Shown here: one piece after another, positions 1-64,000 of the stretch
Layout of the letters: every line of letters starts with the position of its first letter
Position numbering within the stretch: the first letter of the stretch is position 1
NCBI RefSeq assembly: GCF_000153185.1
Contig: NZ_CH724153.1
Coordinates: 221,016 to 285,015, forward strand
DNA: 64,000 bases
Source of the DNA: Reinekea blandensis MED297
GTDB taxonomy: Bacteria > Pseudomonadota > Gammaproteobacteria > Pseudomonadales > Natronospirillaceae
Reading direction: 5' to 3'
Translations under genes and position numbers: made by a program
The notes under the pieces: generated by a model
Told to the model about the DNA's origin: nothing
The model's database searches: none
The model's input: only the letters and a program-made list of their open reading frames with translations

Positions 1-27
1 GATACAGTCAAGGAACCCTGAACCGTT

Positions 28-1041
28 ATGAAACTCGCTTCATTAAAACACGCACGGGATGGCAAGCTGGTGGTGGTCAGCCGAGACCTGACACAGATGG
101 CGGATGCCAGTGACATTGCCCCGACTCTTCAGGCGGCGCTGGACGATTGGTCTGAAGTCGAACCGTTACTGCAAAAACGCTATGAGAAACTGAACGAAGG
201 TAAAATCAATGCCCGACCATTCACTGAAGCCGACTGTGCCTCGCCGTTACCGCGAGCCTTTCAGTGGGCGGACGGTTCGGCTTACATTAACCATGTTGAA
301 CTGGTGCGCAAAGCCCGTGGTGCCGAGGTTCCGGAATCGTTTTATCAGGACCCACTGATGTATCAGGGGGGCTCCGATACTTTCCTGGCGCCACACGACA
401 ATATCGAGTTTCCGCAAACAGAAGGCTGGGGCGTGGATTTCGAAGCCGAAGTGTGTGTCATTACCGATGACGTACCGATGGGGACACCGGCAGATAAAGC
501 CGGTGACCACATTAAACTGTTGGTCCTGGTCAATGATGTGTCGTTGCGTGGTTTGATTCCCGGTGAGTTGGCCAAAGGCTTTGGTTTTTTCCAATCCAAG
601 CCGTCCAGTGCCTTCAGCCCGGTCTGCGTCACCCCCGATGAGTTGGGGCCAGACTGGGCATCCAATAAGGTTCATCGGCCATTGGTGTCGCACCTCAATG
701 AGGAAAAATTCGGCGAGCCAAACGCCGGCGTAGACATGACGTTCGATTTTTCAGAGCTGGTGTCCCATGCCGCAAAAACGCGCAATCTGGGAGCCGGTGC
801 TATCATTGGGTCAGGGACGGTTTCAAACAAAGAGGATGGTCAGCCGGGACGTCCGGTTAAAGACGGCGGTTTAGGCTACTCCTGTATTGCGGAAATCCGC
901 ATGATTGAAACCATCAACGACGGGCGAGCGAGCACCCCATTTATGGATTTCGGTGATCGGATTCGCATTGAAATGTTTGATCGTGACGGTCAATCGATAT
1001 TCGGGCGGATTGACCAGACGGTGACCCAAAAAGAGGGCTGA
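28..1041 (+). CDS. fumarylacetoacetate hydrolase family protein (fumarylacetoacetase)
   Basis: A 337-residue FAH-fold enzyme that should cleave fumarylacetoacetate to fumarate and acetoacetate, the last step of tyrosine/homogentisate breakdown in the cytoplasm. The FAH core follows an N-terminal region of about 100 residues. The segment GWGVDFEAEVCVITDDVP carries the acidic metal-ligand pattern (E-x-E, then D) of the family, and VNDVSLRG and the glycine-rich GAIIGSGTVSN stretch are also typical. The next gene starts 2 bases after its stop and is the isomerase for the preceding step, which supports this substrate over other FAH-fold hydrolases. An hmgA homologue would be expected upstream, outside the window. 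An AAGGA motif lies rather far upstream of the ATG. Confidence 0.9.
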   Translation: MKLASLKHARDGKLVVVSRDLTQMADASDIAPTLQAALDDWSEVEPLLQKRYEKLNEGKINARPFTEADCASPLPRAFQWADGSAYINHVELVRKARGAEVPESFYQDPLMYQGGSDTFLAPHDNIEFPQTEGWGVDFEAEVCVITDDVPMGTPADKAGDHIKLLVLVNDVSLRGLIPGELAKGFGFFQSKPSSAFSPVCVTPDELGPDWASNKVHRPLVSHLNEEKFGEPNAGVDMTFDFSELVSHAAKTRNLGAGAIIGSGTVSNKEDGQPGRPVKDGGLGYSCIAEIRMIETINDGRASTPFMDFGDRIRIEMFDRDGQSIFGRIDQTVTQKEG

Positions 1042-1043
1042 GC

Positions 1044-1688
1044 ATGAAGCTCTACACGTATTTTCGATCCTCGGCAGCGTTTCGGGTTCGCATTGCGCTG
1101 AACCTGAAAGACATTCGTTATCAGAGTGTTTATGTCAACCTGAAACCAGGACAGGATGAACAGTATCAGGAAGAATATCGGCACCTGAACCCAGAAGCCC
1201 GGGTGCCTTTTCTGGTTGATAATGATGTTCATCTTTCCCAAAGTACCGCCATTCTGGAATATCTGGAAGAGCAGTACCCCAACCCCCATTTACTTCCCGG
1301 AACGGTGAAAGCCCGGGCGACGGTGCGCCAAATTGTTAACCTCATTGCCTGTGATATTCATCCATTGAACAACCTCAGTGTTCTGGAAAAACTTAAGCAG
1401 AACTTTTCCGCCAGCCAAGAGGCCTGTGATGTTTGGTATCGGGATTGGGTTGAACGTGGCTTCGCGCCGCTGGAAGCTTTGTTGGCGCAACATGCGGGTA
1501 CCTTTTGCTTTGGTGATGAAGTCACCATGGCCGACCTGTATCTGATTCCTCAGGTCTGGAACGCACATCGCTTCTCCGTCAACATGGGGCCGTTTCCGAC
1601 TATAAGCCGGATATATCGTCATTGTTTGACTCTGCCGGCTTTTGAGGCCGCAATGCCCGAACGCCAGGATGACAATCCTAACCGCTGA
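1044..1688 (+). CDS. maiA: maleylacetoacetate isomerase (zeta-class GST)
   Basis: A 214-residue zeta-class glutathione transferase converting maleylacetoacetate to fumarylacetoacetate with glutathione. The N-terminal thioredoxin-like domain starts with YFRSSAAFRVRIAL, the zeta active-site loop (SS-x-x-x-RVRIAL). The Cys found in eukaryotic enzymes is Ala here; Ser is retained. RVPFLVDNDVHLSQSTAILEYLEE is the cis-Pro/glutathione-binding segment, followed by an all-helical C-terminal domain with the conserved MADLYLIPQVWNA. It forms an operon with the FAH gene just upstream, so the two successive steps are co-transcribed. Confidence 0.93.
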   Translation: MKLYTYFRSSAAFRVRIALNLKDIRYQSVYVNLKPGQDEQYQEEYRHLNPEARVPFLVDNDVHLSQSTAILEYLEEQYPNPHLLPGTVKARATVRQIVNLIACDIHPLNNLSVLEKLKQNFSASQEACDVWYRDWVERGFAPLEALLAQHAGTFCFGDEVTMADLYLIPQVWNAHRFSVNMGPFPTISRIYRHCLTLPAFEAAMPERQDDNPNR

Positions 1689-1807
1689 TTGTTGTTGCTC
1701 CGTTTCACTGGCGATTTTTTGAGTTCGATTGTGAAATGTCGACCCCTTCATAGACCGTTTCCTTCGCTGTGTTAAGCTACGACGACCATTTAGAACGGAA
1801 GTGCACA

Positions 1808-3376
1808 GTGATTCGGGTAGGAACAGCGGGATTGATGGCTTTGGGTGTGTTGCTGAGTGGCTGTGAGCTGAGCAACGAGTTTGCACCTCTCGACACAAAA
1901 GACAGTCAACAACAGCCATCAATGCCACAGGCGTTGACGGGCGACTGGTACTCAGACAGCCTGGAACTGAGCTGGCAAGACGCCTCTGAAGAGGAGAACT
2001 TCTTCGAGTTACGTTGGCGGTCAGATCTTGAAAGCTGGAGCGTACCGGTCTTTACAGCCGCAAACACAGAGCATCTATCGGTCACATCCATTCCGGCGGG
2101 CAATCACTTGACTGTTCAGCTTCGCGCCGGAAACAGCCATGGCGAATCCAGTTGGCTAAGTTGGGATACCCCCATTCCTGAATCATTCGGGTCGAATGAC
2201 GGAGATAATGGTAGTGACCCGAATGACGGGTCTGTAAATGTACCGGATCGCCCTCAGTTTTCGACCGTTCCGGGAGAACCTGTTTATCATGCGATAACGG
2301 TGTCCGGTGAACAAGGCGCCCAGCTTTATATGGGTCGGAACGATGGTGTCGGTATCGACCTTGTCGTGGTTTCGGAAGGCTATACCGAGGCACAGTTAGA
2401 GCAGTTTGTGCAGGACGCTCAACTTCGCGTCGATCAGGCATTTGATTACCATCCGTTGCGAACCCATTTGCCGGCCTGGAATATTCATATTCTGAGCCTT
2501 GCCAGTGCTGAGTCTGGAGCGGACCATGCCACCGCTCAGGGCGAACTTGTCGATACTCGTTTTGGCGCTAACTTCTGGTGTGGTGGTACCGAACGATTGT
2601 TATGCGTTGATGCCAATTCCGTTTTCCGGGAAGTCGCCAACTATGTGCCACAGTACGATGAAATTTTGGTGCTGGTGAACAGCGAGAAGTATGGTGGGGC
2701 TGGGTATGGCTCTGGTATTGCCACTGCGTCTTTGGCTTCAGCAGTGGTCAACCTAATCCGACACGAAATCGGACACAGCTTTGCGCATTTAGCCGATGAA
2801 TATACCTACGGCGGTTCGTCACCACCTTCATCAGAGCCAGCCGCGGCTAACGTGACCTTAAACAATGATCCATTCACGATCAAATGGAATCATTGGATTG
2901 AAGATCCGAGTCAGGTGGTTTTGAACCAAGGTGACCAGGTTGGTGTATGGGAAGGTGGCAGCTATGTCAGTACGGGTGTTTATCGACCTTTAGAAACATC
3001 AATCATGAGACAACTTGGACAGCCATTTGGACCCGTGAATGCCGAAGGGTGGGCCAGTGCGGTTTATGATGCTGTTGATCCGGTACTTACTTATCATCCG
3101 CAAGAAACCAACCTTTCGATGTCATTGGGACAGTCGATGTGGTTTGCCTTGAACCCGCTTTATGATGAAACCAACCTGAGCGTGACATGGTTTGTTGATG
3201 GGGAGCCTCAAACGGTTGCCGCCGATGATCCGTTATATTTTCTGTTCACGGCAAGTGCCGCTGGAACGGCTGAGGTGTCAGCTATCATTACCGACCAGTC
3301 TGGTGTAATACGCAAAGACCTGACGACAAGAGCTCGTCAGGAGTTGAACTGGCAGTTGATGGTCAGCGAGGAGTAA
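1808..3376 (+). CDS. M64-family (IgA-peptidase-like) zinc metallopeptidase, lipoprotein
   Basis: About 522 residues from the GTG at 1808. I prefer this start to the ATG at 1769 because GGAAG lies 6 bases upstream and it places a lipoprotein signal at the N-terminus: hydrophobic stretch, then lipobox LLSGC with the modified Cys about residue 19. A fibronectin-III-like segment with ELSWQDASEEENFFELRWR follows, then a linker rich in D/N/G, then the peptidase domain. HEIGHSFAHLADEY (His about 319) is the zinc-binding HExxH and downstream DEY of peptidase family M64. A C-terminal Ig-like domain ends the protein. It is probably an outer-membrane-anchored or surface protease; the substrate is unknown. 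The next small exported protein starts 2 bases after it. Confidence 0.85.
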   Translation: MIRVGTAGLMALGVLLSGCELSNEFAPLDTKDSQQQPSMPQALTGDWYSDSLELSWQDASEEENFFELRWRSDLESWSVPVFTAANTEHLSVTSIPAGNHLTVQLRAGNSHGESSWLSWDTPIPESFGSNDGDNGSDPNDGSVNVPDRPQFSTVPGEPVYHAITVSGEQGAQLYMGRNDGVGIDLVVVSEGYTEAQLEQFVQDAQLRVDQAFDYHPLRTHLPAWNIHILSLASAESGADHATAQGELVDTRFGANFWCGGTERLLCVDANSVFREVANYVPQYDEILVLVNSEKYGGAGYGSGIATASLASAVVNLIRHEIGHSFAHLADEYTYGGSSPPSSEPAAANVTLNNDPFTIKWNHWIEDPSQVVLNQGDQVGVWEGGSYVSTGVYRPLETSIMRQLGQPFGPVNAEGWASAVYDAVDPVLTYHPQETNLSMSLGQSMWFALNPLYDETNLSVTWFVDGEPQTVAADDPLYFLFTASAAGTAEVSAIITDQSGVIRKDLTTRARQELNWQLMVSEE

Positions 3377-3378
3377 CG

Positions 3379-3813
3379 ATGAAACGTCTACTGGTTACCG
3401 CAATGATTTGCTTGTCAGCGTTTTCGCAAGCTGACACATTAATTTTGGAAGTGGAAGTGATCGACGGAAAACACCAACTGAAACGTGAATGGACAGTGGA
3501 ACAGACATTTCCAATGATGGTGCGTGAACCCACAAAAGACATGCTTGCCGTACATTTTTGGCAGGGGGCGGATCAGATTGAAACCGTTTTCGTCCGTTCG
3601 CCAGACGTGATTCGCTCACCACTAAACCCGGATGGTTTAGAAGTTGAGCATCAGATTATGCAAGTACAGTCCGGTATCTATCATATTCGGGTTCCGGTTC
3701 TATCCGGGTATACCGATATCTCCATTACACCCGTGCAATCGGCCAATGATCAGCGCACAACACTGAAAGGCGCATCCACTCCTGAAACGCTTTTGCACAT
3801 TCCTCTCCAATGA
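3379..3813 (+). CDS. small exported protein of unknown function, partner of M64 peptidase
   Basis: 144 residues. The first 18 form a Sec signal peptide (MKRLLVTAMICLSAFSQA, cleavage likely after SQA). The mature part is rich in beta-strand-like alternation (TLILEVEVIDGKHQLKREW..., IYHIRVPVLSGYTDISI) and has no cysteines, so it may be a small periplasmic beta-sandwich. I recognise no family. It directly follows the M64 peptidase with a 2-base gap, so the two are almost certainly co-transcribed, and an accessory, chaperone or inhibitor role is a guess. It ends shortly before the convergent patatin gene. Confidence 0.7.
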   Translation: MKRLLVTAMICLSAFSQADTLILEVEVIDGKHQLKREWTVEQTFPMMVREPTKDMLAVHFWQGADQIETVFVRSPDVIRSPLNPDGLEVEHQIMQVQSGIYHIRVPVLSGYTDISITPVQSANDQRTTLKGASTPETLLHIPLQ

Positions 3814-3829
3814 GTAGCCGCATCAAAGG

Positions 3830-5095
3830 TTAGCGTTCAGGCTCCGTAACCGCACCAACCTTATCCAGATACTGTTCAAGAATGGCTAGGCGCGGGTAAA
3901 GCTTACGGAGCGCCTTTTCTGCCAGCTTCAGCGCTGTCGTTGGTTTGAAGTGCAAAATCAGTTCCAGATAAAAGTAGGGGTTACGTTTCCGGATTTTATT
4001 GTCAAACACTTCGGCCAGGAAGGTATCCAGTAAATCCGAAGAACGGGCACTGTCATCCAGTTGTTTTTCGTCGATTAACGCATCCACGGCGTCATTGATC
4101 TCTCCGACTTTTGCCAGAATGGCATCGTTCAGCGTTTCATAGGTGTACTGTTTGATTCGTGGAATGTCCAGAAGTGTCGCGCAGATTTCCATCGACTTCA
4201 GCCGATGCCGCCTGTCGTGTTGCATAGTGTCAGGGCATAGTGCGGAGTCAACGGTCAGATCCCAGTCAGATTCGGCAGCATCGTCTGGCTCAATGAAATA
4301 GTTGTAGCCAACCAGTCGACCAAAGGCATGCATGGCATCGAGATAACCGAGTTGCCAGAAATCGCGGATGAAGTCCGGATCGAAATCGAAGGCGTTGCCC
4401 ATGTCGATCGAGTTCTTGATGTAAACCGTTTGAGTGCCTTCGGTTCTTGGCCGTCGGTTTAAGCCAATGCCGGAAATATCCACCAGGATGATTTTCCGAT
4501 AGCCCCGATGTTTGGCCATCGTAAAGGGCACGTTATCAAACAGACCGCCATCTACGTACTTTTTGCCATCAATCATCGGGTTTTCAAACCCGGGAAAGGC
4601 GGCACTGGCCATCACATAGTTAATCAACTGACCGGGCGCCATCTGCTCAATAAAAACCTGCCGGGGTTTGAAGTCGGAGATATTAACGGTGGTGACACCG
4701 AAGTCGTATTGATTTTCCCGGATAATGTCCTCATCGAGTGTGGACTCCAGCGATTCACGCATCGGGCTGGTATCCAGCCCGCGTCTTTCCACGATGTTCC
4801 GGTATACTCCCTGCCAGTAGCTTAAGCTGTGTTCTCGGATACTGTTCTCATCCGCCAGCGCTTCATCTTTGTTCAGACGGATCAGTTTCGAGAGGTTCAT
4901 CGACCGAGCGATTTCAATAAGCTCGTCTTCCGCACCCTGAGCCAGGTATGCGCTGATTACGGCGCCAATCGAGTTACCGATAAATGCATTAACGGGGATA
5001 TTGAGTTCTTTCAGGGCCTGCCAGACGCCAATGTGATAAACACCTTTGGCGCCGCCGCCGCCGAGTACCAGGCAATAGGGTTGTTCTGCTGACAT
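3830..5095 (-). CDS. patatin-like phospholipase family protein
   Basis: 421 residues with a complete patatin Ser-Asp dyad. The oxyanion glycine loop GGGGAKG is at about residues 12-18, the nucleophile elbow GNSIG has Ser42, and the catalytic Asp is Asp182 in the DGG motif (KKYVDGGLFDNVPF). MASAAFPGFENP precedes the DGG as usual. The N-terminal half is the lipase domain; the C-terminal 200 residues are helical and not recognised. There is no signal peptide, so it probably hydrolyses membrane phospholipids or acyl esters from the cytoplasmic side. It stands alone, convergent with the upstream pair. Confidence 0.9.
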   Translation of the reverse strand: MSAEQPYCLVLGGGGAKGVYHIGVWQALKELNIPVNAFIGNSIGAVISAYLAQGAEDELIEIARSMNLSKLIRLNKDEALADENSIREHSLSYWQGVYRNIVERRGLDTSPMRESLESTLDEDIIRENQYDFGVTTVNISDFKPRQVFIEQMAPGQLINYVMASAAFPGFENPMIDGKKYVDGGLFDNVPFTMAKHRGYRKIILVDISGIGLNRRPRTEGTQTVYIKNSIDMGNAFDFDPDFIRDFWQLGYLDAMHAFGRLVGYNYFIEPDDAAESDWDLTVDSALCPDTMQHDRRHRLKSMEICATLLDIPRIKQYTYETLNDAILAKVGEINDAVDALIDEKQLDDSARSSDLLDTFLAEVFDNKIRKRNPYFYLELILHFKPTTALKLAEKALRKLYPRLAILEQYLDKVGAVTEPER

Positions 5096-5188
5096 ACGGT
5101 TGTCTGTCCTTGAACCGAGGAATAACTATCCGATAGTTTACCTCAATCCAGAACAGACAACAGGCCTAATCAATAAGTCCTCCGCCTG

Positions 5189-6664
5189 TCAGGCTCGACC
5201 TTTTTGATCCAGCAGGTCAGACAGTTGATGGATAACGCCCTTGCTGGCTTCCTCGGCATCGGCGACATGCTGCAGTAAGCCGTCCATGACGGTATCGTCT
5301 TCCATCCAGTTCTGGCCTGCGTAACTCAACGCAACATGGATATTGCTGTGGACGGCCTCATGGTACTTTTCAAGGCCACTGAACGCTGGCAGGTGGCTGA
5401 ACTGAGACTTGCCATCGCCTTCGTAATACCAATGGCCGAGTCGGCAGTTAAAGTGATCGACCTTAACGGCCTCCGCTTCGGGTCCTTTGTTTTCTTTCTC
5501 AAGTCCGATGTAGGCATTTTGCATGTACACAATGTGGTCCAGCTTGACCAAGGTTGTGAATGTGCGGTCTTTAGCGTTACCGGCTTTTTCGATTGTGCTT
5601 TGAGATGCATCCGCCACAGAGGCAAAGTTTTCATAAAAAGATTCAACTTTGCTATTGATTGCGTTCGTTGCCTCACCCACCGTCTGCGTCTGTTCGACCA
5701 TATCGTGGATGTTGATCTGGATGCTTCGGATGACCTCATCGATTTCGGCGGTCGACGATCGGGTGCGATCCGCGAGGCTTCGGACTTCGTCAGCAACCAC
5801 CGCAAAGCCCCGGCCAACGTCTCCCGCTCGGGCGGCTTCGATGGCGGCATTGAGCGCCAGCAGGTTGGTTTGTTCAGCAATATCCGTAATCAGTTTAACG
5901 GTCTCGCCGATGCGTTTGCTTTCAGTTTCGAGGTTCTGAGCGACCTTGGACATGTTCTCCATGCGAGCATTGGTATCGGTGAGCGATTGACGGATTTCGG
6001 CAACGGCATCCCGGCTTTCATGGGCACCGTCGCGACTGGTTTGTGCGATACTGACGACGTCGTCCATGGAGTCTGACAGCGTACTGAGCTCTGCCTGATT
6101 GTTTTTCAGGTTGTTCAACAGGTTGGATGTGTTCAGATGGTGAAGTTCGCTGAGCAATCGGTTTTTGCGGGCGTATTGGTCAGCGGTTTCCATGGCATCA
6201 ATGGCGGTGTTGACTTTACTCATCATGCCGGCAAATTCCCCCGGCATTCCCTGCACAATGCCTTTGCGATGAAACTTTCGCTGACTGGCATTCTGGAAGC
6301 TGTTGCCCAGTTCTTTAAAGTTGGTCTCGACGATGTCGAGAAAGTCATTGAGTGCCCAGGCAATGTGGCCGACTTCGCCGAGTCCTTTGGTGTTAGTAAC
6401 ACGCACCCGGGTGTGGCCTGCGGTTGCTTCTACCAAGGTGGCCCGGATTGTTTCCAGTGCTTTCAATGCGGGCCGATGATCCAGGTAAGAAAATACGGCG
6501 AAACCGATCGCGATGATCGGGTTCATAACATAAATCAGCCGGAATCCTCGATCCATAATGGCGGTGACCGAGAGAATCAGCGTCAGACTGATAAAGACCG
6601 CGCATAATATAAAGAACTTATGCGACAACAGAGGGATGCGTTTGCTGATGTGATTCGACGTCAT
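5189..6664 (-). CDS. methyl-accepting chemotaxis protein with C-terminal CZB zinc domain (CetA-like partner of a PAS protein)
   Basis: About 491 residues from the ATG at 6664, which has AAGGAG upstream and begins 1 base past the stop of the PAS gene; the longer reading frame from 6733 would overlap that gene. Two adjacent transmembrane segments ([20 protein letters not shown] and [19 protein letters not shown]) have almost no periplasmic loop. A HAMP-like region and the cytoplasmic signalling hairpin follow, with the conserved tip [20 protein letters not shown]...[12 protein letters not shown]. The C-terminus is a CZB domain ([15 protein letters not shown], later HEAVH), which binds zinc through Cys and His. 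With no external sensor domain, it likely takes its input from the PAS protein encoded just upstream. Confidence 0.9.
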
Positions 6665-6665
6665 A

Positions 6666-7211
6666 TCAGGCAAGCTCCTTTGGCTGATGATCATGATAGA
6701 GATTGAGAATGAATTCTTCGTAGCTGATGCCATGCTCTTTCGCCAGGTGATCCATCAACCAGGACCAGGACTGTTCAGGAGCACTACTGCGTGAGGCCGA
6801 GCTTTCAATCTCATTCATTGATTGGTAAATCGCTTTTAACGTGTTAACGGCTTCTTTGGGCGCCGTGCGACGCACGGAGTAGTACCCCTGAACCTTGCCG
6901 TCTTCATAGTCGGGTGTGATGTTGGCAAACACCCAGTAATAGTTCCCTGAGCCGGTCAGGTTTTGGATAAAGCCGAAAAACTCCTGTTGAGCTTGCAGCG
7001 CTTTCCAGAGGCCATAAAAGACCCCCCTAGGCATATGGGGGTGACGGATGATGGCATGGGGTTGGCCCATCAGAATCGGTTCGCTCAGGTCGGCAACGCG
7101 CATAAACGTACGGTTGGCGTAGGTGATGCGACCCTTGACGTCCGTTTTGGTGATGATCATCTCATCGGGTGAGAACTCAACTTGCTTTGGATTGCTTGCC
7201 AATTGAATCAT
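6666..7211 (-). CDS. PAS-domain protein, Aer/CetB-like energy-taxis sensor
   Basis: About 181 residues from the ATG at 7211, preferred because AGG lies about 8 bases upstream; the ATG at 7232 has no ribosome-binding site. The N-terminal 130 residues form an Aer-type PAS domain, which usually holds FAD. Typical strings are [42 protein letters not shown] and [13 protein letters not shown]. The C-terminal tail ([12 protein letters not shown]) is a short helical region also seen in stand-alone PAS proteins next to chemoreceptors. The following gene is a chemoreceptor lacking a sensor domain, so the two probably make a bipartite redox/energy-taxis receptor. An FNR-like box lies upstream. Confidence 0.85.
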
Positions 7212-7629
7212 AGAAGAACCTGGCGCTCTCATTTAGGGTGATTTAAGAAAGGTTATCGACCGAGAATAGGACATATTTAGCAGGGTAAACTTCAAAAAAC
7301 GCGATCGATCAATGGTCAAATCATTGATTCATCTCAATTGGGTCAAAAAAAGCTTTTTTCCAAATATCATGGTTAAAAACTAAGGGTTGTTACCGGGTTT
7401 CTGGTTGTGTGAGTTGATCGGTCTGGCTTTTGGCTTGAATACGGGGTTAGTGTGATCTTTGTGATGGATTTAGATCATGTTTTATCGGATATTGCGTCAG
7501 CCTGGAAAACACATATGAGTTATCGAAAGCGGAGTAGGTGTTAATATCGCGACCCAGTGTTCCAAACCATAGGGTGGTAAGCCGACGTTATTTAGCGTTT
7601 TTTAGGAACGGTACAGATGGGGAGCCCAA
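7212..7629. other. AT-rich intergenic region between divergent genes
   Basis: About 420 bases without a convincing gene. It holds the upstream region of the PAS/MCP pair (minus), including the FNR-like box, and that of the SF0329-like gene (plus). A perfect AT-rich palindrome, AAAAAAGCTTTTTT, lies near 7347-7360. I see no tRNA or terminator with a U-tract. Confidence 0.6.
7324..7337 (-). promoter_or_regulatory. FNR/Anr-like binding site upstream of the PAS/MCP pair
   Basis: Read on the minus strand, the site is TTGAG ATGA ATCAA, 9 of 10 matches to the FNR/Anr consensus TTGAT-N4-ATCAA. It lies about 119 bases upstream of the PAS-gene ATG. A candidate -10 hexamer (TAAATA, around 7273-7279) would put the site near -64, a class-I position. 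Aerotaxis receptors in pseudomonads are known to be controlled by Anr, which fits. One isolated match in an AT-rich region is not proof. Confidence 0.45.
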
Positions 7630-8124
7630 ATGCAGTGGTCGAAGTTGAAAAAAAGGGTTGAAGAAAACTTCGCGGATTCTATAAAAAACCGCGTTGAAAT
7701 CTTCACTACGGCCTACAGAAGGCAAGATGACATCTCTCGAAGCTGGATGGTCATTGACGGCAAGCAAGAAGTCAGTTTCACCGATTGCGACTCCTGGAGG
7801 AACCTGGGAGCCTATTTTCATGAGCTGACACCGACCGTCTGTTTGAAACATAAAAAAATTGAAGAGTCGGAACGTCAACATAATAGGCTGTTTGAGCCCG
7901 GAGAGTTCAGTAGCCTTGATTTTAAAATTATGGCGTTTGAGTCTCTGAATCTTTCTGCCCAAGACTGTTTGTCTTCACCACACCCGGTGCTCAGGAGCCT
8001 TGGTGTGCTACACCGAAAAACAGGCAAGTCTAAGGTCAAGGCAATGCGCGATGATGCACATCCTTTAGTCGCCTTTCTTGCTGAGTTCAGGTGGCGAGCC
8101 GAGTCGAGAGGCAATGCTTCATAG
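7630..8124 (+). CDS. SF0329-like family protein of unknown function
   Basis: 164 residues, soluble, no signal peptide. The start MQWSKLKKRVEENFADSIKNRVEIFTTAYR, the middle SWMVIDGKQEVSFTD and the end HPVLRSLGVLHRKTGK...HPLVAFLAEFR match my memory of the SF0329 family: a W-S-K-L-K-K start, then ASxNPxxRxxGMLDxRxGKRRL, then HPLxxxxxxxR. Function is not established. It is a lone gene between a chemotaxis pair and acetyltransferases, in a region with accessory character. A GGGAG motif precedes the ATG. The family name is from memory, not from a search. Confidence 0.65.
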   Translation: MQWSKLKKRVEENFADSIKNRVEIFTTAYRRQDDISRSWMVIDGKQEVSFTDCDSWRNLGAYFHELTPTVCLKHKKIEESERQHNRLFEPGEFSSLDFKIMAFESLNLSAQDCLSSPHPVLRSLGVLHRKTGKSKVKAMRDDAHPLVAFLAEFRWRAESRGNAS

Positions 8125-8195
8125 CTTATGCTGATAAAACATCGCTGATGGTAAGCGGTAATCTATTAAATTATTTCTGCACAGTTGGAGGTTAG

Positions 8196-8759
8196 ATGAG
8201 CAGTTCCGAAATATTTAAAAGGCTCAAGGCTGGGCAACCTGTGGCTATGGACGATCCCGAGTATCATCAAATAGGGGCGTCGGTTAAGCAAACGCACGCT
8301 CTGCTGCAGAAGCTGAATGCCTCCGAAAATGCCGACGAAGTTCGGCGTTGGTTGTCTGAGATCGTGGGTACGGAGGTTGACCGTAGTACGACCGTCTTTC
8401 CTCCGTTTCATACGAACTTCGGAAAATTCACTCGGTTGGGCCGCAATGTTTTCATTAATCATGCGTGCTCATTTTTGGATCTGGGTGGAATCACTGTAGA
8501 AGACGATGTGATGATTGGTCCCAGGGTTAACATCACCTCAGAAACGCATCCGGTTCAGGTCAGCCGTCGCAGAACGTTGGTACCCGGAGCCGTGCTGATT
8601 AAACGTGGTGCCTGGATTGGCGTTGGCGCTACCATCATGCCGGGAGTTACCGTCGGTGAAAATGCCGTGGTCGCCGCCGGTGCGGTGGTTACCGCAGATG
8701 TTTCAGCGAATACCGTCGTTGGTGGCGTGCCAGCAAAAGTGATTAAGCACCTCGAATAG
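8196..8759 (+). CDS. hexapeptide-repeat acyltransferase (maltose/galactoside O-acetyltransferase type)
   Basis: 187 residues. The first 60 or so match the Mac-type N-terminal helical domain (SEIFKRLKAGQPVAMDDPEYHQI). The rest is a left-handed beta-helix with hexapeptide repeats such as GRNVFINHACSFLDLGGITVEDDVMIGPRVNI. TSETHPV contains the conserved active-site His used in acetyl transfer from acetyl-CoA, and the end is VVGGVPAKVIKHL. GGAGG lies 5 bases before the ATG. The acceptor sugar cannot be told from sequence. It stands alone between small genes. Confidence 0.88.
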   Translation: MSSSEIFKRLKAGQPVAMDDPEYHQIGASVKQTHALLQKLNASENADEVRRWLSEIVGTEVDRSTTVFPPFHTNFGKFTRLGRNVFINHACSFLDLGGITVEDDVMIGPRVNITSETHPVQVSRRRTLVPGAVLIKRGAWIGVGATIMPGVTVGENAVVAAGAVVTADVSANTVVGGVPAKVIKHLE

Positions 8760-8852
8760 GCGCGTCCATCGCTCACCACTTGGTCTAAGAGACATGGGGA
8801 ATCCGCCGATTTTGCACCACGATGCCGGAAGCAATTGCCAGATTAAAAAGTC

Positions 8853-9335
8853 ATGAACCCAGAAGACAGCGTTTTGAAAACACATCGGGATACGATTGAA
8901 ATCGGTTGGGCGACTAGCGACGATCTGGCCGGAGTACTCGGTTTGCTCGATTGTTACGACCGCCCCAAAACGCCCTGGCCGGCACCTGATCAACAAAAAC
9001 GACTTCTCGCGCGGATTGATAATACCGGCGGCGGGGTGGTGGTTGCCCGCCAGGGCTCATCGGTGGTAGGTACTTGTACGTTGGTTATCTGTCCGAACCT
9101 GAGTTGGGGCGGACGCCCCTTTGGGATGATTGAGAATGTGATCGTGGATCCAGACCAAAGACGCCAGCGGATCGGTCAGCGCGTTTTGGCCTTTGCGGTT
9201 GAGCACGCTAAAAAGCAAGATTGCTATAAAGTGGCTTTAATGACCGGCTCAACGGATCCGGACGTTCATCGCTTTTATCGGTCTTCGGGTTTTGAGGCGT
9301 CAAAGACGGGTTTTCAGGTTCGGTTCGATGCCTGA
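8853..9335 (+). CDS. GNAT-family N-acetyltransferase
   Basis: 160 residues covering one GNAT domain. IENVIVDPDQRRQRIGQRVLAFAVEHAKKQDCYKVAL carries the beta4 strand and the acetyl-CoA pyrophosphate loop (R/Q-x-x-G-x-G/A, here RRQRIGQ). TGSTDPDVHRFYRSSGFEAS is the usual C-terminal helix-strand with FYxxxGF. The substrate is unknown. It lies about 90 bases after the hexapeptide acyltransferase and could share its transcript. A convergent aldo/keto reductase follows after 185 bases. Confidence 0.85.
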   Translation: MNPEDSVLKTHRDTIEIGWATSDDLAGVLGLLDCYDRPKTPWPAPDQQKRLLARIDNTGGGVVVARQGSSVVGTCTLVICPNLSWGGRPFGMIENVIVDPDQRRQRIGQRVLAFAVEHAKKQDCYKVALMTGSTDPDVHRFYRSSGFEASKTGFQVRFDA

Positions 9336-9389
9336 GTTTCGTGGGCACTCAGTATTAAAAACGGTTTTTTCCGATAACCGCGTTAACCC

Positions 9390-9432
9390 TGAGAGGGCGA
9401 TGGGTCTGCCCATCTCCGACTTTCATCGCCCT
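9390..9432. repeat. nested inverted repeat between convergent genes
   Basis: AGGGCGATG pairs with CATCGCCCT, separated by about 21 bases that include a competing inner hairpin, GATGGG TCTG CCCATC. It lies between the 3' ends of the GNAT gene (plus) and the aldo/keto reductase (minus). There is no U-tract on either side, so a role as bidirectional terminator or mRNA 3'-end stabiliser is possible but unproven. Confidence 0.4.
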
Positions 9433-9520
9433 GATGTTCGACCCAGAATCAGGCCGAGGCCGCCCGCAAGCCCGGGTACACCCAGACGCTTTCAGCAGGC
9501 TGCTGGCCACAGACAGACGG

Positions 9521-10621
9521 TTATCCCATCCCTCCGGTGACATTGACTCCGCCGAAGACGAACTTCTGTACTCGGTCATTGAACAATGATGACGGATACG
9601 ACAATGTTGGTTGACTGGCCTTCAGCAGGTCAGCCTTTTGGCTGTCATCGAGTGTTATTGATAACGCGGCGATATTACTTTTGACCTGTTCAAGCTTACT
9701 GGCGCCGATAATCGGGGCCTGAACTCCTGGCATCGTCGTTAACCAGTTCAGCGCGATCTGAGCCGGTGACGAATGACAGGCCTTCGCAATGGTTTTTACA
9801 GTGTTTAAAATCGCCCAGTTTTTCTCAGTAAACTTGCTGTCGCCGAAAGGGTTGTCACCGGACAAACGTTCTTTCTCGGTACCTTGATCCGGCGCGCCGT
9901 CAGGTAATGCGGCTCCGCGTTTGCCCGCGACGTTATTGGCATTCGACGGGTCATATTTGCCGGTTAAAAAGCCTCCGCCGAGCGGACTCCAGGGCTGGAC
10001 AGCCAGTTGCTCGTTTCTTGCCAATGGCAGGTGTTCCTGCTCGGTGCTTCGTTCAACCAATGAGTATTCCAGTTGAAGAGCAATAGGAGCCGGTAACGAT
10101 GACGTCCGCGCCAATGTGATGATTTTGGCGGCGTACCAGGCTGGCACGTTTGACAGTCCCCAATAGCGAATCTTTCCGGCTTGGATTAACGCAGATACCG
10201 TGAGCAGTACTTCCTCTGGCGGTGTCACCCTGTCCCACATGTGAATCCAGAACAAATCGATGTAGTCGGTGTCCAAGCGCTGCAGTGACTGGTTCAGCGC
10301 GGTGTGAATGTGCTTACGTCCGTTTCCTCCTGCGTGCGGGTGCTGGCCGCTGCTGAAGCCGGCTTTCGTGGCAAGTACGACTTCATCACGGATCGCTAAC
10401 TCTCGGATGAACTTGCCGGTTAGGGTTTCACTGGTGCCTCCGGAGTAGACGTTGGCGGTATCGATAAAGTTGCCTCCGTTTTCATAATAGTATTTAAAAA
10501 TTTCAAACGACTGGGCTTGATCACTGCCCCAGCGTTGGGTGCCGAAGGTCATGGTGCCCAGAGCGAGCGGGCTGACGACAAGGCCCGATTGCCCAAAGGT
10601 GCGGAACTCACTTAACTGCAT
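9521..10621 (-). CDS. aldo/keto reductase family oxidoreductase
   Basis: 366 residues, an NADPH-dependent TIM-barrel reductase. The catalytic tetrad is visible: Asp and Tyr in DTANVYSGG, Lys in VVLATKAGF and His in LFWIHMWD. The cofactor-binding part reads QPWSPLGGGFLTGKY and PIIGASKLEQVKSN. It resembles the tas/YajO-like group acting on carbonyls. The gene is divergent from a LysR regulator with about 115 bases between the starts, the usual arrangement for a LysR-controlled target. The substrate is not predictable. Confidence 0.9.
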   Translation of the reverse strand: MQLSEFRTFGQSGLVVSPLALGTMTFGTQRWGSDQAQSFEIFKYYYENGGNFIDTANVYSGGTSETLTGKFIRELAIRDEVVLATKAGFSSGQHPHAGGNGRKHIHTALNQSLQRLDTDYIDLFWIHMWDRVTPPEEVLLTVSALIQAGKIRYWGLSNVPAWYAAKIITLARTSSLPAPIALQLEYSLVERSTEQEHLPLARNEQLAVQPWSPLGGGFLTGKYDPSNANNVAGKRGAALPDGAPDQGTEKERLSGDNPFGDSKFTEKNWAILNTVKTIAKACHSSPAQIALNWLTTMPGVQAPIIGASKLEQVKSNIAALSITLDDSQKADLLKASQPTLSYPSSLFNDRVQKFVFGGVNVTGGMG

Positions 10622-10735
10622 TGCTTATCCTCTATGTGCTTAATGAACGAAAAACAGTCTACAGTGAGAGATTGATGAGTATAATTGCGGGTATATTTCA
10701 AGAACTTGTTAATCTGATTCAGTAATGAGGGCCAA
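10622..10735. promoter_or_regulatory. divergent promoter region between aldo/keto reductase and LysR regulator
   Basis: About 114 AT-rich bases separate the two divergent starts. LysR-type regulators usually bind a T-N11-A motif in such regions and control both genes. I could not single out one convincing site, so only the arrangement supports this. Confidence 0.4.
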
Positions 10736-11623
10736 ATGGACAGAGACGTCTGGAGCAATCTGATCATATTCGCGGAAGTGAGCCGCCAGGGCAGTTTCAC
10801 TAAAGCGTCGAATGAGCTGGGGATCAGTCCGTCTGCCATCAGCCATATCATCCGAAAGCTCGAAATGAAACTGGACACCCGTCTGCTGCATCGCTCTACG
10901 CGCAGTTTGTCATTGACAGAGCAGGGCGCACGGTTGCTGGAAAAGCTTGATCCCAGTATTCATTCACTCGAGGAGACCATTGACGGCTTTCAGGACTCCA
11001 AAGAGGAAGTCTCCGGTCGGATCAAAATCACCAGCCACCGTGTCGGTGCCGAGCAGGGTATTTTCCCTAAGCTCGCTGCGTTTAAAACGCGGTATCCTGA
11101 AGTGAGTGTTGAGTTGGATATCAACGATGGTCTGATCGATTTTATTGCCGCTGGTTTTGATGCCGGAATCCGTCGAGGCGAGTCACTGGCCCAGGATATG
11201 ATTGCGGTCCCACTGGATTATGATGACCAGCTTATCTTCGTAGCGTCTTCTGAGTATCTTCAGAAATACGGTGCGCCACAGTTACCCGAGGATCTTACTC
11301 AACATCAGACAATCAGCTTTCGCTATGTGACGAGTGGACGTTTGTTCCCCTGGCCTTTGAGCCATGCTGGTGAAACGTCGACGTACGTTCCGAGTTCAAA
11401 GTTGGTGCTGAATGACACTGGCTTACTGGTTAAGGCGGTATTGGATGGGTTTGGCATTGGCTGTGTTACGCAACAGCAAGTTGTTGATTACTTAAAGTCC
11501 GGGGCTCTAATCGAAGTGCTCAGTGATTATCGGACGAGCATTGCGCGCAATTATCTTTATTTTTCCGGCCGCCGACATGTACCAACCGCATTGAGAGCCT
11601 TTGTCGACTTTATGAAAGTGTGA
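10736..11623 (+). CDS. LysR-family transcriptional regulator
   Basis: 295 residues. The N-terminal winged helix-turn-helix (FAEVSRQGSFTKASNELGISPSAISHIIRKLEMKLDTRLLHRSTRSLSLTEQG) is classic LysR. The C-terminal substrate-binding-like domain follows from about residue 90 (GRIKITSHRVGAEQGIFPKLAAF, GIRRGESLAQDMIAVPL). It belongs to the common PA-like group that often sits beside oxidoreductases. It likely controls the divergent aldo/keto reductase and itself. The inducer is unknown. Confidence 0.92.
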   Translation: MDRDVWSNLIIFAEVSRQGSFTKASNELGISPSAISHIIRKLEMKLDTRLLHRSTRSLSLTEQGARLLEKLDPSIHSLEETIDGFQDSKEEVSGRIKITSHRVGAEQGIFPKLAAFKTRYPEVSVELDINDGLIDFIAAGFDAGIRRGESLAQDMIAVPLDYDDQLIFVASSEYLQKYGAPQLPEDLTQHQTISFRYVTSGRLFPWPLSHAGETSTYVPSSKLVLNDTGLLVKAVLDGFGIGCVTQQQVVDYLKSGALIEVLSDYRTSIARNYLYFSGRRHVPTALRAFVDFMKV

Positions 11624-11952
11624 GTCATTTAGAGCGCTTGTTCGGATGATTGTCTCGGTTTGCCGAACGAATAGCAGGGCTTTTTATATACCCTCCAATA
11701 GAAGGTGTTTGAACGAAGGTTTCAGATCACCGGCGAATAACGTACAGTCAATCTTGTTGAGATAACATCCGCAGTTACCGGCTTTGATCGTGGTTTAACA
11801 TGGGTTGCGGTATGCGGACTCCCATTTTTCCTCCGGTACTGCCAATCGCAATTATTGAACAGTTCTGCAAATGTGTGTTGGCGCGTTCAACGCATTGCGC
11901 ACTGGTATGATCGCTTTAAGCAGTCCTTTGCCTTTGCTGGCCTCAGTCTGAG
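11624..11952. other. gene-poor spacer
   Basis: About 330 bases between the LysR gene and the convergent quinone reductase. Apart from the possible transposase fragment at its right end, I see no gene, RNA or clear terminator here. Confidence 0.5.
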
Positions 11953-11953
11953 T
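11780..11953 (+). pseudogene. possible C-terminal remnant of an IS5-like transposase
   Basis: An open frame without a start ends in a TAG at about 11951-11953. Its last part reads RVQRIAHWYDRFKQSFAFAG, reminiscent of the IS5-group transposase end (R-x-x-RIAxRYDKxxxxFxAFxxLA). The upstream part of the frame (LTWVAVCGLPFFLRYCQSQL) is not convincing, and no inverted repeats or target duplications were seen. The call rests on this single similarity. Confidence 0.3.
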
Positions 11954-12615
11954 TAGACCGACCGCGCGCGTAAAAATGCGTCTTTTGCATTCAATGGCTG
12001 GCGGCTTGGCGAAATAAACGATTGGCTGATTTGTTCCGCAAGTTCCAGGCCTCGTTCACGGTTAGGGGTGTTATGGTCGCCTTCCACATCGTAGATTAAA
12101 TGACTTTCTACATCGGTGATGCCACAGTAGGCAAATATGCCTAAGTCGAGTTGTGTTCGCATGGCGTTAGCGTACTCGTATTTATCGTAGGTGGATTTTT
12201 TTGAACCACCAACGCCGATCAGGACGGTTGGCAGATTGGTTAGTCGCCCCATTAAGGCGGCTTTTCCTCGGTCTTCGACACCATCCCCATATTGGTAGGC
12301 CCAGCCTCCCGTAAACACGCGGTCAATCCAGCCTTTCATTAACGCTGGCATACTCCACCAGTAGACCGGAAAAACAAACGCCAGTTGATCAGCATTTTCA
12401 ACCCGACTATGCATCGGTGGGATGTCCACGGGTAATTCCTCTCCCCAGAAGCAGGCATGATCTTCTTTGGTAAAACGCGGATCAAAGTTTTCGCGATGCA
12501 AATCCAGTATGTCCACGGTATGACCAGCGTCGAGAATCGGCTGATGAAATGCGTCCATGACAGCGCCTGGGTAACTGTGGCGTAGCGGATGGGAGTAAAC
12601 GGTTAACAGGTGCAT
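11953..12615 (-). CDS. NAD(P)H-dependent flavodoxin-like quinone reductase (KefF/MdaB type)
   Basis: About 220 residues from the ATG at 12615, chosen because AAGGAG lies 5 bases upstream; the frame extends further but without a ribosome-binding site. The flavodoxin-like fold begins at once: MHLLTVYSHPLRHSYPGAVMDAF is the FMN-phosphate loop region. FVFPVYWWSMPALMKGWIDRVFTGGWAY is the hallmark of the NQO1/KefF family, and IGVGGSKKSTY is the second FMN contact. It probably makes two-electron reductions of quinones or electrophiles. It is divergent from a TetR-type regulator, which likely represses it. Confidence 0.88.
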   Translation of the reverse strand: MHLLTVYSHPLRHSYPGAVMDAFHQPILDAGHTVDILDLHRENFDPRFTKEDHACFWGEELPVDIPPMHSRVENADQLAFVFPVYWWSMPALMKGWIDRVFTGGWAYQYGDGVEDRGKAALMGRLTNLPTVLIGVGGSKKSTYDKYEYANAMRTQLDLGIFAYCGITDVESHLIYDVEGDHNTPNRERGLELAEQISQSFISPSRQPLNAKDAFLRARSV

Positions 12616-12710
12616 AACGCTCCTTTGTCTGATGTTTGGGTGACTGACCGGGTTATCGCAAGATCCGATTGTGTTGAGATCTCTGACGTTAAGTAGAGCG
12701 ATCATTTTAC

Positions 12711-12739
12711 TTGCGAGGGTAGAGTGATCGTTGTACATT
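12711..12739 (+). promoter_or_regulatory. sigma70-type promoter of the TetR gene
   Basis: TTGCGA (12711-12716) and TACATT (12734-12739) are separated by exactly 17 bases. Transcription would start about 12746, one or two bases before the ATG at 12748. It lies in the divergent interval with the quinone reductase, so an operator here could control both genes. Confidence 0.5.
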
Positions 12740-12747
12740 GTCAACCT

Positions 12748-13251
12748 ATGAACAAAACTCAAGAAAAAATCGCCACCGGACTTGAAACGGCATTCGCCAA
12801 GCATGGCTATACAGAGATGGGGGTTGATGGCCTGCGCAATGCAGCTCAGGTCAGTCTGCGTACTCTCTATAAGTACTGTCCGTCGAAGGAAGACATGATC
12901 CTGTTAGCGCTTGAGCATCGTCATAAACGATACGAAGCCTTTTTACGTGAGCGTTCTGAGACTGAATATACCGCCGCCGATCTGTTTGACCGGATTGGTC
13001 GTTGGATGCAAGACAACGATTCTCAAGGTTGCCTGTTTCATGATGCGGTGCTGTCTCATCCGGGAAGCAAACGGATACGGGCAATGTATACCTGGCATAA
13101 AGAAGAAATTGCCCGCGCTATGGCGAAGGTCACCGGCCTTGATGGAAAGTCTGGTCAGTTGTTGTTGATACACGAAGGTATTGTGCAGAGCTGGCCTTTG
13201 CTCGGAGTTGAGGCGGTGACCAACGCTAAACAGTTATTCAGTGGTGTTTAG
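12748..13251 (+). CDS. TetR/AcrR-family transcriptional regulator
   Basis: About 167 residues from the ATG at 12748. The DNA-binding helix-turn-helix is in the first 50 residues (GLETAFAKHGYTEMGVDGLRNAAQVSLRTLYKYCPSKEDMILLAL). The C-terminal ligand/dimer domain contains GRWMQDNDSQGCLFHDAVLSHPG. An alternative GTG at 12724 has a GAGGG upstream, but the best promoter lies downstream of it and points to the ATG and a leaderless message. Its divergent neighbour is a quinone reductase, so the ligand may be a quinone or other electrophile (inference). Confidence 0.85.
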   Translation: MNKTQEKIATGLETAFAKHGYTEMGVDGLRNAAQVSLRTLYKYCPSKEDMILLALEHRHKRYEAFLRERSETEYTAADLFDRIGRWMQDNDSQGCLFHDAVLSHPGSKRIRAMYTWHKEEIARAMAKVTGLDGKSGQLLLIHEGIVQSWPLLGVEAVTNAKQLFSGV

Positions 13252-13333
13252 TTTCGGGCGAGCATTTCAACTACAATCGCGATAAAAAGCTACGGCATTA
13301 AGAGCGCCTCTAGTAAGTCAGATGGAGCTCTCT

Positions 13334-13366
13334 AGACCCGAGGACCTACAATCTGTCGGGTCTTTT
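13334..13366 (+). terminator. rho-independent terminator after the TetR gene
   Basis: The 8-base stem AGACCCGA / TCGGGTCT (13334-13341 and 13356-13363) has a 14-base loop and is followed by TTT. It lies about 85 bases downstream of the TetR stop on the same strand. The loop is large and the T-run short, so strength is uncertain. Confidence 0.45.
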
Positions 13367-13392
13367 CGAAAACAGAAAAAGGAGGACAAACA

Positions 13393-13431
13393 TTGAAAAC
13401 AAGCGCAGACGGGTTCTACGGAGCTCAATAA
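13393..13431 (+). CDS. possible 12-codon mini-ORF with strong ribosome-binding site
   Basis: TTG start with AAGGAGG 7 bases upstream, a near-perfect Shine-Dalgarno sequence, and an open frame of 12 codons (MKTSADGFYGAQ) to TAA. It lies between a terminator and the DUF1330-type gene. It could be a leader peptide or the dead 5' end of a lost gene. There is no coding-bias support at this length. Confidence 0.25.
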   Translation: MKTSADGFYGAQ

Positions 13432-13508
13432 GCTAACTAAACTCGATTGAGTGCATTTGAGCTCCGCTATATCGATTCTTTAACATCATCCAATAGCAGA
13501 GATTAAAT

Positions 13509-13808
13509 ATGAAAAAATGCACAGTCATACTGACCGGAACACTTTTAACCGACGCTCATCTGTTACCTGAGTTTCAGGAATGCTCAGAGCGCGCCGGGAA
13601 GAACGCCAGCCATTATGGTGGCAAAGTGCTCAGTCAGTTTAATATTCGGGAAAGCCTCGGTTCCGGTAAGAAGCAGGATTTTTTAATCTTAGTGGAGTAC
13701 CCATCGTACGAAGACGCTGTGGCCGCACATTCGAATCCGGAGTATGACCGGATTTCGCATCTGCGCCAGAAGGTGTTCAGTGAGTTTAACGTACAGATTG
13801 CTGTTTAA
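13509..13808 (+). CDS. DUF1330-like (dimeric ferredoxin-like fold) protein
   Basis: 99 residues, cytoplasmic. The pattern VILTGTLLTDAHLLPEFQECSERAGKNASHYGGKVLSQF...FLILVEYPSYEDAVAAHSNPEYDRISHLRQKVFSEFNVQIAV fits the DUF1330/EthD-type alpha-beta barrel, in which a substrate-like small molecule binds between two subunits. Function is unknown. It is a single-gene unit with its own terminator straight after the stop. Confidence 0.7.
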   Translation: MKKCTVILTGTLLTDAHLLPEFQECSERAGKNASHYGGKVLSQFNIRESLGSGKKQDFLILVEYPSYEDAVAAHSNPEYDRISHLRQKVFSEFNVQIAV

Positions 13809-13825
13809 CCGGTAATTTTCCAAGC

Positions 13826-13856
13826 AAAGCCCGCCCTTAATGGCGGGCTTTTTTTG
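13826..13856 (+). terminator. strong rho-independent terminator
   Basis: Perfect 10-base stem AAAGCCCGCC / GGCGGGCTTT (13826-13835 and 13842-13851) with loop CTTAAT, followed by a T-run. It ends the DUF1330-type transcript 18 bases after its stop codon. Confidence 0.92.
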
Positions 13857-13969
13857 GTCGGGCGACGGGTATAACTCTATGGATCTACCCACCTGAGAGG
13901 GATTATCAATTGCGTTGGCGAAAAAACCATCATACAGTGCTGTAGTATTTTTCTGTTGTTTACACGGAC

Positions 13970-16306
13970 ATGATATCTCTGCACGGTCATCGGTTATTCC
14001 GGGTTTTAAAAGCTTTAGCTTTAATGTTGACGCTTGGGTGGCCGCTGTGGGCGTTGGCAGACGATGTATCGGACTTATCACGAATGTCAGAGCTGGTGCT
14101 GACTTCGACGGAACAGCGGTACTCCATCACCTCTTTAGATCATTCATCCGGTTTTTTTCCGGCCTTTGACCGGATTCGTTTCACCGATGTTATCCAACAG
14201 GGTTTGGAACATGAATCGTTCGGACTGAGCCCTAATTTTCGCGAGCATGAACGTTATTGGCTCTATACCCATGTTCGCAATGAGACGAGCCAGACCCGGT
14301 GGCGTTTGCACATCAGTAATTTTGGCTACCTGGAACCCAGGGTACTGATTCAAAACGGGGACGAACAGTATGTTCGGACCATTCGCAATGCCGGTTTTTC
14401 TGCGGGGACTGATATCAATACCATTGGTCGATCCATTGTGTTGGATCTTCCACCTCAGCAAAGCATTACGATGGTCATTGAGTTAAAGGCACAGAAAGTG
14501 GCCTGGCAGCCGTATATCGGGTTGATGAGTGAAGATCATTACCAACAGTGGGTGTTAATTCAGGATTTGTTCTACAAGCCGGCCATCGGGATTGTCCTGG
14601 GGTTCGTTTTGCTTGGGGGTGTGGCATGGTTATTAACCCGGGACGCAACCCTGTTCTGGGGAACTCTATCGGCGCTTTTTATGCTGGCTTTTCACCTAGA
14701 ACACAGCAGTTTACCCGCGTTATTGTGGCAGTCGACCTATGAAAAAGGCACGGCGTTCTGGTTGCTGGCCTATGCCACTATGGCATTACATCTTGCGTTT
14801 TCTGGCCGGTTTCTGGATATACATCAGCACTCCGAACGCTGGACCCTCATCTGGCGAGCAATGATCGCCACGACACTGGTACTTGGTACGCTCAGTCCGT
14901 TCATGGCATTCGAAACGAATATGTATTTAGGCATACTGAACTACTGCCTGTTTGGGCTGTTCATTCTCGGTTCCGGGATCCGTTGGGTTCGGGCGTACGG
15001 CAGTTTTTATATTATTTACCTGGCGGGTTGGATACCGGTTATCCTGTCACTCATTCAGGTAACCTGGATCGTACAGGGGTCCCGCGGTGATGTTCAGGTC
15101 GTGGATGCCTCCTATAAAATGATCCAAGGAATTTACATTCAGATTGCCCATCTGTCGCTGCATTCCATCGCCGTTATTCTTCGGGTGCGATCACTGAGGG
15201 AAGCCAAACTCAGAGCGGAAGCTCTCAGTATTGCTAAGTCTCGATTCATGGCTCAGAGCAGTCATGATCTGGCGCAGCCTCTGCATTCGATGCGTGTTTT
15301 TCTGGAGTATCTAAAACCTCATATTATTGGTTCAGAGGGTCGCAAGCACTTTTATCGATTGCAAAACACGCATCGACAACTGAGCGAAAACTTTGACGCC
15401 ATTATGGATTTAAGTAAGTTGGAATCGGGTGTAATTCGTCCGGATTTTTCCGTAGTTCATCTGTCCAGTTTGTTGAGTCGACTCGAGCAAGAGTATCAAG
15501 GCGTTGCGGAAGAAAAGGGTCTTCACCTGAAAGTTCAGAAGCCTTCCGTGTCTGTGGTCAGTGATCCAGTATTGTTAGAACGATTGATTCGGAACCTACT
15601 GTCCAACGCCATTAAGTATACCGACCAGGGGAAGGTGCTGATTGGCTGTCGACGTCGGGGTGATTCGGTTGTACTACAGGTCGCCGATACGGGTTGCGGC
15701 ATCAGTGTATCTGCGCAAAAACAGATTTTTGATCTTTATCGTCGTTCTTCTGAAGGCGACATTGCGGGTTCAGGGGTTGGTTTGGCGATTGTTCAGCATC
15801 TGAGTGAATTGTTGGATCATCCCATTCACCTGGAATCGACTCCTAAACGCGGCAGTGTTTTTTCTGTCACCTTACCAAGGTATCGTTATTCCGGTCAGTC
15901 GGATACGCATCGGTTTGATGAGTCGTCAACGGCGTCTGTGCAAACCGCGGCTTTGGTGGTTAGCCAATCCGAAGACCGGATGAATCTTACGGAGCGTCTG
16001 AAGCGGTGGCAGTTCGAAATCGATGTATACCTTTCTATCGACGACTTTGTGCACTCTGGGAAATCGGCTTCGATACTGGTTTGCGATTCTCAAACGCTTG
16101 CGCAGTCGAGTTTGAGCGTTATGCAACTGACGCAGATAACGCAGACCACTCCCGTCGCCTGTATCAGCCCACCCGGAAGCTCGCTTCCGGAATCCTGGAC
16201 AGGGTTGGCACCATCAGCGATGGTGGCTCAGTTGCGGGCATTGTTGAACGCCCTTGAGCGTAGTGAGTCGCCATCGGCTGACTCAGCTTTACTGGATATC
16301 CGCTAG
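13970..16306 (+). CDS. 7TMR-DISM hybrid sensor histidine kinase with degenerate receiver
   Basis: 778 residues. A signal peptide (about 1-28, ending ALA) is followed by a periplasmic 7TMR-DISMED2 carbohydrate-binding-like domain (about 30-190), then about seven transmembrane segments between residues 190 and 410. The HisKA domain has H432 in SSHDLAQPLHSMR, and HATPase_c has LLSNAIKYTDQGKV, VADTGCGIS and GSGVGLAIVQHL. The last 130 residues look like a receiver domain but only ILVCDSQ resembles a phospho-acceptor strand, so it may be inactive. The LuxR-type response regulator starts on the base after its stop, so the pair is one two-component system. The signal is unknown. Confidence 0.9.
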   Translation: MISLHGHRLFRVLKALALMLTLGWPLWALADDVSDLSRMSELVLTSTEQRYSITSLDHSSGFFPAFDRIRFTDVIQQGLEHESFGLSPNFREHERYWLYTHVRNETSQTRWRLHISNFGYLEPRVLIQNGDEQYVRTIRNAGFSAGTDINTIGRSIVLDLPPQQSITMVIELKAQKVAWQPYIGLMSEDHYQQWVLIQDLFYKPAIGIVLGFVLLGGVAWLLTRDATLFWGTLSALFMLAFHLEHSSLPALLWQSTYEKGTAFWLLAYATMALHLAFSGRFLDIHQHSERWTLIWRAMIATTLVLGTLSPFMAFETNMYLGILNYCLFGLFILGSGIRWVRAYGSFYIIYLAGWIPVILSLIQVTWIVQGSRGDVQVVDASYKMIQGIYIQIAHLSLHSIAVILRVRSLREAKLRAEALSIAKSRFMAQSSHDLAQPLHSMRVFLEYLKPHIIGSEGRKHFYRLQNTHRQLSENFDAIMDLSKLESGVIRPDFSVVHLSSLLSRLEQEYQGVAEEKGLHLKVQKPSVSVVSDPVLLERLIRNLLSNAIKYTDQGKVLIGCRRRGDSVVLQVADTGCGISVSAQKQIFDLYRRSSEGDIAGSGVGLAIVQHLSELLDHPIHLESTPKRGSVFSVTLPRYRYSGQSDTHRFDESSTASVQTAALVVSQSEDRMNLTERLKRWQFEIDVYLSIDDFVHSGKSASILVCDSQTLAQSSLSVMQLTQITQTTPVACISPPGSSLPESWTGLAPSAMVAQLRALLNALERSESPSADSALLDIR

Positions 16307-16909
16307 ATGAGTATGACTGTGTTAATCACTGAAGACCATGAACTGTATCGTGATGGTCTGCGGTTATTGGTTGAAGAAGCGATTCCCGGAGTTCGTTTGT
16401 TAGAAGCAAGCGATTTTCCTGAAACATTGTCGGCGCTGGCTGCGAATAACGACATTGCGATATTGTTTTTGGACATTCAGATACCGGGAACCAAGGGCTT
16501 GGATGGTCTCAAAGAGATAAAAGCACGTTATCCTGTGTTGCCGGTCATCGTCGTGTCGACTGTCGATCACGATGCCAGTATTCAGCAGATGCTTCGTCTT
16601 GGCGCTGACTGTTTTATTGCCAAAAGCAGTCCTCGTGCGGTGATGATTGACGCACTGCAGAGCGTTGTGAATGGCGAACGGGTTGTCATCAGTGCACGTC
16701 GCGATGAGTCCATCACATTGACGCCACGACAACTGGAAACGCTTGAGTTGTTGGCGTTGGGATTGCCCAACAAAGAAATTGCCAGCCAAATGACAATCTC
16801 GCCGGCAACGGTTCGGGAGTACGTTTCCGATTTGTTGATAGCGTTTGACTGTGATAACCGAACTCAGCTCGTATTGAAAGCTCATCAGCTCGGTTTTATT
16901 CTGGAATGA
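16307..16909 (+). CDS. NarL/FixJ-type (LuxR-HTH) response regulator
   Basis: 200 residues. The receiver domain (1-120) has acidic pocket E9/D10 and phospho-acceptor D56 in ILFLDIQIPG. The C-terminal LuxR helix-turn-helix is LTPRQLETLELLALGLPNKEIASQMTISPATVREYVSDLLIAF. Its ATG directly follows the stop of the 7TMR-DISM kinase, which should be its phosphodonor. Targets are not evident in the window. Confidence 0.94.
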   Translation: MSMTVLITEDHELYRDGLRLLVEEAIPGVRLLEASDFPETLSALAANNDIAILFLDIQIPGTKGLDGLKEIKARYPVLPVIVVSTVDHDASIQQMLRLGADCFIAKSSPRAVMIDALQSVVNGERVVISARRDESITLTPRQLETLELLALGLPNKEIASQMTISPATVREYVSDLLIAFDCDNRTQLVLKAHQLGFILE

Positions 16910-16959
16910 CCGAAGCGACAGGCTCTCGTCCGAGTCGCTCCGCACTTTCAATTTCCATC

Positions 16960-18939
16960 TCAGTCTGGAACGTTCAGATCGTAACCCGCTACCACCCGTA
17001 AGGTTTCGGCCACGCTCCAAGCCTGTTGGAAACACCCTCTGGCCGCGTGTGGGGCATCGCCATCAAACACTTCCGATATCCCGTTGAGACCTGCTTCGGT
17101 GTAAAAGTGTTGCTTCATACCTCGCAGTAAGTGTTCGGCTAAGGATTTATCACCGGTAACCTTCATTGCTGCGTCAATGAAACATCCCATCGGCCATGCC
17201 CAAACGGTACCCTGATGGTAAGCGAGGTCTCTGTCTGACAAAGCGCCGTAGTAGCGGCCTTTGTAATCCGGGTGATCGGCCGCCAGGCTGCGCAACCCAA
17301 CCGGGGTGTAGAGCTTGTCGTAGACGCAATGGAAGACGTCGGCCTGTTGTGAAGTGGTCAGCGGTGAGTAGGGCAGCGCGACGGCAATGATCTGATTGCA
17401 TCGGATATCGTCGTTAGGTTGGCCGTTGGCAACGTAGTCATAACAGCAACCGGCTTGAGCATTCCAGAAGGTATTCTGAAAGCTCTGTTCCACTCGTTGT
17501 GCGAGCTCCCGGTAAGGTTGAGATTCCTCTTGAAAGTGCTCGGCGCAGTCTGCCAGAAAGTTCAGCGCGTTGTACCACAGAGCGTTGATTTCAACGGCTT
17601 TGCCATAGCGTGGGGTCACGGCATAGCCGTCAAACTTAACATCCATCCAGGTCAATTGGGTGTCGGCATCGCCGCCACTGATCAACCCATCGCTGTCCAT
17701 ATGAATACCATAACGAGTGCCACGCTGGTGATGGCGGATGATGTCTTTGAGGTCGTCATACAGCACGTCGCGGATGAACGCCCAATCACCGGTATGATCG
17801 GCATACTGTTGAATGGCCCGAAAGAACCACAGCGTGGCATCGATGGTGTTGTACCTCAGCGGTTCGCCAGCACGGTCGGGAAACTTGTTGGGTAACATGC
17901 CACCGTTGAGATAGTGCGCAAAGGTTTTCAGAATATTGCGGGCAAGGTCGGGCTGCCCGGTACTCAAGGTGGTACCGGCAAGGGCGATCATGGTGTCGCG
18001 GCCCCAATCTCCGAACCAGGGAAAGCCCGCGAGCAAGGTTTTTCCCTGAACGGATTGCCGGTCGGCCACCAATTGCAGGGCACTGGTGGTCAGGTCGTTG
18101 AAGAAGTCGTTGTCTGAAATCCGTGTTCGCCCTTCGGTGAGCGCTCGTTGATAGGCTTGCTCGGCATTCGGCCAGGTGTCTTCCAGGGTACCGATAAGCG
18201 TTACGCTCTGGTTAACACCGAGGGTGACGTCGGCTTGATAGACCGGCAGCGACGCGTCGAACTGATCGTATCCCTGATCTTCCCGTTCCAGTGGGTAGAC
18301 CAGATGATGCTGTTGTTGCGCAGTGTCCAACGGCAGCCATTGCTCGGTGATGTTTCGTTTGGCTTCGGTGCTTTGCAGTCCGAACCGCAGTTGCACCGTA
18401 TCGTTACTGAGCGAACGGTGCTCAGGCGAATAGTGCCATTGACTCACATCGTCTGCAGTCAGTCTCGCCTTATGCCCCTCAGCAGCCCGGAAGTGCACGC
18501 TGTTCAGCAGTGTCAGGTTTGCCGTCTCATCGGGAGCCGCTAACAGGGTGTAGCGCAGCAACGTGCAGGCCCGGCCCGGCACCATGAAGAGTTCCTTTTT
18601 TAACTGGCACCCGTGCACCTGGTACACCCAGGTCGGCATCGGGCGAGCCTGAAAGCTGAGCAGGTGTTTTTCACCGCCGGCACGATGGGTGGTTTGCTCT
18701 TCCGTCAGCCATTGGCGGCTGTCGAGTGACACACCATTGAGCGTTTCGGCGCAATGGTGCCAGGTCATCATCCGGTCCATCGGAGGGACGACCGAATGCA
18801 CCAACAACCCATGAAACTTGCGCGATAAGCCGCCATGAATGGCCAGGCTGGCGAAACTGCCGGTACCATTGGTGACCAGACATTCCAATTTATCCGAGAC
18901 GGTCGGTGTGTGCAGTGAAGAGAGCGATAGAGTTGTCAT
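16960..18939 (-). CDS. amylo-alpha-1,6-glucosidase (glycogen debranching enzyme)
   Basis: 659 residues, a GH133-type debranching enzyme hydrolysing alpha-1,6 branches of glycogen or limit dextrin. The N-terminal GDE_N beta domain begins LECLVTNGTGSFASLAIHGGLSRKFHGLLV. The (alpha/alpha)6 catalytic domain has FPWFGDWGRDTMIALAG, NTIDATLWFFRA and LISGGDADTQLTWMDVK, typical of the family, including the Asp/Glu-rich sites. YHQGTVWAWPMGCFIDA closes the barrel. Length is normal. It is a lone gene, convergent with the LuxR-type regulator and not in a glg cluster here. Confidence 0.93.
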   Translation of the reverse strand: MTTLSLSSLHTPTVSDKLECLVTNGTGSFASLAIHGGLSRKFHGLLVHSVVPPMDRMMTWHHCAETLNGVSLDSRQWLTEEQTTHRAGGEKHLLSFQARPMPTWVYQVHGCQLKKELFMVPGRACTLLRYTLLAAPDETANLTLLNSVHFRAAEGHKARLTADDVSQWHYSPEHRSLSNDTVQLRFGLQSTEAKRNITEQWLPLDTAQQQHHLVYPLEREDQGYDQFDASLPVYQADVTLGVNQSVTLIGTLEDTWPNAEQAYQRALTEGRTRISDNDFFNDLTTSALQLVADRQSVQGKTLLAGFPWFGDWGRDTMIALAGTTLSTGQPDLARNILKTFAHYLNGGMLPNKFPDRAGEPLRYNTIDATLWFFRAIQQYADHTGDWAFIRDVLYDDLKDIIRHHQRGTRYGIHMDSDGLISGGDADTQLTWMDVKFDGYAVTPRYGKAVEINALWYNALNFLADCAEHFQEESQPYRELAQRVEQSFQNTFWNAQAGCCYDYVANGQPNDDIRCNQIIAVALPYSPLTTSQQADVFHCVYDKLYTPVGLRSLAADHPDYKGRYYGALSDRDLAYHQGTVWAWPMGCFIDAAMKVTGDKSLAEHLLRGMKQHFYTEAGLNGISEVFDGDAPHAARGCFQQAWSVAETLRVVAGYDLNVPD

Positions 18940-19071
18940 GGGAAGCCTGTTGCTGATAACCGATGGCTGGAAAGTTTATCGATGACAGGCGGGGGGTGAG
19001 GATGGAATTGTTGCGGGGCTTGACTGTCGGGTACCGGTTGTACCGGCCCCGATGTCGCCAAACCGGCCGTT

Positions 19072-19266
19072 TTACAGCAACTGCGGATTGGCTCGTTTAA
19101 AGTCTCTTAAGGCTTTGCGGGCACCTTCGACTTTGCCGTACAGCCGAACCCGTTCTTTTTTATCGCCGGTACCGTTTGGGTTTTCCTTCACAAAGGCTCG
19201 TTTTTCGGCTTCGGCGTCTTCGATAGCCTTCTCAAGTGCCTCTAACTGGTCTTGTAACTCACTCAT
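19072..19266 (-). CDS. small coiled-coil protein of unknown function
   Basis: 64 residues from the ATG at 19266, chosen because GAGGGAAG lies just upstream. It is very charged and helical (MSELQDQLEALEKAIEDAEA, then KKERVRLYGKVEGARKALRDFKRANPQLL) and probably forms a short coiled coil. I recognise no named family. It is a monocistronic unit beside the debranching enzyme. Confidence 0.6.
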   Translation of the reverse strand: MSELQDQLEALEKAIEDAEAEKRAFVKENPNGTGDKKERVRLYGKVEGARKALRDFKRANPQLL

Positions 19267-19642
19267 ATCTTCCCTCGATTGTCTGTCATGGCATCCTGAA
19301 CCTCTGCGGTTCCTGCCGCCGGGGTCTGCCAACTTATTATAGTGCATGCCGGTTGATGGTTAGGAATGACCATCGTAAAGGCCTGCCGGGTGGATCGTGC
19401 CACTCGTGTTATGGCAGTTAGTTTCTCAAATCCTGTTCAAGGCTGCACGTTTTTGTGACTCGTTTCATGAAAAGGCCTCGCTAAACCGGTCCAATAATGC
19501 CTCAAAAACAGTGTTCGTTCGTGTGTTTTGCTCTGGAAAGGCTCCATGACGCCTTTTTCAACACCTTTTTCGCCCGTCAACATTGATTTTCCGGACGTTC
19601 AACCAGACCCTTGTAGGTCTATGCATCTGATGGAAAGGTTTC
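19267..19642. promoter_or_regulatory. upstream region of kbl-tdh
   Basis: About 375 bases. It contains a short inverted repeat GATGGT / ACCATC near 19353-19372, the candidate leader ORF at 19546, and presumably the promoter of the kbl-tdh operon. No RNA gene was recognised. Confidence 0.4.
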
Positions 19643-19650
19643 ATGTCTAA
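19546..19650 (+). CDS. possible 34-codon leader ORF overlapping the kbl start
   Basis: ATG with GGAAAGG 4 bases upstream opens a 34-codon frame (starting [15 protein letters not shown]) whose TAA lies at 19648-19650, just inside kbl in another frame. The kbl ATG (19643) has the same GGAAAGG motif 4 bases upstream. Ribosomes finishing this ORF would stop on the kbl start, which allows translational coupling. It has no run of Thr or Gly codons, so classical attenuation is not supported. Confidence 0.3.
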
Positions 19651-20830
19651 GTCTCTTTTGACCCGTTTACCTCAACAGCTCGATGAGCTCAAAGCTGAAG
19701 GGCTGTTTAAGTCTGAGCGTGTGATTGACGGACCTCAGGGGCCGGATATTCATACCCAGGCGGGCGATGTGATCAATCTGTGCGCCAACAACTACCTTGG
19801 TCTGGCGAATCACCCGGAGATGATCGAGGCCGCCAAAGCCGGTATGGATCAATACGGATTCGGTGCCGCATCGGTTCGCTTTATCTGCGGCACGCAACGA
19901 GTGCATAAATCACTGGAAAAGGCGCTCAGCGAGTTCCTGAACATGGACGACACCATTTTGTACAGCAGTTGTTTTGATGCCAATGGTGGTTTGTTTGAAA
20001 CCCTGCTGGATGAGCAGGATGCCGTAATCTCCGATGCCCTGAACCACGCCTCAATCATCGACGGTGTGCGCCTGTGTAAAGCCAAACGCTACCGCTATGC
20101 GAACAACGACATGGCCGAGCTGGAAGCGGCTCTGCAGGATGCTCAATCAGCGCGCACCCGGTTGATTGTGACCGATGGGGTGTTTTCGATGGATGGTGTC
20201 ATTGCCGACCTGAAAAGCATCTGTGACCTGGCGGATAAGTACGATGCCCTAGTCATGGTCGATGACAGTCACGCGGTTGGTTTTATGGGTGAAAACGGAC
20301 GTGGCAGCCACGAGTATTGCGATGTGCTGGGTCGGGTGGACATCATCACCGGAACCCTGGGTAAAGCCCTGGGCGGTGCCAGTGGTGGTTATACGGCCGC
20401 GCGTCAGCCGATTGTCGATTGGTTGCGGCAGCGTTCGCGACCTTATCTGTTTTCCAACTCACTGGCACCAAGCATTGCGGCCGCCAGTTTGAAGGTGTTA
20501 GAGCTGATCCGTGACGGCGATGCCCTGCGTCAGCAGCTCTGGTCTCATGCACGGCATTTCCGACAGCGCATGACGGACGCTGGGTTCACTTTGGCCGGTA
20601 AAGACCATGCCATCATTCCGGTGATGATTGGCGATGCCTCCCTGGCTTCAAAAATGGCCGATGCATTGTTGACTAAAGGCGTCTATGTGATTGGCTTCAG
20701 CTATCCGGTGGTCCCAAAAGGGCAGGCGCGCATCCGCACCCAGATGAACGCGGCCATGACGCCTGAGCAACTGGATACCGTCATCGATGCCTTTATTGAA
20801 GTGGGTAAAGAATTTGGAGTCATTGCATGA
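19643..20830 (+). CDS. kbl: glycine C-acetyltransferase (2-amino-3-ketobutyrate CoA ligase)
   Basis: 395 residues, PLP-dependent alpha-oxoamine synthase that cleaves 2-amino-3-ketobutyrate with CoA to glycine and acetyl-CoA. The PLP lysine is K241 in [15 protein letters not shown]. Other family marks are [39 protein letters not shown] and [12 protein letters not shown]. It overlaps the next gene tdh by 4 bases, the standard threonine-degradation operon. GGAAAGG precedes the ATG. Confidence 0.97.
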
Positions 20831-21849
20831 AAGCGTTAGCGAAGTTAAAGGCCGAACCGGGTATCTGGATGACCGATGCGCCGGAACCGGAGGTCGGTCA
20901 TAACGACCTGTTGATTAAGATCCGCAAGACCGCGATCTGCGGCACCGATGTTCATATTTATAACTGGGATCACTGGTCGCAGGAAAACGTGCCTTTGGGT
21001 CTGGTGACCGGTCACGAATACGCCGGTGAAGTCGTCGGCATGGGTCAGGAAGTGCAGGGCTTTAAAGTCGGGGATCGCGTCAGCGGTGAGGGGCACATCA
21101 CCTGTGGTCACTGCCGCAACTGCCGCGCGGGTCGTCGCCATTTGTGTCGTAATACGCAAGGCGTTGGCGTGAACCGGGCCGGTGCCTTTGCCGAGTATCT
21201 GGTCATTCCGGCTTTTAATGCTTTCAAACTGCCGGATGAAGTCACCGATGATATGGCGTCGATTTTCGATCCGTTTGGTAACGCCGTCCATACGGCATTG
21301 AGTTTTAACCTGGTCGCCGAAGATGTGTTGATCACCGGTGCCGGGCCGATTGGCATCATGGCCGCATCCGTTGCAAAGCACGTTGGGGCACGAAACATTG
21401 TCATCACCGACGTCAATGATTACCGCTTAGGGCTGGCAAGCCAGATGGGCGCGACCCGGACGGTCAATGTGGCACAAGAACGGCTTGAAGACGTAATGCA
21501 GCAACTGGGGATGGCCGAAGGGTTTGACGTCGGTTTGGAAATGTCCGGCGTACCCAGCGCCTTTCGCTCCATGCTCAAAGCGATGAATCATGGCGGTAAG
21601 GTGGCACTGTTGGGCATTCCACCCGAACAGATGGGCATCGACTGGAACGACATCATTTTTAAAGGCCTGGAGCTGAAAGGCATCTATGGCCGGGAAATGT
21701 TTGAAACCTGGTACAAGATGGCGGGTCTGATTCAATCCGGTCTCGATCTGAACCCCATCATCACCCATCATTTCAGTGTGGATGACTATCAGCAGGGCTT
21801 TGATATCATGCGCTCCGGGCAATCCGGAAAAGTCATTTTGGAATGGTGA
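20827..21849 (+). CDS. tdh: L-threonine 3-dehydrogenase
   Basis: 340 residues, zinc-dependent medium-chain dehydrogenase that oxidises threonine to 2-amino-3-ketobutyrate with NAD+. The catalytic zinc ligand is Cys38 in [18 protein letters not shown], with His in [10 protein letters not shown]. The structural-zinc cysteines are in [17 protein letters not shown]. The Rossmann motif is [21 protein letters not shown] overlap with kbl implies translational coupling. The product feeds Kbl directly. Confidence 0.97.
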
Positions 21850-22469
21850 TGAATACCACGTTCTTCTTCAACGCACTGACCAGCTATTTTGTGGTGATCG
21901 ATCCGATTGGTTGTGCGTTGATCTTCTATTCACTGACGCTCGGCCAATCGACTCGGCAAAAAGCCAAAACCATACTCAAGTCGATGGCGATTGCACTCGG
22001 CATCATCCTGTCGTTTGCCATCGCCGGGGAACGGTTGCTGACCGCGCTGGGTATCTCTATGGATGCCTTGCGTGTTGCGGGCGGCATACTGCTGTTCAAT
22101 ACCGCATTCCGGATGATCACCAAAGTGCCGGAAGATCAGAGCCTGCATCACGAGTCGCCACACGATGTGCGCATTGGTCACATTACCGTGTACCCCTTGG
22201 CTATACCACTGATGGCCGGCCCGGGAACGCTGACCCTGACCGTTCTGTTGATGGCCAATGGCGAGCAAACGGTGGATCAGGTGATGGTGATTGTTGCCGC
22301 AGTCATTGTGTTATTGGTGACAGTTTTACTCTCGGTGTTGTCAGGAAAGCTTCGGAAAGTATTGGGGCAGACCGGCGATGAAATCATTCAGCGTTTGCTG
22401 GGCGTTTTACTGGCGGCGCTGGCGATTCAGTTTGTCGCCAATGGCGTGAATGGTTTGTTTTTGTCGTAA
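21849..22469 (+). CDS. MarC-family integral membrane protein
   Basis: About 206 residues with six predicted membrane segments, for example FFFNALTSYFVVIDPIGCALIFYSL, ALGIILSFAIAGERLL and VMVIVAAVIVLLVTVLLSVLSG. DPIG near the N-terminus and YPLAIPLMAGPGTLT in the middle mark the MarC/UPF0056 family, whose transport function is unsettled. The start overlaps the tdh stop (TGATG); an ATG 6 bases earlier (21843) is equally possible. It is in line with kbl-tdh and probably on the same message. Confidence 0.9.
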   Translation: MNTTFFFNALTSYFVVIDPIGCALIFYSLTLGQSTRQKAKTILKSMAIALGIILSFAIAGERLLTALGISMDALRVAGGILLFNTAFRMITKVPEDQSLHHESPHDVRIGHITVYPLAIPLMAGPGTLTLTVLLMANGEQTVDQVMVIVAAVIVLLVTVLLSVLSGKLRKVLGQTGDEIIQRLLGVLLAALAIQFVANGVNGLFLS

Positions 22470-22478
22470 GGACTGCGC

Positions 22479-23633
22479 ATGCTCACCGCCATTGCCATTC
22501 GTAACTATCGCTCCATCTTAGACTTGAAAGCACCCCTGTCTCAGTTGACCGTGATTACCGGGCCTAATGGCAGTGGCAAATCCAATCTGTATAAATCCTT
22601 ACGTCTATTGGCTGAAACCGCACGAGGTGGCGTCGTGCATTCGCTGGCCCGAGAAGGTGGTCTGGAATCGACTTTTTGGGCCGGCCCTGAAAAACTGACC
22701 CGGAGCATGAAGGCCCGTGAAGTCGAAGTGCAGGGAGGACCCAGGCAGTCACGGGTGCAGCTTCAGCTCGGCTTTGCCAGCGATGCGTTCAGCTACAGCA
22801 TTACGCTAGGCTTGCCCGTGCCATCGACGTCGGCTTTTTCTCTCGATCCGGAAATCAAACGCGAAGTGATCTGGCATGGTTCCGTGTGTCGTCCGGCATC
22901 GAGCCTGGTTGAGCGAAAGGGGCCGATGGTTCGCGCTCGCGACGGTCGCCAATGGCGGGTAATTCATGAGCATACGCCCAGCTTTACCAGCCTGTTTGAC
23001 ACCCTTGCCGATCCGGTATCGGCACCGGAGGTGTTTCAGCTACGTGAGTTTATTCGACAATGGCGCTTCTATGATCATTTTCGGACCGACAAAGATGCGC
23101 CCGCACGCCAACCTCAATTGGGAACCCGGACGCCGGTTTTAAGTCAGGATGGACACGATCTCGCCGCCGCCATTCAAACCATAATGGAAATCGGCGATAA
23201 AGCATTGCTCGATGGATCGATTAATGATGCGTTTCCGGGAGCGAGTATTCATGTCGGTTCCGAAGCCGACGGACGCTTCACCTTGTATTTCCAACAGGAA
23301 GGGTTGCTGCGTCCGCTGACCGCTGCCGAATTGTCTGACGGCACCCTGAGGTATCTGTTACTGATGGCCGCGTTGCTGTCTCCCCGGCCGCCCAGTTTGA
23401 TGATCCTGAACGAACCTGAAACCAGCCTGCATCCCGATTTGTTGCCAGCATTGGCGAGGCTGATCGCCCGGGTGTCTGAAGAGACTCAGGTGTGGGTGGT
23501 GTCGCACGCAAGTCGGTTAATCGCTGCGTTGAACAAGGCCGACCATTGTCACTCTATTGAGCTGGAAAAAGAGTTTGGTGCGACCAAGGTTGTCGATCAG
23601 GGCATGCTCGATGAACCGCCCTGGCAATGGTGA
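22479..23633 (+). CDS. AAA-family ATPase, RecF/SMC-like, predicted
   Basis: 384 residues. Walker A is GPNGSGKS at 28-35 and follows ITAIRNYRSILDL-type strands typical of RecF-like ABC ATPases. The signature region is LSDGTLRYLLLMAALLSP, Walker B is PSLMILNEPETSLHP, and the H-loop-like end is QVWVVSHASRLI. There is no coiled coil, so it is the compact COG4637-like type of predicted ATPase. An OLD-type TOPRIM domain is absent. It follows marC by 9 bases. The role is unknown; DNA-related is only a family-level guess. Confidence 0.85.
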   Translation: MLTAIAIRNYRSILDLKAPLSQLTVITGPNGSGKSNLYKSLRLLAETARGGVVHSLAREGGLESTFWAGPEKLTRSMKAREVEVQGGPRQSRVQLQLGFASDAFSYSITLGLPVPSTSAFSLDPEIKREVIWHGSVCRPASSLVERKGPMVRARDGRQWRVIHEHTPSFTSLFDTLADPVSAPEVFQLREFIRQWRFYDHFRTDKDAPARQPQLGTRTPVLSQDGHDLAAAIQTIMEIGDKALLDGSINDAFPGASIHVGSEADGRFTLYFQQEGLLRPLTAAELSDGTLRYLLLMAALLSPRPPSLMILNEPETSLHPDLLPALARLIARVSEETQVWVVSHASRLIAALNKADHCHSIELEKEFGATKVVDQGMLDEPPWQW

Positions 23634-23652
23634 TGCCTGAGGGGAGCTGACC

Positions 23653-24072
23653 CTAATTGTCGGGGATCAACCGCTTACCCATACCGATGGCATGATCTTC
23701 GGAATACCCTAATTGACGATAAAACTCGATGACCTGAGTATTGGTGGAGCGAACCTGCAGATTGACTTTCGGACACCCCCGTTCCAGCAGTCGCTGTTCC
23801 AGAAAGGTAATCATTTGCCGTGCAATCCCTTCACCCTGAAGGTCAGGGCGAACGCCGAGATAGTTCATCCAGCCTCGGTGCCCTTCGTAACCGCCCATCA
23901 GCGTACCGACCACAACCCCGTCCTGTTCGGCGACCAGAAACAGTTCAGGTTGTTCCCGAAGTTTGCGGTCGATGTCTTTTTCCGGATTGTTCCAGGGGAC
24001 AACCAGGCCGCAGTCGTGCCACAGCGAAATAACGGTCGGCTGATCAGGTTTCTGAAAGGGACGGATAAGCAT
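23653..24072 (-). CDS. GNAT acetyltransferase, YpeA-like
   Basis: About 139 residues from the ATG at 24072, which has TAAGG upstream; the frame reaches back into the MFS gene. It starts MLIRPFQKPDQPTVISLWHDCGLVVPWNNPEKDI, close to YpeA-family proteins. The acetyl-CoA loop is VRPDLQGEGIARQMITFLE, and the end LQVRSTNTQVIEFYRQLGY is standard. It overlaps the 3' end of the upstream MFS gene by 29 bases, so the two are co-transcribed. The substrate is unknown. Confidence 0.88.
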   Translation of the reverse strand: MLIRPFQKPDQPTVISLWHDCGLVVPWNNPEKDIDRKLREQPELFLVAEQDGVVVGTLMGGYEGHRGWMNYLGVRPDLQGEGIARQMITFLEQRLLERGCPKVNLQVRSTNTQVIEFYRQLGYSEDHAIGMGKRLIPDN

Positions 24073-25285
24073 GTCGAAAAGCCTTACTTCGTATGATGAT
24101 GAGCAGAACAATGGCGAGCAACGCAGAAATCAACGAACCGGCGAACGCCTGCTGGAAACCAAACCACTGAGCCAGAATGCCTGCGGTTGAACTACCCGCC
24201 ATGGATCCGATACGCATGGTATTGGTATGGAAGGCAGACGCCCATCCAACTCGCTGCGGCAATTCGTCTTGCAGAATACTGATGCCCAAGCCGACGAAGA
24301 TGCCGAAAAACAATCCATTGAGCAACTGTAAAACCATTAACAAAATAATGTGTTGGGTCCACAGCAGGCAACCGTAAAAAATGATCGCGAGTAAAAATGC
24401 AAACGTCACCAGTCGCGCACGACCAAAGCGTTCGCTCCAGCGGGGCGCCATCAACATAGCCGGAATTTCCAGCGCCGCAGTGATACCCATCAGTATCCCG
24501 ACCCAAGACTCAGCCATGTTAAGCGACTCGGTAATGACCAACGGCATGGCCGTAATGTAGAGCGCGTTCGCCAGGTTGCCGAACAGGATGACACCACTGT
24601 ACAACCAGAAACGCATCGGCACCGGCCCGTGTACGGTTTCCTTCGTGGTCCGTTGTGTGACGGGGCGGGTGTAGTCGGGCAGCCTGAAAAACGTCAGGGC
24701 GAGTGCAATGAAGGCGATCGTAGAGGCTGTCAGATAAGTCGCGGAAAACCCGAGCCAGCCCACCACGGAAAATGACATGGCCGGGCCGATGATCCACATC
24801 AGCGACACACCCGAGCGCATTTGCGCATTTATCTTGGTGCTTTGCAGTCCGCTTTGATCTGCGTGTTGGCGGATCATGCTGAGCAGGATCGGAATGCTGG
24901 TGTTGCCCAGCGCAAAGATCGGAGCACCGATCAGAACGGCTTGCCAGAAATGAGTAAAAATGGAAAACAACAGACCGGTGGTGACCAGCGCGACCAGCGA
25001 AATGATAAGCAGGGTTTTGGCGTTGGTGCCGGCGTCGACAAACTTTCCCGCCTGCTGATTGGTGACCAGACTGAGCAGGGCGGTAGTAACGGTAAAAAAA
25101 CCAATCATAGCCGGTGGTGCATTAAGGTTTTGGATCAGGAACAGACTCATGATCGGCAACACAAACGAGTAGGCCATGGCCGTAATGACGTTCACGATAA
25201 AGAGAATCAGGCTGTCGCCTTGGAAAATAGCTGGGCGGTTTATGGCGACCTCCGAAGTTTGAAAATCAAAAAAGAAGTATAACAC
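24044..25285 (-). CDS. MFS transporter, sugar-efflux (SET) type
   Basis: Up to 413 residues with 12 predicted membrane helices. MSLFLIQNLNAPPAMIGFFTVTTALLSLVTNQQAGKFVD and MRSGVSLMWIIGPAMSFSVVGWLGFSATYL resemble SetA/SetB sugar-efflux permeases. The start is unsure: a GTG at 25285 has no ribosome-binding site, while a perfect GGAGG lies 5 bases before an AUA codon at 25243, from which the protein would begin INRPAIFQGDSLILFIV. A GNAT gene overlaps its 3' end. Sugar efflux is a family inference. Confidence 0.85.
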   Translation of the reverse strand: MLYFFFDFQTSEVAINRPAIFQGDSLILFIVNVITAMAYSFVLPIMSLFLIQNLNAPPAMIGFFTVTTALLSLVTNQQAGKFVDAGTNAKTLLIISLVALVTTGLLFSIFTHFWQAVLIGAPIFALGNTSIPILLSMIRQHADQSGLQSTKINAQMRSGVSLMWIIGPAMSFSVVGWLGFSATYLTASTIAFIALALTFFRLPDYTRPVTQRTTKETVHGPVPMRFWLYSGVILFGNLANALYITAMPLVITESLNMAESWVGILMGITAALEIPAMLMAPRWSERFGRARLVTFAFLLAIIFYGCLLWTQHIILLMVLQLLNGLFFGIFVGLGISILQDELPQRVGWASAFHTNTMRIGSMAGSSTAGILAQWFGFQQAFAGSLISALLAIVLLIIIRSKAFRHAYPSLSET

Positions 25286-25336
25286 GGGTGATTAGTCCGA
25301 GCTTTCATATTCCCACTAACCAGCAGACGTTTTTGG

Positions 25337-25356
25337 AAGACCGTGAGTCTTTTTTT
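25337..25356 (+). terminator. weak hairpin followed by T-run
   Basis: AAGAC / GTCTT with a 5-base loop and a run of T on the plus strand. No plus-strand gene lies upstream, so it would only end unannotated transcription; the stem is short. Confidence 0.25.
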
Positions 25357-25540
25357 ACTTAACTTTTGGCACTGGTTCTGAAGCCCATTGGAGCTGTTGG
25401 CCATGAACTTTGGATGGTGAGTCGGGTGGTATCAGATCAATGTTGTTCGTTTTTAGTTATATGGACGATTTTGGTCTTCTGATAAAGTACTTCCAAGAGT
25501 TTGAACTCCGTTTAAATTTAGATCCTATCAAGGAGAAATA

Positions 25541-26179
25541 ATGAAGAAATATTGGTTTGTACTGCTGTTGATGTCCGGTGTTGTTCATGGCGATATCAGT
25601 ATCTCAACGGATCATCAGAACCATAGTGTCGCTATTCGATATCAAGATCAGGTAGTCAATAAGTTCAGTTTTGAATCTGATAAGGCACCTCTGATACGGT
25701 CGGCTTTATTTCTAAGTCAGGGTGATCATCAAGGAGCTTTTCTTCAACTGGATAAGTTGGGTGGGAACTGTGGTTATCAGGGGTATTTAGCCATGGTAAG
25801 GAATGGGTAGTTGGAGGTTTTGTCTGCCGATTGTAGCTATTGGGAGTACATAGGAAATCGACAGTTGCTATCGATCAGCCGTGTCGACTACATAGGGTTA
25901 TGTGGCTTGCCTACGTCACGCTCCATGTGGCCCAGATATCCCATTATTCAAGAGATTGACTTGCAGGCAGAAAAGCCGATTGTACGAGCGCGTCCAGAGA
26001 GTATTCTCAACAATGATGCAGCTGTTGCTCAGATTGAAACGTTTCGGGCGTTTGTGAGTGAGCATTCGGATCTAACTAAACTTATTGACGCTCAAGAAGC
26101 CGATTTTTGTGCTCGTCTTCCTACGATGACACTGCAAGAACTCCTGGCTGAACTGCCGCAGTTCTCAAAAACGAAATGA
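25541..26179 (+). pseudogene. secreted protein gene interrupted by an in-frame TAG
   Basis: The first part (25541-25810, 89 codons) starts at an ATG with AAGGAG 6 bases upstream and encodes a signal peptide (MKKYWFVLLLMSGVVHGD) and a beta-rich mature part. The frame is closed by TAG at 25808-25810 and continues open without any shift for 122 codons to 26179. Joined, it would be about 212 residues ending LAELPQFSKTK, with cysteines on both sides of the stop that could pair. I know no family. A point mutation, a sequencing error or readthrough would each explain it. Codon use looks similar on both sides. Confidence 0.65.
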
Positions 26180-26216
26180 TCGCATTGGATGGGATTTATC
26201 TGATTTGAAGGACTTT

Positions 26217-26254
26217 GACCGGGCTGCGAACTGCTAACAGTTAACAGCCCGGTC
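26217..26254. repeat. long imperfect hairpin between convergent genes
   Basis: Outer stem GACCGGGCTG / CAGCCCGGTC (10 bases, perfect), a 2x2 internal loop (CG/AA), and an inner stem AACTG / CAGTT with loop CTAA. It lies 8 bases past the fabB stop (minus) and 37 bases past the broken secreted gene (plus). There is no U-tract on either strand. It is probably a bidirectional transcription terminator or 3'-end stabiliser. Confidence 0.6.
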
Positions 26255-26262
26255 GAGGATAA

Positions 26263-27480
26263 TTAATCCTGATAACGAGCAAACACCAACGTCGAGTTGG
26301 TCCCGCCAAAACCGAAGCTATTGGACATGACGTTGTTCAGTTGAACGTCGTCTACGCGCTCGGTGACTACATTGGCTTCACCCGCTTCCGGGTCCAGGTT
26401 GTCGACATTCTTGCTGGCCGCGATGAAGTTTTCCTGCATCATGATCAGTGAATAGATGGCTTCCTGTGCGCCGGTCGCGCCCAGGCTGTGGCCGGTCAAC
26501 GATTTGGTCGAGGCAATCGGTGGCATTTTTTCACCGAACACTTCTTTCACCGCTTTCAGCTCGGTGACATCGCCGGCTGGCGTACTGGTGCCGTGGGCGT
26601 TGATGTAGTCGATGTCGCCGTTCACGTTTTCCATCGCCATCTGCATACAACGGACCGCACCTTCACCGCTTGGGGCCACCATGTTGTAACCGTCGCTGGT
26701 GGCGCCATAGCCAACCAGTTCGCCGTAGATTTTGGCTCCGCGCGCTTTAGCGTGTTCCAGTTCTTCTAGAACCAGCATGGCACCGCCGCCGGCAATGACG
26801 AAGCCATCACGGTCGGCGTCATAGGCGCGGCTGGCCTTCTCGGGTGTGTCGTTGTATTTGGTCGACAGGGCGCCCATCGCATCGAACAGGCTGCTCATGG
26901 TCCAGTGCTCGGCTTCACCACCGCCGGCAAACATAACATCCTGTTTACCCAGTTGAATCAGTTCCATGGCGTTACCAATGCAGTGTGCACTGGTGGCACA
27001 GGCGGAACTGATGGAATAGTTCACACCTTTAATCTTAAACGGCGTCGCCAGGCAGGCCGATACAGTTGAACCCATGGTTTGGGTGACGCGATACGGTCCA
27101 ACACGCTTCAAACCTTTTTCCAGCAGAATGTTGGCGGCTTCGGTCTGGCTGCCAGAGTCGGCGCCTCCGGAACCAGCCACGATGCCGGTGCGGATGTTGG
27201 AGACCTGATCTTCTGTCAGACCAGCGTCTGCGATGGCCTGCTGCATGGAAACATAGGCATAGCCGGCGGCATCGCCCATAAAGCGGATGGCTTTACGGTC
27301 AATGTGCTCAGACAGGTCGATGTCTGGCGTACCGCTGATGTGGCTGCGCATGCCCAGTTCGGCGTATTTTGCATTGTGAGAAATGCCGGACTTCCCGTTT
27401 TTCAGTGAGTCTGTGACCGCTTTTACATCGTTCCCGATGCACGACACAATCCCCATTCCGGTGACGACTACTCGTTTCAT
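26263..27480 (-). CDS. fabB: 3-oxoacyl-[acyl-carrier-protein] synthase I
   Basis: 405 residues from the ATG at 27480, which has GAGGAAG 3 bases upstream. The ketosynthase elongates acyl-ACP with malonyl-ACP and is needed for unsaturated fatty acid synthesis. The catalytic Cys is in the motif [15 protein letters not shown], the two His are in [15 protein letters not shown] and [12 protein letters not shown], and the lid Lys is in [10 protein letters not shown]. The start [17 protein letters not shown] is typical of FabB. It follows fabA by 8 bases as the usual fabAB operon. Confidence 0.97.
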
Positions 27481-27488
27481 GTGCTTCC

Positions 27489-28007
27489 TCACTTCATTTG
27501 TTCAGGTTTGAACAGACCGACTTTCAGGTCTTTGGCGAAATAGATGTCTTTGCCATCACACTCCACAATGCCATCGGCAATGCCCATGACCAGTCGGCTT
27601 TCAATGACGCGTTTGATTTCCAGCTTGTAGATGACCTTTTTGGCCTCCGGCATGATCTGGCCTTTAAACGTCAGTTCGCCAACCCCTAAAGCCCGGCCTT
27701 TGCCCGGGTTACCGCGCCAGCCCAGATAAAAGCCAACCAGCTGCCACATGGCATCGAGGCCCAGACAGCCCGGCATGACCGGATCGCCCGGGAAATGGCA
27801 TTGGAAGAACCAGAGATCGGGATTGATGTCCAGTTCGGCCCGAATCATGCCTTTGCCGTATTCACCGCCTTCTGAGGTAATCAGCGTGACGCGGTCCATC
27901 ATCAGCATGTTATCGACGGGCAACTGGGCGTTACCGGGGCCAAACATCCGACCATGACCACATTCGATCAGATCGTTTTTGTCGAAAGAAGAAGGGCGTT
28001 CAGACAT
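27489..28007 (-). CDS. fabA: 3-hydroxydecanoyl-[acyl-carrier-protein] dehydratase/isomerase
   Basis: 172 residues from the ATG at 28007 ([23 protein letters not shown]); the frame runs further upstream but FabA proteins are about 171 long and start here. Hotdog-fold enzyme that dehydrates 3-hydroxydecanoyl-ACP and isomerises the trans-2 product to cis-3, the branch point to unsaturated fatty acids. The active-site His and Asp lie in [21 protein letters not shown]. It forms an operon with fabB. No clear FabR or FadR box was seen upstream. Confidence 0.97.
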
Positions 28008-28132
28008 GTTCGATTCCAAGATTCGTGATTTTGGCTGGCACCATAGCAAAAAAACGGGGTTCGATTCATGCTCGGCAGGAAAAAGATCATTTACTATCCG
28101 CTGTTCACGGCCGTTCGCGGCGTGTAAAGAGG

Positions 28133-28163
28133 CTTCAGGTCGCCTGAAGAGACTGACTATACT
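28133..28163 (+). promoter_or_regulatory. inverted repeat overlapping a -35 region, with -10 TATACT
   Basis: Perfect repeat CTTCAGG TCG CCTGAAG (28133-28149), followed 8 bases later by TATACT (28158-28163), a good -10 for the downstream transglycosylase-like gene. The -35 hexamer would fall inside the repeat, a classic repressor-operator arrangement. The binding protein is unknown. It also lies about 125 bases upstream of divergent fabA. Confidence 0.5.
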
Positions 28164-28216
28164 CCGCCCAGAGGGCCGCGCTGCCTGATCCATACTCTTT
28201 AATCCATAGAGGTCCC

Positions 28217-29299
28217 ATGTTCCGAACCCTTGCCGTGCTTTGTACCTGTCTGTTGTCGGCCGCTTTGTCAGCGGATAATGATGACTGGACAGCGATCATC
28301 CGGCAGCAGCCCTATCTCGACAGCATAGGTATGGTCGACAATCTGACCACGATTCGGCAATGGGTACTGATGGGGCAGTCTTATTGTGAGCAGCCTGATC
28401 GTCACATCCTGTTTGATGATCGGGGGCGCTTTGTGGGCTGGATGTCGGATGCGGAAACCGATGCCGAGACTCAGGAAAAACTGAATGAGCGCCGTCAGAC
28501 GCTGGTTGAGCAAGGCCGGGTCGATACCTGGTTGCCCGGGTCGGAATCGAGCCGTGGCTATCCCTTTGCGTTGGCGTGTGACCAACCACATGTGGATGTC
28601 CCGTTAGCCATGGCCCGGCTGTTCGGCACCTCGCCCGAGGACCGCTTATGGGGCACCTGGGATGGCTTGACCGCTGGCAGTGTAGAGCAGCCGGTGTCGT
28701 TGGCAGAACTGGTGACCCAGGTTTGGAAACACCGACAAGCCGGTTTTGACGATCCGCTTGAAAGCATTCACCTGGAGCAGTTCATGGCGCAACTTGTGGT
28801 GGAGAGCGGTGCGGTGAAGCAGGCGCAATCGGCTGATAACGCGATTGGAATCCTTCAGCTGCGCCGCCAGGCACTGGACGACTGCGGCCTGGACGCCCGT
28901 TTTTACCGGCACCGTATGGCTCAGGTTGACTGCGCTGCCCGATTGTATGTGCTCATCCGCCGTAATTTGCAACCCGTCTTTGAACAGCGCTTTGGGCATT
29001 TACCGGCCGATAAACAGCAGGCGCTGTTTGCCCGATTGCTTATGCAAACCTATCACAGCGGTGTCGGACACATGACGGAGCTGTTAACCGGCCGTGAGCT
29101 GGGCAAAGCGGCCGCTTATTTTGCCGAGCATCATGAACGCTTCAGCGCAGACGAAATTGCCACGGGTCTGCTTTATCACAACCTCGGCCGTCCGCCCTGG
29201 GGTTGGGAGTCACTGGTGTATCTGATCGATATTGACATCGTTACGACAGAAATTTGCCGTAATGACTCGTCCCTTGGTTGTTCTGTGGTAAATGACTGA
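28217..29299 (+). CDS. lytic-transglycosylase-like (SLT domain) exported protein
   Basis: 360 residues with a signal peptide (first 18 residues, ending LSA). The C-terminal half has the SLT-type pattern [34 protein letters not shown], in which E196 would be the catalytic Glu of the E-S motif and AIGILQL matches A-x-G-L/I-M/L-Q. Later [11 protein letters not shown] and [10 protein letters not shown] correspond to the usual AYNxG and YV regions but are divergent. The N-terminal 150 residues are not recognised. It is likely a periplasmic peptidoglycan-cleaving or binding enzyme. It is divergent from fabA. Confidence 0.72.
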
Positions 29300-29564
29300 A
29301 GGCATCATTTTCAACCGTATGATGACAATGAACTGAGGGGGCTTTCGTTCAGGTATCTTGTGTGCTTCTCCGGCGTCAAGGCACGGACTCCTGATGGCTA
29401 ACGTGGATGAGCGAGCAGGTCAAAAAATCGACATCTCATGAGGTAAGCCCGAAAATCACTTTCTAGATCACAGGTTTCTGAAAGTTTATTGATCTGAATT
29501 CAGGATTGTCACAATAGAGGCATTAATCTGGTGCGGTAAGTTCATACCGACTGGAGGTAACCTT

Positions 29565-30017
29565 ATGACCATTAAGTGGACGAGCGCGCTGGAAATCGGC
29601 ATTCCGGTTATCGACGCTCAACATCACCGTATTGTTGAATATATTAATCAGGTCGAACATGTACAGAAGACTCACAGCCGGGAAGAGCTGTTGGACGTAC
29701 TGGACGAGTTGGTTGACTACACCATATCGCACTTTGCCTTTGAAGAAAGCCTGATGGAGGAGGCGGGTTATCCTTTTGCCAATGCACACAGTAAAGTTCA
29801 CCGCCTCTTTGCTAAACGGGTTGAAGCCTTCCAGAAGCGGGCTCGCGCCGGTGAAGACATCACCGAGGAGTTGCTGCATGTGCTTAAAGCCTGGCTGGTT
29901 AACCATATTCAGCGAGACGATCAGGATTACTCGGCTGATGTGAAAGCCAATATGGCTCAGGCAACGAAGCGTGCTAAGGCACGTAAAGGGTCCTGGTTTG
30001 GTCGTCTGTTCGGATAA
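29565..30017 (+). CDS. bacteriohemerythrin
   Basis: 150 residues, a four-helix non-haem di-iron O2-binding protein. Ligands are visible as H in DAQHHRIVEYINQ, H and E in HFAFEESLMEEAGY, H-x3-H in HSKVHRLF, and H and D in NHIQRDDQDY. A basic tail (ATKRAKARKGSWFGRLF) is unusual. Strong GGAGG is 7 bases before the ATG. The next gene, 14 bases on, is a paralogue, so the two arose by tandem duplication and are co-transcribed. Confidence 0.93.
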   Translation: MTIKWTSALEIGIPVIDAQHHRIVEYINQVEHVQKTHSREELLDVLDELVDYTISHFAFEESLMEEAGYPFANAHSKVHRLFAKRVEAFQKRARAGEDITEELLHVLKAWLVNHIQRDDQDYSADVKANMAQATKRAKARKGSWFGRLFG

Positions 30018-30031
30018 GGGAGCGATAACCC

Positions 30032-30487
30032 ATGAAAATGCAATGGACAGATGAATACGAGATTGGTATTGGCGTGATCGACGGTCAGCATCAGCGGATT
30101 GTGGAGTACATTAACCGTATTGATGATTTTGAACAGTCAGGCGATCAGGAAGCGATGAATGATGTGCTTGCCAGCTTGGTCGATTATACGCTGTCGCATT
30201 TTGCGTTCGAAGAAGCGCTGATGGAAGATGTGGGTTATCAGGAGCTGGCCGAACATAAGCTGACTCACGACTCTTTCCGACGTCAGATCGAACGGTTAAA
30301 AGCCCGTCATGATCAGGGTGAAAAAGTGGCCGTAGAGCTTTCTGAAATGCTCCTGACGTGGTTACTGAAGCATATTATGACCGACGATCAGAGCTATGCC
30401 CCTCAGGTTCGCAAACAGTTGCTGACCACGCCCATGCAGGAACAGAAAAACTGGGTTCGCCGGGCAACGGAACGATTTTTCAGTTAA
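30032..30487 (+). CDS. second bacteriohemerythrin (tandem paralogue)
   Basis: 151 residues with the same di-iron ligand set: H in DGQHQRIVEYINRIDD, H-x3-E in HFAFEEALMEDVGY, H-x3-H in HKLTHDSF, and H and D in LKHIMTDDQSY. The two copies share layout and much sequence in the first 60 residues but differ afterwards, so the duplication is not recent. The likely role is O2 binding, delivery or sensing. The gene is convergent with the chemoreceptor-rhodanese gene only 25 bases away. Confidence 0.93.
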   Translation: MKMQWTDEYEIGIGVIDGQHQRIVEYINRIDDFEQSGDQEAMNDVLASLVDYTLSHFAFEEALMEDVGYQELAEHKLTHDSFRRQIERLKARHDQGEKVAVELSEMLLTWLLKHIMTDDQSYAPQVRKQLLTTPMQEQKNWVRRATERFFS

Positions 30488-30512
30488 GCGATTTTGCCGA
30501 AGCCGGGAGCGA

Positions 30513-31718
30513 TCAGAAACCGGCTTTGCGCCAAGCCAGCATTCCACCATCGAGGTTGTATACCTGAGCAATGTTTTGCAATTGAGCCTGTTGGGCCGCT
30601 TTGGTGGATCGACCACCGGAACGACAAATAAACAGATAGCGCTTATCTTTCGGTAGCTGCTTGATTCGCTCAGGAAACTCGGTTTGCAGTGTTACCAGTT
30701 CCGTACCCTCTATGTGCCTGAGATCGTCGTTGTATTCTTCGGGTCGACGGACATCAATTAAATAGTCGAACTCATGTAATCGTCGGTGAGCTTCATTGGG
30801 TGACAGGTCCGTGACAGTCAATCCAGTAACTTCGCTGGTTTTCACGGCAAACTCCCGCACCAGGTTCTCCATGCTGGTCCGCGTTGACTCGGTTTCACGG
30901 CTGACGATGCCCAGTGTCTCTTCGAAGTCCATGTTCAAAGTCGACGATGCCTGGTCGCATTGAGTGACCGAATCACTGACTTCCTGATAAACCTTCACCA
31001 AGGCATTGGTCTGTTCTAATAAAGTATTGGAGCGTTCCTGCAGTGCCCCCGTCGTCTGTTCTATATCGGAATGACTGGTGTTCAATACAGCCTGAATGTC
31101 GTTGCTCATTGTTTGACTGGATTTCGCCAGTGATTTCATGTTGTCGGCCACCACGGCAAAACCACGGCCAGCCTCTCCCGCACGCGCCGCTTCGATGGCG
31201 GCATTCAGTGCGAGCATTTCGGCTTCCTGACCGATGGTTCTAATCGCGTCCGTTTTTTCGTGAATGCTGAGAAAGCTTTCCTGGATTTTACCAAACTGAG
31301 CTGATGTATTGCGGAAGTCGGTGAGGGTGTCATTGAGTTGTTGCATCAGTGCTGACCCGCCTTGGGTTTGCTCAGCCAGCGCACTCATCTGAGACATCAT
31401 CGATGACATCTGCGTTTGGCTGTGTTCGACCCGTTTAGCAATATCGGCCATGTTGGCTGCGCTGTTCTGAGCCTGTTTGGACGTTTCCTCAAACAGATCG
31501 CCCATCACCCGGGTTAAACTGTTCTGGGTATTTTGCGCGGATTTCAGGATCAGACCAAACATGGCCTGAAGGGATTGATCTTTGTCTTTTAACTGGTCTG
31601 TCAGTTGCAACTGATGATGTGTGTTCTGTGCTTGTTGTCGGTTATGTCGTCTCTGGGCAGGGAAGTAGCCGAGCACTAAGCCCACTAGCAGAGCAACGAC
31701 AGCAGTGATGATGATCAT
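30513..31718 (-). CDS. chemoreceptor-like signalling protein fused to a rhodanese domain
   Basis: About 401 residues from the ATG at 31718 (GGTGGA 4 bases upstream; a GTG 9 bases earlier has no site). One N-terminal membrane helix (MIIITAVVALLVGLVLGYF), a long coiled coil and an MCP signalling hairpin ([37 protein letters not shown]) lead to a C-terminal rhodanese domain with the active-site loop CRSGGRS (Cys about 365). The tip keeps [13 protein letters not shown] but has QEAEM and VVADNMK where classic MCPs have QTN and VVADEVR. There is no HAMP or periplasmic domain. It could sense sulfane sulfur or redox state from inside the cell (inference). Hemerythrins face it. Confidence 0.88.
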   Translation of the reverse strand: MIIITAVVALLVGLVLGYFPAQRRHNRQQAQNTHHQLQLTDQLKDKDQSLQAMFGLILKSAQNTQNSLTRVMGDLFEETSKQAQNSAANMADIAKRVEHSQTQMSSMMSQMSALAEQTQGGSALMQQLNDTLTDFRNTSAQFGKIQESFLSIHEKTDAIRTIGQEAEMLALNAAIEAARAGEAGRGFAVVADNMKSLAKSSQTMSNDIQAVLNTSHSDIEQTTGALQERSNTLLEQTNALVKVYQEVSDSVTQCDQASSTLNMDFEETLGIVSRETESTRTSMENLVREFAVKTSEVTGLTVTDLSPNEAHRRLHEFDYLIDVRRPEEYNDDLRHIEGTELVTLQTEFPERIKQLPKDKRYLFICRSGGRSTKAAQQAQLQNIAQVYNLDGGMLAWRKAGF

Positions 31719-31833
31719 AGAGTCCACCGGTCAGAGAAGTCAGAATCCGGGACAAACACGGCACATGACCGACCCGTACCAACCGGTTATCGGCTGGTAC
31801 GGTGTTGGGTTTAGTATTTTCGTCCGATTCGGC

Positions 31834-33927
31834 TTACTTCAGGACAAAGACGCCTTGGGCATAATGGCTGTCGTCTGTGGTTTGCAGATTAAACCCGCCC
31901 GCAAAACCCACATCGGTCGCGGTGTTGGTAAATAATCCATCCACATGACCGACGGCGCCATACGACTGGTTACCACCGTCGAGACTCAGATTGCCGTAGC
32001 CGTAATCACTCTGAAACTGGGCACCCTGAATGGTGCCGTAATAGTTCACCGACCAGGACCAATCGGGGGTGGCGCCGATATCCATCAGAGTCAGGCTGCC
32101 GACGGCTTCAGCATCGTCGAAGCTGACATCCAGTGTCGCCGTCAGGGTTGCTGAGCCATTGCCGTCGCTCATCAAACCGTTGCTGGTGGATGACGTTGCA
32201 TGCCAGTTGACCACAGAGGTCATCGATCGGGTACCGGTCAGACGTGCTTTACTGGCCGGTGGCGCGGTGACATAGAAGAACGGGGCATCAATCGATTCCG
32301 CCATGGCAAGATCAGCCGGGTCTTTTAACAGCACAGCAGGTGCCGTTGCACTGGTGTTCCAATAGCCCCATTCAATGGCATTCGTGCCATCTTCACGGAT
32401 ATCAACCGAGTTCAGCACGGTTCGGGTGGCGTTGCTGTTGCCGCGGAACACATTGTCTGGCGTTTTGTAGGTGTCGCCGATGATCGACAGGGTTTCGCTT
32501 TCCCAGTTGACGAAAACCGGTCCCTGTTTGCTCTTGACCATGTAGCCAAAGTGGGTGGCCTTGTTGTACTCGTTTACGCTGACGTTACTGGCCGCGTAGG
32601 TACCCATGCAGGTTGAGGCATCGCTCAAATCACATAAGCCAAGTTCTTGTTGGGCCAGTGTGGCATCTGCACCGGTAAAATCGGAAAAGACGATTTCGAC
32701 ATTGGGATCATTCAGATATGAAGTAAACACCAGCTTGCCATTAACAGTGTCCACGTTAAGCAAAGGCGGGGCGGTCAGCGTGCTGCCACTGTTGGTTTGT
32801 GCCGCAACTTGCGTCTCAATTTCGCTGATCAGATTATTACTGCTGGCCGGAATGCTGATGTTGTATTGAATCGTCTGATCACCACTGCGCACGCTGATGG
32901 TGAAATCAACGGCTGCAGCTGTGCTATAAACCGTCTGACCATAATCGTATGGCATTTCGTAAACGGAGGCGCGATAACCCTGAGGGTCGTCACTGACGAC
33001 GACAAAACCGGCTTTCGCTTCTGAGTTCAACAAAGACAGTATCTGATCCTGAGTTAACCGAACGTCGGCATACAGGGACAAATCGGTTTGCTGAGCAATT
33101 TCATCAACGGCATCTGACGATTCTGTGCTGCTTTCATTGGTCAGCAGGGTCGGAGCGCTGTCGTCGATGACGAGCGTGGGTTGGGTATCGTCGCTGTCGG
33201 CATCCGGTTCGTCAAAAAGATTGCTGATCAACAGGTCATCGTCGTCAGAACTCAGGTTCGCGGTGGTTTCTTCCTCGCGCTCCTCATTCGGTTCTGCCGG
33301 GGTGTTTACGCTGGTGGCCAACGGGATTTTCAGCTCACTGGGTGGCTCGACTAGGCCCTGGATGACCTGATTGTTGCCGTTGACTTTCGCGAAGCTGAAC
33401 GCACTGTCTAAACCGAGATCGAATGCCCCGGCCTGGTTTGTCAACCGAACGCCGCCTTCGTAGACGCCGACCAACAGCTCCCGATCCGTTAACAGGGCTT
33501 CGTAGTTTGTCCCACGGATACCAATGCTCGCGTTGGGGGTGCGGATTTGATACGCATCTGAATCGGATTTGCCAAAGGTGCCGGTAATGGTTCGGAAGCC
33601 ACCGGAAAGCAGCTCCATCAATACTTTTTCGTCGCGCTCGGCTGTGGAACCATGATATTCGTTGATTTTAAGGCGGGAGTTGGCTCTCAGTGCCAGCACT
33701 GCATTGTCTTGAAAACGAATGTGCAGCTCACTGTTGTCGCCTGTCACCAGCGTATCGCCGGGAAGAATGTCAGAGCGTCTTTGCAGCTCGCGCACACCGT
33801 TGGCTTCATCCAGAGCAAAGGTTTCCCCTTTTGCAATGATGACTTTGCCCACTTCAGCAAACAGGGGCGACGACAGACCGAATATGAATAGAGCAATGGA
33901 ACACAGTGTTGTCAGTCGGGTAAGCAT
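31834..33927 (-). CDS. FecR-domain exported protein with TbpB-like C-terminal barrel (putative Slam substrate)
   Basis: 697 residues. A signal peptide (cleavage after LFA, about 24) is followed by a FecR domain (about 25-140): KGETFALDE, LPGDTLVTGDNSELHIRFQDNAVLALRANS and PNASIGIRGTNYE. A long middle region rich in Asp/Glu/Ser/Thr is followed by a C-terminal beta-rich domain with repeated short strands. It ends GAVGHVDGLFTNTATDVGFAGGFNLQTTDDSHYAQGVFVLK. This pattern (G-x-FTN...AGGF...GVF) recalls transferrin-binding-protein-like barrels of Slam-dependent surface proteins. There is no lipobox. It lies 11 bases after the TPR/barrel gene and is likely its cargo. Confidence 0.7.
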   Translation of the reverse strand: MLTRLTTLCSIALFIFGLSSPLFAEVGKVIIAKGETFALDEANGVRELQRRSDILPGDTLVTGDNSELHIRFQDNAVLALRANSRLKINEYHGSTAERDEKVLMELLSGGFRTITGTFGKSDSDAYQIRTPNASIGIRGTNYEALLTDRELLVGVYEGGVRLTNQAGAFDLGLDSAFSFAKVNGNNQVIQGLVEPPSELKIPLATSVNTPAEPNEEREEETTANLSSDDDDLLISNLFDEPDADSDDTQPTLVIDDSAPTLLTNESSTESSDAVDEIAQQTDLSLYADVRLTQDQILSLLNSEAKAGFVVVSDDPQGYRASVYEMPYDYGQTVYSTAAAVDFTISVRSGDQTIQYNISIPASSNNLISEIETQVAAQTNSGSTLTAPPLLNVDTVNGKLVFTSYLNDPNVEIVFSDFTGADATLAQQELGLCDLSDASTCMGTYAASNVSVNEYNKATHFGYMVKSKQGPVFVNWESETLSIIGDTYKTPDNVFRGNSNATRTVLNSVDIREDGTNAIEWGYWNTSATAPAVLLKDPADLAMAESIDAPFFYVTAPPASKARLTGTRSMTSVVNWHATSSTSNGLMSDGNGSATLTATLDVSFDDAEAVGSLTLMDIGATPDWSWSVNYYGTIQGAQFQSDYGYGNLSLDGGNQSYGAVGHVDGLFTNTATDVGFAGGFNLQTTDDSHYAQGVFVLK

Positions 33928-33938
33928 AGTAGTCCCCT

Positions 33939-35882
33939 CTAAAACCGAAGACGTACAGCCTGACTGATCACCAGTCGGTTGCGACTGTACGCGTTAATGT
34001 TGCTGTCGACGATCTCCCATCCCAGGTTTGACAGTACCAGGAGCCAGTCAGCCGCCGGCCAGGACAGCTGCGCGTCCAGAGAAAGCACCTGATCCTGTCT
34101 TCGCTTACGCGTGGTCGACTCGTCATCGACCGTGAACAGGAGGTCATCTCCGCGGTAGTACCGCCACTGATGCTCCGCGCTGAAGGCTCCCTGTAGTTTC
34201 CAGACAACCGTCCCGCTTAATCGATATTCGTTCGACAGAGCAGACCATTCGACATGCTCATCATCCTGTCCGGCTTGCCGATGTCGCAAATAGGTGGAGG
34301 ATAAAGTGTGAACTCGTCCGCGTTCTTGAACGTCAAAAACCAGGCCTGCCAAATCTTTGACAGTCGTGTCTGATGAATCGTGTAGCCCGACTGAGATCTC
34401 AGTGCCGATTTTGACGCCCGCCCATAGCGGGCCCCAGATGTTGAACTGTTCGGACACCGACAGGTTGACCCCAGTACTCCAGGACTGGCCATTCAGCCAG
34501 CTCCATTGTGCATTGACTGGTAGTCGGGTACGCCAGCGGTCCGACTGCTGCAGTATCTGACCAGTCACGGCCAGGGCACTGCTGTCCGGTAGGGCGTCGT
34601 TGATAAAGTTCTTGTTACTGAACTCAACGCTGAACTGGCGCCCGGAGCGCTGGCTGGTCGGCTCATAGGCACCGGTTGCAAAGGTCCACTGAAGATAGGG
34701 CGAGGAGATGGCTCGGGAAGCCTCGGTCAGTTCGGTCAGGTTCAGAAGATTGCTGTCCAAGGGGCCGTTAAGCTGACTGCCGGTATTGGCGTTGCTGTCC
34801 CAGCCCATCAGTAATGTGCCACCAACATGAGTTTGTATTTGCTGTCGTCTTTCAGCCTGGTCAATCCGGTTGAGGATCAGCTGAACTCGCTGACGGACGC
34901 CCTGTGGCGGGTCCACTGCCAATACCTGCTGAAGTGCCTCTCTGGCCCGGTAAAAGTTGCCAGTCAGGTAGTAAGCCCGGCCCAGTTCAAGTCTTGCCCG
35001 ATGCTGGTTGGGTTCAAAAATCAGGACTCGTTCGAAGGAAAAGATGGCCTCATCGTAAGCGCCTTCTTGCATCTGGATAAGGCCGGTATAGAGGTCATAC
35101 CTTGGCAACCCCTCGAAGCGCTCCTGCAGTTCGTCTGCGACCACTCGGGCGGCTTGCCATTGTTGTTCATTCACCAGGGCGATTAATGTGGTCATCGGGT
35201 CCGGAAGCGCGGCATCTGTGTTAGCCGGGGTTGCTGCGGCGAGTGGCAAGACGGCTGGAACTTCTGGTTCGGGGGCGAGTAAACCGGCGGCGAACGGTGG
35301 CATGGGCGCAATAGTATCGACGGTAATAGGTTGCGCCGGGGTGTCGAGAGAGATGGTGGCCAAGGGGGCTTCGGTAGAAAGCGTGAGAATCTGGCCCTGG
35401 AATTCGAGGCTTCGAACGAGGACACGCCCCTGCAGTTGCCTGACCCTTGTTTCAAGCTCTGACACCACGCGGACTTCGAACTCCGTACCGCGAACGCCAA
35501 TGCTGGCGTGGGGGGTTCTGAGTTCGAAAGCCGACGGTTCGTTAGCCAGGGTGCCCGTTAACAGCCTCAGTCGACCATTGAGCAGCTCGAGAAAGAAGCG
35601 TGACTCGTCGGGACTGGCGGGTTGGTAGCTCGTAATAACCAACTCAGATTGGGCATCGAGTTTGACTAAGGTATTGTCGTTAAACCGCAGCGTGACGGTC
35701 GATTCGTCACCAGTGCTCAGTTGATCCCCCTCAACGAGGGTGTCCTGGCGCAGAAGCGGAGCCTGTTGCCCATCTTCAGCCGTGAGAGTGACGGCGCCTT
35801 CGGTTCGAATTACGGTCGCAACCGGTTCTGCCACTGCAATACTGGACAACATCATCAGTAGAAACAACACAGTGCAGCGCAT
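33939..35882 (-). CDS. FecR + TPR + outer-membrane beta-barrel protein (Slam-like)
   Basis: 647 residues. A signal peptide (about 1-18, ending AVA) precedes a FecR domain (EGDQLSTGDESTVTLRFNDNTLVKLDAQS, TPHASIGVRGTEFE). Then come TPRs at about 220-330 (GAYDEAIFSFERVLIFEPNQHRARLELGRAYYLTGNFYRAREALQQVL) and QGVRQRVQLILNRIDQAERRQQ. The last 300 residues form alternating amphipathic strands ending in VRLRF with a terminal Phe, as in outer-membrane barrels. TPR plus barrel is the layout of Slam translocators (DUF560). A FecR domain at the N-terminus is unusual. It is the first gene of the pair. Confidence 0.72.
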   Translation of the reverse strand: MRCTVLFLLMMLSSIAVAEPVATVIRTEGAVTLTAEDGQQAPLLRQDTLVEGDQLSTGDESTVTLRFNDNTLVKLDAQSELVITSYQPASPDESRFFLELLNGRLRLLTGTLANEPSAFELRTPHASIGVRGTEFEVRVVSELETRVRQLQGRVLVRSLEFQGQILTLSTEAPLATISLDTPAQPITVDTIAPMPPFAAGLLAPEPEVPAVLPLAAATPANTDAALPDPMTTLIALVNEQQWQAARVVADELQERFEGLPRYDLYTGLIQMQEGAYDEAIFSFERVLIFEPNQHRARLELGRAYYLTGNFYRAREALQQVLAVDPPQGVRQRVQLILNRIDQAERRQQIQTHVGGTLLMGWDSNANTGSQLNGPLDSNLLNLTELTEASRAISSPYLQWTFATGAYEPTSQRSGRQFSVEFSNKNFINDALPDSSALAVTGQILQQSDRWRTRLPVNAQWSWLNGQSWSTGVNLSVSEQFNIWGPLWAGVKIGTEISVGLHDSSDTTVKDLAGLVFDVQERGRVHTLSSTYLRHRQAGQDDEHVEWSALSNEYRLSGTVVWKLQGAFSAEHQWRYYRGDDLLFTVDDESTTRKRRQDQVLSLDAQLSWPAADWLLVLSNLGWEIVDSNINAYSRNRLVISQAVRLRF

Positions 35883-36325
35883 GTAGGCTGAGCTCCTGAA
35901 ATTTATTGGTCAATTTGGAAAGGTTGTTGGCAGTCGCGTTTTCCGTTTTTTCAGCAGAGATGATCGAAAAGCCAAACCTTCCAAGTATAGTCTTGCCTGA
36001 ATAGTTCGTCTGAACGCTGTTTCGCTTCAGAATAACCGTCTGTTCCAAAAAGTTGAAGGGATACCGTGGAAATCATGTTCATCCGGTGTCACCAAAACTC
36101 CGAGTTCTCTGCCGTTTTATCGGGCTCAGAGGAAGAAACTTTATAGTTCCTGAGCTAGAGTTCACCAAGGTCATGAGTTAAGCGTTGGTGGTCACCATCT
36201 GGCGAGACTCGGCCAGCATGACTCTCAACTCATTGATGACCAACACTGCGCGAGCTTTTTGCGGTAAGCGTGTTGGTGACGATGTCAGTCAGGATGGCCA
36301 TCGGTCTCAAACAGTCTGGAAAATT
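35883..36325. other. intergenic region between divergent FecR/barrel gene and REC-TPR gene
   Basis: About 440 bases with no convincing gene; a frame extending upstream of the REC-TPR start has no ribosome-binding site. An imperfect long-range inverted repeat, TTGGAAAGGTT (35915-35925) and AACCTTCCAA (35975-35984), is followed by TATAGT at 35986, a possible -10 element. Confidence 0.4.
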
Positions 36326-37948
36326 ATGGATTTATCGTATCTGAAAAAGAAAAAAATTCTGGTCGTTGATGATTTTGCAAACGTGCGCAGATCGGTGCGT
36401 GGGCAATTGATGGATCTGGGTATTGAACAGGTCTGGGAGGCGGCCAGCCCGGATAAAGCCATGAATGCCGTCAAAGAAACCCGGTTTGATTTAATCCTCT
36501 GCGATTACAATCTGGGAAAAGGCCGTGATGGTGCTCGGTTACTGGAGGAGTGGCGGCTGAAGAACATGATTCGGCCGGACACCATTTTTGTGCTGATCAC
36601 CGCCGAAACGGCTCGCGATGTGGTCATCAGTGCGTTGGAGTTCCAGCCTGATGATTACCTGGCGAAACCTTTCACCATGGAGGTTCTGGAAAACCGATTG
36701 CATCGTTGGTTTGAACGACGAAACACCTTGTTGCCGTTGTTGGTTTCTCTGGAAAAAGAAGACTGGTCCGCAGCGGCTCAAATGGCCAAAGAAGTGATAG
36801 AAAACCATCCGCGGCATCGCTCCATTGCGCAGAAAGCTTACGCTGAAGCCTTAATTCAACAGCAGGATTACACGGCCGCGGAGAATTTTCTGGCCGGCGT
36901 TCTGGATAAACGTTATCAAAGCTGGGCCCAGACCCAGATGTATCGGGTGGATTTACTGCAGAAAAAATATCAAGCGGCTGAAACCGGCTTGATCGAAGTA
37001 CTGACACGAGACCCCAACATGATGGATGCCTATGAGTATCTTGTGGAGTCGTTAATAGAACAGGATAAACTTGAAGAGGCACAGTCCTGGCTGGAACGTG
37101 CCGTGAGTCGTTCGCCTAAAAACATTCAGCGTCAACAAAAACTGGTGCATCTGGCGCAGAATAATCAGGACTATCGGCGTGCCAGTACGGCTGCTCGGGA
37201 TGTGATGAACATGTCTGCCGGAACGATGCATGAAAATATTGGTCATTACTTTGCGTATATCCGGAATCTTCGTACAGAAGCGGATGCCGCAGACGCAGAC
37301 GAAAGGCGACGTGAAATCACCCGGGAAATCACGTCAGTTACCCGTAAGATTCATGATCGATTTCCGCACGATATCAATGCCCATCTGTTTGGCACGGCGC
37401 TGGCGATCCAGAACGACAAGCAGTCCGGTTCGGCAAAACATGAAACCGTTTTGAACAAGTTGTTCACGGATGTATTTGATCACTTTGAACAAATTGAACC
37501 GGAAACGGCGTTGATCATCGTCGAAACCTACTATCAAATGGAACGTCTGAACGATGCTGACTCGTTGGTCACTCAGTTCCGCAAGCGCTTTGCCGATCAG
37601 CCCGATGTGATTCGTCGTCTTGATGAGCTACAGGCTGAACCGGTATCGATGGCATCGAAAACGGAAGCGAAGCAGCTGAACCTGAAAGGCATCGAACTCT
37701 ATAAAAACAAAGACTTTGCCGGATCCATACGGTTTTTTCAGGATGCAATGTCACTGTCACCACGCCATCCTGGCATCATTCTGAATCTGGTGCAGTCGCA
37801 TTTGTTGCGGATGAAATCTGAAGGCGTTAATCCAGACGAAGTTGGGGACTGTCTCGCTATTATTCGACGGCTGGAATACCTTCCAAAAGACCACTATCAA
37901 TATGAGCGATTTACCAAACTGAAATCGAATCTTGAATCCATCAGCTGA
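36326..37948 (+). CDS. response regulator with C-terminal TPR region
   Basis: About 540 residues from the ATG at 36326. The receiver domain (about 8-130) has acidic D15/D16 (ILVVDD), phospho-acceptor D60 in LILCDYNLGKG, T in LITAET and K in DDYLAKPFT. Residues 140-540 are TPR-like helical repeats, such as DWSAAAQMAKEVIENHPRHRSIAQKAYAEALIQQQDYTAAENFLAGVL and ELYKNKDFAGSIRFFQDAMSLSPRHP. There is no output enzyme or DNA-binding domain, so the receiver may switch a protein-protein scaffold. A histidine-kinase ATPase gene follows 44 bases later and is the likely partner. Confidence 0.9.
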   Translation: MDLSYLKKKKILVVDDFANVRRSVRGQLMDLGIEQVWEAASPDKAMNAVKETRFDLILCDYNLGKGRDGARLLEEWRLKNMIRPDTIFVLITAETARDVVISALEFQPDDYLAKPFTMEVLENRLHRWFERRNTLLPLLVSLEKEDWSAAAQMAKEVIENHPRHRSIAQKAYAEALIQQQDYTAAENFLAGVLDKRYQSWAQTQMYRVDLLQKKYQAAETGLIEVLTRDPNMMDAYEYLVESLIEQDKLEEAQSWLERAVSRSPKNIQRQQKLVHLAQNNQDYRRASTAARDVMNMSAGTMHENIGHYFAYIRNLRTEADAADADERRREITREITSVTRKIHDRFPHDINAHLFGTALAIQNDKQSGSAKHETVLNKLFTDVFDHFEQIEPETALIIVETYYQMERLNDADSLVTQFRKRFADQPDVIRRLDELQAEPVSMASKTEAKQLNLKGIELYKNKDFAGSIRFFQDAMSLSPRHPGIILNLVQSHLLRMKSEGVNPDEVGDCLAIIRRLEYLPKDHYQYERFTKLKSNLESIS

Positions 37949-37992
37949 TCGAATGAGGTCAGTTCACCGGAGTTCCGCAATTGGAGAACGTT

Positions 37993-38664
37993 ATGGAAAT
38001 GCAGACAATCATGGCATCGACCGTCCATGATGTTAAAAACTCACTTGGGTTGATAAATGATCAACTGAATGAGCTGGTCGGGAAATTGTCAGGTACCGAT
38101 GACAAAAGCGCTCAGGAAATCCGCAGGATTCAACTGGAGTGCGGTCGGATCAATAATGGCATGGTCCATATGTTGGGTTTATACAAGCTGCATAAAGGCA
38201 CCTTTAATCCTTCAATGGATGAGGTGTTTGTGCCGGATGTTATCCAGGACGTTGTGTTGCGGTACAGTGAGTTGCTGCAGTCCATGGGCATTGAACTTGA
38301 GGTGCACTATGAAGATGAGGACCTGGTTTGGCTGATGGACGCGAATCTGATTGAAGGGGTATTGGGGAACATCCTGACCAACAGTATTCGCTATACGCAG
38401 TCCCGGCTGACAATTATGGTTCGGGAGCGAGATGGCTGGCTGAACATTCGCATTGAGGATGATGGCGAGGGTTTTCCGGATGCTATGATCACTTTGTTGG
38501 ATCAACCCGATTCTGTCTGCTTTCAATCGGGTGCGACCGGGCTTGGTTTGTACTTTTGCCAGCAGATTGCCAAGATGCATCAGGATGGTGACCGGAAAGG
38601 TTATCTGCAGTTGAGTAACTCCAGCGAACACTCCGGCGCGATCGTCGATTTGATGCTGCCATAG
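37993..38664 (+). CDS. soluble histidine-kinase-like protein
   Basis: About 223 residues from the ATG at 37993 with GGAGA 7 bases upstream. H12 in MASTVHDVKNSLGLI is the probable phosphorylated His near the N-terminus. The HATPase_c domain has N-box GNILTNSIRYTQSR, G1 EDDGEGFPDAM and G2 TGLGLYFCQQIA. There are no membrane segments or sensor domain, so the input must come from a partner. It follows the REC-TPR gene and is probably its cognate kinase. Short kinases of this kind with REC-TPR partners are seen in pseudomonads, but the output is unknown. Confidence 0.87.
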   Translation: MEMQTIMASTVHDVKNSLGLINDQLNELVGKLSGTDDKSAQEIRRIQLECGRINNGMVHMLGLYKLHKGTFNPSMDEVFVPDVIQDVVLRYSELLQSMGIELEVHYEDEDLVWLMDANLIEGVLGNILTNSIRYTQSRLTIMVRERDGWLNIRIEDDGEGFPDAMITLLDQPDSVCFQSGATGLGLYFCQQIAKMHQDGDRKGYLQLSNSSEHSGAIVDLMLP

Positions 38665-38742
38665 TTACTCTCGGGTCTCGACGATCAGGTATGCGACTGA
38701 TCAACTTTTATACGGTTTTGCACAAAATCGATTGAACAGTCC

Positions 38743-38770
38743 CTGACAATGGCGGGTAATGTGGTACATT
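38743..38770 (+). promoter_or_regulatory. sigma70-type promoter of the RutR-like gene
   Basis: CTGACA (38743-38748) and TACATT (38765-38770) with a 16-base spacer, about 40 bases upstream of the TetR-family start. Autoregulation at this site is plausible but no symmetric operator was picked out. Confidence 0.45.
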
Positions 38771-38807
38771 AGCGCGATGTGACTGTCGTAACCTGAGAGA
38801 AACTATT

Positions 38808-39485
38808 TTGGATACTGCACAACAACGTCTGAATGATGCCTTTCGTACCCGCAAGAAGGCTGGCCGGATTCGGCAACAGAACGAAGCCAACATAATTCGC
38901 GCCGCCGAAGTTGAGTTTGCTCAAAACGGTTATAAAGGCACTTCGCTGAATGCCGTTGCAGACCGTGCGGGGCTGCCGAAGTCCAACATACTTTACTACT
39001 TCAAAAGTAAGTTCGGTCTGTATGGGGCGGTTCTGGCGGATATTCTTGAAATGTGGAATCAGGCTTTTAATGACGCCATTGTGGATTCTGATCCTGCCGA
39101 AGTGATCTACAGCTATATCGAGTCCAAGATCCAATACTCGTTCACGCATCCGCTGGCTTCACGGGTGTTCGCGATGGAGATTATCCAAGGCGCTCCACAT
39201 CTTGAGAAATATTTAGCTCAGGATCTGTACAATTGGATTGAAGAGCGATCACAGGTGATGCAGGCGTGGATCGATTCTGGCCGTATGAAACCAGTCGCGC
39301 CCGCGCACCTGGTTTTCCTGATCTGGTCGAGCACTCAGCACTACGCCGACTTCGGGACACAGGTCGCCTGGTGTCTGGGGCGCGAAGAGCTGACAGAAGA
39401 AGACTTCCAGGTTGCAACGCGTACGCTGTCCAGCGTTATTTTAGGTGGCTTAGGGCTGGAGCTGCCTGAGCGCGCGCGCGGCTAA
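38808..39485 (+). CDS. TetR/AcrR-family regulator, RutR-like
   Basis: 225 residues, start probably the TTG at 38808 (AGAGAA upstream). The DNA-binding domain is IIRAAEVEFAQNGYKGTSLNAVADRAGLPKSNILYYFKSKFGLYGAVL, very close to RutR. The C-terminal domain (HPLASRVFAMEIIQGAPHLEKYL...LIWSSTQHYADFGTQVAW) matches the RutR/YcdC ligand-binding type, whose ligand in E. coli is uracil. No rut genes are in the window, but upp at the far right end is a pyrimidine gene. The exact ligand is not known. Confidence 0.88.
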   Translation: MDTAQQRLNDAFRTRKKAGRIRQQNEANIIRAAEVEFAQNGYKGTSLNAVADRAGLPKSNILYYFKSKFGLYGAVLADILEMWNQAFNDAIVDSDPAEVIYSYIESKIQYSFTHPLASRVFAMEIIQGAPHLEKYLAQDLYNWIEERSQVMQAWIDSGRMKPVAPAHLVFLIWSSTQHYADFGTQVAWCLGREELTEEDFQVATRTLSSVILGGLGLELPERARG

Positions 39486-39499
39486 CCGTTTTGTAATGC

Positions 39500-40111
39500 T
39501 TAGCCAGCGTCATGCTGGCTGAGCAGTTCGTCCAGGTTTAACTGATAAGATTCAACAAAGTGCGCCATAAAGTAATCGGCCTCGGGACGCTGTAATTGGC
39601 GAATCTGGCGGCCGATTTCTGTTTCTGCCCGGGTGAACTCTTTATTCCCCGCATGTAGTTCAGCCTGGCATTTCAGATAAGCACTGATCAGGTCTGCGGT
39701 TTTTACAATGGCGGCAATGTCAGGATGTATGTTTCGGTGCAGCAAAAACGATGAAAAGCTTTTTGTGAGCGGCGCGGGCAACAAAGACAGGATCTCTTCT
39801 TCTGCTTCATCTTCAATGCGCTTATAGGCGTCAGAAATAGTCTGCGAGTGATATTTTACGGGGGAAGGCATGTCCCCGGTAATGATCTCACTGCAATCAT
39901 GATACAGCGCTGTTGTTGCGACCTGTTCCGGTGTAAAACCATCATCGTTCAGATTGAGTACGTCTGTACGGATCAACGCCAGAGCGTGTGCGATGGTGGC
40001 AACCTGCCAACTGTGTTCCATGACGTTTTCTTCGGTTACATTGCGCATCAATCCCCAACGACGAATCCAGCGCAGACGATCCAGATAGGCAAAAAAGCGG
40101 GACGTTGCCAT
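39500..40111 (-). CDS. yfbR: 5'-deoxynucleotidase, YfbR family
   Basis: 203 residues from the ATG at 40111 (AAGGAG 5 bases upstream). It is an HD-domain phosphohydrolase that removes phosphate from deoxynucleoside 5'-monophosphates. The HD motif and metal ligands are visible: H in VMEHSWQVATIAHAL, HD in TALYHDCSEIITGDMPSPVKY, and D in IVKTADLISAYLKCQAE. FFAYLDRLRWIRRWGLMRN is the typical N-terminus. The start lies just past the stop of the upstream regulator (stop TGA, then ACATG), so translation is coupled. Confidence 0.94.
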   Translation of the reverse strand: MATSRFFAYLDRLRWIRRWGLMRNVTEENVMEHSWQVATIAHALALIRTDVLNLNDDGFTPEQVATTALYHDCSEIITGDMPSPVKYHSQTISDAYKRIEDEAEEEILSLLPAPLTKSFSSFLLHRNIHPDIAAIVKTADLISAYLKCQAELHAGNKEFTRAETEIGRQIRQLQRPEADYFMAHFVESYQLNLDELLSQHDAG

Positions 40112-40113
40112 GT

Positions 40114-40743
40114 TCACTCCTTTTCAACGGGTCGAATCTGATAGCGGCAGCGTTCGCCATCGGCTAGCAGGTGTTCACGTCGGGTGACCTCTAACTCATC
40201 ACCCAGCGACGCCTTGAAGACTTCCAGTTCTGCAGTGCAGAACCCCTGACAATTCTTTGCCGCAGCGCATATCGGACAATGATGCTCGATCAGTTCCCAG
40301 GTCTGAGAATCGGTTGCGATGACTTCAGCCATGTAGCCTTCTTGCGTGCGCAACCTGGCGAGTTCCCGTAACTTATCCTCTGTACGGCTCAATGGATCCA
40401 GATGGCGGCGGTATTTCTGCAAGGCTTTGTCCTGGCGGGTACTGATGACCTGGTTCAGTCCGTCTTGACCAAACAATTCCCGGACATTGTCAATCAGCTC
40501 GATGGACAGGTGATCATACTGCTGCGGAAACAGCTGGTGGCCCGCCGAGGTCAGGGTCCAGTAGCGTCTGGGTCGACCGCGCCCCTGCACGGTTTCATGA
40601 TAGGTTACCAGACCTTGCTGTTCTAAACGCTCCAGATGTCCGCGGGCCCCCATGCTGGTCAGTCCGGTAGCTCGTGCCGCGTCTGCTGCGGTTAGCTGGC
40701 CTCCGGTCTTCAGTGAGTTCAGTATGGTCTGACGTTCGCTCAT
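40114..40743 (-). CDS. winged-helix regulator with C-terminal cysteine cluster (SufR-like Fe-S sensor)
   Basis: 209 residues. The N-terminal winged helix (ILNSLKTGGQLTAADAARATGLTSMGARGHLERLEQQGLVTYHETVQGRGRPRRYWTLTSAG) is of the SufR/DeoR-like type. The C-terminal part has five cysteines, C156, C159, C165, C169 and C199, in HHCPICAAAKNCQGFCTAELEVF and GERCRY. This resembles the [4Fe-4S] ligand set of SufR. It is encoded immediately upstream of yfbR and translationally coupled to it. The targets are unknown, and no suf or isc genes are nearby. Confidence 0.85.
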   Translation of the reverse strand: MSERQTILNSLKTGGQLTAADAARATGLTSMGARGHLERLEQQGLVTYHETVQGRGRPRRYWTLTSAGHQLFPQQYDHLSIELIDNVRELFGQDGLNQVISTRQDKALQKYRRHLDPLSRTEDKLRELARLRTQEGYMAEVIATDSQTWELIEHHCPICAAAKNCQGFCTAELEVFKASLGDELEVTRREHLLADGERCRYQIRPVEKE

Positions 40744-40935
40744 GGTCGTTCCCGATTAAGTATGGGTTTATTCTGCCACAACTGACCCGGCCCGGGACAA
40801 TTTCAGCAGAAGCCTCATCTATTGGGTATGCCCTTTGTCAGCACAAGATGCTGACTATCGAAACACTCACAGACCTCTCAGGGCCGCCTATACTCCCTAT
40901 CTATGGTGATCCATGCAGTGAAGGGGGCGTGGTCT

Positions 40936-41745
40936 ATGAATCACACTGTGTTCAATCGGCTGGTCGAGACGTTGAGTCAGAATCGTTTGGTGCTGCCAGC
41001 CTTTCCGCAAGCGGCGCTCAGGGCGCGTGAGGTCGCGACTTCAGACCAGGCATCCGCGATTGCAGTGGCCCGGGAAATCGCCAAAGATCCCGCACTATCC
41101 GCGCGTATCCTGAAAGTTGCGAACAGCTCACTCTTCGGCTTCAGCTTTAATACCGGAAGCCTGCAGCAGGCGATCAGCCGCGTCGGTTTGGAGCACACTA
41201 AAACGCTGGTCACCAACTTCGCGTTGATGCAGTTGATGAATCCCCCCAAAGGGGCTTATGGGGATTTGATTCGACAAGTTCGAGATCACAGCATTGAAGT
41301 GGCCGCTCAAGCCTATGTGCTGTGCGAAAGCCAAATCGACTTCAATGCTAATAAGGCCTTGTTAGGTGGCATGTTGCATGACGTTGGCTATCTTCCGTTG
41401 ATCCAGTTTGCCCGCAGTGAGCCGGACGAGGTGTTGCGGGATCCAGAGTTTTTACCGGGTCTCAAAGCTTTTCATGGGCAAGCCGGCAATCTGGTTTTAA
41501 TGTACTGGCAGTTTTCACCAGAACTGGTGGCACTGGTGACCGGGCATGAACGATTGGAGCCGGATGAGTCCGATCAAATAACGGTGCGGGATGTGGTTGC
41601 GTTTGCCAATGCGTTAGTGAATGAGCAAACTGAGGAGAGTCATACCCTGTTGCTTACGAGCGCGCTTGCCCGTAAGCTCGGGGTGTCTGAACTGCCATCT
41701 GACAACGCAGATCGCGTCAGTGAGGTGATGCGCTTTTTTGCCTGA
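40936..41745 (+). CDS. HDOD-domain signalling protein
   Basis: About 269 residues from the ATG at 40936 (AAGGGGG upstream). The HDOD domain spans most of the protein: LPAFPQAALRAREVATSDQASAIAVAREIAKDPALSARILKVANSSLFGFS is its start, and AISRVGLEHTKTLVTNFAL and GGMLHDVGYLPLI follow. In the last, HD is retained, while other HD-domain ligands are not complete, as usual for HDOD proteins. No output domain is attached. Such proteins act in motility, biofilm or stress control through partner proteins. Confidence 0.9.
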   Translation: MNHTVFNRLVETLSQNRLVLPAFPQAALRAREVATSDQASAIAVAREIAKDPALSARILKVANSSLFGFSFNTGSLQQAISRVGLEHTKTLVTNFALMQLMNPPKGAYGDLIRQVRDHSIEVAAQAYVLCESQIDFNANKALLGGMLHDVGYLPLIQFARSEPDEVLRDPEFLPGLKAFHGQAGNLVLMYWQFSPELVALVTGHERLEPDESDQITVRDVVAFANALVNEQTEESHTLLLTSALARKLGVSELPSDNADRVSEVMRFFA

Positions 41746-41749
41746 AGAA

Positions 41750-42019
41750 TCAGTGACAAGCGATCTGGTCAAGTTCTTCGATGACGTAGCGTAACGTTGA
41801 ACTGATTTCCGTCATATGAACTTTCGAACCCGTGCCACTGTCGACAGTGACAATTTTGTGTTGGCGTGGGTAAATAAAACGTTCATAGCGCTTGAACATA
41901 TGGCCTCGTCCTGGCCGAAAACGGATTTTCAGAATGTCTCGGTCCTTTTCCGTGGACAGACTGTAACCGTTGATCTGATCAAGATCATCAATGCCAAGAG
42001 CGAGCAGGTTGTCGTACAT
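41750..42019 (-). CDS. DUF3461 family protein
   Basis: 89 residues from the ATG at 42019 (GGAG 8 bases upstream); the longer frame to 42223 is not supported. MYDNLLALGIDDLDQINGYSLSTEKDRDILKIRFRP and FIYPRQHKIVTV...MTEISSTLRYVIEELDQI match the small DUF3461 proteins of pseudomonads (xxxMGVxxPxEIxRYSLRxE...EISPxLxxAxxELD). Function is unknown. It lies 5 bases from the convergent HDOD gene. Confidence 0.85.
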   Translation of the reverse strand: MYDNLLALGIDDLDQINGYSLSTEKDRDILKIRFRPGRGHMFKRYERFIYPRQHKIVTVDSGTGSKVHMTEISSTLRYVIEELDQIACH

Positions 42020-42311
42020 ATATCGTCTCCGATGTAATATAAAAAGCGGTCCAGTACCGACCTGGATAAAGTCAGCCTGGCTTTCACAGAGGGTCGCATG
42101 ATTGGCTTGTGGCCGGTGCTGTTGTTTTGCATAAACAACGTTGCGGTGACGATCCTCTGTGAAAGCTCGGGTCTTGCTTTCCTGTTGCCTTCGCTCACTG
42201 GAATTGCGCCTACTATAAATCAACTGCGATAAAAACCGAGGTTAGAAAATTGAGCTGGCGCAATAAAATCATGCTAATTCTGCAACGCCTATTTGTGGCG
42301 TGAGCTGAGTC

Positions 42312-42740
42312 ATGTTTTTTACTCTGTTTCTCGTTGCGTTCGTGTCCGCGACTCTGTGGCCAATGGCTTCAGAGGTCGTGTTTGTTGGTTTGGTGAGTCA
42401 GAATCCTGACGCTGTCTGGTGGCTGCTTTTGATAGCGACTCTGGGGAACTCGGCAGGTGCATGGTTAATGTATGAGTGTGCGGGGTGGTTTTCGCAATGG
42501 ACTCAACAAAAACTGAGTGCCAGACGTGAAGCCTTCGATTACTGGCTACCCAAAGTCCGGACCTTCGGCCCGTTAGCCATGCTGCTGGCGTGGTTGCCTC
42601 TCATTGGTGATCTGTTGCCGATTGCCGGTGGCTTGTTGAAAACTCGCCGATTGCCCACAGTACTGTGTTTGACACTCGGAAAAGGGGCGAGGTATGCCAT
42701 ACTTGCCGGTGCCTATCTTGGTTATGATCGTTTGGTCTGA
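42312..42740 (+). CDS. YqaA family membrane protein (SNARE-associated/DedA-like)
   Basis: 142 residues with about four membrane segments: MFFTLFLVAFVSATLWPMASE, WWLLLIATLGNSAGAWLMY, FGPLAMLLAWLPLIGDLLPIAGG and LGKGARYAILAGAYLGY. PMASEVVFVGL, GN-x-G and LPLIGDLL are the marks of the YqaA branch of the VTT/DedA family. These proteins are linked to membrane homeostasis. A small membrane-protein gene follows on the same strand. Confidence 0.9.
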   Translation: MFFTLFLVAFVSATLWPMASEVVFVGLVSQNPDAVWWLLLIATLGNSAGAWLMYECAGWFSQWTQQKLSARREAFDYWLPKVRTFGPLAMLLAWLPLIGDLLPIAGGLLKTRRLPTVLCLTLGKGARYAILAGAYLGYDRLV

Positions 42741-42777
42741 CCGGTGATTACCGCAATGTTCATTAAGGGGGATGCCT

Positions 42778-43050
42778 GTGTTTGATTCCGGATCGTTTCA
42801 GTTGCCGCTGCAGGTGGTTAACCAAACGGATCGTATTCAGGGCATGGCTCGCTACATGAACAGCGAGGGTGCCTCGTCGGAAATAATGAACGTGCTGTTG
42901 TTTTTAGCCGTGATGGTGAGCGTTGTTCTGATCCTGAGGATGGTGCATCGTCATCATCAGAAAAAACAGGCTCGAATTCGAGCCGCACGGAAACAAAAGA
43001 CAGAGCCTGTTGCTAACGCCCCCAAACCGGCGTCTCGTCGTCGGTCCTGA
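42778..43050 (+). CDS. small single-pass membrane protein of unknown function
   Basis: About 90 residues from the GTG at 42778, which has AAGGGGG 6 bases upstream; the ATG at 42772 abuts the G-run and is too close. One membrane helix lies in the middle (IMNVLLFLAVMVSVVLILRMV), followed by a basic tail (HRHHQKKQARIRAARKQKTEP, ending in ASRRRS). The tail should be cytoplasmic. I recognise no family. It probably shares a transcript with the YqaA gene. Confidence 0.65.
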   Translation: MFDSGSFQLPLQVVNQTDRIQGMARYMNSEGASSEIMNVLLFLAVMVSVVLILRMVHRHHQKKQARIRAARKQKTEPVANAPKPASRRRS

Positions 43051-43072
43051 ATCTTAAACGGATAACGCACAA

Positions 43073-44353
43073 TCAGGCGGATTTCATTTCGGCAAAATCG
43101 CGCATGGCTTGGGTGATCACCGTGAGGTCATCATTGTCGGTGACAAAGGGCGGCATAATATAGATCAGTTTACCGAATGGCCGAATCCAGACGCCTCGTT
43201 CAATAAAAAAGTTTTGTGCGGTCGCAACGTCGACCGGCGCCTGCATTTCCATCACCCCGATCGCTCCGAGTACCCGAACATCCTTAACGGCCTGATGTCG
43301 AATTAACGGCAGCAGTTGGGTTTTCAGATGGCGTTCAATCCGGTAGACATTCTCCGACCAGTGAGTCTCAACGAGCAGGGCGAGCGATCGCGAAGCGACC
43401 GCACACGCTAATGGGTTGCCCATAAAGGTTGGTCCATGCATAAAGACGCCCGCGTCCGATTCACAGACACCCGTTGCGACCGCATCACTGGTCAGCGTGG
43501 CAGCCAATGTCATGTAACCACCACTGAGTGCTTTGCCCAAACAAAGGATGTCAGGGACAACCTCGGCATGTTCCAGAGCAAACAACTTTCCGGTTCGACC
43601 AAAGCCTGTGGCAATTTCATCAAAGATTAAAAGTATGTTGTAGCGGTCGCACCATTGTCGAATCCGCTTCAGCCATTCCGGGTTGTATATCCGCATACCG
43701 CCGGCGCCCTGAACGACCGGCTCGATGATGAACGCTGCCAGTTCATGCTGATGGTCGGCGATCTGTTGCTCAAACTGTTGGGCCAGCGTCTCGTCAATGT
43801 CGGTCGAATAACCGGTGGGTAAGGCACCGAGGAACAAAGATTTCGGCAGCACCTGCTCAAAGAGACTGTGCATACCATTGACTGGATCGCATACGCTCAT
43901 CGCGCCGAACGTATCACCATGATAACCATGATTAACCGTGACCATTCGGGTTTTCTGAGGCTGCTGTTTTCCCGCCCAGTATTGGATGGCCATTTTCAAC
44001 GCGACTTCAACAGAAACCGAACCTGAATCGGCGAGAAAGACCTTCTGCAGTGGTTCCGGCGTCATGTTGACCAGCTGTTTGCCGAGCGCCACGGCCGGCT
44101 CATGGGTAATGCCACCAAACATGACATGAGCCATGGTTTGCGCCTGGTCGATGAGCGCTGTGTTCAACTCCGGAACGTTATGGCCATGCACGACAGACCA
44201 CCACGACGCCATGGCATCAATGACCTCACGATCGTCGTCCAGAGTCAGTCTCACACCTTTGGCGGCTTTGACACCCTGACAGGGGAGGGGATTGATCGTT
44301 GAAGTGTAAGGGTGCCAGAGATGATTGGCGTCAAACTGGGTATCAATCGTCAT
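43073..44353 (-). CDS. bioA: adenosylmethionine--8-amino-7-oxononanoate aminotransferase
   Basis: 426 residues from the ATG at 44353. PLP-dependent class-III aminotransferase making 7,8-diaminopelargonate for biotin. LWHPYTSTINPLPCQGVKAAKGVRLTL is the BioA-specific N-terminus. ASWWSVVHGHNVPELN, ADSGSVSVEVALKMAIQYW, YHGDTFGAMSVCDP, LLIFDEIATGFGRTGKLFALEH and LCLGKALSGGYMTLA (PLP Lys) are all present, as is HGPTFMGNPLACAVA. It is not in a bioBFHCD operon here, as in several gammaproteobacteria. Confidence 0.95.
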   Translation of the reverse strand: MTIDTQFDANHLWHPYTSTINPLPCQGVKAAKGVRLTLDDDREVIDAMASWWSVVHGHNVPELNTALIDQAQTMAHVMFGGITHEPAVALGKQLVNMTPEPLQKVFLADSGSVSVEVALKMAIQYWAGKQQPQKTRMVTVNHGYHGDTFGAMSVCDPVNGMHSLFEQVLPKSLFLGALPTGYSTDIDETLAQQFEQQIADHQHELAAFIIEPVVQGAGGMRIYNPEWLKRIRQWCDRYNILLIFDEIATGFGRTGKLFALEHAEVVPDILCLGKALSGGYMTLAATLTSDAVATGVCESDAGVFMHGPTFMGNPLACAVASRSLALLVETHWSENVYRIERHLKTQLLPLIRHQAVKDVRVLGAIGVMEMQAPVDVATAQNFFIERGVWIRPFGKLIYIMPPFVTDNDDLTVITQAMRDFAEMKSA

Positions 44354-44410
44354 GGGACCGTCCAATACAGTTGTCTTCTGCGCTCAGGTGGCAAGTGAAT
44401 GAGGCTGACT

Positions 44411-44430
44411 GGGGGCTTGCGCCCCCTTTT
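44411..44430 (+). terminator. GC hairpin with T-run between valS and bioA
   Basis: GGGGGC / GCCCCC with loop TTGC, then TTTT on the plus strand. Both flanking genes are on the minus strand. Read that way, the hairpin lies 18 bases after valS but lacks a U-tract. It may still end valS transcripts. Confidence 0.4.
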
Positions 44431-44447
44431 GAATCAGAACGGGCTGA

Positions 44448-47333
44448 TCAGAGTTGATTCAGCTGATCGATCTGAGATTGCAGGTCGGCCAGTTTGGTTT
44501 TCATGGCGTCCGCTTTTTCTTTTTCTTTTTGAACCACCGCATCGGGGGCATTGCTGACGAACTTTTCATTGGTCAGCTTGCCTTCAATTCGGGCCAGCTC
44601 TTTGTTGGTTTTTTCCACGTCTTTGTTAATCCGGGCTTTTTCTGCCGCGACATCAATCAGACCGGCCATCGGTACCAACACCTTTAAATGCCCGACCAAT
44701 GCCTGTGATGACGCCGGAACCGGATCGCCACTGTTCATCCAGGTCAGGCTTTCCAGCTTCGCGAGTTGTTTCAGGAAGCTTTCGTTTTCACGGAATCGGC
44801 GTTCATCGGTCTCATCCCCATTCGCCAGCAGAACCGGAATCGGTTTGCCCGGGGCGATGTTCATTTCACCTCGGATGTTCCGCACACCGGTAATAACCTC
44901 TTTTACCCATTCCAGATCGGCCTCGGCCGTCGGATCGGTTTGAGCCTCATCGACTTTAGGAAACTCGGCGATCATGATGGAATCGCCGGTCGCGCCGGAC
45001 ACGGGCTTCAGACTCTGCCAGATTTCCTCGGTAATGAACGGCATGATCGGATGGATCAGGCGCAGAAGCTGGTCAAGGACGTGAACCACTGTCTGACGGG
45101 TACCCCGCAACTGAGCCTCGGTGCTGTGCTCATTCCAGAAAACCGGTTTCGACAGTTCCAGGTACCAAGAGCAGTATTCATCCCAGATAAAGCTGTACAG
45201 TGTCTGGCTCATCAGGTCGAATCGGTATTGCTGATAGTGTTTGTGCACGTCGGCAATCAGAGTTTGCAGCCGTGAACGAATCCAGCGATCGGCCAGTGAG
45301 TACTCGACGTCACCGCCGTGTTGGCCGCAGTCCAGTGGTGCGCCGAGTTCATCGCTGTCTTCAATGGATTCAAAGGTGTTCATCTGAACCAGACGAGCGG
45401 CATTCCACAGCTTGTTGCAGAAGTTACGATACCCTTCGAGTCGCTTCACGTCGAAGTTGATATCACGCGACAGTGAAGCCAGTGAGGTCAGCGTGAAGCG
45501 CAGCGCGTCGGTACCGCTTTCGGCGAAGCCTTCGGGGAACGATTTACGCGTGTTCTTTTCAATTTTGGCCGCCAGTTGAGGCTGCATCATGCCGCTGGTG
45601 CGTTTTTTAACCAGTTCGTCGATGTCGATGCCGTCGATCAGGTCGATGGGGTCAATGACATTGCCCTTCGACTTGGACATCTTCTGGCCGTTTTCGTCGC
45701 GAATCAGTCCGGTCATGTAGATCTTCTTGAACGGAATCATCGGCTTGCCATCGTCGTCTTTGATGAAATGCATGGTCATCATGATCATGCGGGCCACCCA
45801 GAAGAAAATGATGTCGAAACCGGTGACCAGCACGTCGGTTGGGTGGAATCGCATCACGGTTTCCATGTCGTGAGGCCAACCCAGAGTCGAGAACGTCCAC
45901 AACGCCGAGCTGAACCAGGTGTCGAGCACGTCTTCGTCGCGTGTCAGTTCAACGTCGTCCGCCAGTGAGTACTTGCTTCGCACTTCGGCTTCGTCGCGGG
46001 CGACGTATACGTTGCCGTCGTTGTCATACCAGGCCGGAATCTGATGACCCCACCAGAGCTGTCGGGAAATACACCAATCCTGGATGTTGTTCATCCAGTG
46101 GTAATACTCGTTCTCGTACATTTTAGGTACGAACTCGATTTGTCCGTCCTTGACAGCATCGATGGCCGGTTGGGCCATTTTCGTGGACGCGACATACCAC
46201 TGATCGGTCAGCCAAGGCTCAATAATGTCGTGGGAACGATCACCGCGGGGAACCATCAATGTGTGGTCTTTGATGGATTCGAGCAGGCCCAAAGCGTCAA
46301 AGTCGGCGACGATCTTTTTCCGTGCGTCGAAACGGTCCAGGCCACCGTAGCCATCCGGCAAAGATCCGTCGAAGTCGTCCAATGGCTGTCCGGCATAGCT
46401 GAAGGCTTCGGCTTGTGCCAGTACGGCTGCGCTTTTATCAAAGATGTTAATCAGCAGGGCGTTATGGCGTTTACCCACTTCGTAGTCATTGAAGTCGTGC
46501 GCCGGGGTGATTTTGACGCAGCCGGTTCCGAAATCCATATCGACGTAGTCGTCGGCAATTATCGGGATGCGGCGTCCAACCAGAGGCAGATCAACGAACT
46601 GGCCGATCAGTGATGTATAGCGCTCATCTTCCGGATGCACCGCAACGGCTGAATCGCCCAACATGGTTTCGGGCCGCGTGGTGGCCACCACCAGATAGTC
46701 TTTGCCATCGGCGGTCTTAGCACCATCGGCCAAAGGATAACGGAAGTGCCAGAGTGAGCCCTGTTCTTCTTTGTTTTCGACTTCGATGTCTGAAATGGCG
46801 GTGTGGAACTTCGGATCCCAGTTGACCAGCCGTTTGCCGCGATAGAGCAACTCTTCATCGTACAGACGCACAAAGACTTCCCGAACGGCTTCACTCAGGC
46901 CCTCATCCATCGTGAATCGTTCGCGTGTCCAGTCAACCGAGTCGCCGAGACGGCGCATTTGTTGAGAAATGGTTCCGCCGGATTGGCCTTTCCATTCCCA
47001 GACTCGATCGATAAAGGTTTCCCGGCCCAGGTCATGGCGGGTTTTCCCTTCAGCACCGAGTAGGCGTTCAACGACCATCTGGGTGGCAATGCCCGCATGG
47101 TCTGTTCCCGGCTGCCAGAGTGTGTCGTGACCCATCATTCGATGATATCGGGTCAGGGCGTCCATAATGGTTTGCTGAAAGGCGTGGCCCATATGCAACG
47201 TACCGGTGACATTCGGCGGCGGAATCATGATGCTGTAGGGCGCGCCTTGGCCGGTCGGCTGGAAGTATTGTTGGTTCTCCCAGTGATCGTAATGCTTACG
47301 TTCGATCGCGTTCGGTTGATACGTTTTTTCCAT
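44448..47333 (-). CDS. valS: valyl-tRNA synthetase
   Basis: 961 residues, class-I synthetase charging tRNA-Val. The HIGH motif is HMGH at 47-50 in [16 protein letters not shown], and KMSKS is at 551-555 ([13 protein letters not shown]). The editing domain has [26 protein letters not shown]. The C-terminal coiled coil ([44 protein letters not shown]) is the valyl-specific arm. Full length. It belongs to the pepA-holC-valS cluster conserved in gammaproteobacteria. Confidence 0.98.
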
Positions 47334-47431
47334 GAGGGGTGATATCTCTTTCTTTGGGCATAAGTCCGCCGATTATACATAGTTGAGGCGGCGTCGATAA
47401 GGTGGTTGGTGCAGATGACGGGTGTGAGTGG

Positions 47432-47962
47432 TTACTCGGTTTCTGTATCAGCGGATTCGGAGTCACGCTCGTTCGCAGAGCGAAACGATTCCGGAATCGG
47501 CAGTTGGTGCTCTTCGTACCAGTTTTCAACGAGGTCACGAAAGTCCTGCTGCAGGCGGTTTCTGAGTTCCGACTCGAAAACAGTGAGGTATTCGTTCACA
47601 GAATGTTCAATCCAGGTATCAAACAGAGATTCCATCTGTTGAATGATGGCCTCAGGATCGGGAGCGACAGGGCCGGTCTGTGGTTTGGGCTCGCTGGTTA
47701 ATATGTCGGTGATCGGGCGGATAGGTTCCACCTTGGCCAGTTCTTCGGCGGCCCGAGCTTCAGCTTCGTTGCGGATGCGAATTAACTCAGACAAAGATTG
47801 ACTGCTCAGGAACGGGTTGTCCGGGTTGACGGTGGTTGGAGCGCGGTGCCCGACAATCTCCTCGAGCGTGGGTATCTGAGGCTCCGAGCGGGCAATTTTG
47901 TCCAGGCTTTTGCGAATTGCCTCAAGGTCTTCCAGTAATGTTCTCGGGGTGGAGTCGCTCAT
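47432..47962 (-). CDS. hypothetical acidic protein next to holC
   Basis: 176 residues, soluble and rich in Glu, Pro and Thr. The N-terminus (LLEDLEAIRKSLDKIARSEPQIPTLEEIV) and C-terminus (VFESELRNRLQQDFRDLVENWYEEHQ) are helical with a low-complexity middle. Similar proteins of unknown function sit between holC and valS in pseudomonads. It starts 8 bases after holC, which suggests co-transcription. Confidence 0.75.
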   Translation of the reverse strand: MSDSTPRTLLEDLEAIRKSLDKIARSEPQIPTLEEIVGHRAPTTVNPDNPFLSSQSLSELIRIRNEAEARAAEELAKVEPIRPITDILTSEPKPQTGPVAPDPEAIIQQMESLFDTWIEHSVNEYLTVFESELRNRLQQDFRDLVENWYEEHQLPIPESFRSANERDSESADTETE

Positions 47963-47970
47963 GATTAACC

Positions 47971-48393
47971 TCAGCGACGTAAGTCAAAGCGTTCAATGGG
48001 GTAACCATTGTCGCTGTAATCACGATATCGAGAGCGGCTGGCCTGAAGGCGGATGGGATCCTGGCTGACAACTTCAATCACGCGTTTGAACCGGGAAAAA
48101 AATGTGGGCGTTTCATGGCACAGGTTAATCAGCACATCGTGGTGATCACCACACTCCTCGGAGGCGGTCAGCTGCAACGGGAAGGGTGCAGTGGCACAGT
48201 TCGTATGAGCCAGGAACGAGTCTGGCGACACCGACCACAGTGCCTGGCTGACCGGTTCAAGTTCCTCACTTGAATTAACGGCAATCAGTACCTGATGGGC
48301 TTTGCCGCGGGCTTTGTTCGCCAATCGGGCGACATAATGATAGGTGGCGCTGTCGTCGGCCGAAGGCAGAATATGAAAATCAATTTTGGTCAT
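47971..48393 (-). CDS. holC: DNA polymerase III chi subunit
   Basis: 140 residues. MTKIDFHILPSADDSATYHYVARLANKARGKAHQVLIAV, LWSVSPDSFLAHT and DVLINLCHETPTFFSRFKRVIEVVSQD are typical of HolC, the clamp-loader accessory subunit that contacts SSB. Order pepA-holC-(hypothetical)-valS is conserved in gammaproteobacteria. Confidence 0.93.
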   Translation of the reverse strand: MTKIDFHILPSADDSATYHYVARLANKARGKAHQVLIAVNSSEELEPVSQALWSVSPDSFLAHTNCATAPFPLQLTASEECGDHHDVLINLCHETPTFFSRFKRVIEVVSQDPIRLQASRSRYRDYSDNGYPIERFDLRR

Positions 48394-48516
48394 ACGCTAC
48401 GCAGTGTGATCAGGATAAGGTCTGATTCTAGGGTGTGTGTGACGGAATTTCATCTTCTGTTTGAAAACGACGTCTATTTGTCGGTACCGACCTTATCTGG
48501 TCAGGTGGGAGTCGTT

Positions 48517-48552
48517 GGTCATCGCCGCCTGAACGTTCAGGCAACGATGACC
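48517..48552. repeat. nested palindromic hairpin downstream of pepA
   Basis: Outer stem GGTCATCG / CGATGACC, a 2x2 internal loop (CC/AA), and an inner perfect 16-base palindrome GCCTGAACGTTCAGGC. It lies 15 bases past the pepA stop. There is no U-tract on either strand. The architecture is like the hairpin after fabB (outer 8-10 bases, 2x2 loop with AA, inner stem). Confidence 0.6.
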
Positions 48553-48567
48553 CAATCGCTGATCCGC

Positions 48568-50037
48568 TTATTGAATGCGGTCGAGCAGATATTGCGTCAG
48601 CATAGCAACCGGACGTCCGGTTGGACCGGCTTTGGCGGTTTCCCAGCCGACGCCGGCAATGTCCAGGTGAGCCCAGTCGTAACCTTGAGTAAACTCACTC
48701 AAGTACATGGCCGCCGTAATGGAACCGCCCGCGCGGCCGCCGACATTCTTCATATCGGCGTATGGGCTTTCCAGATAAGGCTTGTACTCATCCCATAACG
48801 GCATTGGCCAACCTCGGTCCCAGGTGGCTTTACCTGCGGAAATAAGGTTGTCCTGCAGGGTCTCATTGTTGGCATAAACGGCCGTGGCATGATGCCCCAG
48901 GCCGATCACAATGGCACCGGTCAGGGTGGCGATGTCGATGACGCTGGCGGGTTTGAACTTTTCAACATAGCTGAGTGTGTCACACAGAACCAGTCGACCT
49001 TCAGCGTCGGTGTTGATGATCTCGACGGTTTTTCCGTTCATGCAGGTCACCACGTCCCCTGGACGGGTGGCAGCGCCGTTGATCATGTTTTCGGCCGCAG
49101 CAATCACACCGATCACGTTCAGGTTAGGACGCAGCTCGGCCAGCGTGTTCATCACGCCCATAACGGATGCTGCACCGAGCATGTCCCATTTCATTTCTTC
49201 CATGCCGGCCGCGGGTTTCAGGCTGATACCGCCGGAGTCGAAGGTCAGGCCTTTACCGACCAGAACGTGGGGTGCCTGATCCGGCTGGCCACCATTGTAT
49301 TTCATGACGATGATTTTACCGGCCTTTTCACTGCCACGAGAGACCGCGAGGAAGGCACCCATGCCGAGTTTTTCCATTTCGGCTTCTTCGACAATCTCGA
49401 CGTCAATTTCGTCGCAGGCATCGGCCAGTTCCGTAGCTTGCTCTGCCAGGAAAGCAGGATCACAGATGTTAGCCGGCAGGTTGCCCAGTTCCCGACAAAC
49501 GTTAATGCCGTGTGCCATGGACTTACCGGTTTTGATCGCCAGGTCCAGATTCTGTTCGGCGGCTAAAAACGCCAGCTCGTGCAAAGAGGACGGATCATTT
49601 TTCTTGCTTTTGGTCGTGTCGTACTTGTACAGGCTGGTCAACACCAGTTCTGTGGCTTTTTCGACACACCATTGCGCGGTACGCTGCGCCGGTTTGATGT
49701 CATCAATCGGCAGCGCAATGGCTGCCGCCGCGGCTTTTTGTGCTTCTGCCGCCAGGGTCTGCAGTGTCTTCACGAAAACGGATTCTGTGAACTTATCAGA
49801 CTGGCCACAACCGATCACCAATACAAGTTTTGCAGGCAGATCTGAATGGCCAAACAGTGGGGTAACGGACCCGGTCGCAGATTTGATGACTTTTGATTCG
49901 ATGAGGCCATCGATTAAGCCGGCGTTGGCCGATTTTAGCGCTGTCAGGCTGTCGCTGTCTTTGTCTTCGAAATGGAAGACCGCCAGCAGATCTTGTGTGA
50001 TCGAGGTGAATTCCGGTGGTGAGGCAATAATTTTCAT
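48568..50037 (-). CDS. pepA: leucyl aminopeptidase (M17)
   Basis: 489 residues, cytosolic two-metal aminopeptidase; in E. coli it also binds DNA. The C-terminal catalytic domain contains VGKGLTFDSGGISLKP (metal ligands), NTDAEGRLVLCDTLSYVEKFKP (the M17 signature) and GGRAGGSITAAMYLSEFTQGYDWAHLDIAG. The N-terminal domain (1-160) is variable. Normal length. It begins the pepA-holC-valS cluster. Confidence 0.97.
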   Translation of the reverse strand: MKIIASPPEFTSITQDLLAVFHFEDKDSDSLTALKSANAGLIDGLIESKVIKSATGSVTPLFGHSDLPAKLVLVIGCGQSDKFTESVFVKTLQTLAAEAQKAAAAAIALPIDDIKPAQRTAQWCVEKATELVLTSLYKYDTTKSKKNDPSSLHELAFLAAEQNLDLAIKTGKSMAHGINVCRELGNLPANICDPAFLAEQATELADACDEIDVEIVEEAEMEKLGMGAFLAVSRGSEKAGKIIVMKYNGGQPDQAPHVLVGKGLTFDSGGISLKPAAGMEEMKWDMLGAASVMGVMNTLAELRPNLNVIGVIAAAENMINGAATRPGDVVTCMNGKTVEIINTDAEGRLVLCDTLSYVEKFKPASVIDIATLTGAIVIGLGHHATAVYANNETLQDNLISAGKATWDRGWPMPLWDEYKPYLESPYADMKNVGGRAGGSITAAMYLSEFTQGYDWAHLDIAGVGWETAKAGPTGRPVAMLTQYLLDRIQ

Positions 50038-50134
50038 CGTTGTATTCCGTCAATCAGTGAGTTTGTAGCTGTAATTATGGTTATAGGTGGTTGAATGTCG
50101 TGGCATTCGGCAATTTTGCAAGGGACTGGGTTGG

Positions 50135-50566
50135 TTACTTTTTCTTACCCAGATAGATCAGTCGGGTACCACTGGCCCGATCCTGCCAGTTTAGCTCATC
50201 TTTATCCCAGTATTGCCAGAAGACACCGACGATCAAGAGGTAAGCGGGTATGGCAGTGACCTGACGAATCAGCAACTGTCGAATGGTCATGGGTTCATCG
50301 CTCTGCGCGACCAGCTTTAACCGCCAGGCTTTCATCCCAACCGTTTGACCGGAGCGTTTCCAGAAATAAAGGTAATAGCCAGAAAGAACCAGAAGCAGAT
50401 ATATCTGGAACAGTGGGTGAGACCCATCGGAAGCGTCGCCGGTGAGCAACCGATTTACCGGCAATGCCAGGGCGCCGGCTATCATCAGTAAGCCGAGCAT
50501 GATCAGCCCATCGTAGATTACGGCACCCACCGCTCGGAGTGTGTGGGCTCGGTAGGTCGGGTTCAA
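50135..50566 (-). CDS. RDD family membrane protein
   Basis: 143 residues with about three membrane segments. RAVGAVIYDGLIMLGLLMIAGALALPVN carries the R...D, and GQTVGMKAWRLKLV and IRQLLIRQVTAIPAYLLI are typical of RDD proteins. Function unknown. In pseudomonads the RDD gene is near lptFG, which are not seen here. It sits 97 bases upstream of pepA on the same strand. Confidence 0.9.
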   Translation of the reverse strand: MNPTYRAHTLRAVGAVIYDGLIMLGLLMIAGALALPVNRLLTGDASDGSHPLFQIYLLLVLSGYYLYFWKRSGQTVGMKAWRLKLVAQSDEPMTIRQLLIRQVTAIPAYLLIVGVFWQYWDKDELNWQDRASGTRLIYLGKKK

Positions 50567-50702
50567 TTACGGCTCCTATCGTTAATCTTGCAGATGACGG
50601 GCAGGATAGGTCATCTGAGCAGAATAAGAAATACTGGACATCGGCTATGGTAACCTGCCAAATTTCCTTTAAAATGAAAGCTTTACATAATTGGTACGCT
50701 TG

Positions 50703-51014
50703 ATGGACTCTCGAAATCTGCCTATCGCTGAACTGGAAAACAACGCGACCGACGCGGCAGCGTTGCTGAAAGCTCTGAGCAATGAAAGCCGGTTGTTGAT
50801 TCTGTGTAATCTTGTTTCAGGTGAAAAGAGTGTTGGTGAGCTGAATGAGCGCATTCCATTGAGCCAGTCTGCTTTGTCTCAACACTTGGCCCGTTTGCGT
50901 AAAGACGCATTGGTCACGATCCGAAAAGAAGCTCAAACGGTTTATTACCGCATTTCCAGCCCGGAAGCGGAAAAGGTGATAGAAGTGCTTTATAACGCTT
51001 ACTGTAAGACCTGA
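50703..51014 (+). CDS. ArsR/SmtB-type regulator with SqrR/HlyU/BigR-like dithiol
   Basis: 103 residues from the ATG at 50703. The winged helix is LLKALSNESRLLILCNLVSGEKSVGELNERIPLSQSALSQHLARLRKDALVTIRKEAQTVYYRISSPEAEKVIEVLYNAYC, very close to the BigR/YgaV/SqrR/HlyU group. It has exactly two cysteines, C35 and C101, 66 residues apart. That is the spacing I recall for the dithiol pairs of SqrR and HlyU, which form a polysulfide bridge on exposure to sulfane sulfur. It is therefore probably a persulfide/redox-responsive repressor. Its targets are not evident next door. Confidence 0.88.
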   Translation: MDSRNLPIAELENNATDAAALLKALSNESRLLILCNLVSGEKSVGELNERIPLSQSALSQHLARLRKDALVTIRKEAQTVYYRISSPEAEKVIEVLYNAYCKT

Positions 51015-51370
51015 TTCAGCGCTTCACTTCTTCCAAATCGATCGGACATGATCGGTTTTTTGTGAGTCACGTCACATAAAGGTGACTCAATATCTCAAAT
51101 TAGATCATTTATTGATCAGGTCTCGCCCTTTTTGCTACTGTGTTCTGTGTGTGGCCAAACCGTGATCTGTGTCCGTTATGAACGGTGTTACATTTGACAT
51201 TGGCGGATCAAGTCGGTAGTTGTGTGCGTCAGCGCAGTTATTAGGGACATCACTGCTTTATTGTCTGTTGAACATCCAGGGAAGTATCCGGATCGGGTGC
51301 CCTATTGTTGACTCTATCGATGTCAGGCTCGCCGAATCCATGATTGAACACCTGGAACGGGGTTTTAACT
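51015..51370. other. intergenic regulatory region
   Basis: About 355 bases between the ArsR gene and the hypothetical at 51371. It holds the two inverted repeats at 51063 and 51103 and a TTGACA at about 51194. I find no convincing small gene or RNA; an open frame at 51220-51423 overlaps the next gene and lacks support. Confidence 0.5.
51063..51089 (+). promoter_or_regulatory. inverted repeat, possible operator
   Basis: TGAGTCAC (51063-51070) and GTGACTCA (51082-51089), perfect half-sites separated by 11 bases, starting 49 bases after the dithiol ArsR stop. There is no U-tract, so it is more operator-like than terminator-like. A second AT-rich repeat, GATCA-N5-TGATC, lies at 51103-51117. Confidence 0.4.
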
Positions 51371-51748
51371 ATGACAAAGGCGAATGTCCAGCGTATGCAT
51401 TCAGAAACGCCCTTATATTCTGAAGGTCAGTTTCCACCCATGCCACCGAGAATCCGGTTGGCGGCACATTGCTATGAGCGCGTATGGTGGTTGACGCTGG
51501 TCGATCCCATGGAACAACCTGAACGCCTTTCCCCGCTGGTGAATCGATTGGCCAGCGATGTCGTGACGGTCCGGGCGCAAATGCGCACCCGGCGGCGGAT
51601 CTGTTTTGCGGTGACGACAAATGGCCTGGAAGAACAGAACGAGTTTGAAATTGCCATGCGTATCATGGCGATGATTAATCGTGAAATCGGTGAAATCGAG
51701 CGAGTTGAAGATCGTCCCGTGACCATGTGGCCCATCAGTGACTTTTAA
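51371..51748 (+). CDS. hypothetical protein
   Basis: 125 residues from the ATG at 51371 (GGGG about 8 bases upstream). Soluble, basic in the middle (VRAQMRTRRRICFAVTTNGLEEQNEFEIAMRIMAMINREIGEIERVEDRPVTMWPISDF). I recognise no family. It lies convergent with dgkA, with a regulatory-looking region upstream. Confidence 0.65.
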   Translation: MTKANVQRMHSETPLYSEGQFPPMPPRIRLAAHCYERVWWLTLVDPMEQPERLSPLVNRLASDVVTVRAQMRTRRRICFAVTTNGLEEQNEFEIAMRIMAMINREIGEIERVEDRPVTMWPISDF

Positions 51749-51757
51749 CTGGCTCAG

Positions 51758-52138
51758 TTAAAACAGCCATTGCACCACTGAAACTCCCCAAATCATCACC
51801 GTCAGTGTGATACTCATAAATACCGCCGCGGAGCCCATATCTTTGGCTCTTCCCGACAGCTCATTGAACTCCAATCCTACCCGATCCACCAACGCTTCAA
51901 TGGCACTGTTCAATAGCTCAACAATCAGAATCAGGATCACCGATCCGAGCAGAGCAATGGCGTGAAACCAGCTTTGGGCGAGAAATGGCGTCAACAGGCA
52001 GGCAATCAGCAGTAACAGGAGCTCCTGGCGAAACGCTTCTTCGTGCAGGGCGGTGGCCCACAAACCACGCCAGCTGTGCCGGGTTGCGTTCAGCAGGCGG
52101 CGTAAACCCTGAGCGGGTCGGTCATTCTGGATCGGCAT
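51758..52138 (-). CDS. dgkA: diacylglycerol kinase
   Basis: 126 residues, three membrane helices. It phosphorylates diacylglycerol released from membrane-derived oligosaccharide or LPS modification. NATRHSWRGLWATALHEEAFRQEL has the conserved E of the active site, and LNSAIEALVDRVGLEFNELSGRAKDMGSAAVF is the DgkA signature. Normal length. Confidence 0.95.
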   Translation of the reverse strand: MPIQNDRPAQGLRRLLNATRHSWRGLWATALHEEAFRQELLLLLIACLLTPFLAQSWFHAIALLGSVILILIVELLNSAIEALVDRVGLEFNELSGRAKDMGSAAVFMSITLTVMIWGVSVVQWLF

Positions 52139-52204
52139 AGTCCATCCTGTTGTGATCGCAGAGTCGGCATCATATCGGCGATGAAACCTGTTGAACAGTG
52201 GGTG

Positions 52205-54559
52205 TCAGGCGTCGGATCGCAGTTGACGATTGGTTTTCTGGGTTGCCTGAAAACTTAACGGGTCCTCCGGCCACGGATGCTTGTTATATCGACCCCGAAG
52301 CTCTTTTCGAACCTCCGGATAGATGTTGGCCCAGAAGTGTGACAGGTCGATGACGCTGGCTACACTGCGGCCATTAGGCGCACAGAGGTCGAGTTCGATG
52401 GGAGTGCCACTGGCGATGGTGGGGCTTTCAGCCAGACCAAAGAGTTCCTGAAGTTTTAAAGTCGCGCGCGCGGTGGCTTTTTCAGGCAGGTACTCAAGTG
52501 TTACCGTTCGGCCGCTCGGCGCGGTCCAATGCCTGGGCAGGGTGCGGTTGAGCCACTGCAGGCGTTCATAACCGAGCCAGTGTTCGAGCACCGGCGATAA
52601 AACCAGATCGTCCAACCTTTTCAGGCCATTCAGGAATGGCATTGCTAAATCGGTCCACTCGCTGCCATCAGGCCACTTTGGCCAGTCATCCAGAAGCGCT
52701 TCGGCTACCTGGCAACGCCGCTTGAATGCCCGGTCTTCTGCGCTCCATGACAGTGCCTCTTCGCCAAAGGCGTCGATATGGTGAGACCATGCTTGAATCT
52801 TTTCTTCCGGTTCGGGTTGGTAGGGCGTCTCGTCCAGATTTAGGCGGCCGAGTCGCCGACGGCGAAGGAAGGCGGCTTTTTGGGTGGGTTGAAAGAGGAC
52901 ATCGGTCTCGATTGGTAAGGTCTCGAGGACTGCTTTGCCGGAAACGGCCACCCAGGCAAAACCCAGGATGTGCTGTTCGCGACGAATGCCATCGATCAGT
53001 AACGCCCATTCGGATGAGCTGGGCACCTGGGTCTGTACGCGGGTACCACTGATCATTTGACCGTCGTTTTTCCCATGAAACCGGATCACCCGGTCGGACA
53101 GGGCTCGCACTAGGAGTGACTCTGAGATCGGTTCGATGGTGCTGTTTGGTTCTAGTTGGAATCGACTTATCAAACGAATGGTTTCTTTGCGGATATCGTC
53201 GGAAAAGTCGCTCAATGTTTGCGGTTGGGTAAAGTCGTAAGCCGGCATCAGGCCTTTGCCAATATGCGCGGCAAGCAGGGCGGCGGCCGTCAGCCGGTTT
53301 TCTGTTTGTGCCAATGCAAGCAAGTGGGCAAGCCAGGGAGGTAGCCCGAGGCGAAGCATCGCCCGACCGTGAGGCGTAATATGGCCGTCGGCCGACAAGG
53401 CGCCCCAGGTCGTCAGTTTTTCTACGGCCAGTGCCAACCGTTGCTTTGGTGGTGTTTCCGGCCAGGGGATTTCTGCTGGCCGATTACCCCAGCCGGCGAT
53501 CAACAGGACTGACTCGGTCAGATCGCTTTCGCGAACGGGCGGTGGCAGATGTGGCACCAGGGATTGTTGATCATCTTCAGACCAGAGCCGGATGCCCTTG
53601 CCGGGTCCCAGGCGACCTGCGCGCCCGGATCGTTGAGTTGCACTGGCTTGGCTGATTCGGCGGGTTTTCAGTTCGGTTAACCCGGTGACCGGATGAACCT
53701 GCGCGTACCGTTCAAGGCCGGTATCAATAACGGTGTGAACCGACGGCAGTGTGATGCTGCTTTCAGCGACATTAGTGGCCAGTATCACGGTGGCGGGTGC
53801 CTGGCTCAGGGCTTGGACATCGGGCGTGGCATTGAGCGTCCCGTGAAGAATCAGAACCGGCATATCTAAGTGCCGTTCAATGGCTCGGATTTCCCGAATA
53901 CCCGGAAGAAATACCAGTATGTGGTGCTCGACATGCTGATATTCGTTGCGAATGACCCGTGCAATGTCCGCAGGTTGCTTGATGTTTGTTGGTTGATACG
54001 TCAGCTTAACCGGATAGGAACGACCGTCAGATTCGATAACCGGCAGTCCGGTTTGTGTCGCGAGCTCCCTGATGTTCAGGGTTGCAGACATGATCAGTCG
54101 GCGAACGGAATCGTCCAGCTCGTTGATGTATTGGTGAATCAAGGCAAAACTCAGATCCTGATCGACCGATCGTTCGTGAAACTCATCGAAAATAACGGTA
54201 CTGCCGCTGATCCGGTCTGGATCATTCAGCAGAATGCGCAGAAAGGTCCCGTAGGTGGTGACCACCAGGCGCGTTGACGCGCTGGTCTTGGCGTCGTCAC
54301 GTAACTGGTAGCCGACGCGTTGACCTACCGGTTCGGCCAGCTGATCCGACAGTTGCCGTGCCGCCATTCGTACGGCCAGTCGTTTCGGAATCAGCAGAAA
54401 GATCGGAGCTTCGCCAGAATCCAAAAACCATAGGGGTAGCTGAGTGGTTTTTCCGGAACCCGGCGGGGCACTGATAATAGCGCCGCCATGTTCGTTCCAG
54501 GCATTCAGCACCGGGTTGCGGATAGCGGCAATCGGAAGGTCGTGTTCAGCCAAGGACAT
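52205..54559 (-). CDS. hrpB: ATP-dependent RNA helicase HrpB
   Basis: About 784 residues from the ATG at 54559. DEAH-type helicase: Walker A is APPGSGKTTQLP, motif II is DEFHERSVDQD (DEFH is usual in HrpB), motif III is MSATLN, and motif VI is QRSGRAGRLGPG. A C-terminal HrpB-type domain follows (IDLCAPNGRSVASVIDLSHFWANIYPEVRKELRGRYNKHPWPEDP). The exact cellular role in bacteria is poorly known. The start overlaps the end of the upstream hypothetical by 14 bases, so they are coupled. Confidence 0.95.
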   Translation of the reverse strand: MSLAEHDLPIAAIRNPVLNAWNEHGGAIISAPPGSGKTTQLPLWFLDSGEAPIFLLIPKRLAVRMAARQLSDQLAEPVGQRVGYQLRDDAKTSASTRLVVTTYGTFLRILLNDPDRISGSTVIFDEFHERSVDQDLSFALIHQYINELDDSVRRLIMSATLNIRELATQTGLPVIESDGRSYPVKLTYQPTNIKQPADIARVIRNEYQHVEHHILVFLPGIREIRAIERHLDMPVLILHGTLNATPDVQALSQAPATVILATNVAESSITLPSVHTVIDTGLERYAQVHPVTGLTELKTRRISQASATQRSGRAGRLGPGKGIRLWSEDDQQSLVPHLPPPVRESDLTESVLLIAGWGNRPAEIPWPETPPKQRLALAVEKLTTWGALSADGHITPHGRAMLRLGLPPWLAHLLALAQTENRLTAAALLAAHIGKGLMPAYDFTQPQTLSDFSDDIRKETIRLISRFQLEPNSTIEPISESLLVRALSDRVIRFHGKNDGQMISGTRVQTQVPSSSEWALLIDGIRREQHILGFAWVAVSGKAVLETLPIETDVLFQPTQKAAFLRRRRLGRLNLDETPYQPEPEEKIQAWSHHIDAFGEEALSWSAEDRAFKRRCQVAEALLDDWPKWPDGSEWTDLAMPFLNGLKRLDDLVLSPVLEHWLGYERLQWLNRTLPRHWTAPSGRTVTLEYLPEKATARATLKLQELFGLAESPTIASGTPIELDLCAPNGRSVASVIDLSHFWANIYPEVRKELRGRYNKHPWPEDPLSFQATQKTNRQLRSDA

Positions 54560-54935
54560 TGCCGTAAGGTAAGAAACGGTTTTGCGTGTTCTGTTTAATC
54601 CAGGCGGTGAGCGCTTTGTCGGGAAAATCACCGCGCTGTTTCAGTTCACGACATATCCAGATCACAGGATTACGATCTCCGGCAAACCAGTCCGGCCAGC
54701 GGTCTTCTGCCAACGTGAAAAACCGGCAAAGCTGTTTGAGGTCGTTGCTGTTACGCGCGGCAATTGCCTCGTGCCAGTCCGACTCCGACGCCGTCATAAA
54801 GGGTTGCAGCGGCTGGACGGTTTCCGGTGCCGCGGCCGGAAAGTGATCGGCGTCGGTTAAGGTTAATGCCTGTTGAACCGCGTCAGATGGAACGGTCGGT
54901 AAGTCGGAACCGGGTTCCCAGGAACCTACAGTCAT
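54546..54935 (-). CDS. hypothetical protein upstream of hrpB
   Basis: 129 residues, soluble. The C-terminal half reads ESDWHEAIAARNSNDLKQLCRFFTLAEDRWPDWFAGDRNPVIWICRELKQRG and may be helical. I recognise no named family. It overlaps hrpB by 14 bases on the same strand, so it is co-expressed and perhaps functionally linked. Confidence 0.65.
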   Translation of the reverse strand: MTVGSWEPGSDLPTVPSDAVQQALTLTDADHFPAAAPETVQPLQPFMTASESDWHEAIAARNSNDLKQLCRFFTLAEDRWPDWFAGDRNPVIWICRELKQRGDFPDKALTAWIKQNTQNRFLPYGNVLG

Positions 54936-55077
54936 AATGCGATCCTCTTTGATGACTCAGGTCTGAATAAACAGATAGCCGACCTGAGTGATTGAAAAAA
55001 CAGAAGCTGAACCGGATATTGGAGGTTTACTGAGAAAAATCAACAGAATCCTGAAAATCCATCGAGAGGAGTGCGTC

Positions 55078-55446
55078 ATGCCGTTTGGATTGTTGCAATG
55101 GGTGTTTCATCGCCGGTTCCTGACCCGATTCGGACGGGTGCACGAGTGGCTGATGAAAGGTTTTGCCAACCATGCCGATCGTGGTCATGCCGAAGCTCAG
55201 GAACTCTACGGGTTTCTGTTGCTGCACCGGGGGCAGGATGACAGCAGTCGTTCGGCTGGGGCTCGCTATCTGATGATGTGCGTCAGCCCGGAGCGTCCTA
55301 AGGTCTGTTGGCAGCTGTATCAGGTGTTCAGTAAAGGCGATGTGCTTGGCTTTAAAGCGGACCCGGAGCGGGCACAGCAATACTATGAGATGGCGCGTGT
55401 CGCCGGGCATCCTCTGGCTCAGGCAGAGCTGCCGATTCCGGGCTGA
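55078..55446 (+). CDS. Sel1/TPR-like small protein
   Basis: 122 residues from the ATG at 55078, chosen because GGAG lies about 7 bases upstream. ANHADRGHAEAQELYGFLLLHRGQ... and KADPERAQQYYEMARVAGHPLAQAEL are Sel1-type repeat ends (A-x-x-G-x-x-x-A). The N-terminus (MPFGLLQWVFHRRFLTRF) is hydrophobic but not a clear signal peptide. It may be a protein-protein adaptor. Confidence 0.7.
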   Translation: MPFGLLQWVFHRRFLTRFGRVHEWLMKGFANHADRGHAEAQELYGFLLLHRGQDDSSRSAGARYLMMCVSPERPKVCWQLYQVFSKGDVLGFKADPERAQQYYEMARVAGHPLAQAELPIPG

Positions 55447-56418
55447 TCAATCGTTCTGCCATTCCCGGGCGAATGGCGTCGCAAACTGCTGTTGTATCCA
55501 TTGGGCATCTTTGCTTTCGTTGCAAAGCAGCAGGATTTTGGTCAGTGCGGCTTCAAAACTCATTCGCCCACAACTGACGGCGCCGTTCTCTGCAAATAGT
55601 GCACTGGCGGCATATTGCCCAAAACTGACTTCCCCTTCATGGCACTGACTGCGGACAAAAATCGGAATGTCCAGATCCTGCATCGCCTGAAGGCTGGCAC
55701 GATTCGCGGCGGTATCGGCCGCGTTGCCATTGCCATAAGCATTGATCAGAATCGCGTCCGGGCGGTCGGTTTGCAATTGCTGCCGTGTCGGCAAGCTAAA
55801 CCCTGGATACAGGGTGTATACCCGGACATCTTGCGTACGCCAGGTCGGGTTAAATGCCACCGGATGGGTTTTTGGCACAGTCGGCCATAGGTTGAGGTCC
55901 CAACCCGGCGCGGCAAACGCGTTGTTTTCCAAAGTGGATGCTTTAGTCACCCGACTTCCGGGTAATGGCTGTTGACCCACAGCAACCATCACTTCGGCGC
56001 GTCCTGAGTTGAGTGTTGCCAGGGCATTGTTCAGATTGTCAATCGCGTCGGTTTGGGGCGCGCTGATAGGGTGCATGGACCCGGTGATCACGACCGGTAT
56101 GCTCAGTGATGTCAGCAAAAAACTTAAAGCGGTGGCGGTATAGGCCAGCGTGTCGGTTCCGTGAATGATCAACACGCCGTCTACGTCGGGCTGGTTCTCA
56201 ACCGTCTGTTTCAGCTCAAACCAATGTTCTGGCTGCAGATCTGAAGAGTCCAGCAATGGCGACCAGTGCTTCCAGATCAGCCGGTGCTGTTGCCAGTCCT
56301 GCAGCGACGAGTGGGTTGTAAAAGCCTGGGAAATCGCGTCCGGGTGAGGGGTCAGCCCTTTTGGTCCGGTAACCATGCCGATGGTTCCGCCGGTATTGAT
56401 GATCAGATACGTCGACAT
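55447..56418 (-). CDS. ansA: L-asparaginase, type I
   Basis: 323 residues, no signal peptide, so the cytosolic type. Active-site motifs are NTGGTIGMV near the N-terminus (first catalytic Thr) and IHGTDTLAYTATALSFLL (second Thr and Asp). VITGSMHPISAPQTDAIDNLNNAL, NAYGNGNA and RSQCHEGEVSFGQYAAS are typical of bacterial type I enzymes. It converts asparagine to aspartate and ammonia. It lies directly convergent with the Sel1-like gene. Confidence 0.92.
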   Translation of the reverse strand: MSTYLIINTGGTIGMVTGPKGLTPHPDAISQAFTTHSSLQDWQQHRLIWKHWSPLLDSSDLQPEHWFELKQTVENQPDVDGVLIIHGTDTLAYTATALSFLLTSLSIPVVITGSMHPISAPQTDAIDNLNNALATLNSGRAEVMVAVGQQPLPGSRVTKASTLENNAFAAPGWDLNLWPTVPKTHPVAFNPTWRTQDVRVYTLYPGFSLPTRQQLQTDRPDAILINAYGNGNAADTAANRASLQAMQDLDIPIFVRSQCHEGEVSFGQYAASALFAENGAVSCGRMSFEAALTKILLLCNESKDAQWIQQQFATPFAREWQND

Positions 56419-56467
56419 GCCTGTGTGCTCTTAATGTGGGTCCGCGGCGATCATAAAGGTGCCGTTG

Positions 56468-57103
56468 TCAGGGTTCAATTTCCAGTAATTCCCGGAAATC
56501 CGGGTAGCGGGCTTGAGCGCGCTTCCAGGTTTCTTTGGCGCTGGCGGTCTGTTCCAGAGCGCTGAGGGTTTTGACTTTCCACAGCCAGGCGTCCTCATGT
56601 CCCCAGGCATCCGACGTTTCATATTGAGTTAAGGCATCGTTGAATAACGCCAGGGCCGCCTCACGATCACCGCCGAGCAGTGCTGGTGTGTTAAAGCTCG
56701 CGATTCCTTTGACCATCAGGGTTGGGGCGTGGCCCTGGCTCTGTTCGCAAGTCGCCAGAGCATCTTCAGCTCGACCGGCAATAAACGCTGCTTGCCAGGG
56801 TTTGATCGAAATGGACAGACCAATGGAAGCGGCATACAACGCGGCTTCATCACAGGATTGATAGTCTTCCAGTGCGTCCTGGACAATCTCCAGTGAGCGT
56901 TTTGCCTGTTTTTTATCGTCATTGCGTAAGGCAATCATCGCGACCCGATAGTGTGCATAAAGCGCTTGAAAGTCCTCGCCCGGTTGCGCGGCGGTCATCA
57001 AGGGGGTGATACGTTCCTGTCGCCAGGCTTCGTCGAGAGAGTCGTTGTCCCAGCAGAGTGCCAGCCCGGGCAAGATCGCCAGAAGCAGGTAGAAAGGTTT
57101 CAA
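56468..57103 (-). CDS. exported protein with TPR-like repeats, unknown function
   Basis: 211 residues with a signal peptide (MKPFYLLLAILPGLALC). Helical repeats follow: EDFQALYAHYRVAMIALRNDDKKQAKRSLEIVQDALEDYQ, EAALYAASIGLSISIKPWQAAFIAGRAEDALATCEQSQG and EAALALFNDALTQYETSDAW. It is probably a periplasmic TPR-type protein. The family is not named. It follows bcp on the same strand. Confidence 0.7.
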   Translation of the reverse strand: MKPFYLLLAILPGLALCWDNDSLDEAWRQERITPLMTAAQPGEDFQALYAHYRVAMIALRNDDKKQAKRSLEIVQDALEDYQSCDEAALYAASIGLSISIKPWQAAFIAGRAEDALATCEQSQGHAPTLMVKGIASFNTPALLGGDREAALALFNDALTQYETSDAWGHEDAWLWKVKTLSALEQTASAKETWKRAQARYPDFRELLEIEP

Positions 57104-57162
57104 TGTGTGGCTCCTTAAGCTGATCGCTGTTCTGGCGCTCTATCTGCAAGAAGACGCTTGGA

Positions 57163-57645
57163 TTACATGGCGTCGAGAATGGCCAGTACATCGTCGTGAT
57201 GGGTTTTGGTTTTCACCTTCTCGATAATGTGAGCGAGTTTCCCCTGTTCATCAATGATGAAAGTCACGCGATGGATGCCTTCGTACTCTTTACCCATGAA
57301 CTGTTTCAGCGCCCAGACGCCGTATTTGTCGGCAATGCTGTGATCTTCATCGCTGAGCAGATCAAAGTTCAGATCGTGTTTTTCAATGAACTTGACCAAC
57401 CGATTGGGGGCGTCCGGGCTGATGCCGAGTACGACGGTGTTGCGCTCGGCCAACTCCGCTTGAGTGTCCCGCAGACCGCAGGCCTGAGTGGTGCAACCGG
57501 GCGTCATGGCTTTCGGGTAGAAGTACAGAACCACCTTTTTGCCTTTGAAATCTTTCAATGCGACCTTGTCACCGTTCTGGTTCACGGTGGTGAAAGCAGG
57601 GGCCGCTTTTCCGGTGGCGGGAAGTTCCAGGGGTGGGACCGGCAT
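57163..57645 (-). CDS. bcp: thioredoxin-dependent thiol peroxidase
   Basis: 160 residues, atypical 2-Cys peroxiredoxin of the BCP/PrxQ type. The peroxidatic Cys is in YPKAMTPGCTTQACGLRD, with the resolving Cys 5 residues on (C-x4-C), as in E. coli Bcp. It reduces hydroperoxides using thioredoxin. GGAGA lies just before the start. A possible co-transcribed exported TPR gene follows. Confidence 0.96.
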   Translation of the reverse strand: MPVPPLELPATGKAAPAFTTVNQNGDKVALKDFKGKKVVLYFYPKAMTPGCTTQACGLRDTQAELAERNTVVLGISPDAPNRLVKFIEKHDLNFDLLSDEDHSIADKYGVWALKQFMGKEYEGIHRVTFIIDEQGKLAHIIEKVKTKTHHDDVLAILDAM

Positions 57646-57812
57646 GATGTTCTCCTCGTTTCTCAGGTATGTGTCGACCGGTATTCTACGATAAAACCGG
57701 TCAAAATGGATGAACCAGTCACGGATATTCGGCGGTTTAACGGATGCCGTACGACTGGAAATCAGGTATGCTAGAGGGCTGAGTTGACCAATGCCAAACG
57801 GCTGATTTTATT

Positions 57813-59288
57813 ATGTTTTTTGACCAAAACAGGGTTCAGTTTTTTCGCCCGCTGACGAGTAAGTACCGCGAGCAGGTGGTTGAATGTCTGCGCGAGCTGT
57901 ATCGCCGGCTTTATACCAGCTCCAGTGCCGATTACGGTCACGCTCTGACGCGGGATGATGTGATCGAAACCTTCAGTGCCGCACTGGTTCGCGCACCGGT
58001 TTTGCAGACGGATGATGACGATACCGAAGGTCGGTTTCGCACCTCACGTGAGCAGGCGGGTTGGGTACTTAATCAGCTGCTTGAGTTTGGGTGGTTGGAA
58101 AAACAGGTGGATGAAGCCACCTTGCAGAGCAGTTTTAACTTCAGCCGTTTTGGTCGCACTTTTACCGAACCTTTTGTGGCCACCGATGCCTCACAGGTTC
58201 GCACTCGGCATCGCAACACCCGCAACGTGCGTAACGCCATGAGTTCCTTTTTGGAAAACGGTGAAGCCTATGATCTGTTGGATGCGTGGGAATACTCCGA
58301 GCGCATCATCAGTGATTTCACCGATGTCATTGCCGAACTCGATGACCGCAAACGCTCCCTGGTGCAGCAGATGGAAAATCAGGTGATGATTCAGCAGGCT
58401 ACCAACGACTTTTTTGATTTTATGGAAAAGCGGTTTCAGCCGGACCTGGCCATTCGATTGTCAGCGGACAACGTTGAAAAATATCGCAATGAGATCAGCC
58501 AGAAGATCCAACAGATCCGTCAGCAGGACAAAGGGTTTAAGCAGCAGGCCGAACGCCGCCTGCGAGAGTTATTGCCGGATATGGTTCAGGACGGTCAAAG
58601 TGTATTGTGGATGGTGCTCGACAGCATTGAGCATCGTCTGCAAGCGGCGAGTGACATCATGTTGCCGGCCTTGAGGCGGTCGCTGCAGAGTTTTACCAAG
58701 CGTGCCGACATCATCATCCGTCAGATGAATTATCTGGCCAGCTCCACGCATAACGACATGGTACAGGTGCTGCAGCAGTTCACTGAAAAACCGATAACAG
58801 AGCAGGAAGCACTGCTTGATCGCGCCAGTCAGCTAATGTCTGTACCGCAAATCGGTTTGTTAGACCCGGCTCATATGCGGTTACACAACCGGCGCATTCA
58901 ACGTTCACTGGCTCTGGATGTGGTACCGGACAGCGACGAAGAGTTTGACCGCGATGCCCATAAGGAACTGGTGGTTCAGCAGTGGCTGGATCAGGCATTT
59001 CTGATTAACGACAATCAGGTTCGTGAGTTTCTGGTCCGGCATCTGATGGCTGGCGAATCCATCCGAACGGATGACCTGCCAGTGCGCAGTGCCGCCGACC
59101 TGCTGAATCTGTCGCATGCCATTGAAGTGGGTAGCGCTAACTCGTTGTCCAGTGAGCTGCTGTTTGATGTCACCTACGTTGGTGACGCGCCCGTTGCTAC
59201 AGAATACTTTACCCAACAGGACCTGTTTGAAATCCGGCTGCGTGATGCGAGCGTGCCGGCATCTGAGGAATCTCCCCATGCTTCATGA
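57813..59288 (+). CDS. mksF: condensin MksF (kleisin-type subunit; JetA homologue)
   Basis: 491 residues. The N-terminal winged-helix region ([49 protein letters not shown], and [29 protein letters not shown]) and the long helical centre are typical of MksF/JetA, which bridges the SMC heads. It is the first gene of a three-gene unit, overlapping mksE by 11 bases. The order F-E-B is the standard Mks order. Confidence 0.85.
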
Positions 59289-60027
59289 TCTGGAAAAACA
59301 ACTCGACAAAGCCGGGATCACCCGCAACGAATACAGTGAGTTGCTGATTCGACTGCTGGATTACGGTGTGTTGTGCCGTGATGAAAGCCAAACGGAGCAG
59401 GTGTTGTATGACCGTTACCTGCGTATCGATGGTCTCGTTGCCGATTATCTGGAAGTCATTGGAATCCGCATTCAGCACGAACCCCGTTTTCATTTTGTTC
59501 GCCTGTTTCCGCCCGGCGCCGAAGTTCCGGGTATGGCTGAGCCGCATCAGCAACCGTTTAACAACGGTTTCCGCGTTAAGCTGAATCAATCCGAAGTGGC
59601 CCTCGTGTTGATTCTGCGCAGTCTCTACGACCGCGCACTGCGGGAAGGTCAGCTCGATGAACAGGGCTGTGTGCTGGTGTCCATCGAAAACATCACCATC
59701 TCATTGCGAAACCTGTTGAAACGAACGTTGCCGGACAAACTGACGGAGCGTCGCCAATTGTTTGGTCGTCTGCGACAGCTTCGCCTGATTCAATTGAATC
59801 AGGAAATTCATGAAGACTCGGCCGATCTTTGGATTCGTATCCGCCCGATGATCATCAGCTATGTCTCTGACGATGTTCTGTCCACCTTGTTGGGTGAACA
59901 TTCGTCGGACTCTGAAACTGTGACGGAGCCTGAGTTTGAAACAGCAGCGACGGCCGACACCGAAGAAGAACCCCGTTTACTGACGGATGATCTGCCTGAA
60001 GATCATTCTGTGTTTACCAAGGAATAA
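59278..60027 (+). CDS. mksE: condensin MksE (DUF4194; JetB homologue)
   Basis: 249 residues from the ATG at 59278 (GAGGA 9 bases upstream), overlapping the end of mks[66 protein letters not shown] and [22 protein letters not shown] are characteristic of the DUF4194/MksE winged-helix subunit. The C-terminal 40 residues are acidic and low in complexity. It binds MksF to form the non-SMC subcomplex. Confidence 0.87.
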
Positions 60028-60033
60028 ATTGCC

Positions 60034-63000
60034 ATGCGGTTAAGACGATTTATATATGTTAACTGGGGAAACATCCCGGTCATGGATTTCGAGTTCGGAC
60101 CGATTAATCTGTTTTCCGGCGGTAATGGTTCCGGAAAGACCACGGCGGCGGATGCCATTCAGACCATTATGACGGCTGCGCACGACACACTGTTTCATTT
60201 CAACCCGGGACAGGATGAAGCGACGCAACGTGGCCGCGGTAAACAAGTCCGTACGCTGGCGTCGTATGTCATGGGTTGTGATGATGGCTCCTTTGCCCGC
60301 ACCGAACCCACGGTGGGTTATCTGGCCGCAGTCTTCCATCCAACGCAGGGTGAAAGTGCCGAACCGTTCACGGCCATCATCGGCGTCACGGCTTACATCG
60401 ACAAAGCAGGCGCGACACCCGTGGCACGTCAGTCCGATATGATGTACATGATCGTCCCCGATGCTGAACTCACCAAGGCTGATTTCGTGCAGGATATCGA
60501 TGGCGTCAGTCGTGTCGTATCACTGGATCGGCTGAACGCGCATTTCAAACATCAGAAAATTGAGTCCGCTGAAAAGTACGACACTAAAAAGCAATATCTG
60601 CGGCGTCTGTATTCTGCTCTGCGTGGTCGTAAAGATGCGATCAGTGAGCGCGAGGCGATGAACGCTGCGCGTTCTTTCTCACGGTTTATGGCGTACAAAC
60701 CGGTAAAAAGTATTGATGGCTTTGTGGCTCAGGAAATTCTTGAGAAAAAAGATCTGGGCGAAGCCATTCGCACCGTCTCCGATCTGATGAAAACCATTAA
60801 TGGTCTCGAAGGCGAAGCTAACCGTTTGAAATCGATTATCGATCGTCTGGTCCGGGCGCGAACGCAGGCTAATGGCTATGTTGATCGCTGGATTGAGTAC
60901 AATGTTGCCGATTATGTGGCGGCCAAATCCCGTTTTCTTGCTGACCAGAAAAAATACCTGGCCACCAAGTCTGAGCAGCAACGTGTGCGACACGAACTGG
61001 ATCAGCTCAACGACGACCTGGACATTGCCACGGAGCGTCGCAACCAGACCGATGAACAGCGTGTGTCGATGGAGGCCCGCAGGCTGGGTATCGGTGCTCT
61101 GCAGGATAAAGACCGTTTTGAAAACAAAATTGCAGCCTCAACCGCGACATTGCAAAAACAGGCAACGCCGTTGCTGGAGCAGAACGATGCTCTGGAAGGT
61201 ACCTTGTCAGCCTCGGCTGTCATTCATAAAACGCTGTTAACGTCGTCACTGGCGACTGAGTTGCCGTCGATGGCTGACAAGTCATTGCTGCAGACGTCCA
61301 AAAAAGTGGCTCAGTCTCAGGCGCTGGGTATCGATTTTCGCAGTTTGCTCAATCAGGATTGGATCGATATTTCGCCGCTGGAACAACATCTGGACTCGGC
61401 CATCGCACAACAGGCACTGCTCAATGAATGGCGGGAACTGTGGTTCAATGCTGAACTGCATGCGGATGGTGTATCGCGCCGCGATCAGTTGCAAAGACTG
61501 GTGGATCGACGTGAACAGAAACTGATGCAGGTGCGCACCAATCTGTCACGTAAGCAGCAGGACATCGACAGTCTGTCGACTGAGCAGATCAACTATCCGT
61601 ATCATGTGCGGATGGCTCTGGAAGCCATTCGTCGAGAGTGTCCTGAAGCCGACACTCGCGTTCTCTGCGACCACGTCGAGGTGGTAGACGAAAAATGGCA
61701 GGCGGCCGTCGAAGGCTATATGGGTGGTGCCCGTTTTGCGATCCTTGTCGAAGCCGACTATGAAGCACAGGCGATTCAAATCGTCCGCGGCCTGCCGAAA
61801 GACAATCGCGCCCGCGTCATTCAGGGCAGTAAAGCCCGTCAGGATGCCGCTAGGGTGTCGTTACCAGCTAACTCTATTGTGCACCTGATGTCTTTTGATC
61901 ATGCCGTCGCCAAAGCTTATGTCACCGCCAGTTATGGTCTGGTGGAACAGGCAAAAGACGCTCAGGCGCTGAAGTCGATTCGGCGTGGTGTCACCGCGAA
62001 CGGGTTGGGCAGTGGTGCCTATGCTATGTATCGCTGTGATATTCCGGAAAGCGAACTGGTGTTCGGGCAGGGCGCACGGGAAAAAGCGCTGTCGGCCAAA
62101 AAGCGAGAGCTGAACGAACTGGCGACGCAGGCTAATGAGTTACAGGCGCGTGTCAGTGAGGTCAGTGAGCTCTACAAAGCAGTGAACCAGTTGCGACACC
62201 TGCAGCATGGGCAGTTAATGCGTGACATGCTGGAAACTCAGCGTGAGTTGCGAAAAGCCGAACAGGCACTTGCAGCACTTGACCTCAGCGATGCTCAAGG
62301 TATTGAAGAAGAGTATCGCGCGGTGGTTACACAGCTTAACGAGTTGAACCAGAAGATTCGCGATGGTGATGAGAAGAAAGGGTCGCTGAACCAGCGGATT
62401 GAAGCCCTGACTCGCCAGTGCGAGTTGCTTAGCGCTCAACAGGAAAAAACCGAGTTGCGGGCAGAAGAAAAAGAGCAGTATCTGCGTGATATCGTTGAAG
62501 TCTGGCCAAACTTTGATGTTGAAAAACGTCTGGCTGAAGCCGACCAGCAAGCCGAAGATTCGGACGCAGATACAGAAGAGAATCTGCGCAAATCGCTGGA
62601 AAGTGAGTTAAATGCCAAGTCGCATGAGTTCGAGCAGCTGTTAAAAGAACATAATCAGGATTGTCAGCCACAGGATGCCATTGTTGTCGAACTGAACTAC
62701 AGCGTGTTGCACAACGTCGAGTTTTTCCGAGGCATGGTCGGGTTGGCGCGCGACGTAGATCGGGTGCATAACCGTGTTAAAAACAACGTCCTGGTGGAAA
62801 AGGTTGACCAGCTTGGTGTTTTGAAAGAAAGCTTTAACAGCGCGTTTGTGACCAATCTGTGCCACTCGATTCACCAGGCGATCAATGATGGTAAAAAGGT
62901 GTTGATGGACCTGAACCGGGAACTGGAACACCATCGCTTCGGTGCGGATCGCGAACGCTACTGGTTTGATTACGAATGGGTGCCGGAATTTAAAGAGTAT

Positions 63001-63663
63001 TGGCATTTCTTTGATGAAGTTTACAAAAGCCCATCCATTGGTGAAGGCAAAACGCTTTTTGACACCACCTTAAGTGCCCGATCGCTGAAAATACGCGATC
63101 AGTTGATGGAGATGCTGCTGGACGCGGACGAACAGAAAGCGCTACGGGAGTTGGAACGGATTTCTGATTATCGTAACTACCGAAGTTATGAAATTTATAA
63201 ACAACCGGAAGGCAAACAACCCATTGCGCTGAGTCAGTACGGTACCGGCTCTGGTGGTCAGCTTGAAACACCGGCCTACATCATCCGGTCGGCGGCGATT
63301 ACTTCGGCTTTCCGGTTTAACGAAGGTGACAGCCATCTGCGCATGGTGCTGGTCGATGAAGCCTTTTCAAAAATGGATGAAACCCGGTCTAAAGAGGTGA
63401 TTCGCTACCTGACGGAGTCGTTAGGACTGCAATTGCTCTTTATTATGCCGACCAGTAAGTCCGGGCCGTTTATGGACATGATTTCGAATCAGTTTGTGTT
63501 CTCAAAAGTGCCGTTGTTAAATGGACAGCGGCGCGGAGAGCTGAGTACCAAGGTGCTGGTGGATCGCCAGCAATGCAATCAGGAAAAAATTCAGGAGCTG
63601 TGGGCGAATCACCGTAAAGTGATCCGTAAGCAGGCCGAACTCGATTTTTTGGAGGGACTGTAA
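60034..63663 (+). CDS. mksB: SMC-like condensin ATPase MksB (JetC homologue)
   Basis: 1209 residues. Walker A is GGNGSGKTT at 29-37. A coiled coil runs from about 270 to 1000 with a globular hinge near 530-690 (VEVVDEKWQAAVEGYMGGARFAILVEADYE). The ABC signature is ALSQYGTGSGGQLETPAY with the G-T-G-S-G-G-Q starting at residue 1070, and Walker B is LRMVLVDEAFSKMD with D1108/E1109. The signature is the Mks/Wadjet/MukB-type variant. It should form the ATP-driven DNA-loop-extruding complex with MksE and MksF. Its stop is directly followed by upp, whose Shine-Dalgarno (GGAGG) lies inside its last codons. Confidence 0.93.
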   Translation: MRLRRFIYVNWGNIPVMDFEFGPINLFSGGNGSGKTTAADAIQTIMTAAHDTLFHFNPGQDEATQRGRGKQVRTLASYVMGCDDGSFARTEPTVGYLAAVFHPTQGESAEPFTAIIGVTAYIDKAGATPVARQSDMMYMIVPDAELTKADFVQDIDGVSRVVSLDRLNAHFKHQKIESAEKYDTKKQYLRRLYSALRGRKDAISEREAMNAARSFSRFMAYKPVKSIDGFVAQEILEKKDLGEAIRTVSDLMKTINGLEGEANRLKSIIDRLVRARTQANGYVDRWIEYNVADYVAAKSRFLADQKKYLATKSEQQRVRHELDQLNDDLDIATERRNQTDEQRVSMEARRLGIGALQDKDRFENKIAASTATLQKQATPLLEQNDALEGTLSASAVIHKTLLTSSLATELPSMADKSLLQTSKKVAQSQALGIDFRSLLNQDWIDISPLEQHLDSAIAQQALLNEWRELWFNAELHADGVSRRDQLQRLVDRREQKLMQVRTNLSRKQQDIDSLSTEQINYPYHVRMALEAIRRECPEADTRVLCDHVEVVDEKWQAAVEGYMGGARFAILVEADYEAQAIQIVRGLPKDNRARVIQGSKARQDAARVSLPANSIVHLMSFDHAVAKAYVTASYGLVEQAKDAQALKSIRRGVTANGLGSGAYAMYRCDIPESELVFGQGAREKALSAKKRELNELATQANELQARVSEVSELYKAVNQLRHLQHGQLMRDMLETQRELRKAEQALAALDLSDAQGIEEEYRAVVTQLNELNQKIRDGDEKKGSLNQRIEALTRQCELLSAQQEKTELRAEEKEQYLRDIVEVWPNFDVEKRLAEADQQAEDSDADTEENLRKSLESELNAKSHEFEQLLKEHNQDCQPQDAIVVELNYSVLHNVEFFRGMVGLARDVDRVHNRVKNNVLVEKVDQLGVLKESFNSAFVTNLCHSIHQAINDGKKVLMDLNRELEHHRFGADRERYWFDYEWVPEFKEYWHFFDEVYKSPSIGEGKTLFDTTLSARSLKIRDQLMEMLLDADEQKALRELERISDYRNYRSYEIYKQPEGKQPIALSQYGTGSGGQLETPAYIIRSAAITSAFRFNEGDSHLRMVLVDEAFSKMDETRSKEVIRYLTESLGLQLLFIMPTSKSGPFMDMISNQFVFSKVPLLNGQRRGELSTKVLVDRQQCNQEKIQELWANHRKVIRKQAELDFLEGL

Positions 63664-64000
63664 ATGGCCGTTATCGAGATTAAACATCCATTGTTGGCAC
63701 ACAAAGTCGGCATCATGCGTGAGCAGGGTATTTCAACGAAGCAGTTCCGGGAGCTGGCGTCAGAAATCGGCAATCTGCTGACCTATGAAGCGACCCGAAG
63801 CTTATCGACCGACGAGGTTGAAATTGATGCCTGGGATGGCAGTCGCCTGACTGTAGAGCGTATTAAGGGTAAAAAAATTACCGTGGTGCCTATCTTGCGA
63901 GCGGGGCTCGGAATGATGGATGGCGTACTGCAGCTCATTCCGTCGGCTCGAGTCAGTGTGGTCGGTCTGTACCGGGACGAAGAGTCCCTCGAACCGGTCT
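63664..64000 (+). CDS. upp: uracil phosphoribosyltransferase (partial, cut by window end)
   Basis: The first 112 codons are present. [45 protein letters not shown] is the typical Upp N-terminus; [50 protein letters not shown] follows, and the rest is off the window. The enzyme makes UMP from uracil and PRPP. GGAGG at the end of mksB serves as its ribosome-binding site and there is no gap, so it may be transcribed with the condensin operon. Confidence 0.96.

Follow-up and report, generated by a model that had tools for sequence, protein, structure and literature searches.

A probable FecR-linked type 11 secretion pair

The window, by which we mean the whole 64,000-nucleotide stretch of the Reinekea blandensis MED297 genome that was analysed, contains two adjoining genes that are predicted to belong to a branch of type 11 secretion (T11SS) marked by FecR domains. 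Gene A probably encodes an outer-membrane secretin that is a divergent member of the type 11 (Slam/DUF560) family, and the protein that it exports would be the cargo encoded by gene B. Computation shows that the barrel families of both proteins are homologous to the Slam and TbpB barrels at the profile level and that the gene pairing is conserved. The probable passenger starts with a FecR domain in many related bacteria, a sign that exported proteins may be kept on the cell in a manner not yet described.

Architecture of the gene pair

The open reading frames agree with the first-pass annotation, which had placed the genes at 33939-35882 and 31834-33927 with an 11-base gap and had noted a FecR domain in both. 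The product of gene A ends in Phe and that of gene B in GVFVLK, also as first read, and the gap contains AGGGGA ahead of the gene B start. All features lie on the reverse strand:

33939..35882, reverse strand: gene A, 647 aa, predicted divergent Slam/T11SS-family FecR-TPR-barrel secretin (ORF, Pfam, model, profiles)
35829..35882, reverse strand: gene A signal peptide, residues 1-18 (cleavage judged by eye to follow AVA; model helix 4-12)
35325..35819, reverse strand: gene A FecR region, residues 22-186 (Pfam FecR at 53-154, E 2.9e-16; model strands)
35217..35315, reverse strand: gene A disordered linker, residues 190-222 (pLDDT <50)
34842..35198, reverse strand: gene A TPR helices, residues 229-347 (Pfam TPR_19, E 1.4e-9; model helices)
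33945..34835, reverse strand: gene A outer-membrane barrel, 14 strands, residues 350-646 (model; family profile match to Slam)
33933..33938, reverse strand: AGGGGA, ribosome-binding-like site of gene B (sequence reading)
31834..33927, reverse strand: gene B, 697 aa, predicted FecR cargo with TbpB-like C-terminal barrel (ORF, Pfam, model, profiles)
33856..33927, reverse strand: gene B signal peptide, residues 1-24, no lipobox (by eye; motif count over relatives)
33352..33849, reverse strand: gene B FecR or retention-like region, residues 27-192 (Pfam FecR, E 2.6e-14; 5ix9; LapA profile below cut-off)
33127..33315, reverse strand: gene B acidic disordered linker, residues 205-267 (pLDDT <50)
32239..33075, reverse strand: gene B middle ('handle') region, residues 285-563 (mostly folded in the model)
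31837..32232, reverse strand: gene B C-terminal 8-strand barrel, residues 566-697 (model; TbpB structures; family profile match)

The AlphaFold2 model of the gene A product shows seven TPR helices in residues 229-347 and 14 strands in residues 350-646 (pLDDT >90). The TPRs, seen by Pfam and in the model, precede the 14-strand barrel of the model, as the periplasmic TPRs of Slam secretins do. Fourteen strands are also assigned to members of the DUF560 network (PMC8406197, accessible part). Of the two window proteins, only that of gene A contains TPRs according to Pfam. The C-terminal barrel that the first-pass annotation had suspected in the cargo is present in the gene B model, with eight main strands and two very short ones in residues 566-697 (pLDDT ~91). 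Pfam finds nothing better than E 1 in the middle region, which is weakly similar to FliD D2-D3 (Foldseek, E 0.05). A sequence search of solved structures gave TPR-containing chains and a weak match to 5ix9 (E 0.07) for gene A, and no match at E <=5 for gene B.

The whole-genome search found exactly two FecR domains, one in each gene, and since the only two of the genome stand side by side, we take the adjacency not to be due to chance. Promoter and terminator scans returned chance-level hits only. A divergent response-regulator gene adjoins the pair.

Homology of the two barrels to Slam and TbpB

Compared by themselves with the Slam and TbpB models of Pfam, the window proteins give no match at E <=1, the sole exception being TPR_Slam (E 0.035). 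The link of these proteins to Slam and TbpB comes through relatives, profiles and structure: Pfam and NCBIfam searches with the two proteins alone left the case undecided, and family profiles and models decided it. In the HMM searches envisaged in the first-pass annotation, some family members match SlipAM or TbpB_B_D; the window proteins themselves match neither.

On the secretin side, SlipAM is absent from the gene A protein (Pfam) and is matched by 17/49 family barrels at E <=0.1, a loose threshold at which models of barrels in general score a similar number of matches in the family (BBP2_2 19/49, DUF2860 14, OMP_b-brl 14). Among whole secretins, 12/55 match SlipAM and 9/55 TPR_Slam at E <=0.001 (Pfam), and in whole-genome searches the secretin partners of FecR cargos exceed the SlipAM cut-off in several relatives. 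Alignment of the 49 family barrels with seven Slam barrels, which were picked by strong SlipAM matches and not by experiment, yielded 99.2% in HHalign (E 6e-20, 272 columns), against 3.3% for four BcsC barrels and 1.9% for the reversed family. The six-row subgroup of gene A reaches 84.1% with the Slam barrels and 0.6% with BcsC. In a barrel tree built by a quick method, 68 of the 69 FecR-linked secretins fall into one clade (SH-aLRT 94, unstarred; root split weak at 67). No branch has the Slams by themselves on one side, and of the 14 rows marked as lacking a FecR neighbour, two (L246 and L249) fall among them; L249 is one of the Slams themselves.

On the cargo side, TbpB heads the Foldseek list for the gene B model: twelve PDB structures match at E <=0.001, and 11 of them are TbpB (best 8.9e-6). 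The fold match is local, since the TM-scores are low: the top four TbpB superpositions reach 0.21-0.24 by target length with an rmsd of 23-26 over several domains, and the TbpB C-lobe 5kkx gives a TM of 0.45 and an rmsd of 9.7. Family C-barrels (47) aligned with 13 TbpB-type barrels score 94.8% in HHalign, the controls scoring 0.1 and 0.5% (reversed) and 0.3% (FecR); the seven C-barrels closest to gene B, taken alone, score 6.6%. The gene B protein itself lacks a Pfam match to TbpB_B_D, which is found in 16/47 family C-barrels at E <=0.1 and exceeds the cut-off in one relative (L075), and 6/52 members match the NCBIfam model for Slam-dependent surface lipoproteins. In the class-wide set, 13 of 36 complete FecR neighbours have no C-barrel found even with an iterated profile, although some of the proteins scored had gone into that profile (controls at threshold 1/756; the plain profile finds 16/36). 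Two of these neighbours, from one genus, are FecR proteins of 249-250 aa directly beside the secretin.

Pairing of the genes across relatives

The first-pass annotation had expected the two gene types to be associated in other genomes, and this association was found from both sides. A secretin gene is present at 65 of 79 named loci selected for FecR (median gap 9 bases). At loci selected for the secretin, a FecR neighbour occurs in 43/44 cases at E <1e-40 and, with weakening matches, in 9/11, 3/6 and finally 0/9. The cargo gene is thus linked to a T11SS-type secretin gene in both surveys, which, together with the HHalign values and the SlipAM matches, supports the first proposal of a Slam-type pair. 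Where a FecR cargo has no secretin in its locus (12 genomes searched), eight genomes encode a strong secretin elsewhere, in seven of these with FecR beside it. One genome of the same genus (G001) has kept the secretin without a FecR cargo. In the class samples, 44 of 369 genomes, that of the window included, contain strong matches to the secretin clade (E <1e-40); strong SlipAM matches (E <=1.3e-20) occur in 5 of 274 genomes, a count made with another model and another sample.

Role of the FecR domains

It had been suggested that FecR on both sides helps the partners to recognise each other. Both window proteins do carry the domain, and the genome has no others. Few secretins, however, bear FecR: of the 65 named loci that have a secretin, it is present on the secretin at 4, and in the relatives set, window included, 6 of 23 members have it. 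Within the genus, four other genomes contain the pair, and in three of them the secretin has no FecR. FecR-FecR recognition is therefore not a general rule, and we regard it as an improbable explanation of the pair. In a quick FecR tree the secretin-borne domains form a lineage apart from those of the cargos (separation 96), and hence there is no sign of FecR copying between partners. Near-duplicates and cut ORFs, together 18 of the 79 named loci, are omitted from this tree, which has long branches, one of >8 changes per column, with a program warning of long branches meeting, so that the separation of the two FecR kinds is a lead rather than proof.

We favour the reading that FecR anchors the cargo in the periplasm over partner recognition. 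No lipobox-like motif was found in 80 of 82 FecR cargos in the motif count. The linker, taken as 70 residues starting 25 residues past the FecR match, contains on average 24% D+E versus 3% K+R (72 proteins). The LapA retention profile matches 29/52 members at E <=0.001; gene B (22.4 bits) and gene A (33.1 bits) stay below the cut-off of 50 bits of the LapA retention module NF033682. Foldseek pairs gene B with 5ix9, a 'Cell surface anchoring domain' (E 8.6e-3, TM 0.78 by 5ix9 length, rmsd 1.0 over 63 columns). The retention idea is built on these profile matches below cut-off and on one short structural match. Accordingly, export of the C-terminal part of the cargo with its N-terminus kept back in the periplasm by FecR is a tentative reading, to which we give somewhat less than an even chance.

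Whether FecR merely takes the place of a lipid anchor was examined at secretins that have no FecR neighbour. Five TbpB-domain neighbours were seen there (at L232, at L238, two at L246 and at L249), of which only the one at L249 has a lipobox motif, a pattern that speaks neither for nor against such a replacement. The cargo beside L232, outside the FecR clade, carries neither FecR nor lipobox, from which it follows that secretion without any anchor probably also occurs.

Proposed mechanism and alternatives

The account that we consider likely as a whole comprises a divergent type 11 secretin and its cargo, entry by Sec, export of the C-barrel and, with less certainty, retention by FecR. Both proteins would cross the inner membrane by Sec and stay unlipidated. 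The secretin would recognise the C-terminal barrel of the cargo, and this barrel and the middle domain would reach the surface unfolded via the secretin, both as proposed for Slam and TbpB. The N-terminal FecR domain of the cargo would fold and remain in the periplasm, the acidic disordered linker threading the barrel, and the cargo would thus be held on the cell without lipid, akin to the N-terminal retention domain of LapA-type adhesins. The FecR domain of the secretin may be a lineage-specific addition, possibly docking the cargo FecR or the cell wall. A bolder extension, which we hold possible though rather doubtful, is that type 11 secretion has a third class, which would be common in Gammaproteobacteria, with cargos stalled half-way, neither lipid-anchored nor free, and FecR as the constant part. 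Folded FecR would then block the periplasmic mouth with the linker in the pore and the C-terminal part folded outside, and any FecR partner that has no C-barrel would act as a plug.

Export of the cargo as a whole by the same T11SS pair, FecR serving as a surface ligand-binding or adhesive module instead of a periplasmic anchor, is somewhat unlikely in our view. The FecR part matches the NCBIfam models of the leptospiral surface adhesin Lsa33 (44/52 members) and of LipL45 (34/52), with gene B far below both cut-offs, and soluble T11SS cargos with signal peptidase I leaders are known (PMC8406197, accessible text). The position of FecR right behind the signal peptide, followed by a long acidic disordered linker, suits a tether, and FecR beside the secretin is more regular than the C-barrel, which one would hardly expect of a part that is just carried along; this argument is tempered by the greater difficulty of detecting C-barrels.

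We give little credit to the two explanations that depart from type 11 secretion. In one, the barrel of gene A would export a polysaccharide in the manner of BcsC or PgaA, the FecR protein being a cell-envelope accessory. TPRs with a barrel would suit this, BcsC is the best Foldseek match for the whole gene A model, and no C-barrel is recognised in 13 of the 36 complete FecR neighbours; yet the HHalign comparison covered BcsC and gave 3.3% against 99.2% for Slam, the model has 14 strands and not 16, the partner carries a TbpB-type barrel, and no glycosyltransferase is found among the five neighbours scanned. In the other, gene B or A would sense a ligand and control a sigma factor. FecR anti-sigma regulators have a cytoplasmic N-terminal part and neighbours encoding a sigma factor or TonB receptor. 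The signalling domain of PupR (6ovk) ranks fifth among the structural matches of gene B and a response regulator is encoded next door, which would fit this scenario; it is hardly likely, as both proteins have cleavable-looking signal peptides and no cytoplasmic N-terminal part and the five neighbours scanned include neither a sigma factor nor a TonB receptor.

Relation to known systems

The proposed type 11 pair shares with Slam (SlipAM) and its TbpB-type cargo the TPR and 14-strand barrel of the secretin, profile homology on both sides, an adjoining cargo gene, the C-terminal 8-strand barrel and a variable middle part. It differs in that the cargo starts with FecR, lacks a convincing lipobox and has an acidic linker, that the secretin lineage stands apart from the Slams compared and that FecR is here present on the secretin as well. 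The known passengers are either lipid-anchored or have no anchor, unlike the passenger here, which begins with FecR. The nearest parallel in soluble cargo is of the haemophilin kind (subcluster 1B), with a signal peptidase I type leader and a C-terminal TbpB-like barrel; an N-terminal FecR domain is not described there in the accessible text (PMC8406197), and the TonB receptor of such systems is missing among the five neighbours scanned here.

FecR is not mentioned in the T11SS or Slam papers among the matches listed, which mostly exclude subscription literature; one listed paper has a locus in which Slam and a surface lipoprotein occur together with FecR, there an iron-regulator gene of its own (PMC11233812, accessible part). 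According to the parts available of two surveys, verified secretion of cargo is limited to seven T11SS secretins, each from cluster 1, and marine cluster 3 seldom has known barrel cargo (PMC12282271), and nine other clusters contain no characterised protein (PMC8406197). A Slam-type secretin clade with a recognisable FecR partner may offer testable cargo for part of the orphan secretins, and the FecR start provides a concrete hypothesis for how unlipidated cargo could stay on the cell. The retention module of LapA-type RTX adhesins is likewise a short beta domain at the N-terminus; it is similar to the front half of the FecR region and stays behind the outer-membrane channel (PMC6890996, accessible text); LapA uses type 1 secretion, in contrast to the Sec signal peptide and Slam-type channel predicted here.

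A conserved pair of probable FecR cargo and secretin genes

Only 11 bases separate the two genes under study, both on the minus strand. They encode a secretin resembling Slam/type 11 secretion proteins (gene A) and its probable cargo (gene B):

33939-35882, minus strand: gene A, 647 residues; signal peptide, FecR domain, TPRs and a barrel with terminal Phe
31834-33927, minus strand: gene B, 697 residues; signal peptide, FecR domain, acidic linker, middle domain and C-terminal strands, ending GVFVLK

Both match the Pfam FecR model (E 2.9e-16 for gene A, 2.6e-14 for gene B), and a whole-genome search found exactly two FecR domains, those of this pair. The best named relative is Reinekea sp. G2M2-21, to which gene B is 51% identical over its best-matching segment. 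Divergent from the pair, a response regulator with TPRs (36185-37948, plus strand) is followed by a histidine-kinase-like ATPase protein (37981-38664, plus strand); a divergent TPR gene adjoins the secretin in ten relatives' loci, Reinekea and Saccharospirillum included. Immediately downstream of the pair lies a fusion of a chemoreceptor signalling domain with a rhodanese domain (30513-31727, minus strand).

The two-gene unit proposed in the first-pass annotation is real and conserved, as the pairing holds from the side of either partner. A FecR motif scan found 189 relatives, and the best 80, which were retained, gave 79 named loci that are therefore FecR-selected; 65 of them carry a same-strand secretin gene, at a median gap of 9 bases and with 59 gaps between -120 and 150. 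Among the 14 loci without a secretin, L132, L133 and L164 have less than 1.2 kb of upstream sequence, too short for a whole gene. The genomes of 12 of the 14 (L133 and L160 excluded) were searched, and a secretin above 200 bits was found elsewhere in eight and in none of the other four. Seven of these eight secretins adjoin a FecR gene, while the contig of the eighth stops right after the secretin; with a secretin and another FecR gene elsewhere in the genome, many unpaired cargos are thus extras beside a full pair.

Seen from the secretin, the barrel profile matches 164 of 369 gammaproteobacterial genomes, and 70 of the listed loci were inspected (30 from the search output and 40 picked lower in the list). 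A FecR gene lies beside 43 of the 44 secretins with E <1e-40, the window's among them (the exception, L210, is at a contig end), beside 9/11 at E 1e-40 to 1e-30, 3/6 at 1e-30 to 1e-24 and 0/9 of the weaker ones inspected. Nearly all FecR genes (53/55) are on the same strand as the secretin and at most 400 bases downstream.

The secretin barrel family aligns with Slam

The Slam-type family assignment made in the same annotation proved correct. With a reference set of seven Slam barrels from five genomes, picked by strong matches to SlipAM (the Pfam model of the Slam barrel), HHalign matched 49 family barrels, including the window's, at 99.2% (E 6e-20, 272 columns), as against 3.3% for four BcsC barrels. 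The six rows closest to the window gave 84.1% (E 7.5e-6) with Slam and 0.6% with BcsC; reversed family barrels gave 1.9%. In Pfam searches at E up to 0.1, the 49 barrels matched BBP2_2 (19), SlipAM (17), DUF2860 (14) and OMP_b-brl (14), and at E up to 0.001 SlipAM was the top barrel model among 55 whole proteins (12, with BBP2_2 at 9, OMP_b-brl at 4 and DUF2860 at 3). Since other barrel models match beside SlipAM, the signal is partly general barrel likeness; for these sequences the BcsC control speaks against this being the whole explanation.

A quick tree was built from 90 barrels: 7 Slams, 68 loci of the class and 15 rows taken from the 49 of the family. One clade in it unites 68 of 69 FecR-linked secretins (SH-aLRT 94, not starred), with FecR-less groups and Slams outside; the sole FecR-linked secretin outside it, L240, is placed in a FecR-less sister group. 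The AlphaFold2 model of gene A (55 aligned sequences, mean pLDDT 88.8) comprises a beta-rich FecR region (22-186), seven helices (229-347) and 14 long strands (350-646). Its best Foldseek matches are BcsC and OmpG, and no Slam chain was found among the best 50 matches listed.

The cargo model ends in a TbpB-like barrel

The gene B model (52 aligned sequences, mean pLDDT 82.7) shows a FecR region (27-192), a disordered stretch (205-267) and eight main strands within 566-697 (pLDDT about 91). In a Foldseek search of the PDB its top four chains are TbpB (E 8.9e-6 to 8.1e-5), as are 11 of the 12 matches with E up to 0.001, the twelfth being the PupR signalling domain 6ovk. TM-scores by target length are low: the top four chains reach 0.21-0.24 and the C-lobe 5kkx reaches 0.45. 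Each alignment spans several domains, which accounts for the low scores, so the fold match is local. A weak match to the D2-D3 domains of the flagellar cap FliD (E 0.05) was assigned by eye to the middle domain (window 32608-33075).

HHalign of 47 cargo C-terminal barrels against 13 TbpB-type barrels gave 94.8% (E 5e-8), with 0.1 and 0.5% for reversed controls; the seven rows closest to the window alone gave only 6.6%. The Pfam TbpB barrel model TbpB_B_D matches 16/47 of these barrels, HphA_C and FHBP_C 1/47 each, and the NCBIfam Slam-dependent surface lipoprotein model matches 6/52 cargo family members.

FecR is at least as constant as the recognisable barrel

FecR on both partners, the feature stressed in the first-pass annotation, is true of the window pair but is not the mark of the system: the secretin carries FecR in only 4/65 named loci, and in 6/23 of a relatives set with the window counted. 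Within the genus, secretin FecR is present in the window and G005 and absent from G003, G004 and G006; neither protein is matched in G002. In G001 (L083 4638-7682) the secretin is kept beside a response-regulator gene, no FecR cargo was found, and the genes after the secretin read as fatty-acid synthesis. Six secretin FecRs split from 66 cargo FecRs on one branch (support 96, quick tree with long branches). The system is better described as marked by the cargo FecR.

One FecR-less secretin is followed by four FecR cargo genes in a row (L067 5354-15095) and another locus, L073, has two cargos, so that several cargos may be served by one secretin. A 1090-residue cargo bears three successive C-terminal barrels (L162 6836-10108, the same gene as L082 5189-8461). 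In L123 5091-7660 and L173 7001-9983 the FecR and barrel parts lie in two overlapping ORFs, as split or broken genes.

By iterated profile, the C-terminal barrel is present in 23 of 36 complete FecR proteins of the class-wide set. The 13 lacking it include three second FecR genes, one ORF ending at FecR (L239) and, some of them from the same genus, proteins adjoining a secretin that are FecR-only or proline-tailed. Two such FecR-only proteins of about 250 residues, from two genomes of one genus, directly adjoin the secretin (L218 3217-3969, L224 4879-5628), and no barrel cargo was recognised near them. FecR is thus a partner at least as constant as the recognisable barrel, diverged barrels being hard to detect, and its constancy is the main fact that a plain Slam-cargo reading leaves unexplained.

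Predicted export and anchoring

The system is best read as a new type 11 secretion variant, from which a clear anchoring prediction follows. Slam1 proteoliposomes are described as importing unfolded TbpB, an uptake that the chaperone Skp increases, and in those authors' model Slam recognises a C-terminal motif (PMC9090332); by analogy, the C-terminal part of gene B would be exported by gene A. Whereas known TbpB-domain cargos are reported as mostly lipidated (75.1%, subcluster 1A) or soluble (97.8%, 1B) (PMC8406197), a simple pattern search, as distinct from a signal-peptide program, found no lipobox-like motif in 80/82 FecR cargos, and those of the other two were judged unconvincing. In the 70-residue stretch that begins 25 residues past the FecR match, acidic residues make up 24% on average and basic ones 3%.

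The first half of the cargo FecR region resembles the retention domains of LapA-type adhesins, in which a stable N-terminal domain is described as holding a chain that spans an outer-membrane channel (PMC6890996). The LapA retention profile matches 29/52 members with E values of 0.001 or below, the lowest being 2.2e-8, with the window proteins at 22.4 and 33.1 bits, under the cut-off of 50, and Foldseek aligned gene B with 5ix9 ('Cell surface anchoring domain') over 63 columns (rmsd 1.0, E 8.6e-3). From the absent lipobox-like motif, the acidic stretch and the likeness to LapA retention domains we infer that the N-terminal FecR may stay in the periplasm and hold the cargo on the cell while the C-terminal part is exported, which, if true, would also explain the constancy of FecR and its first position in the cargo.
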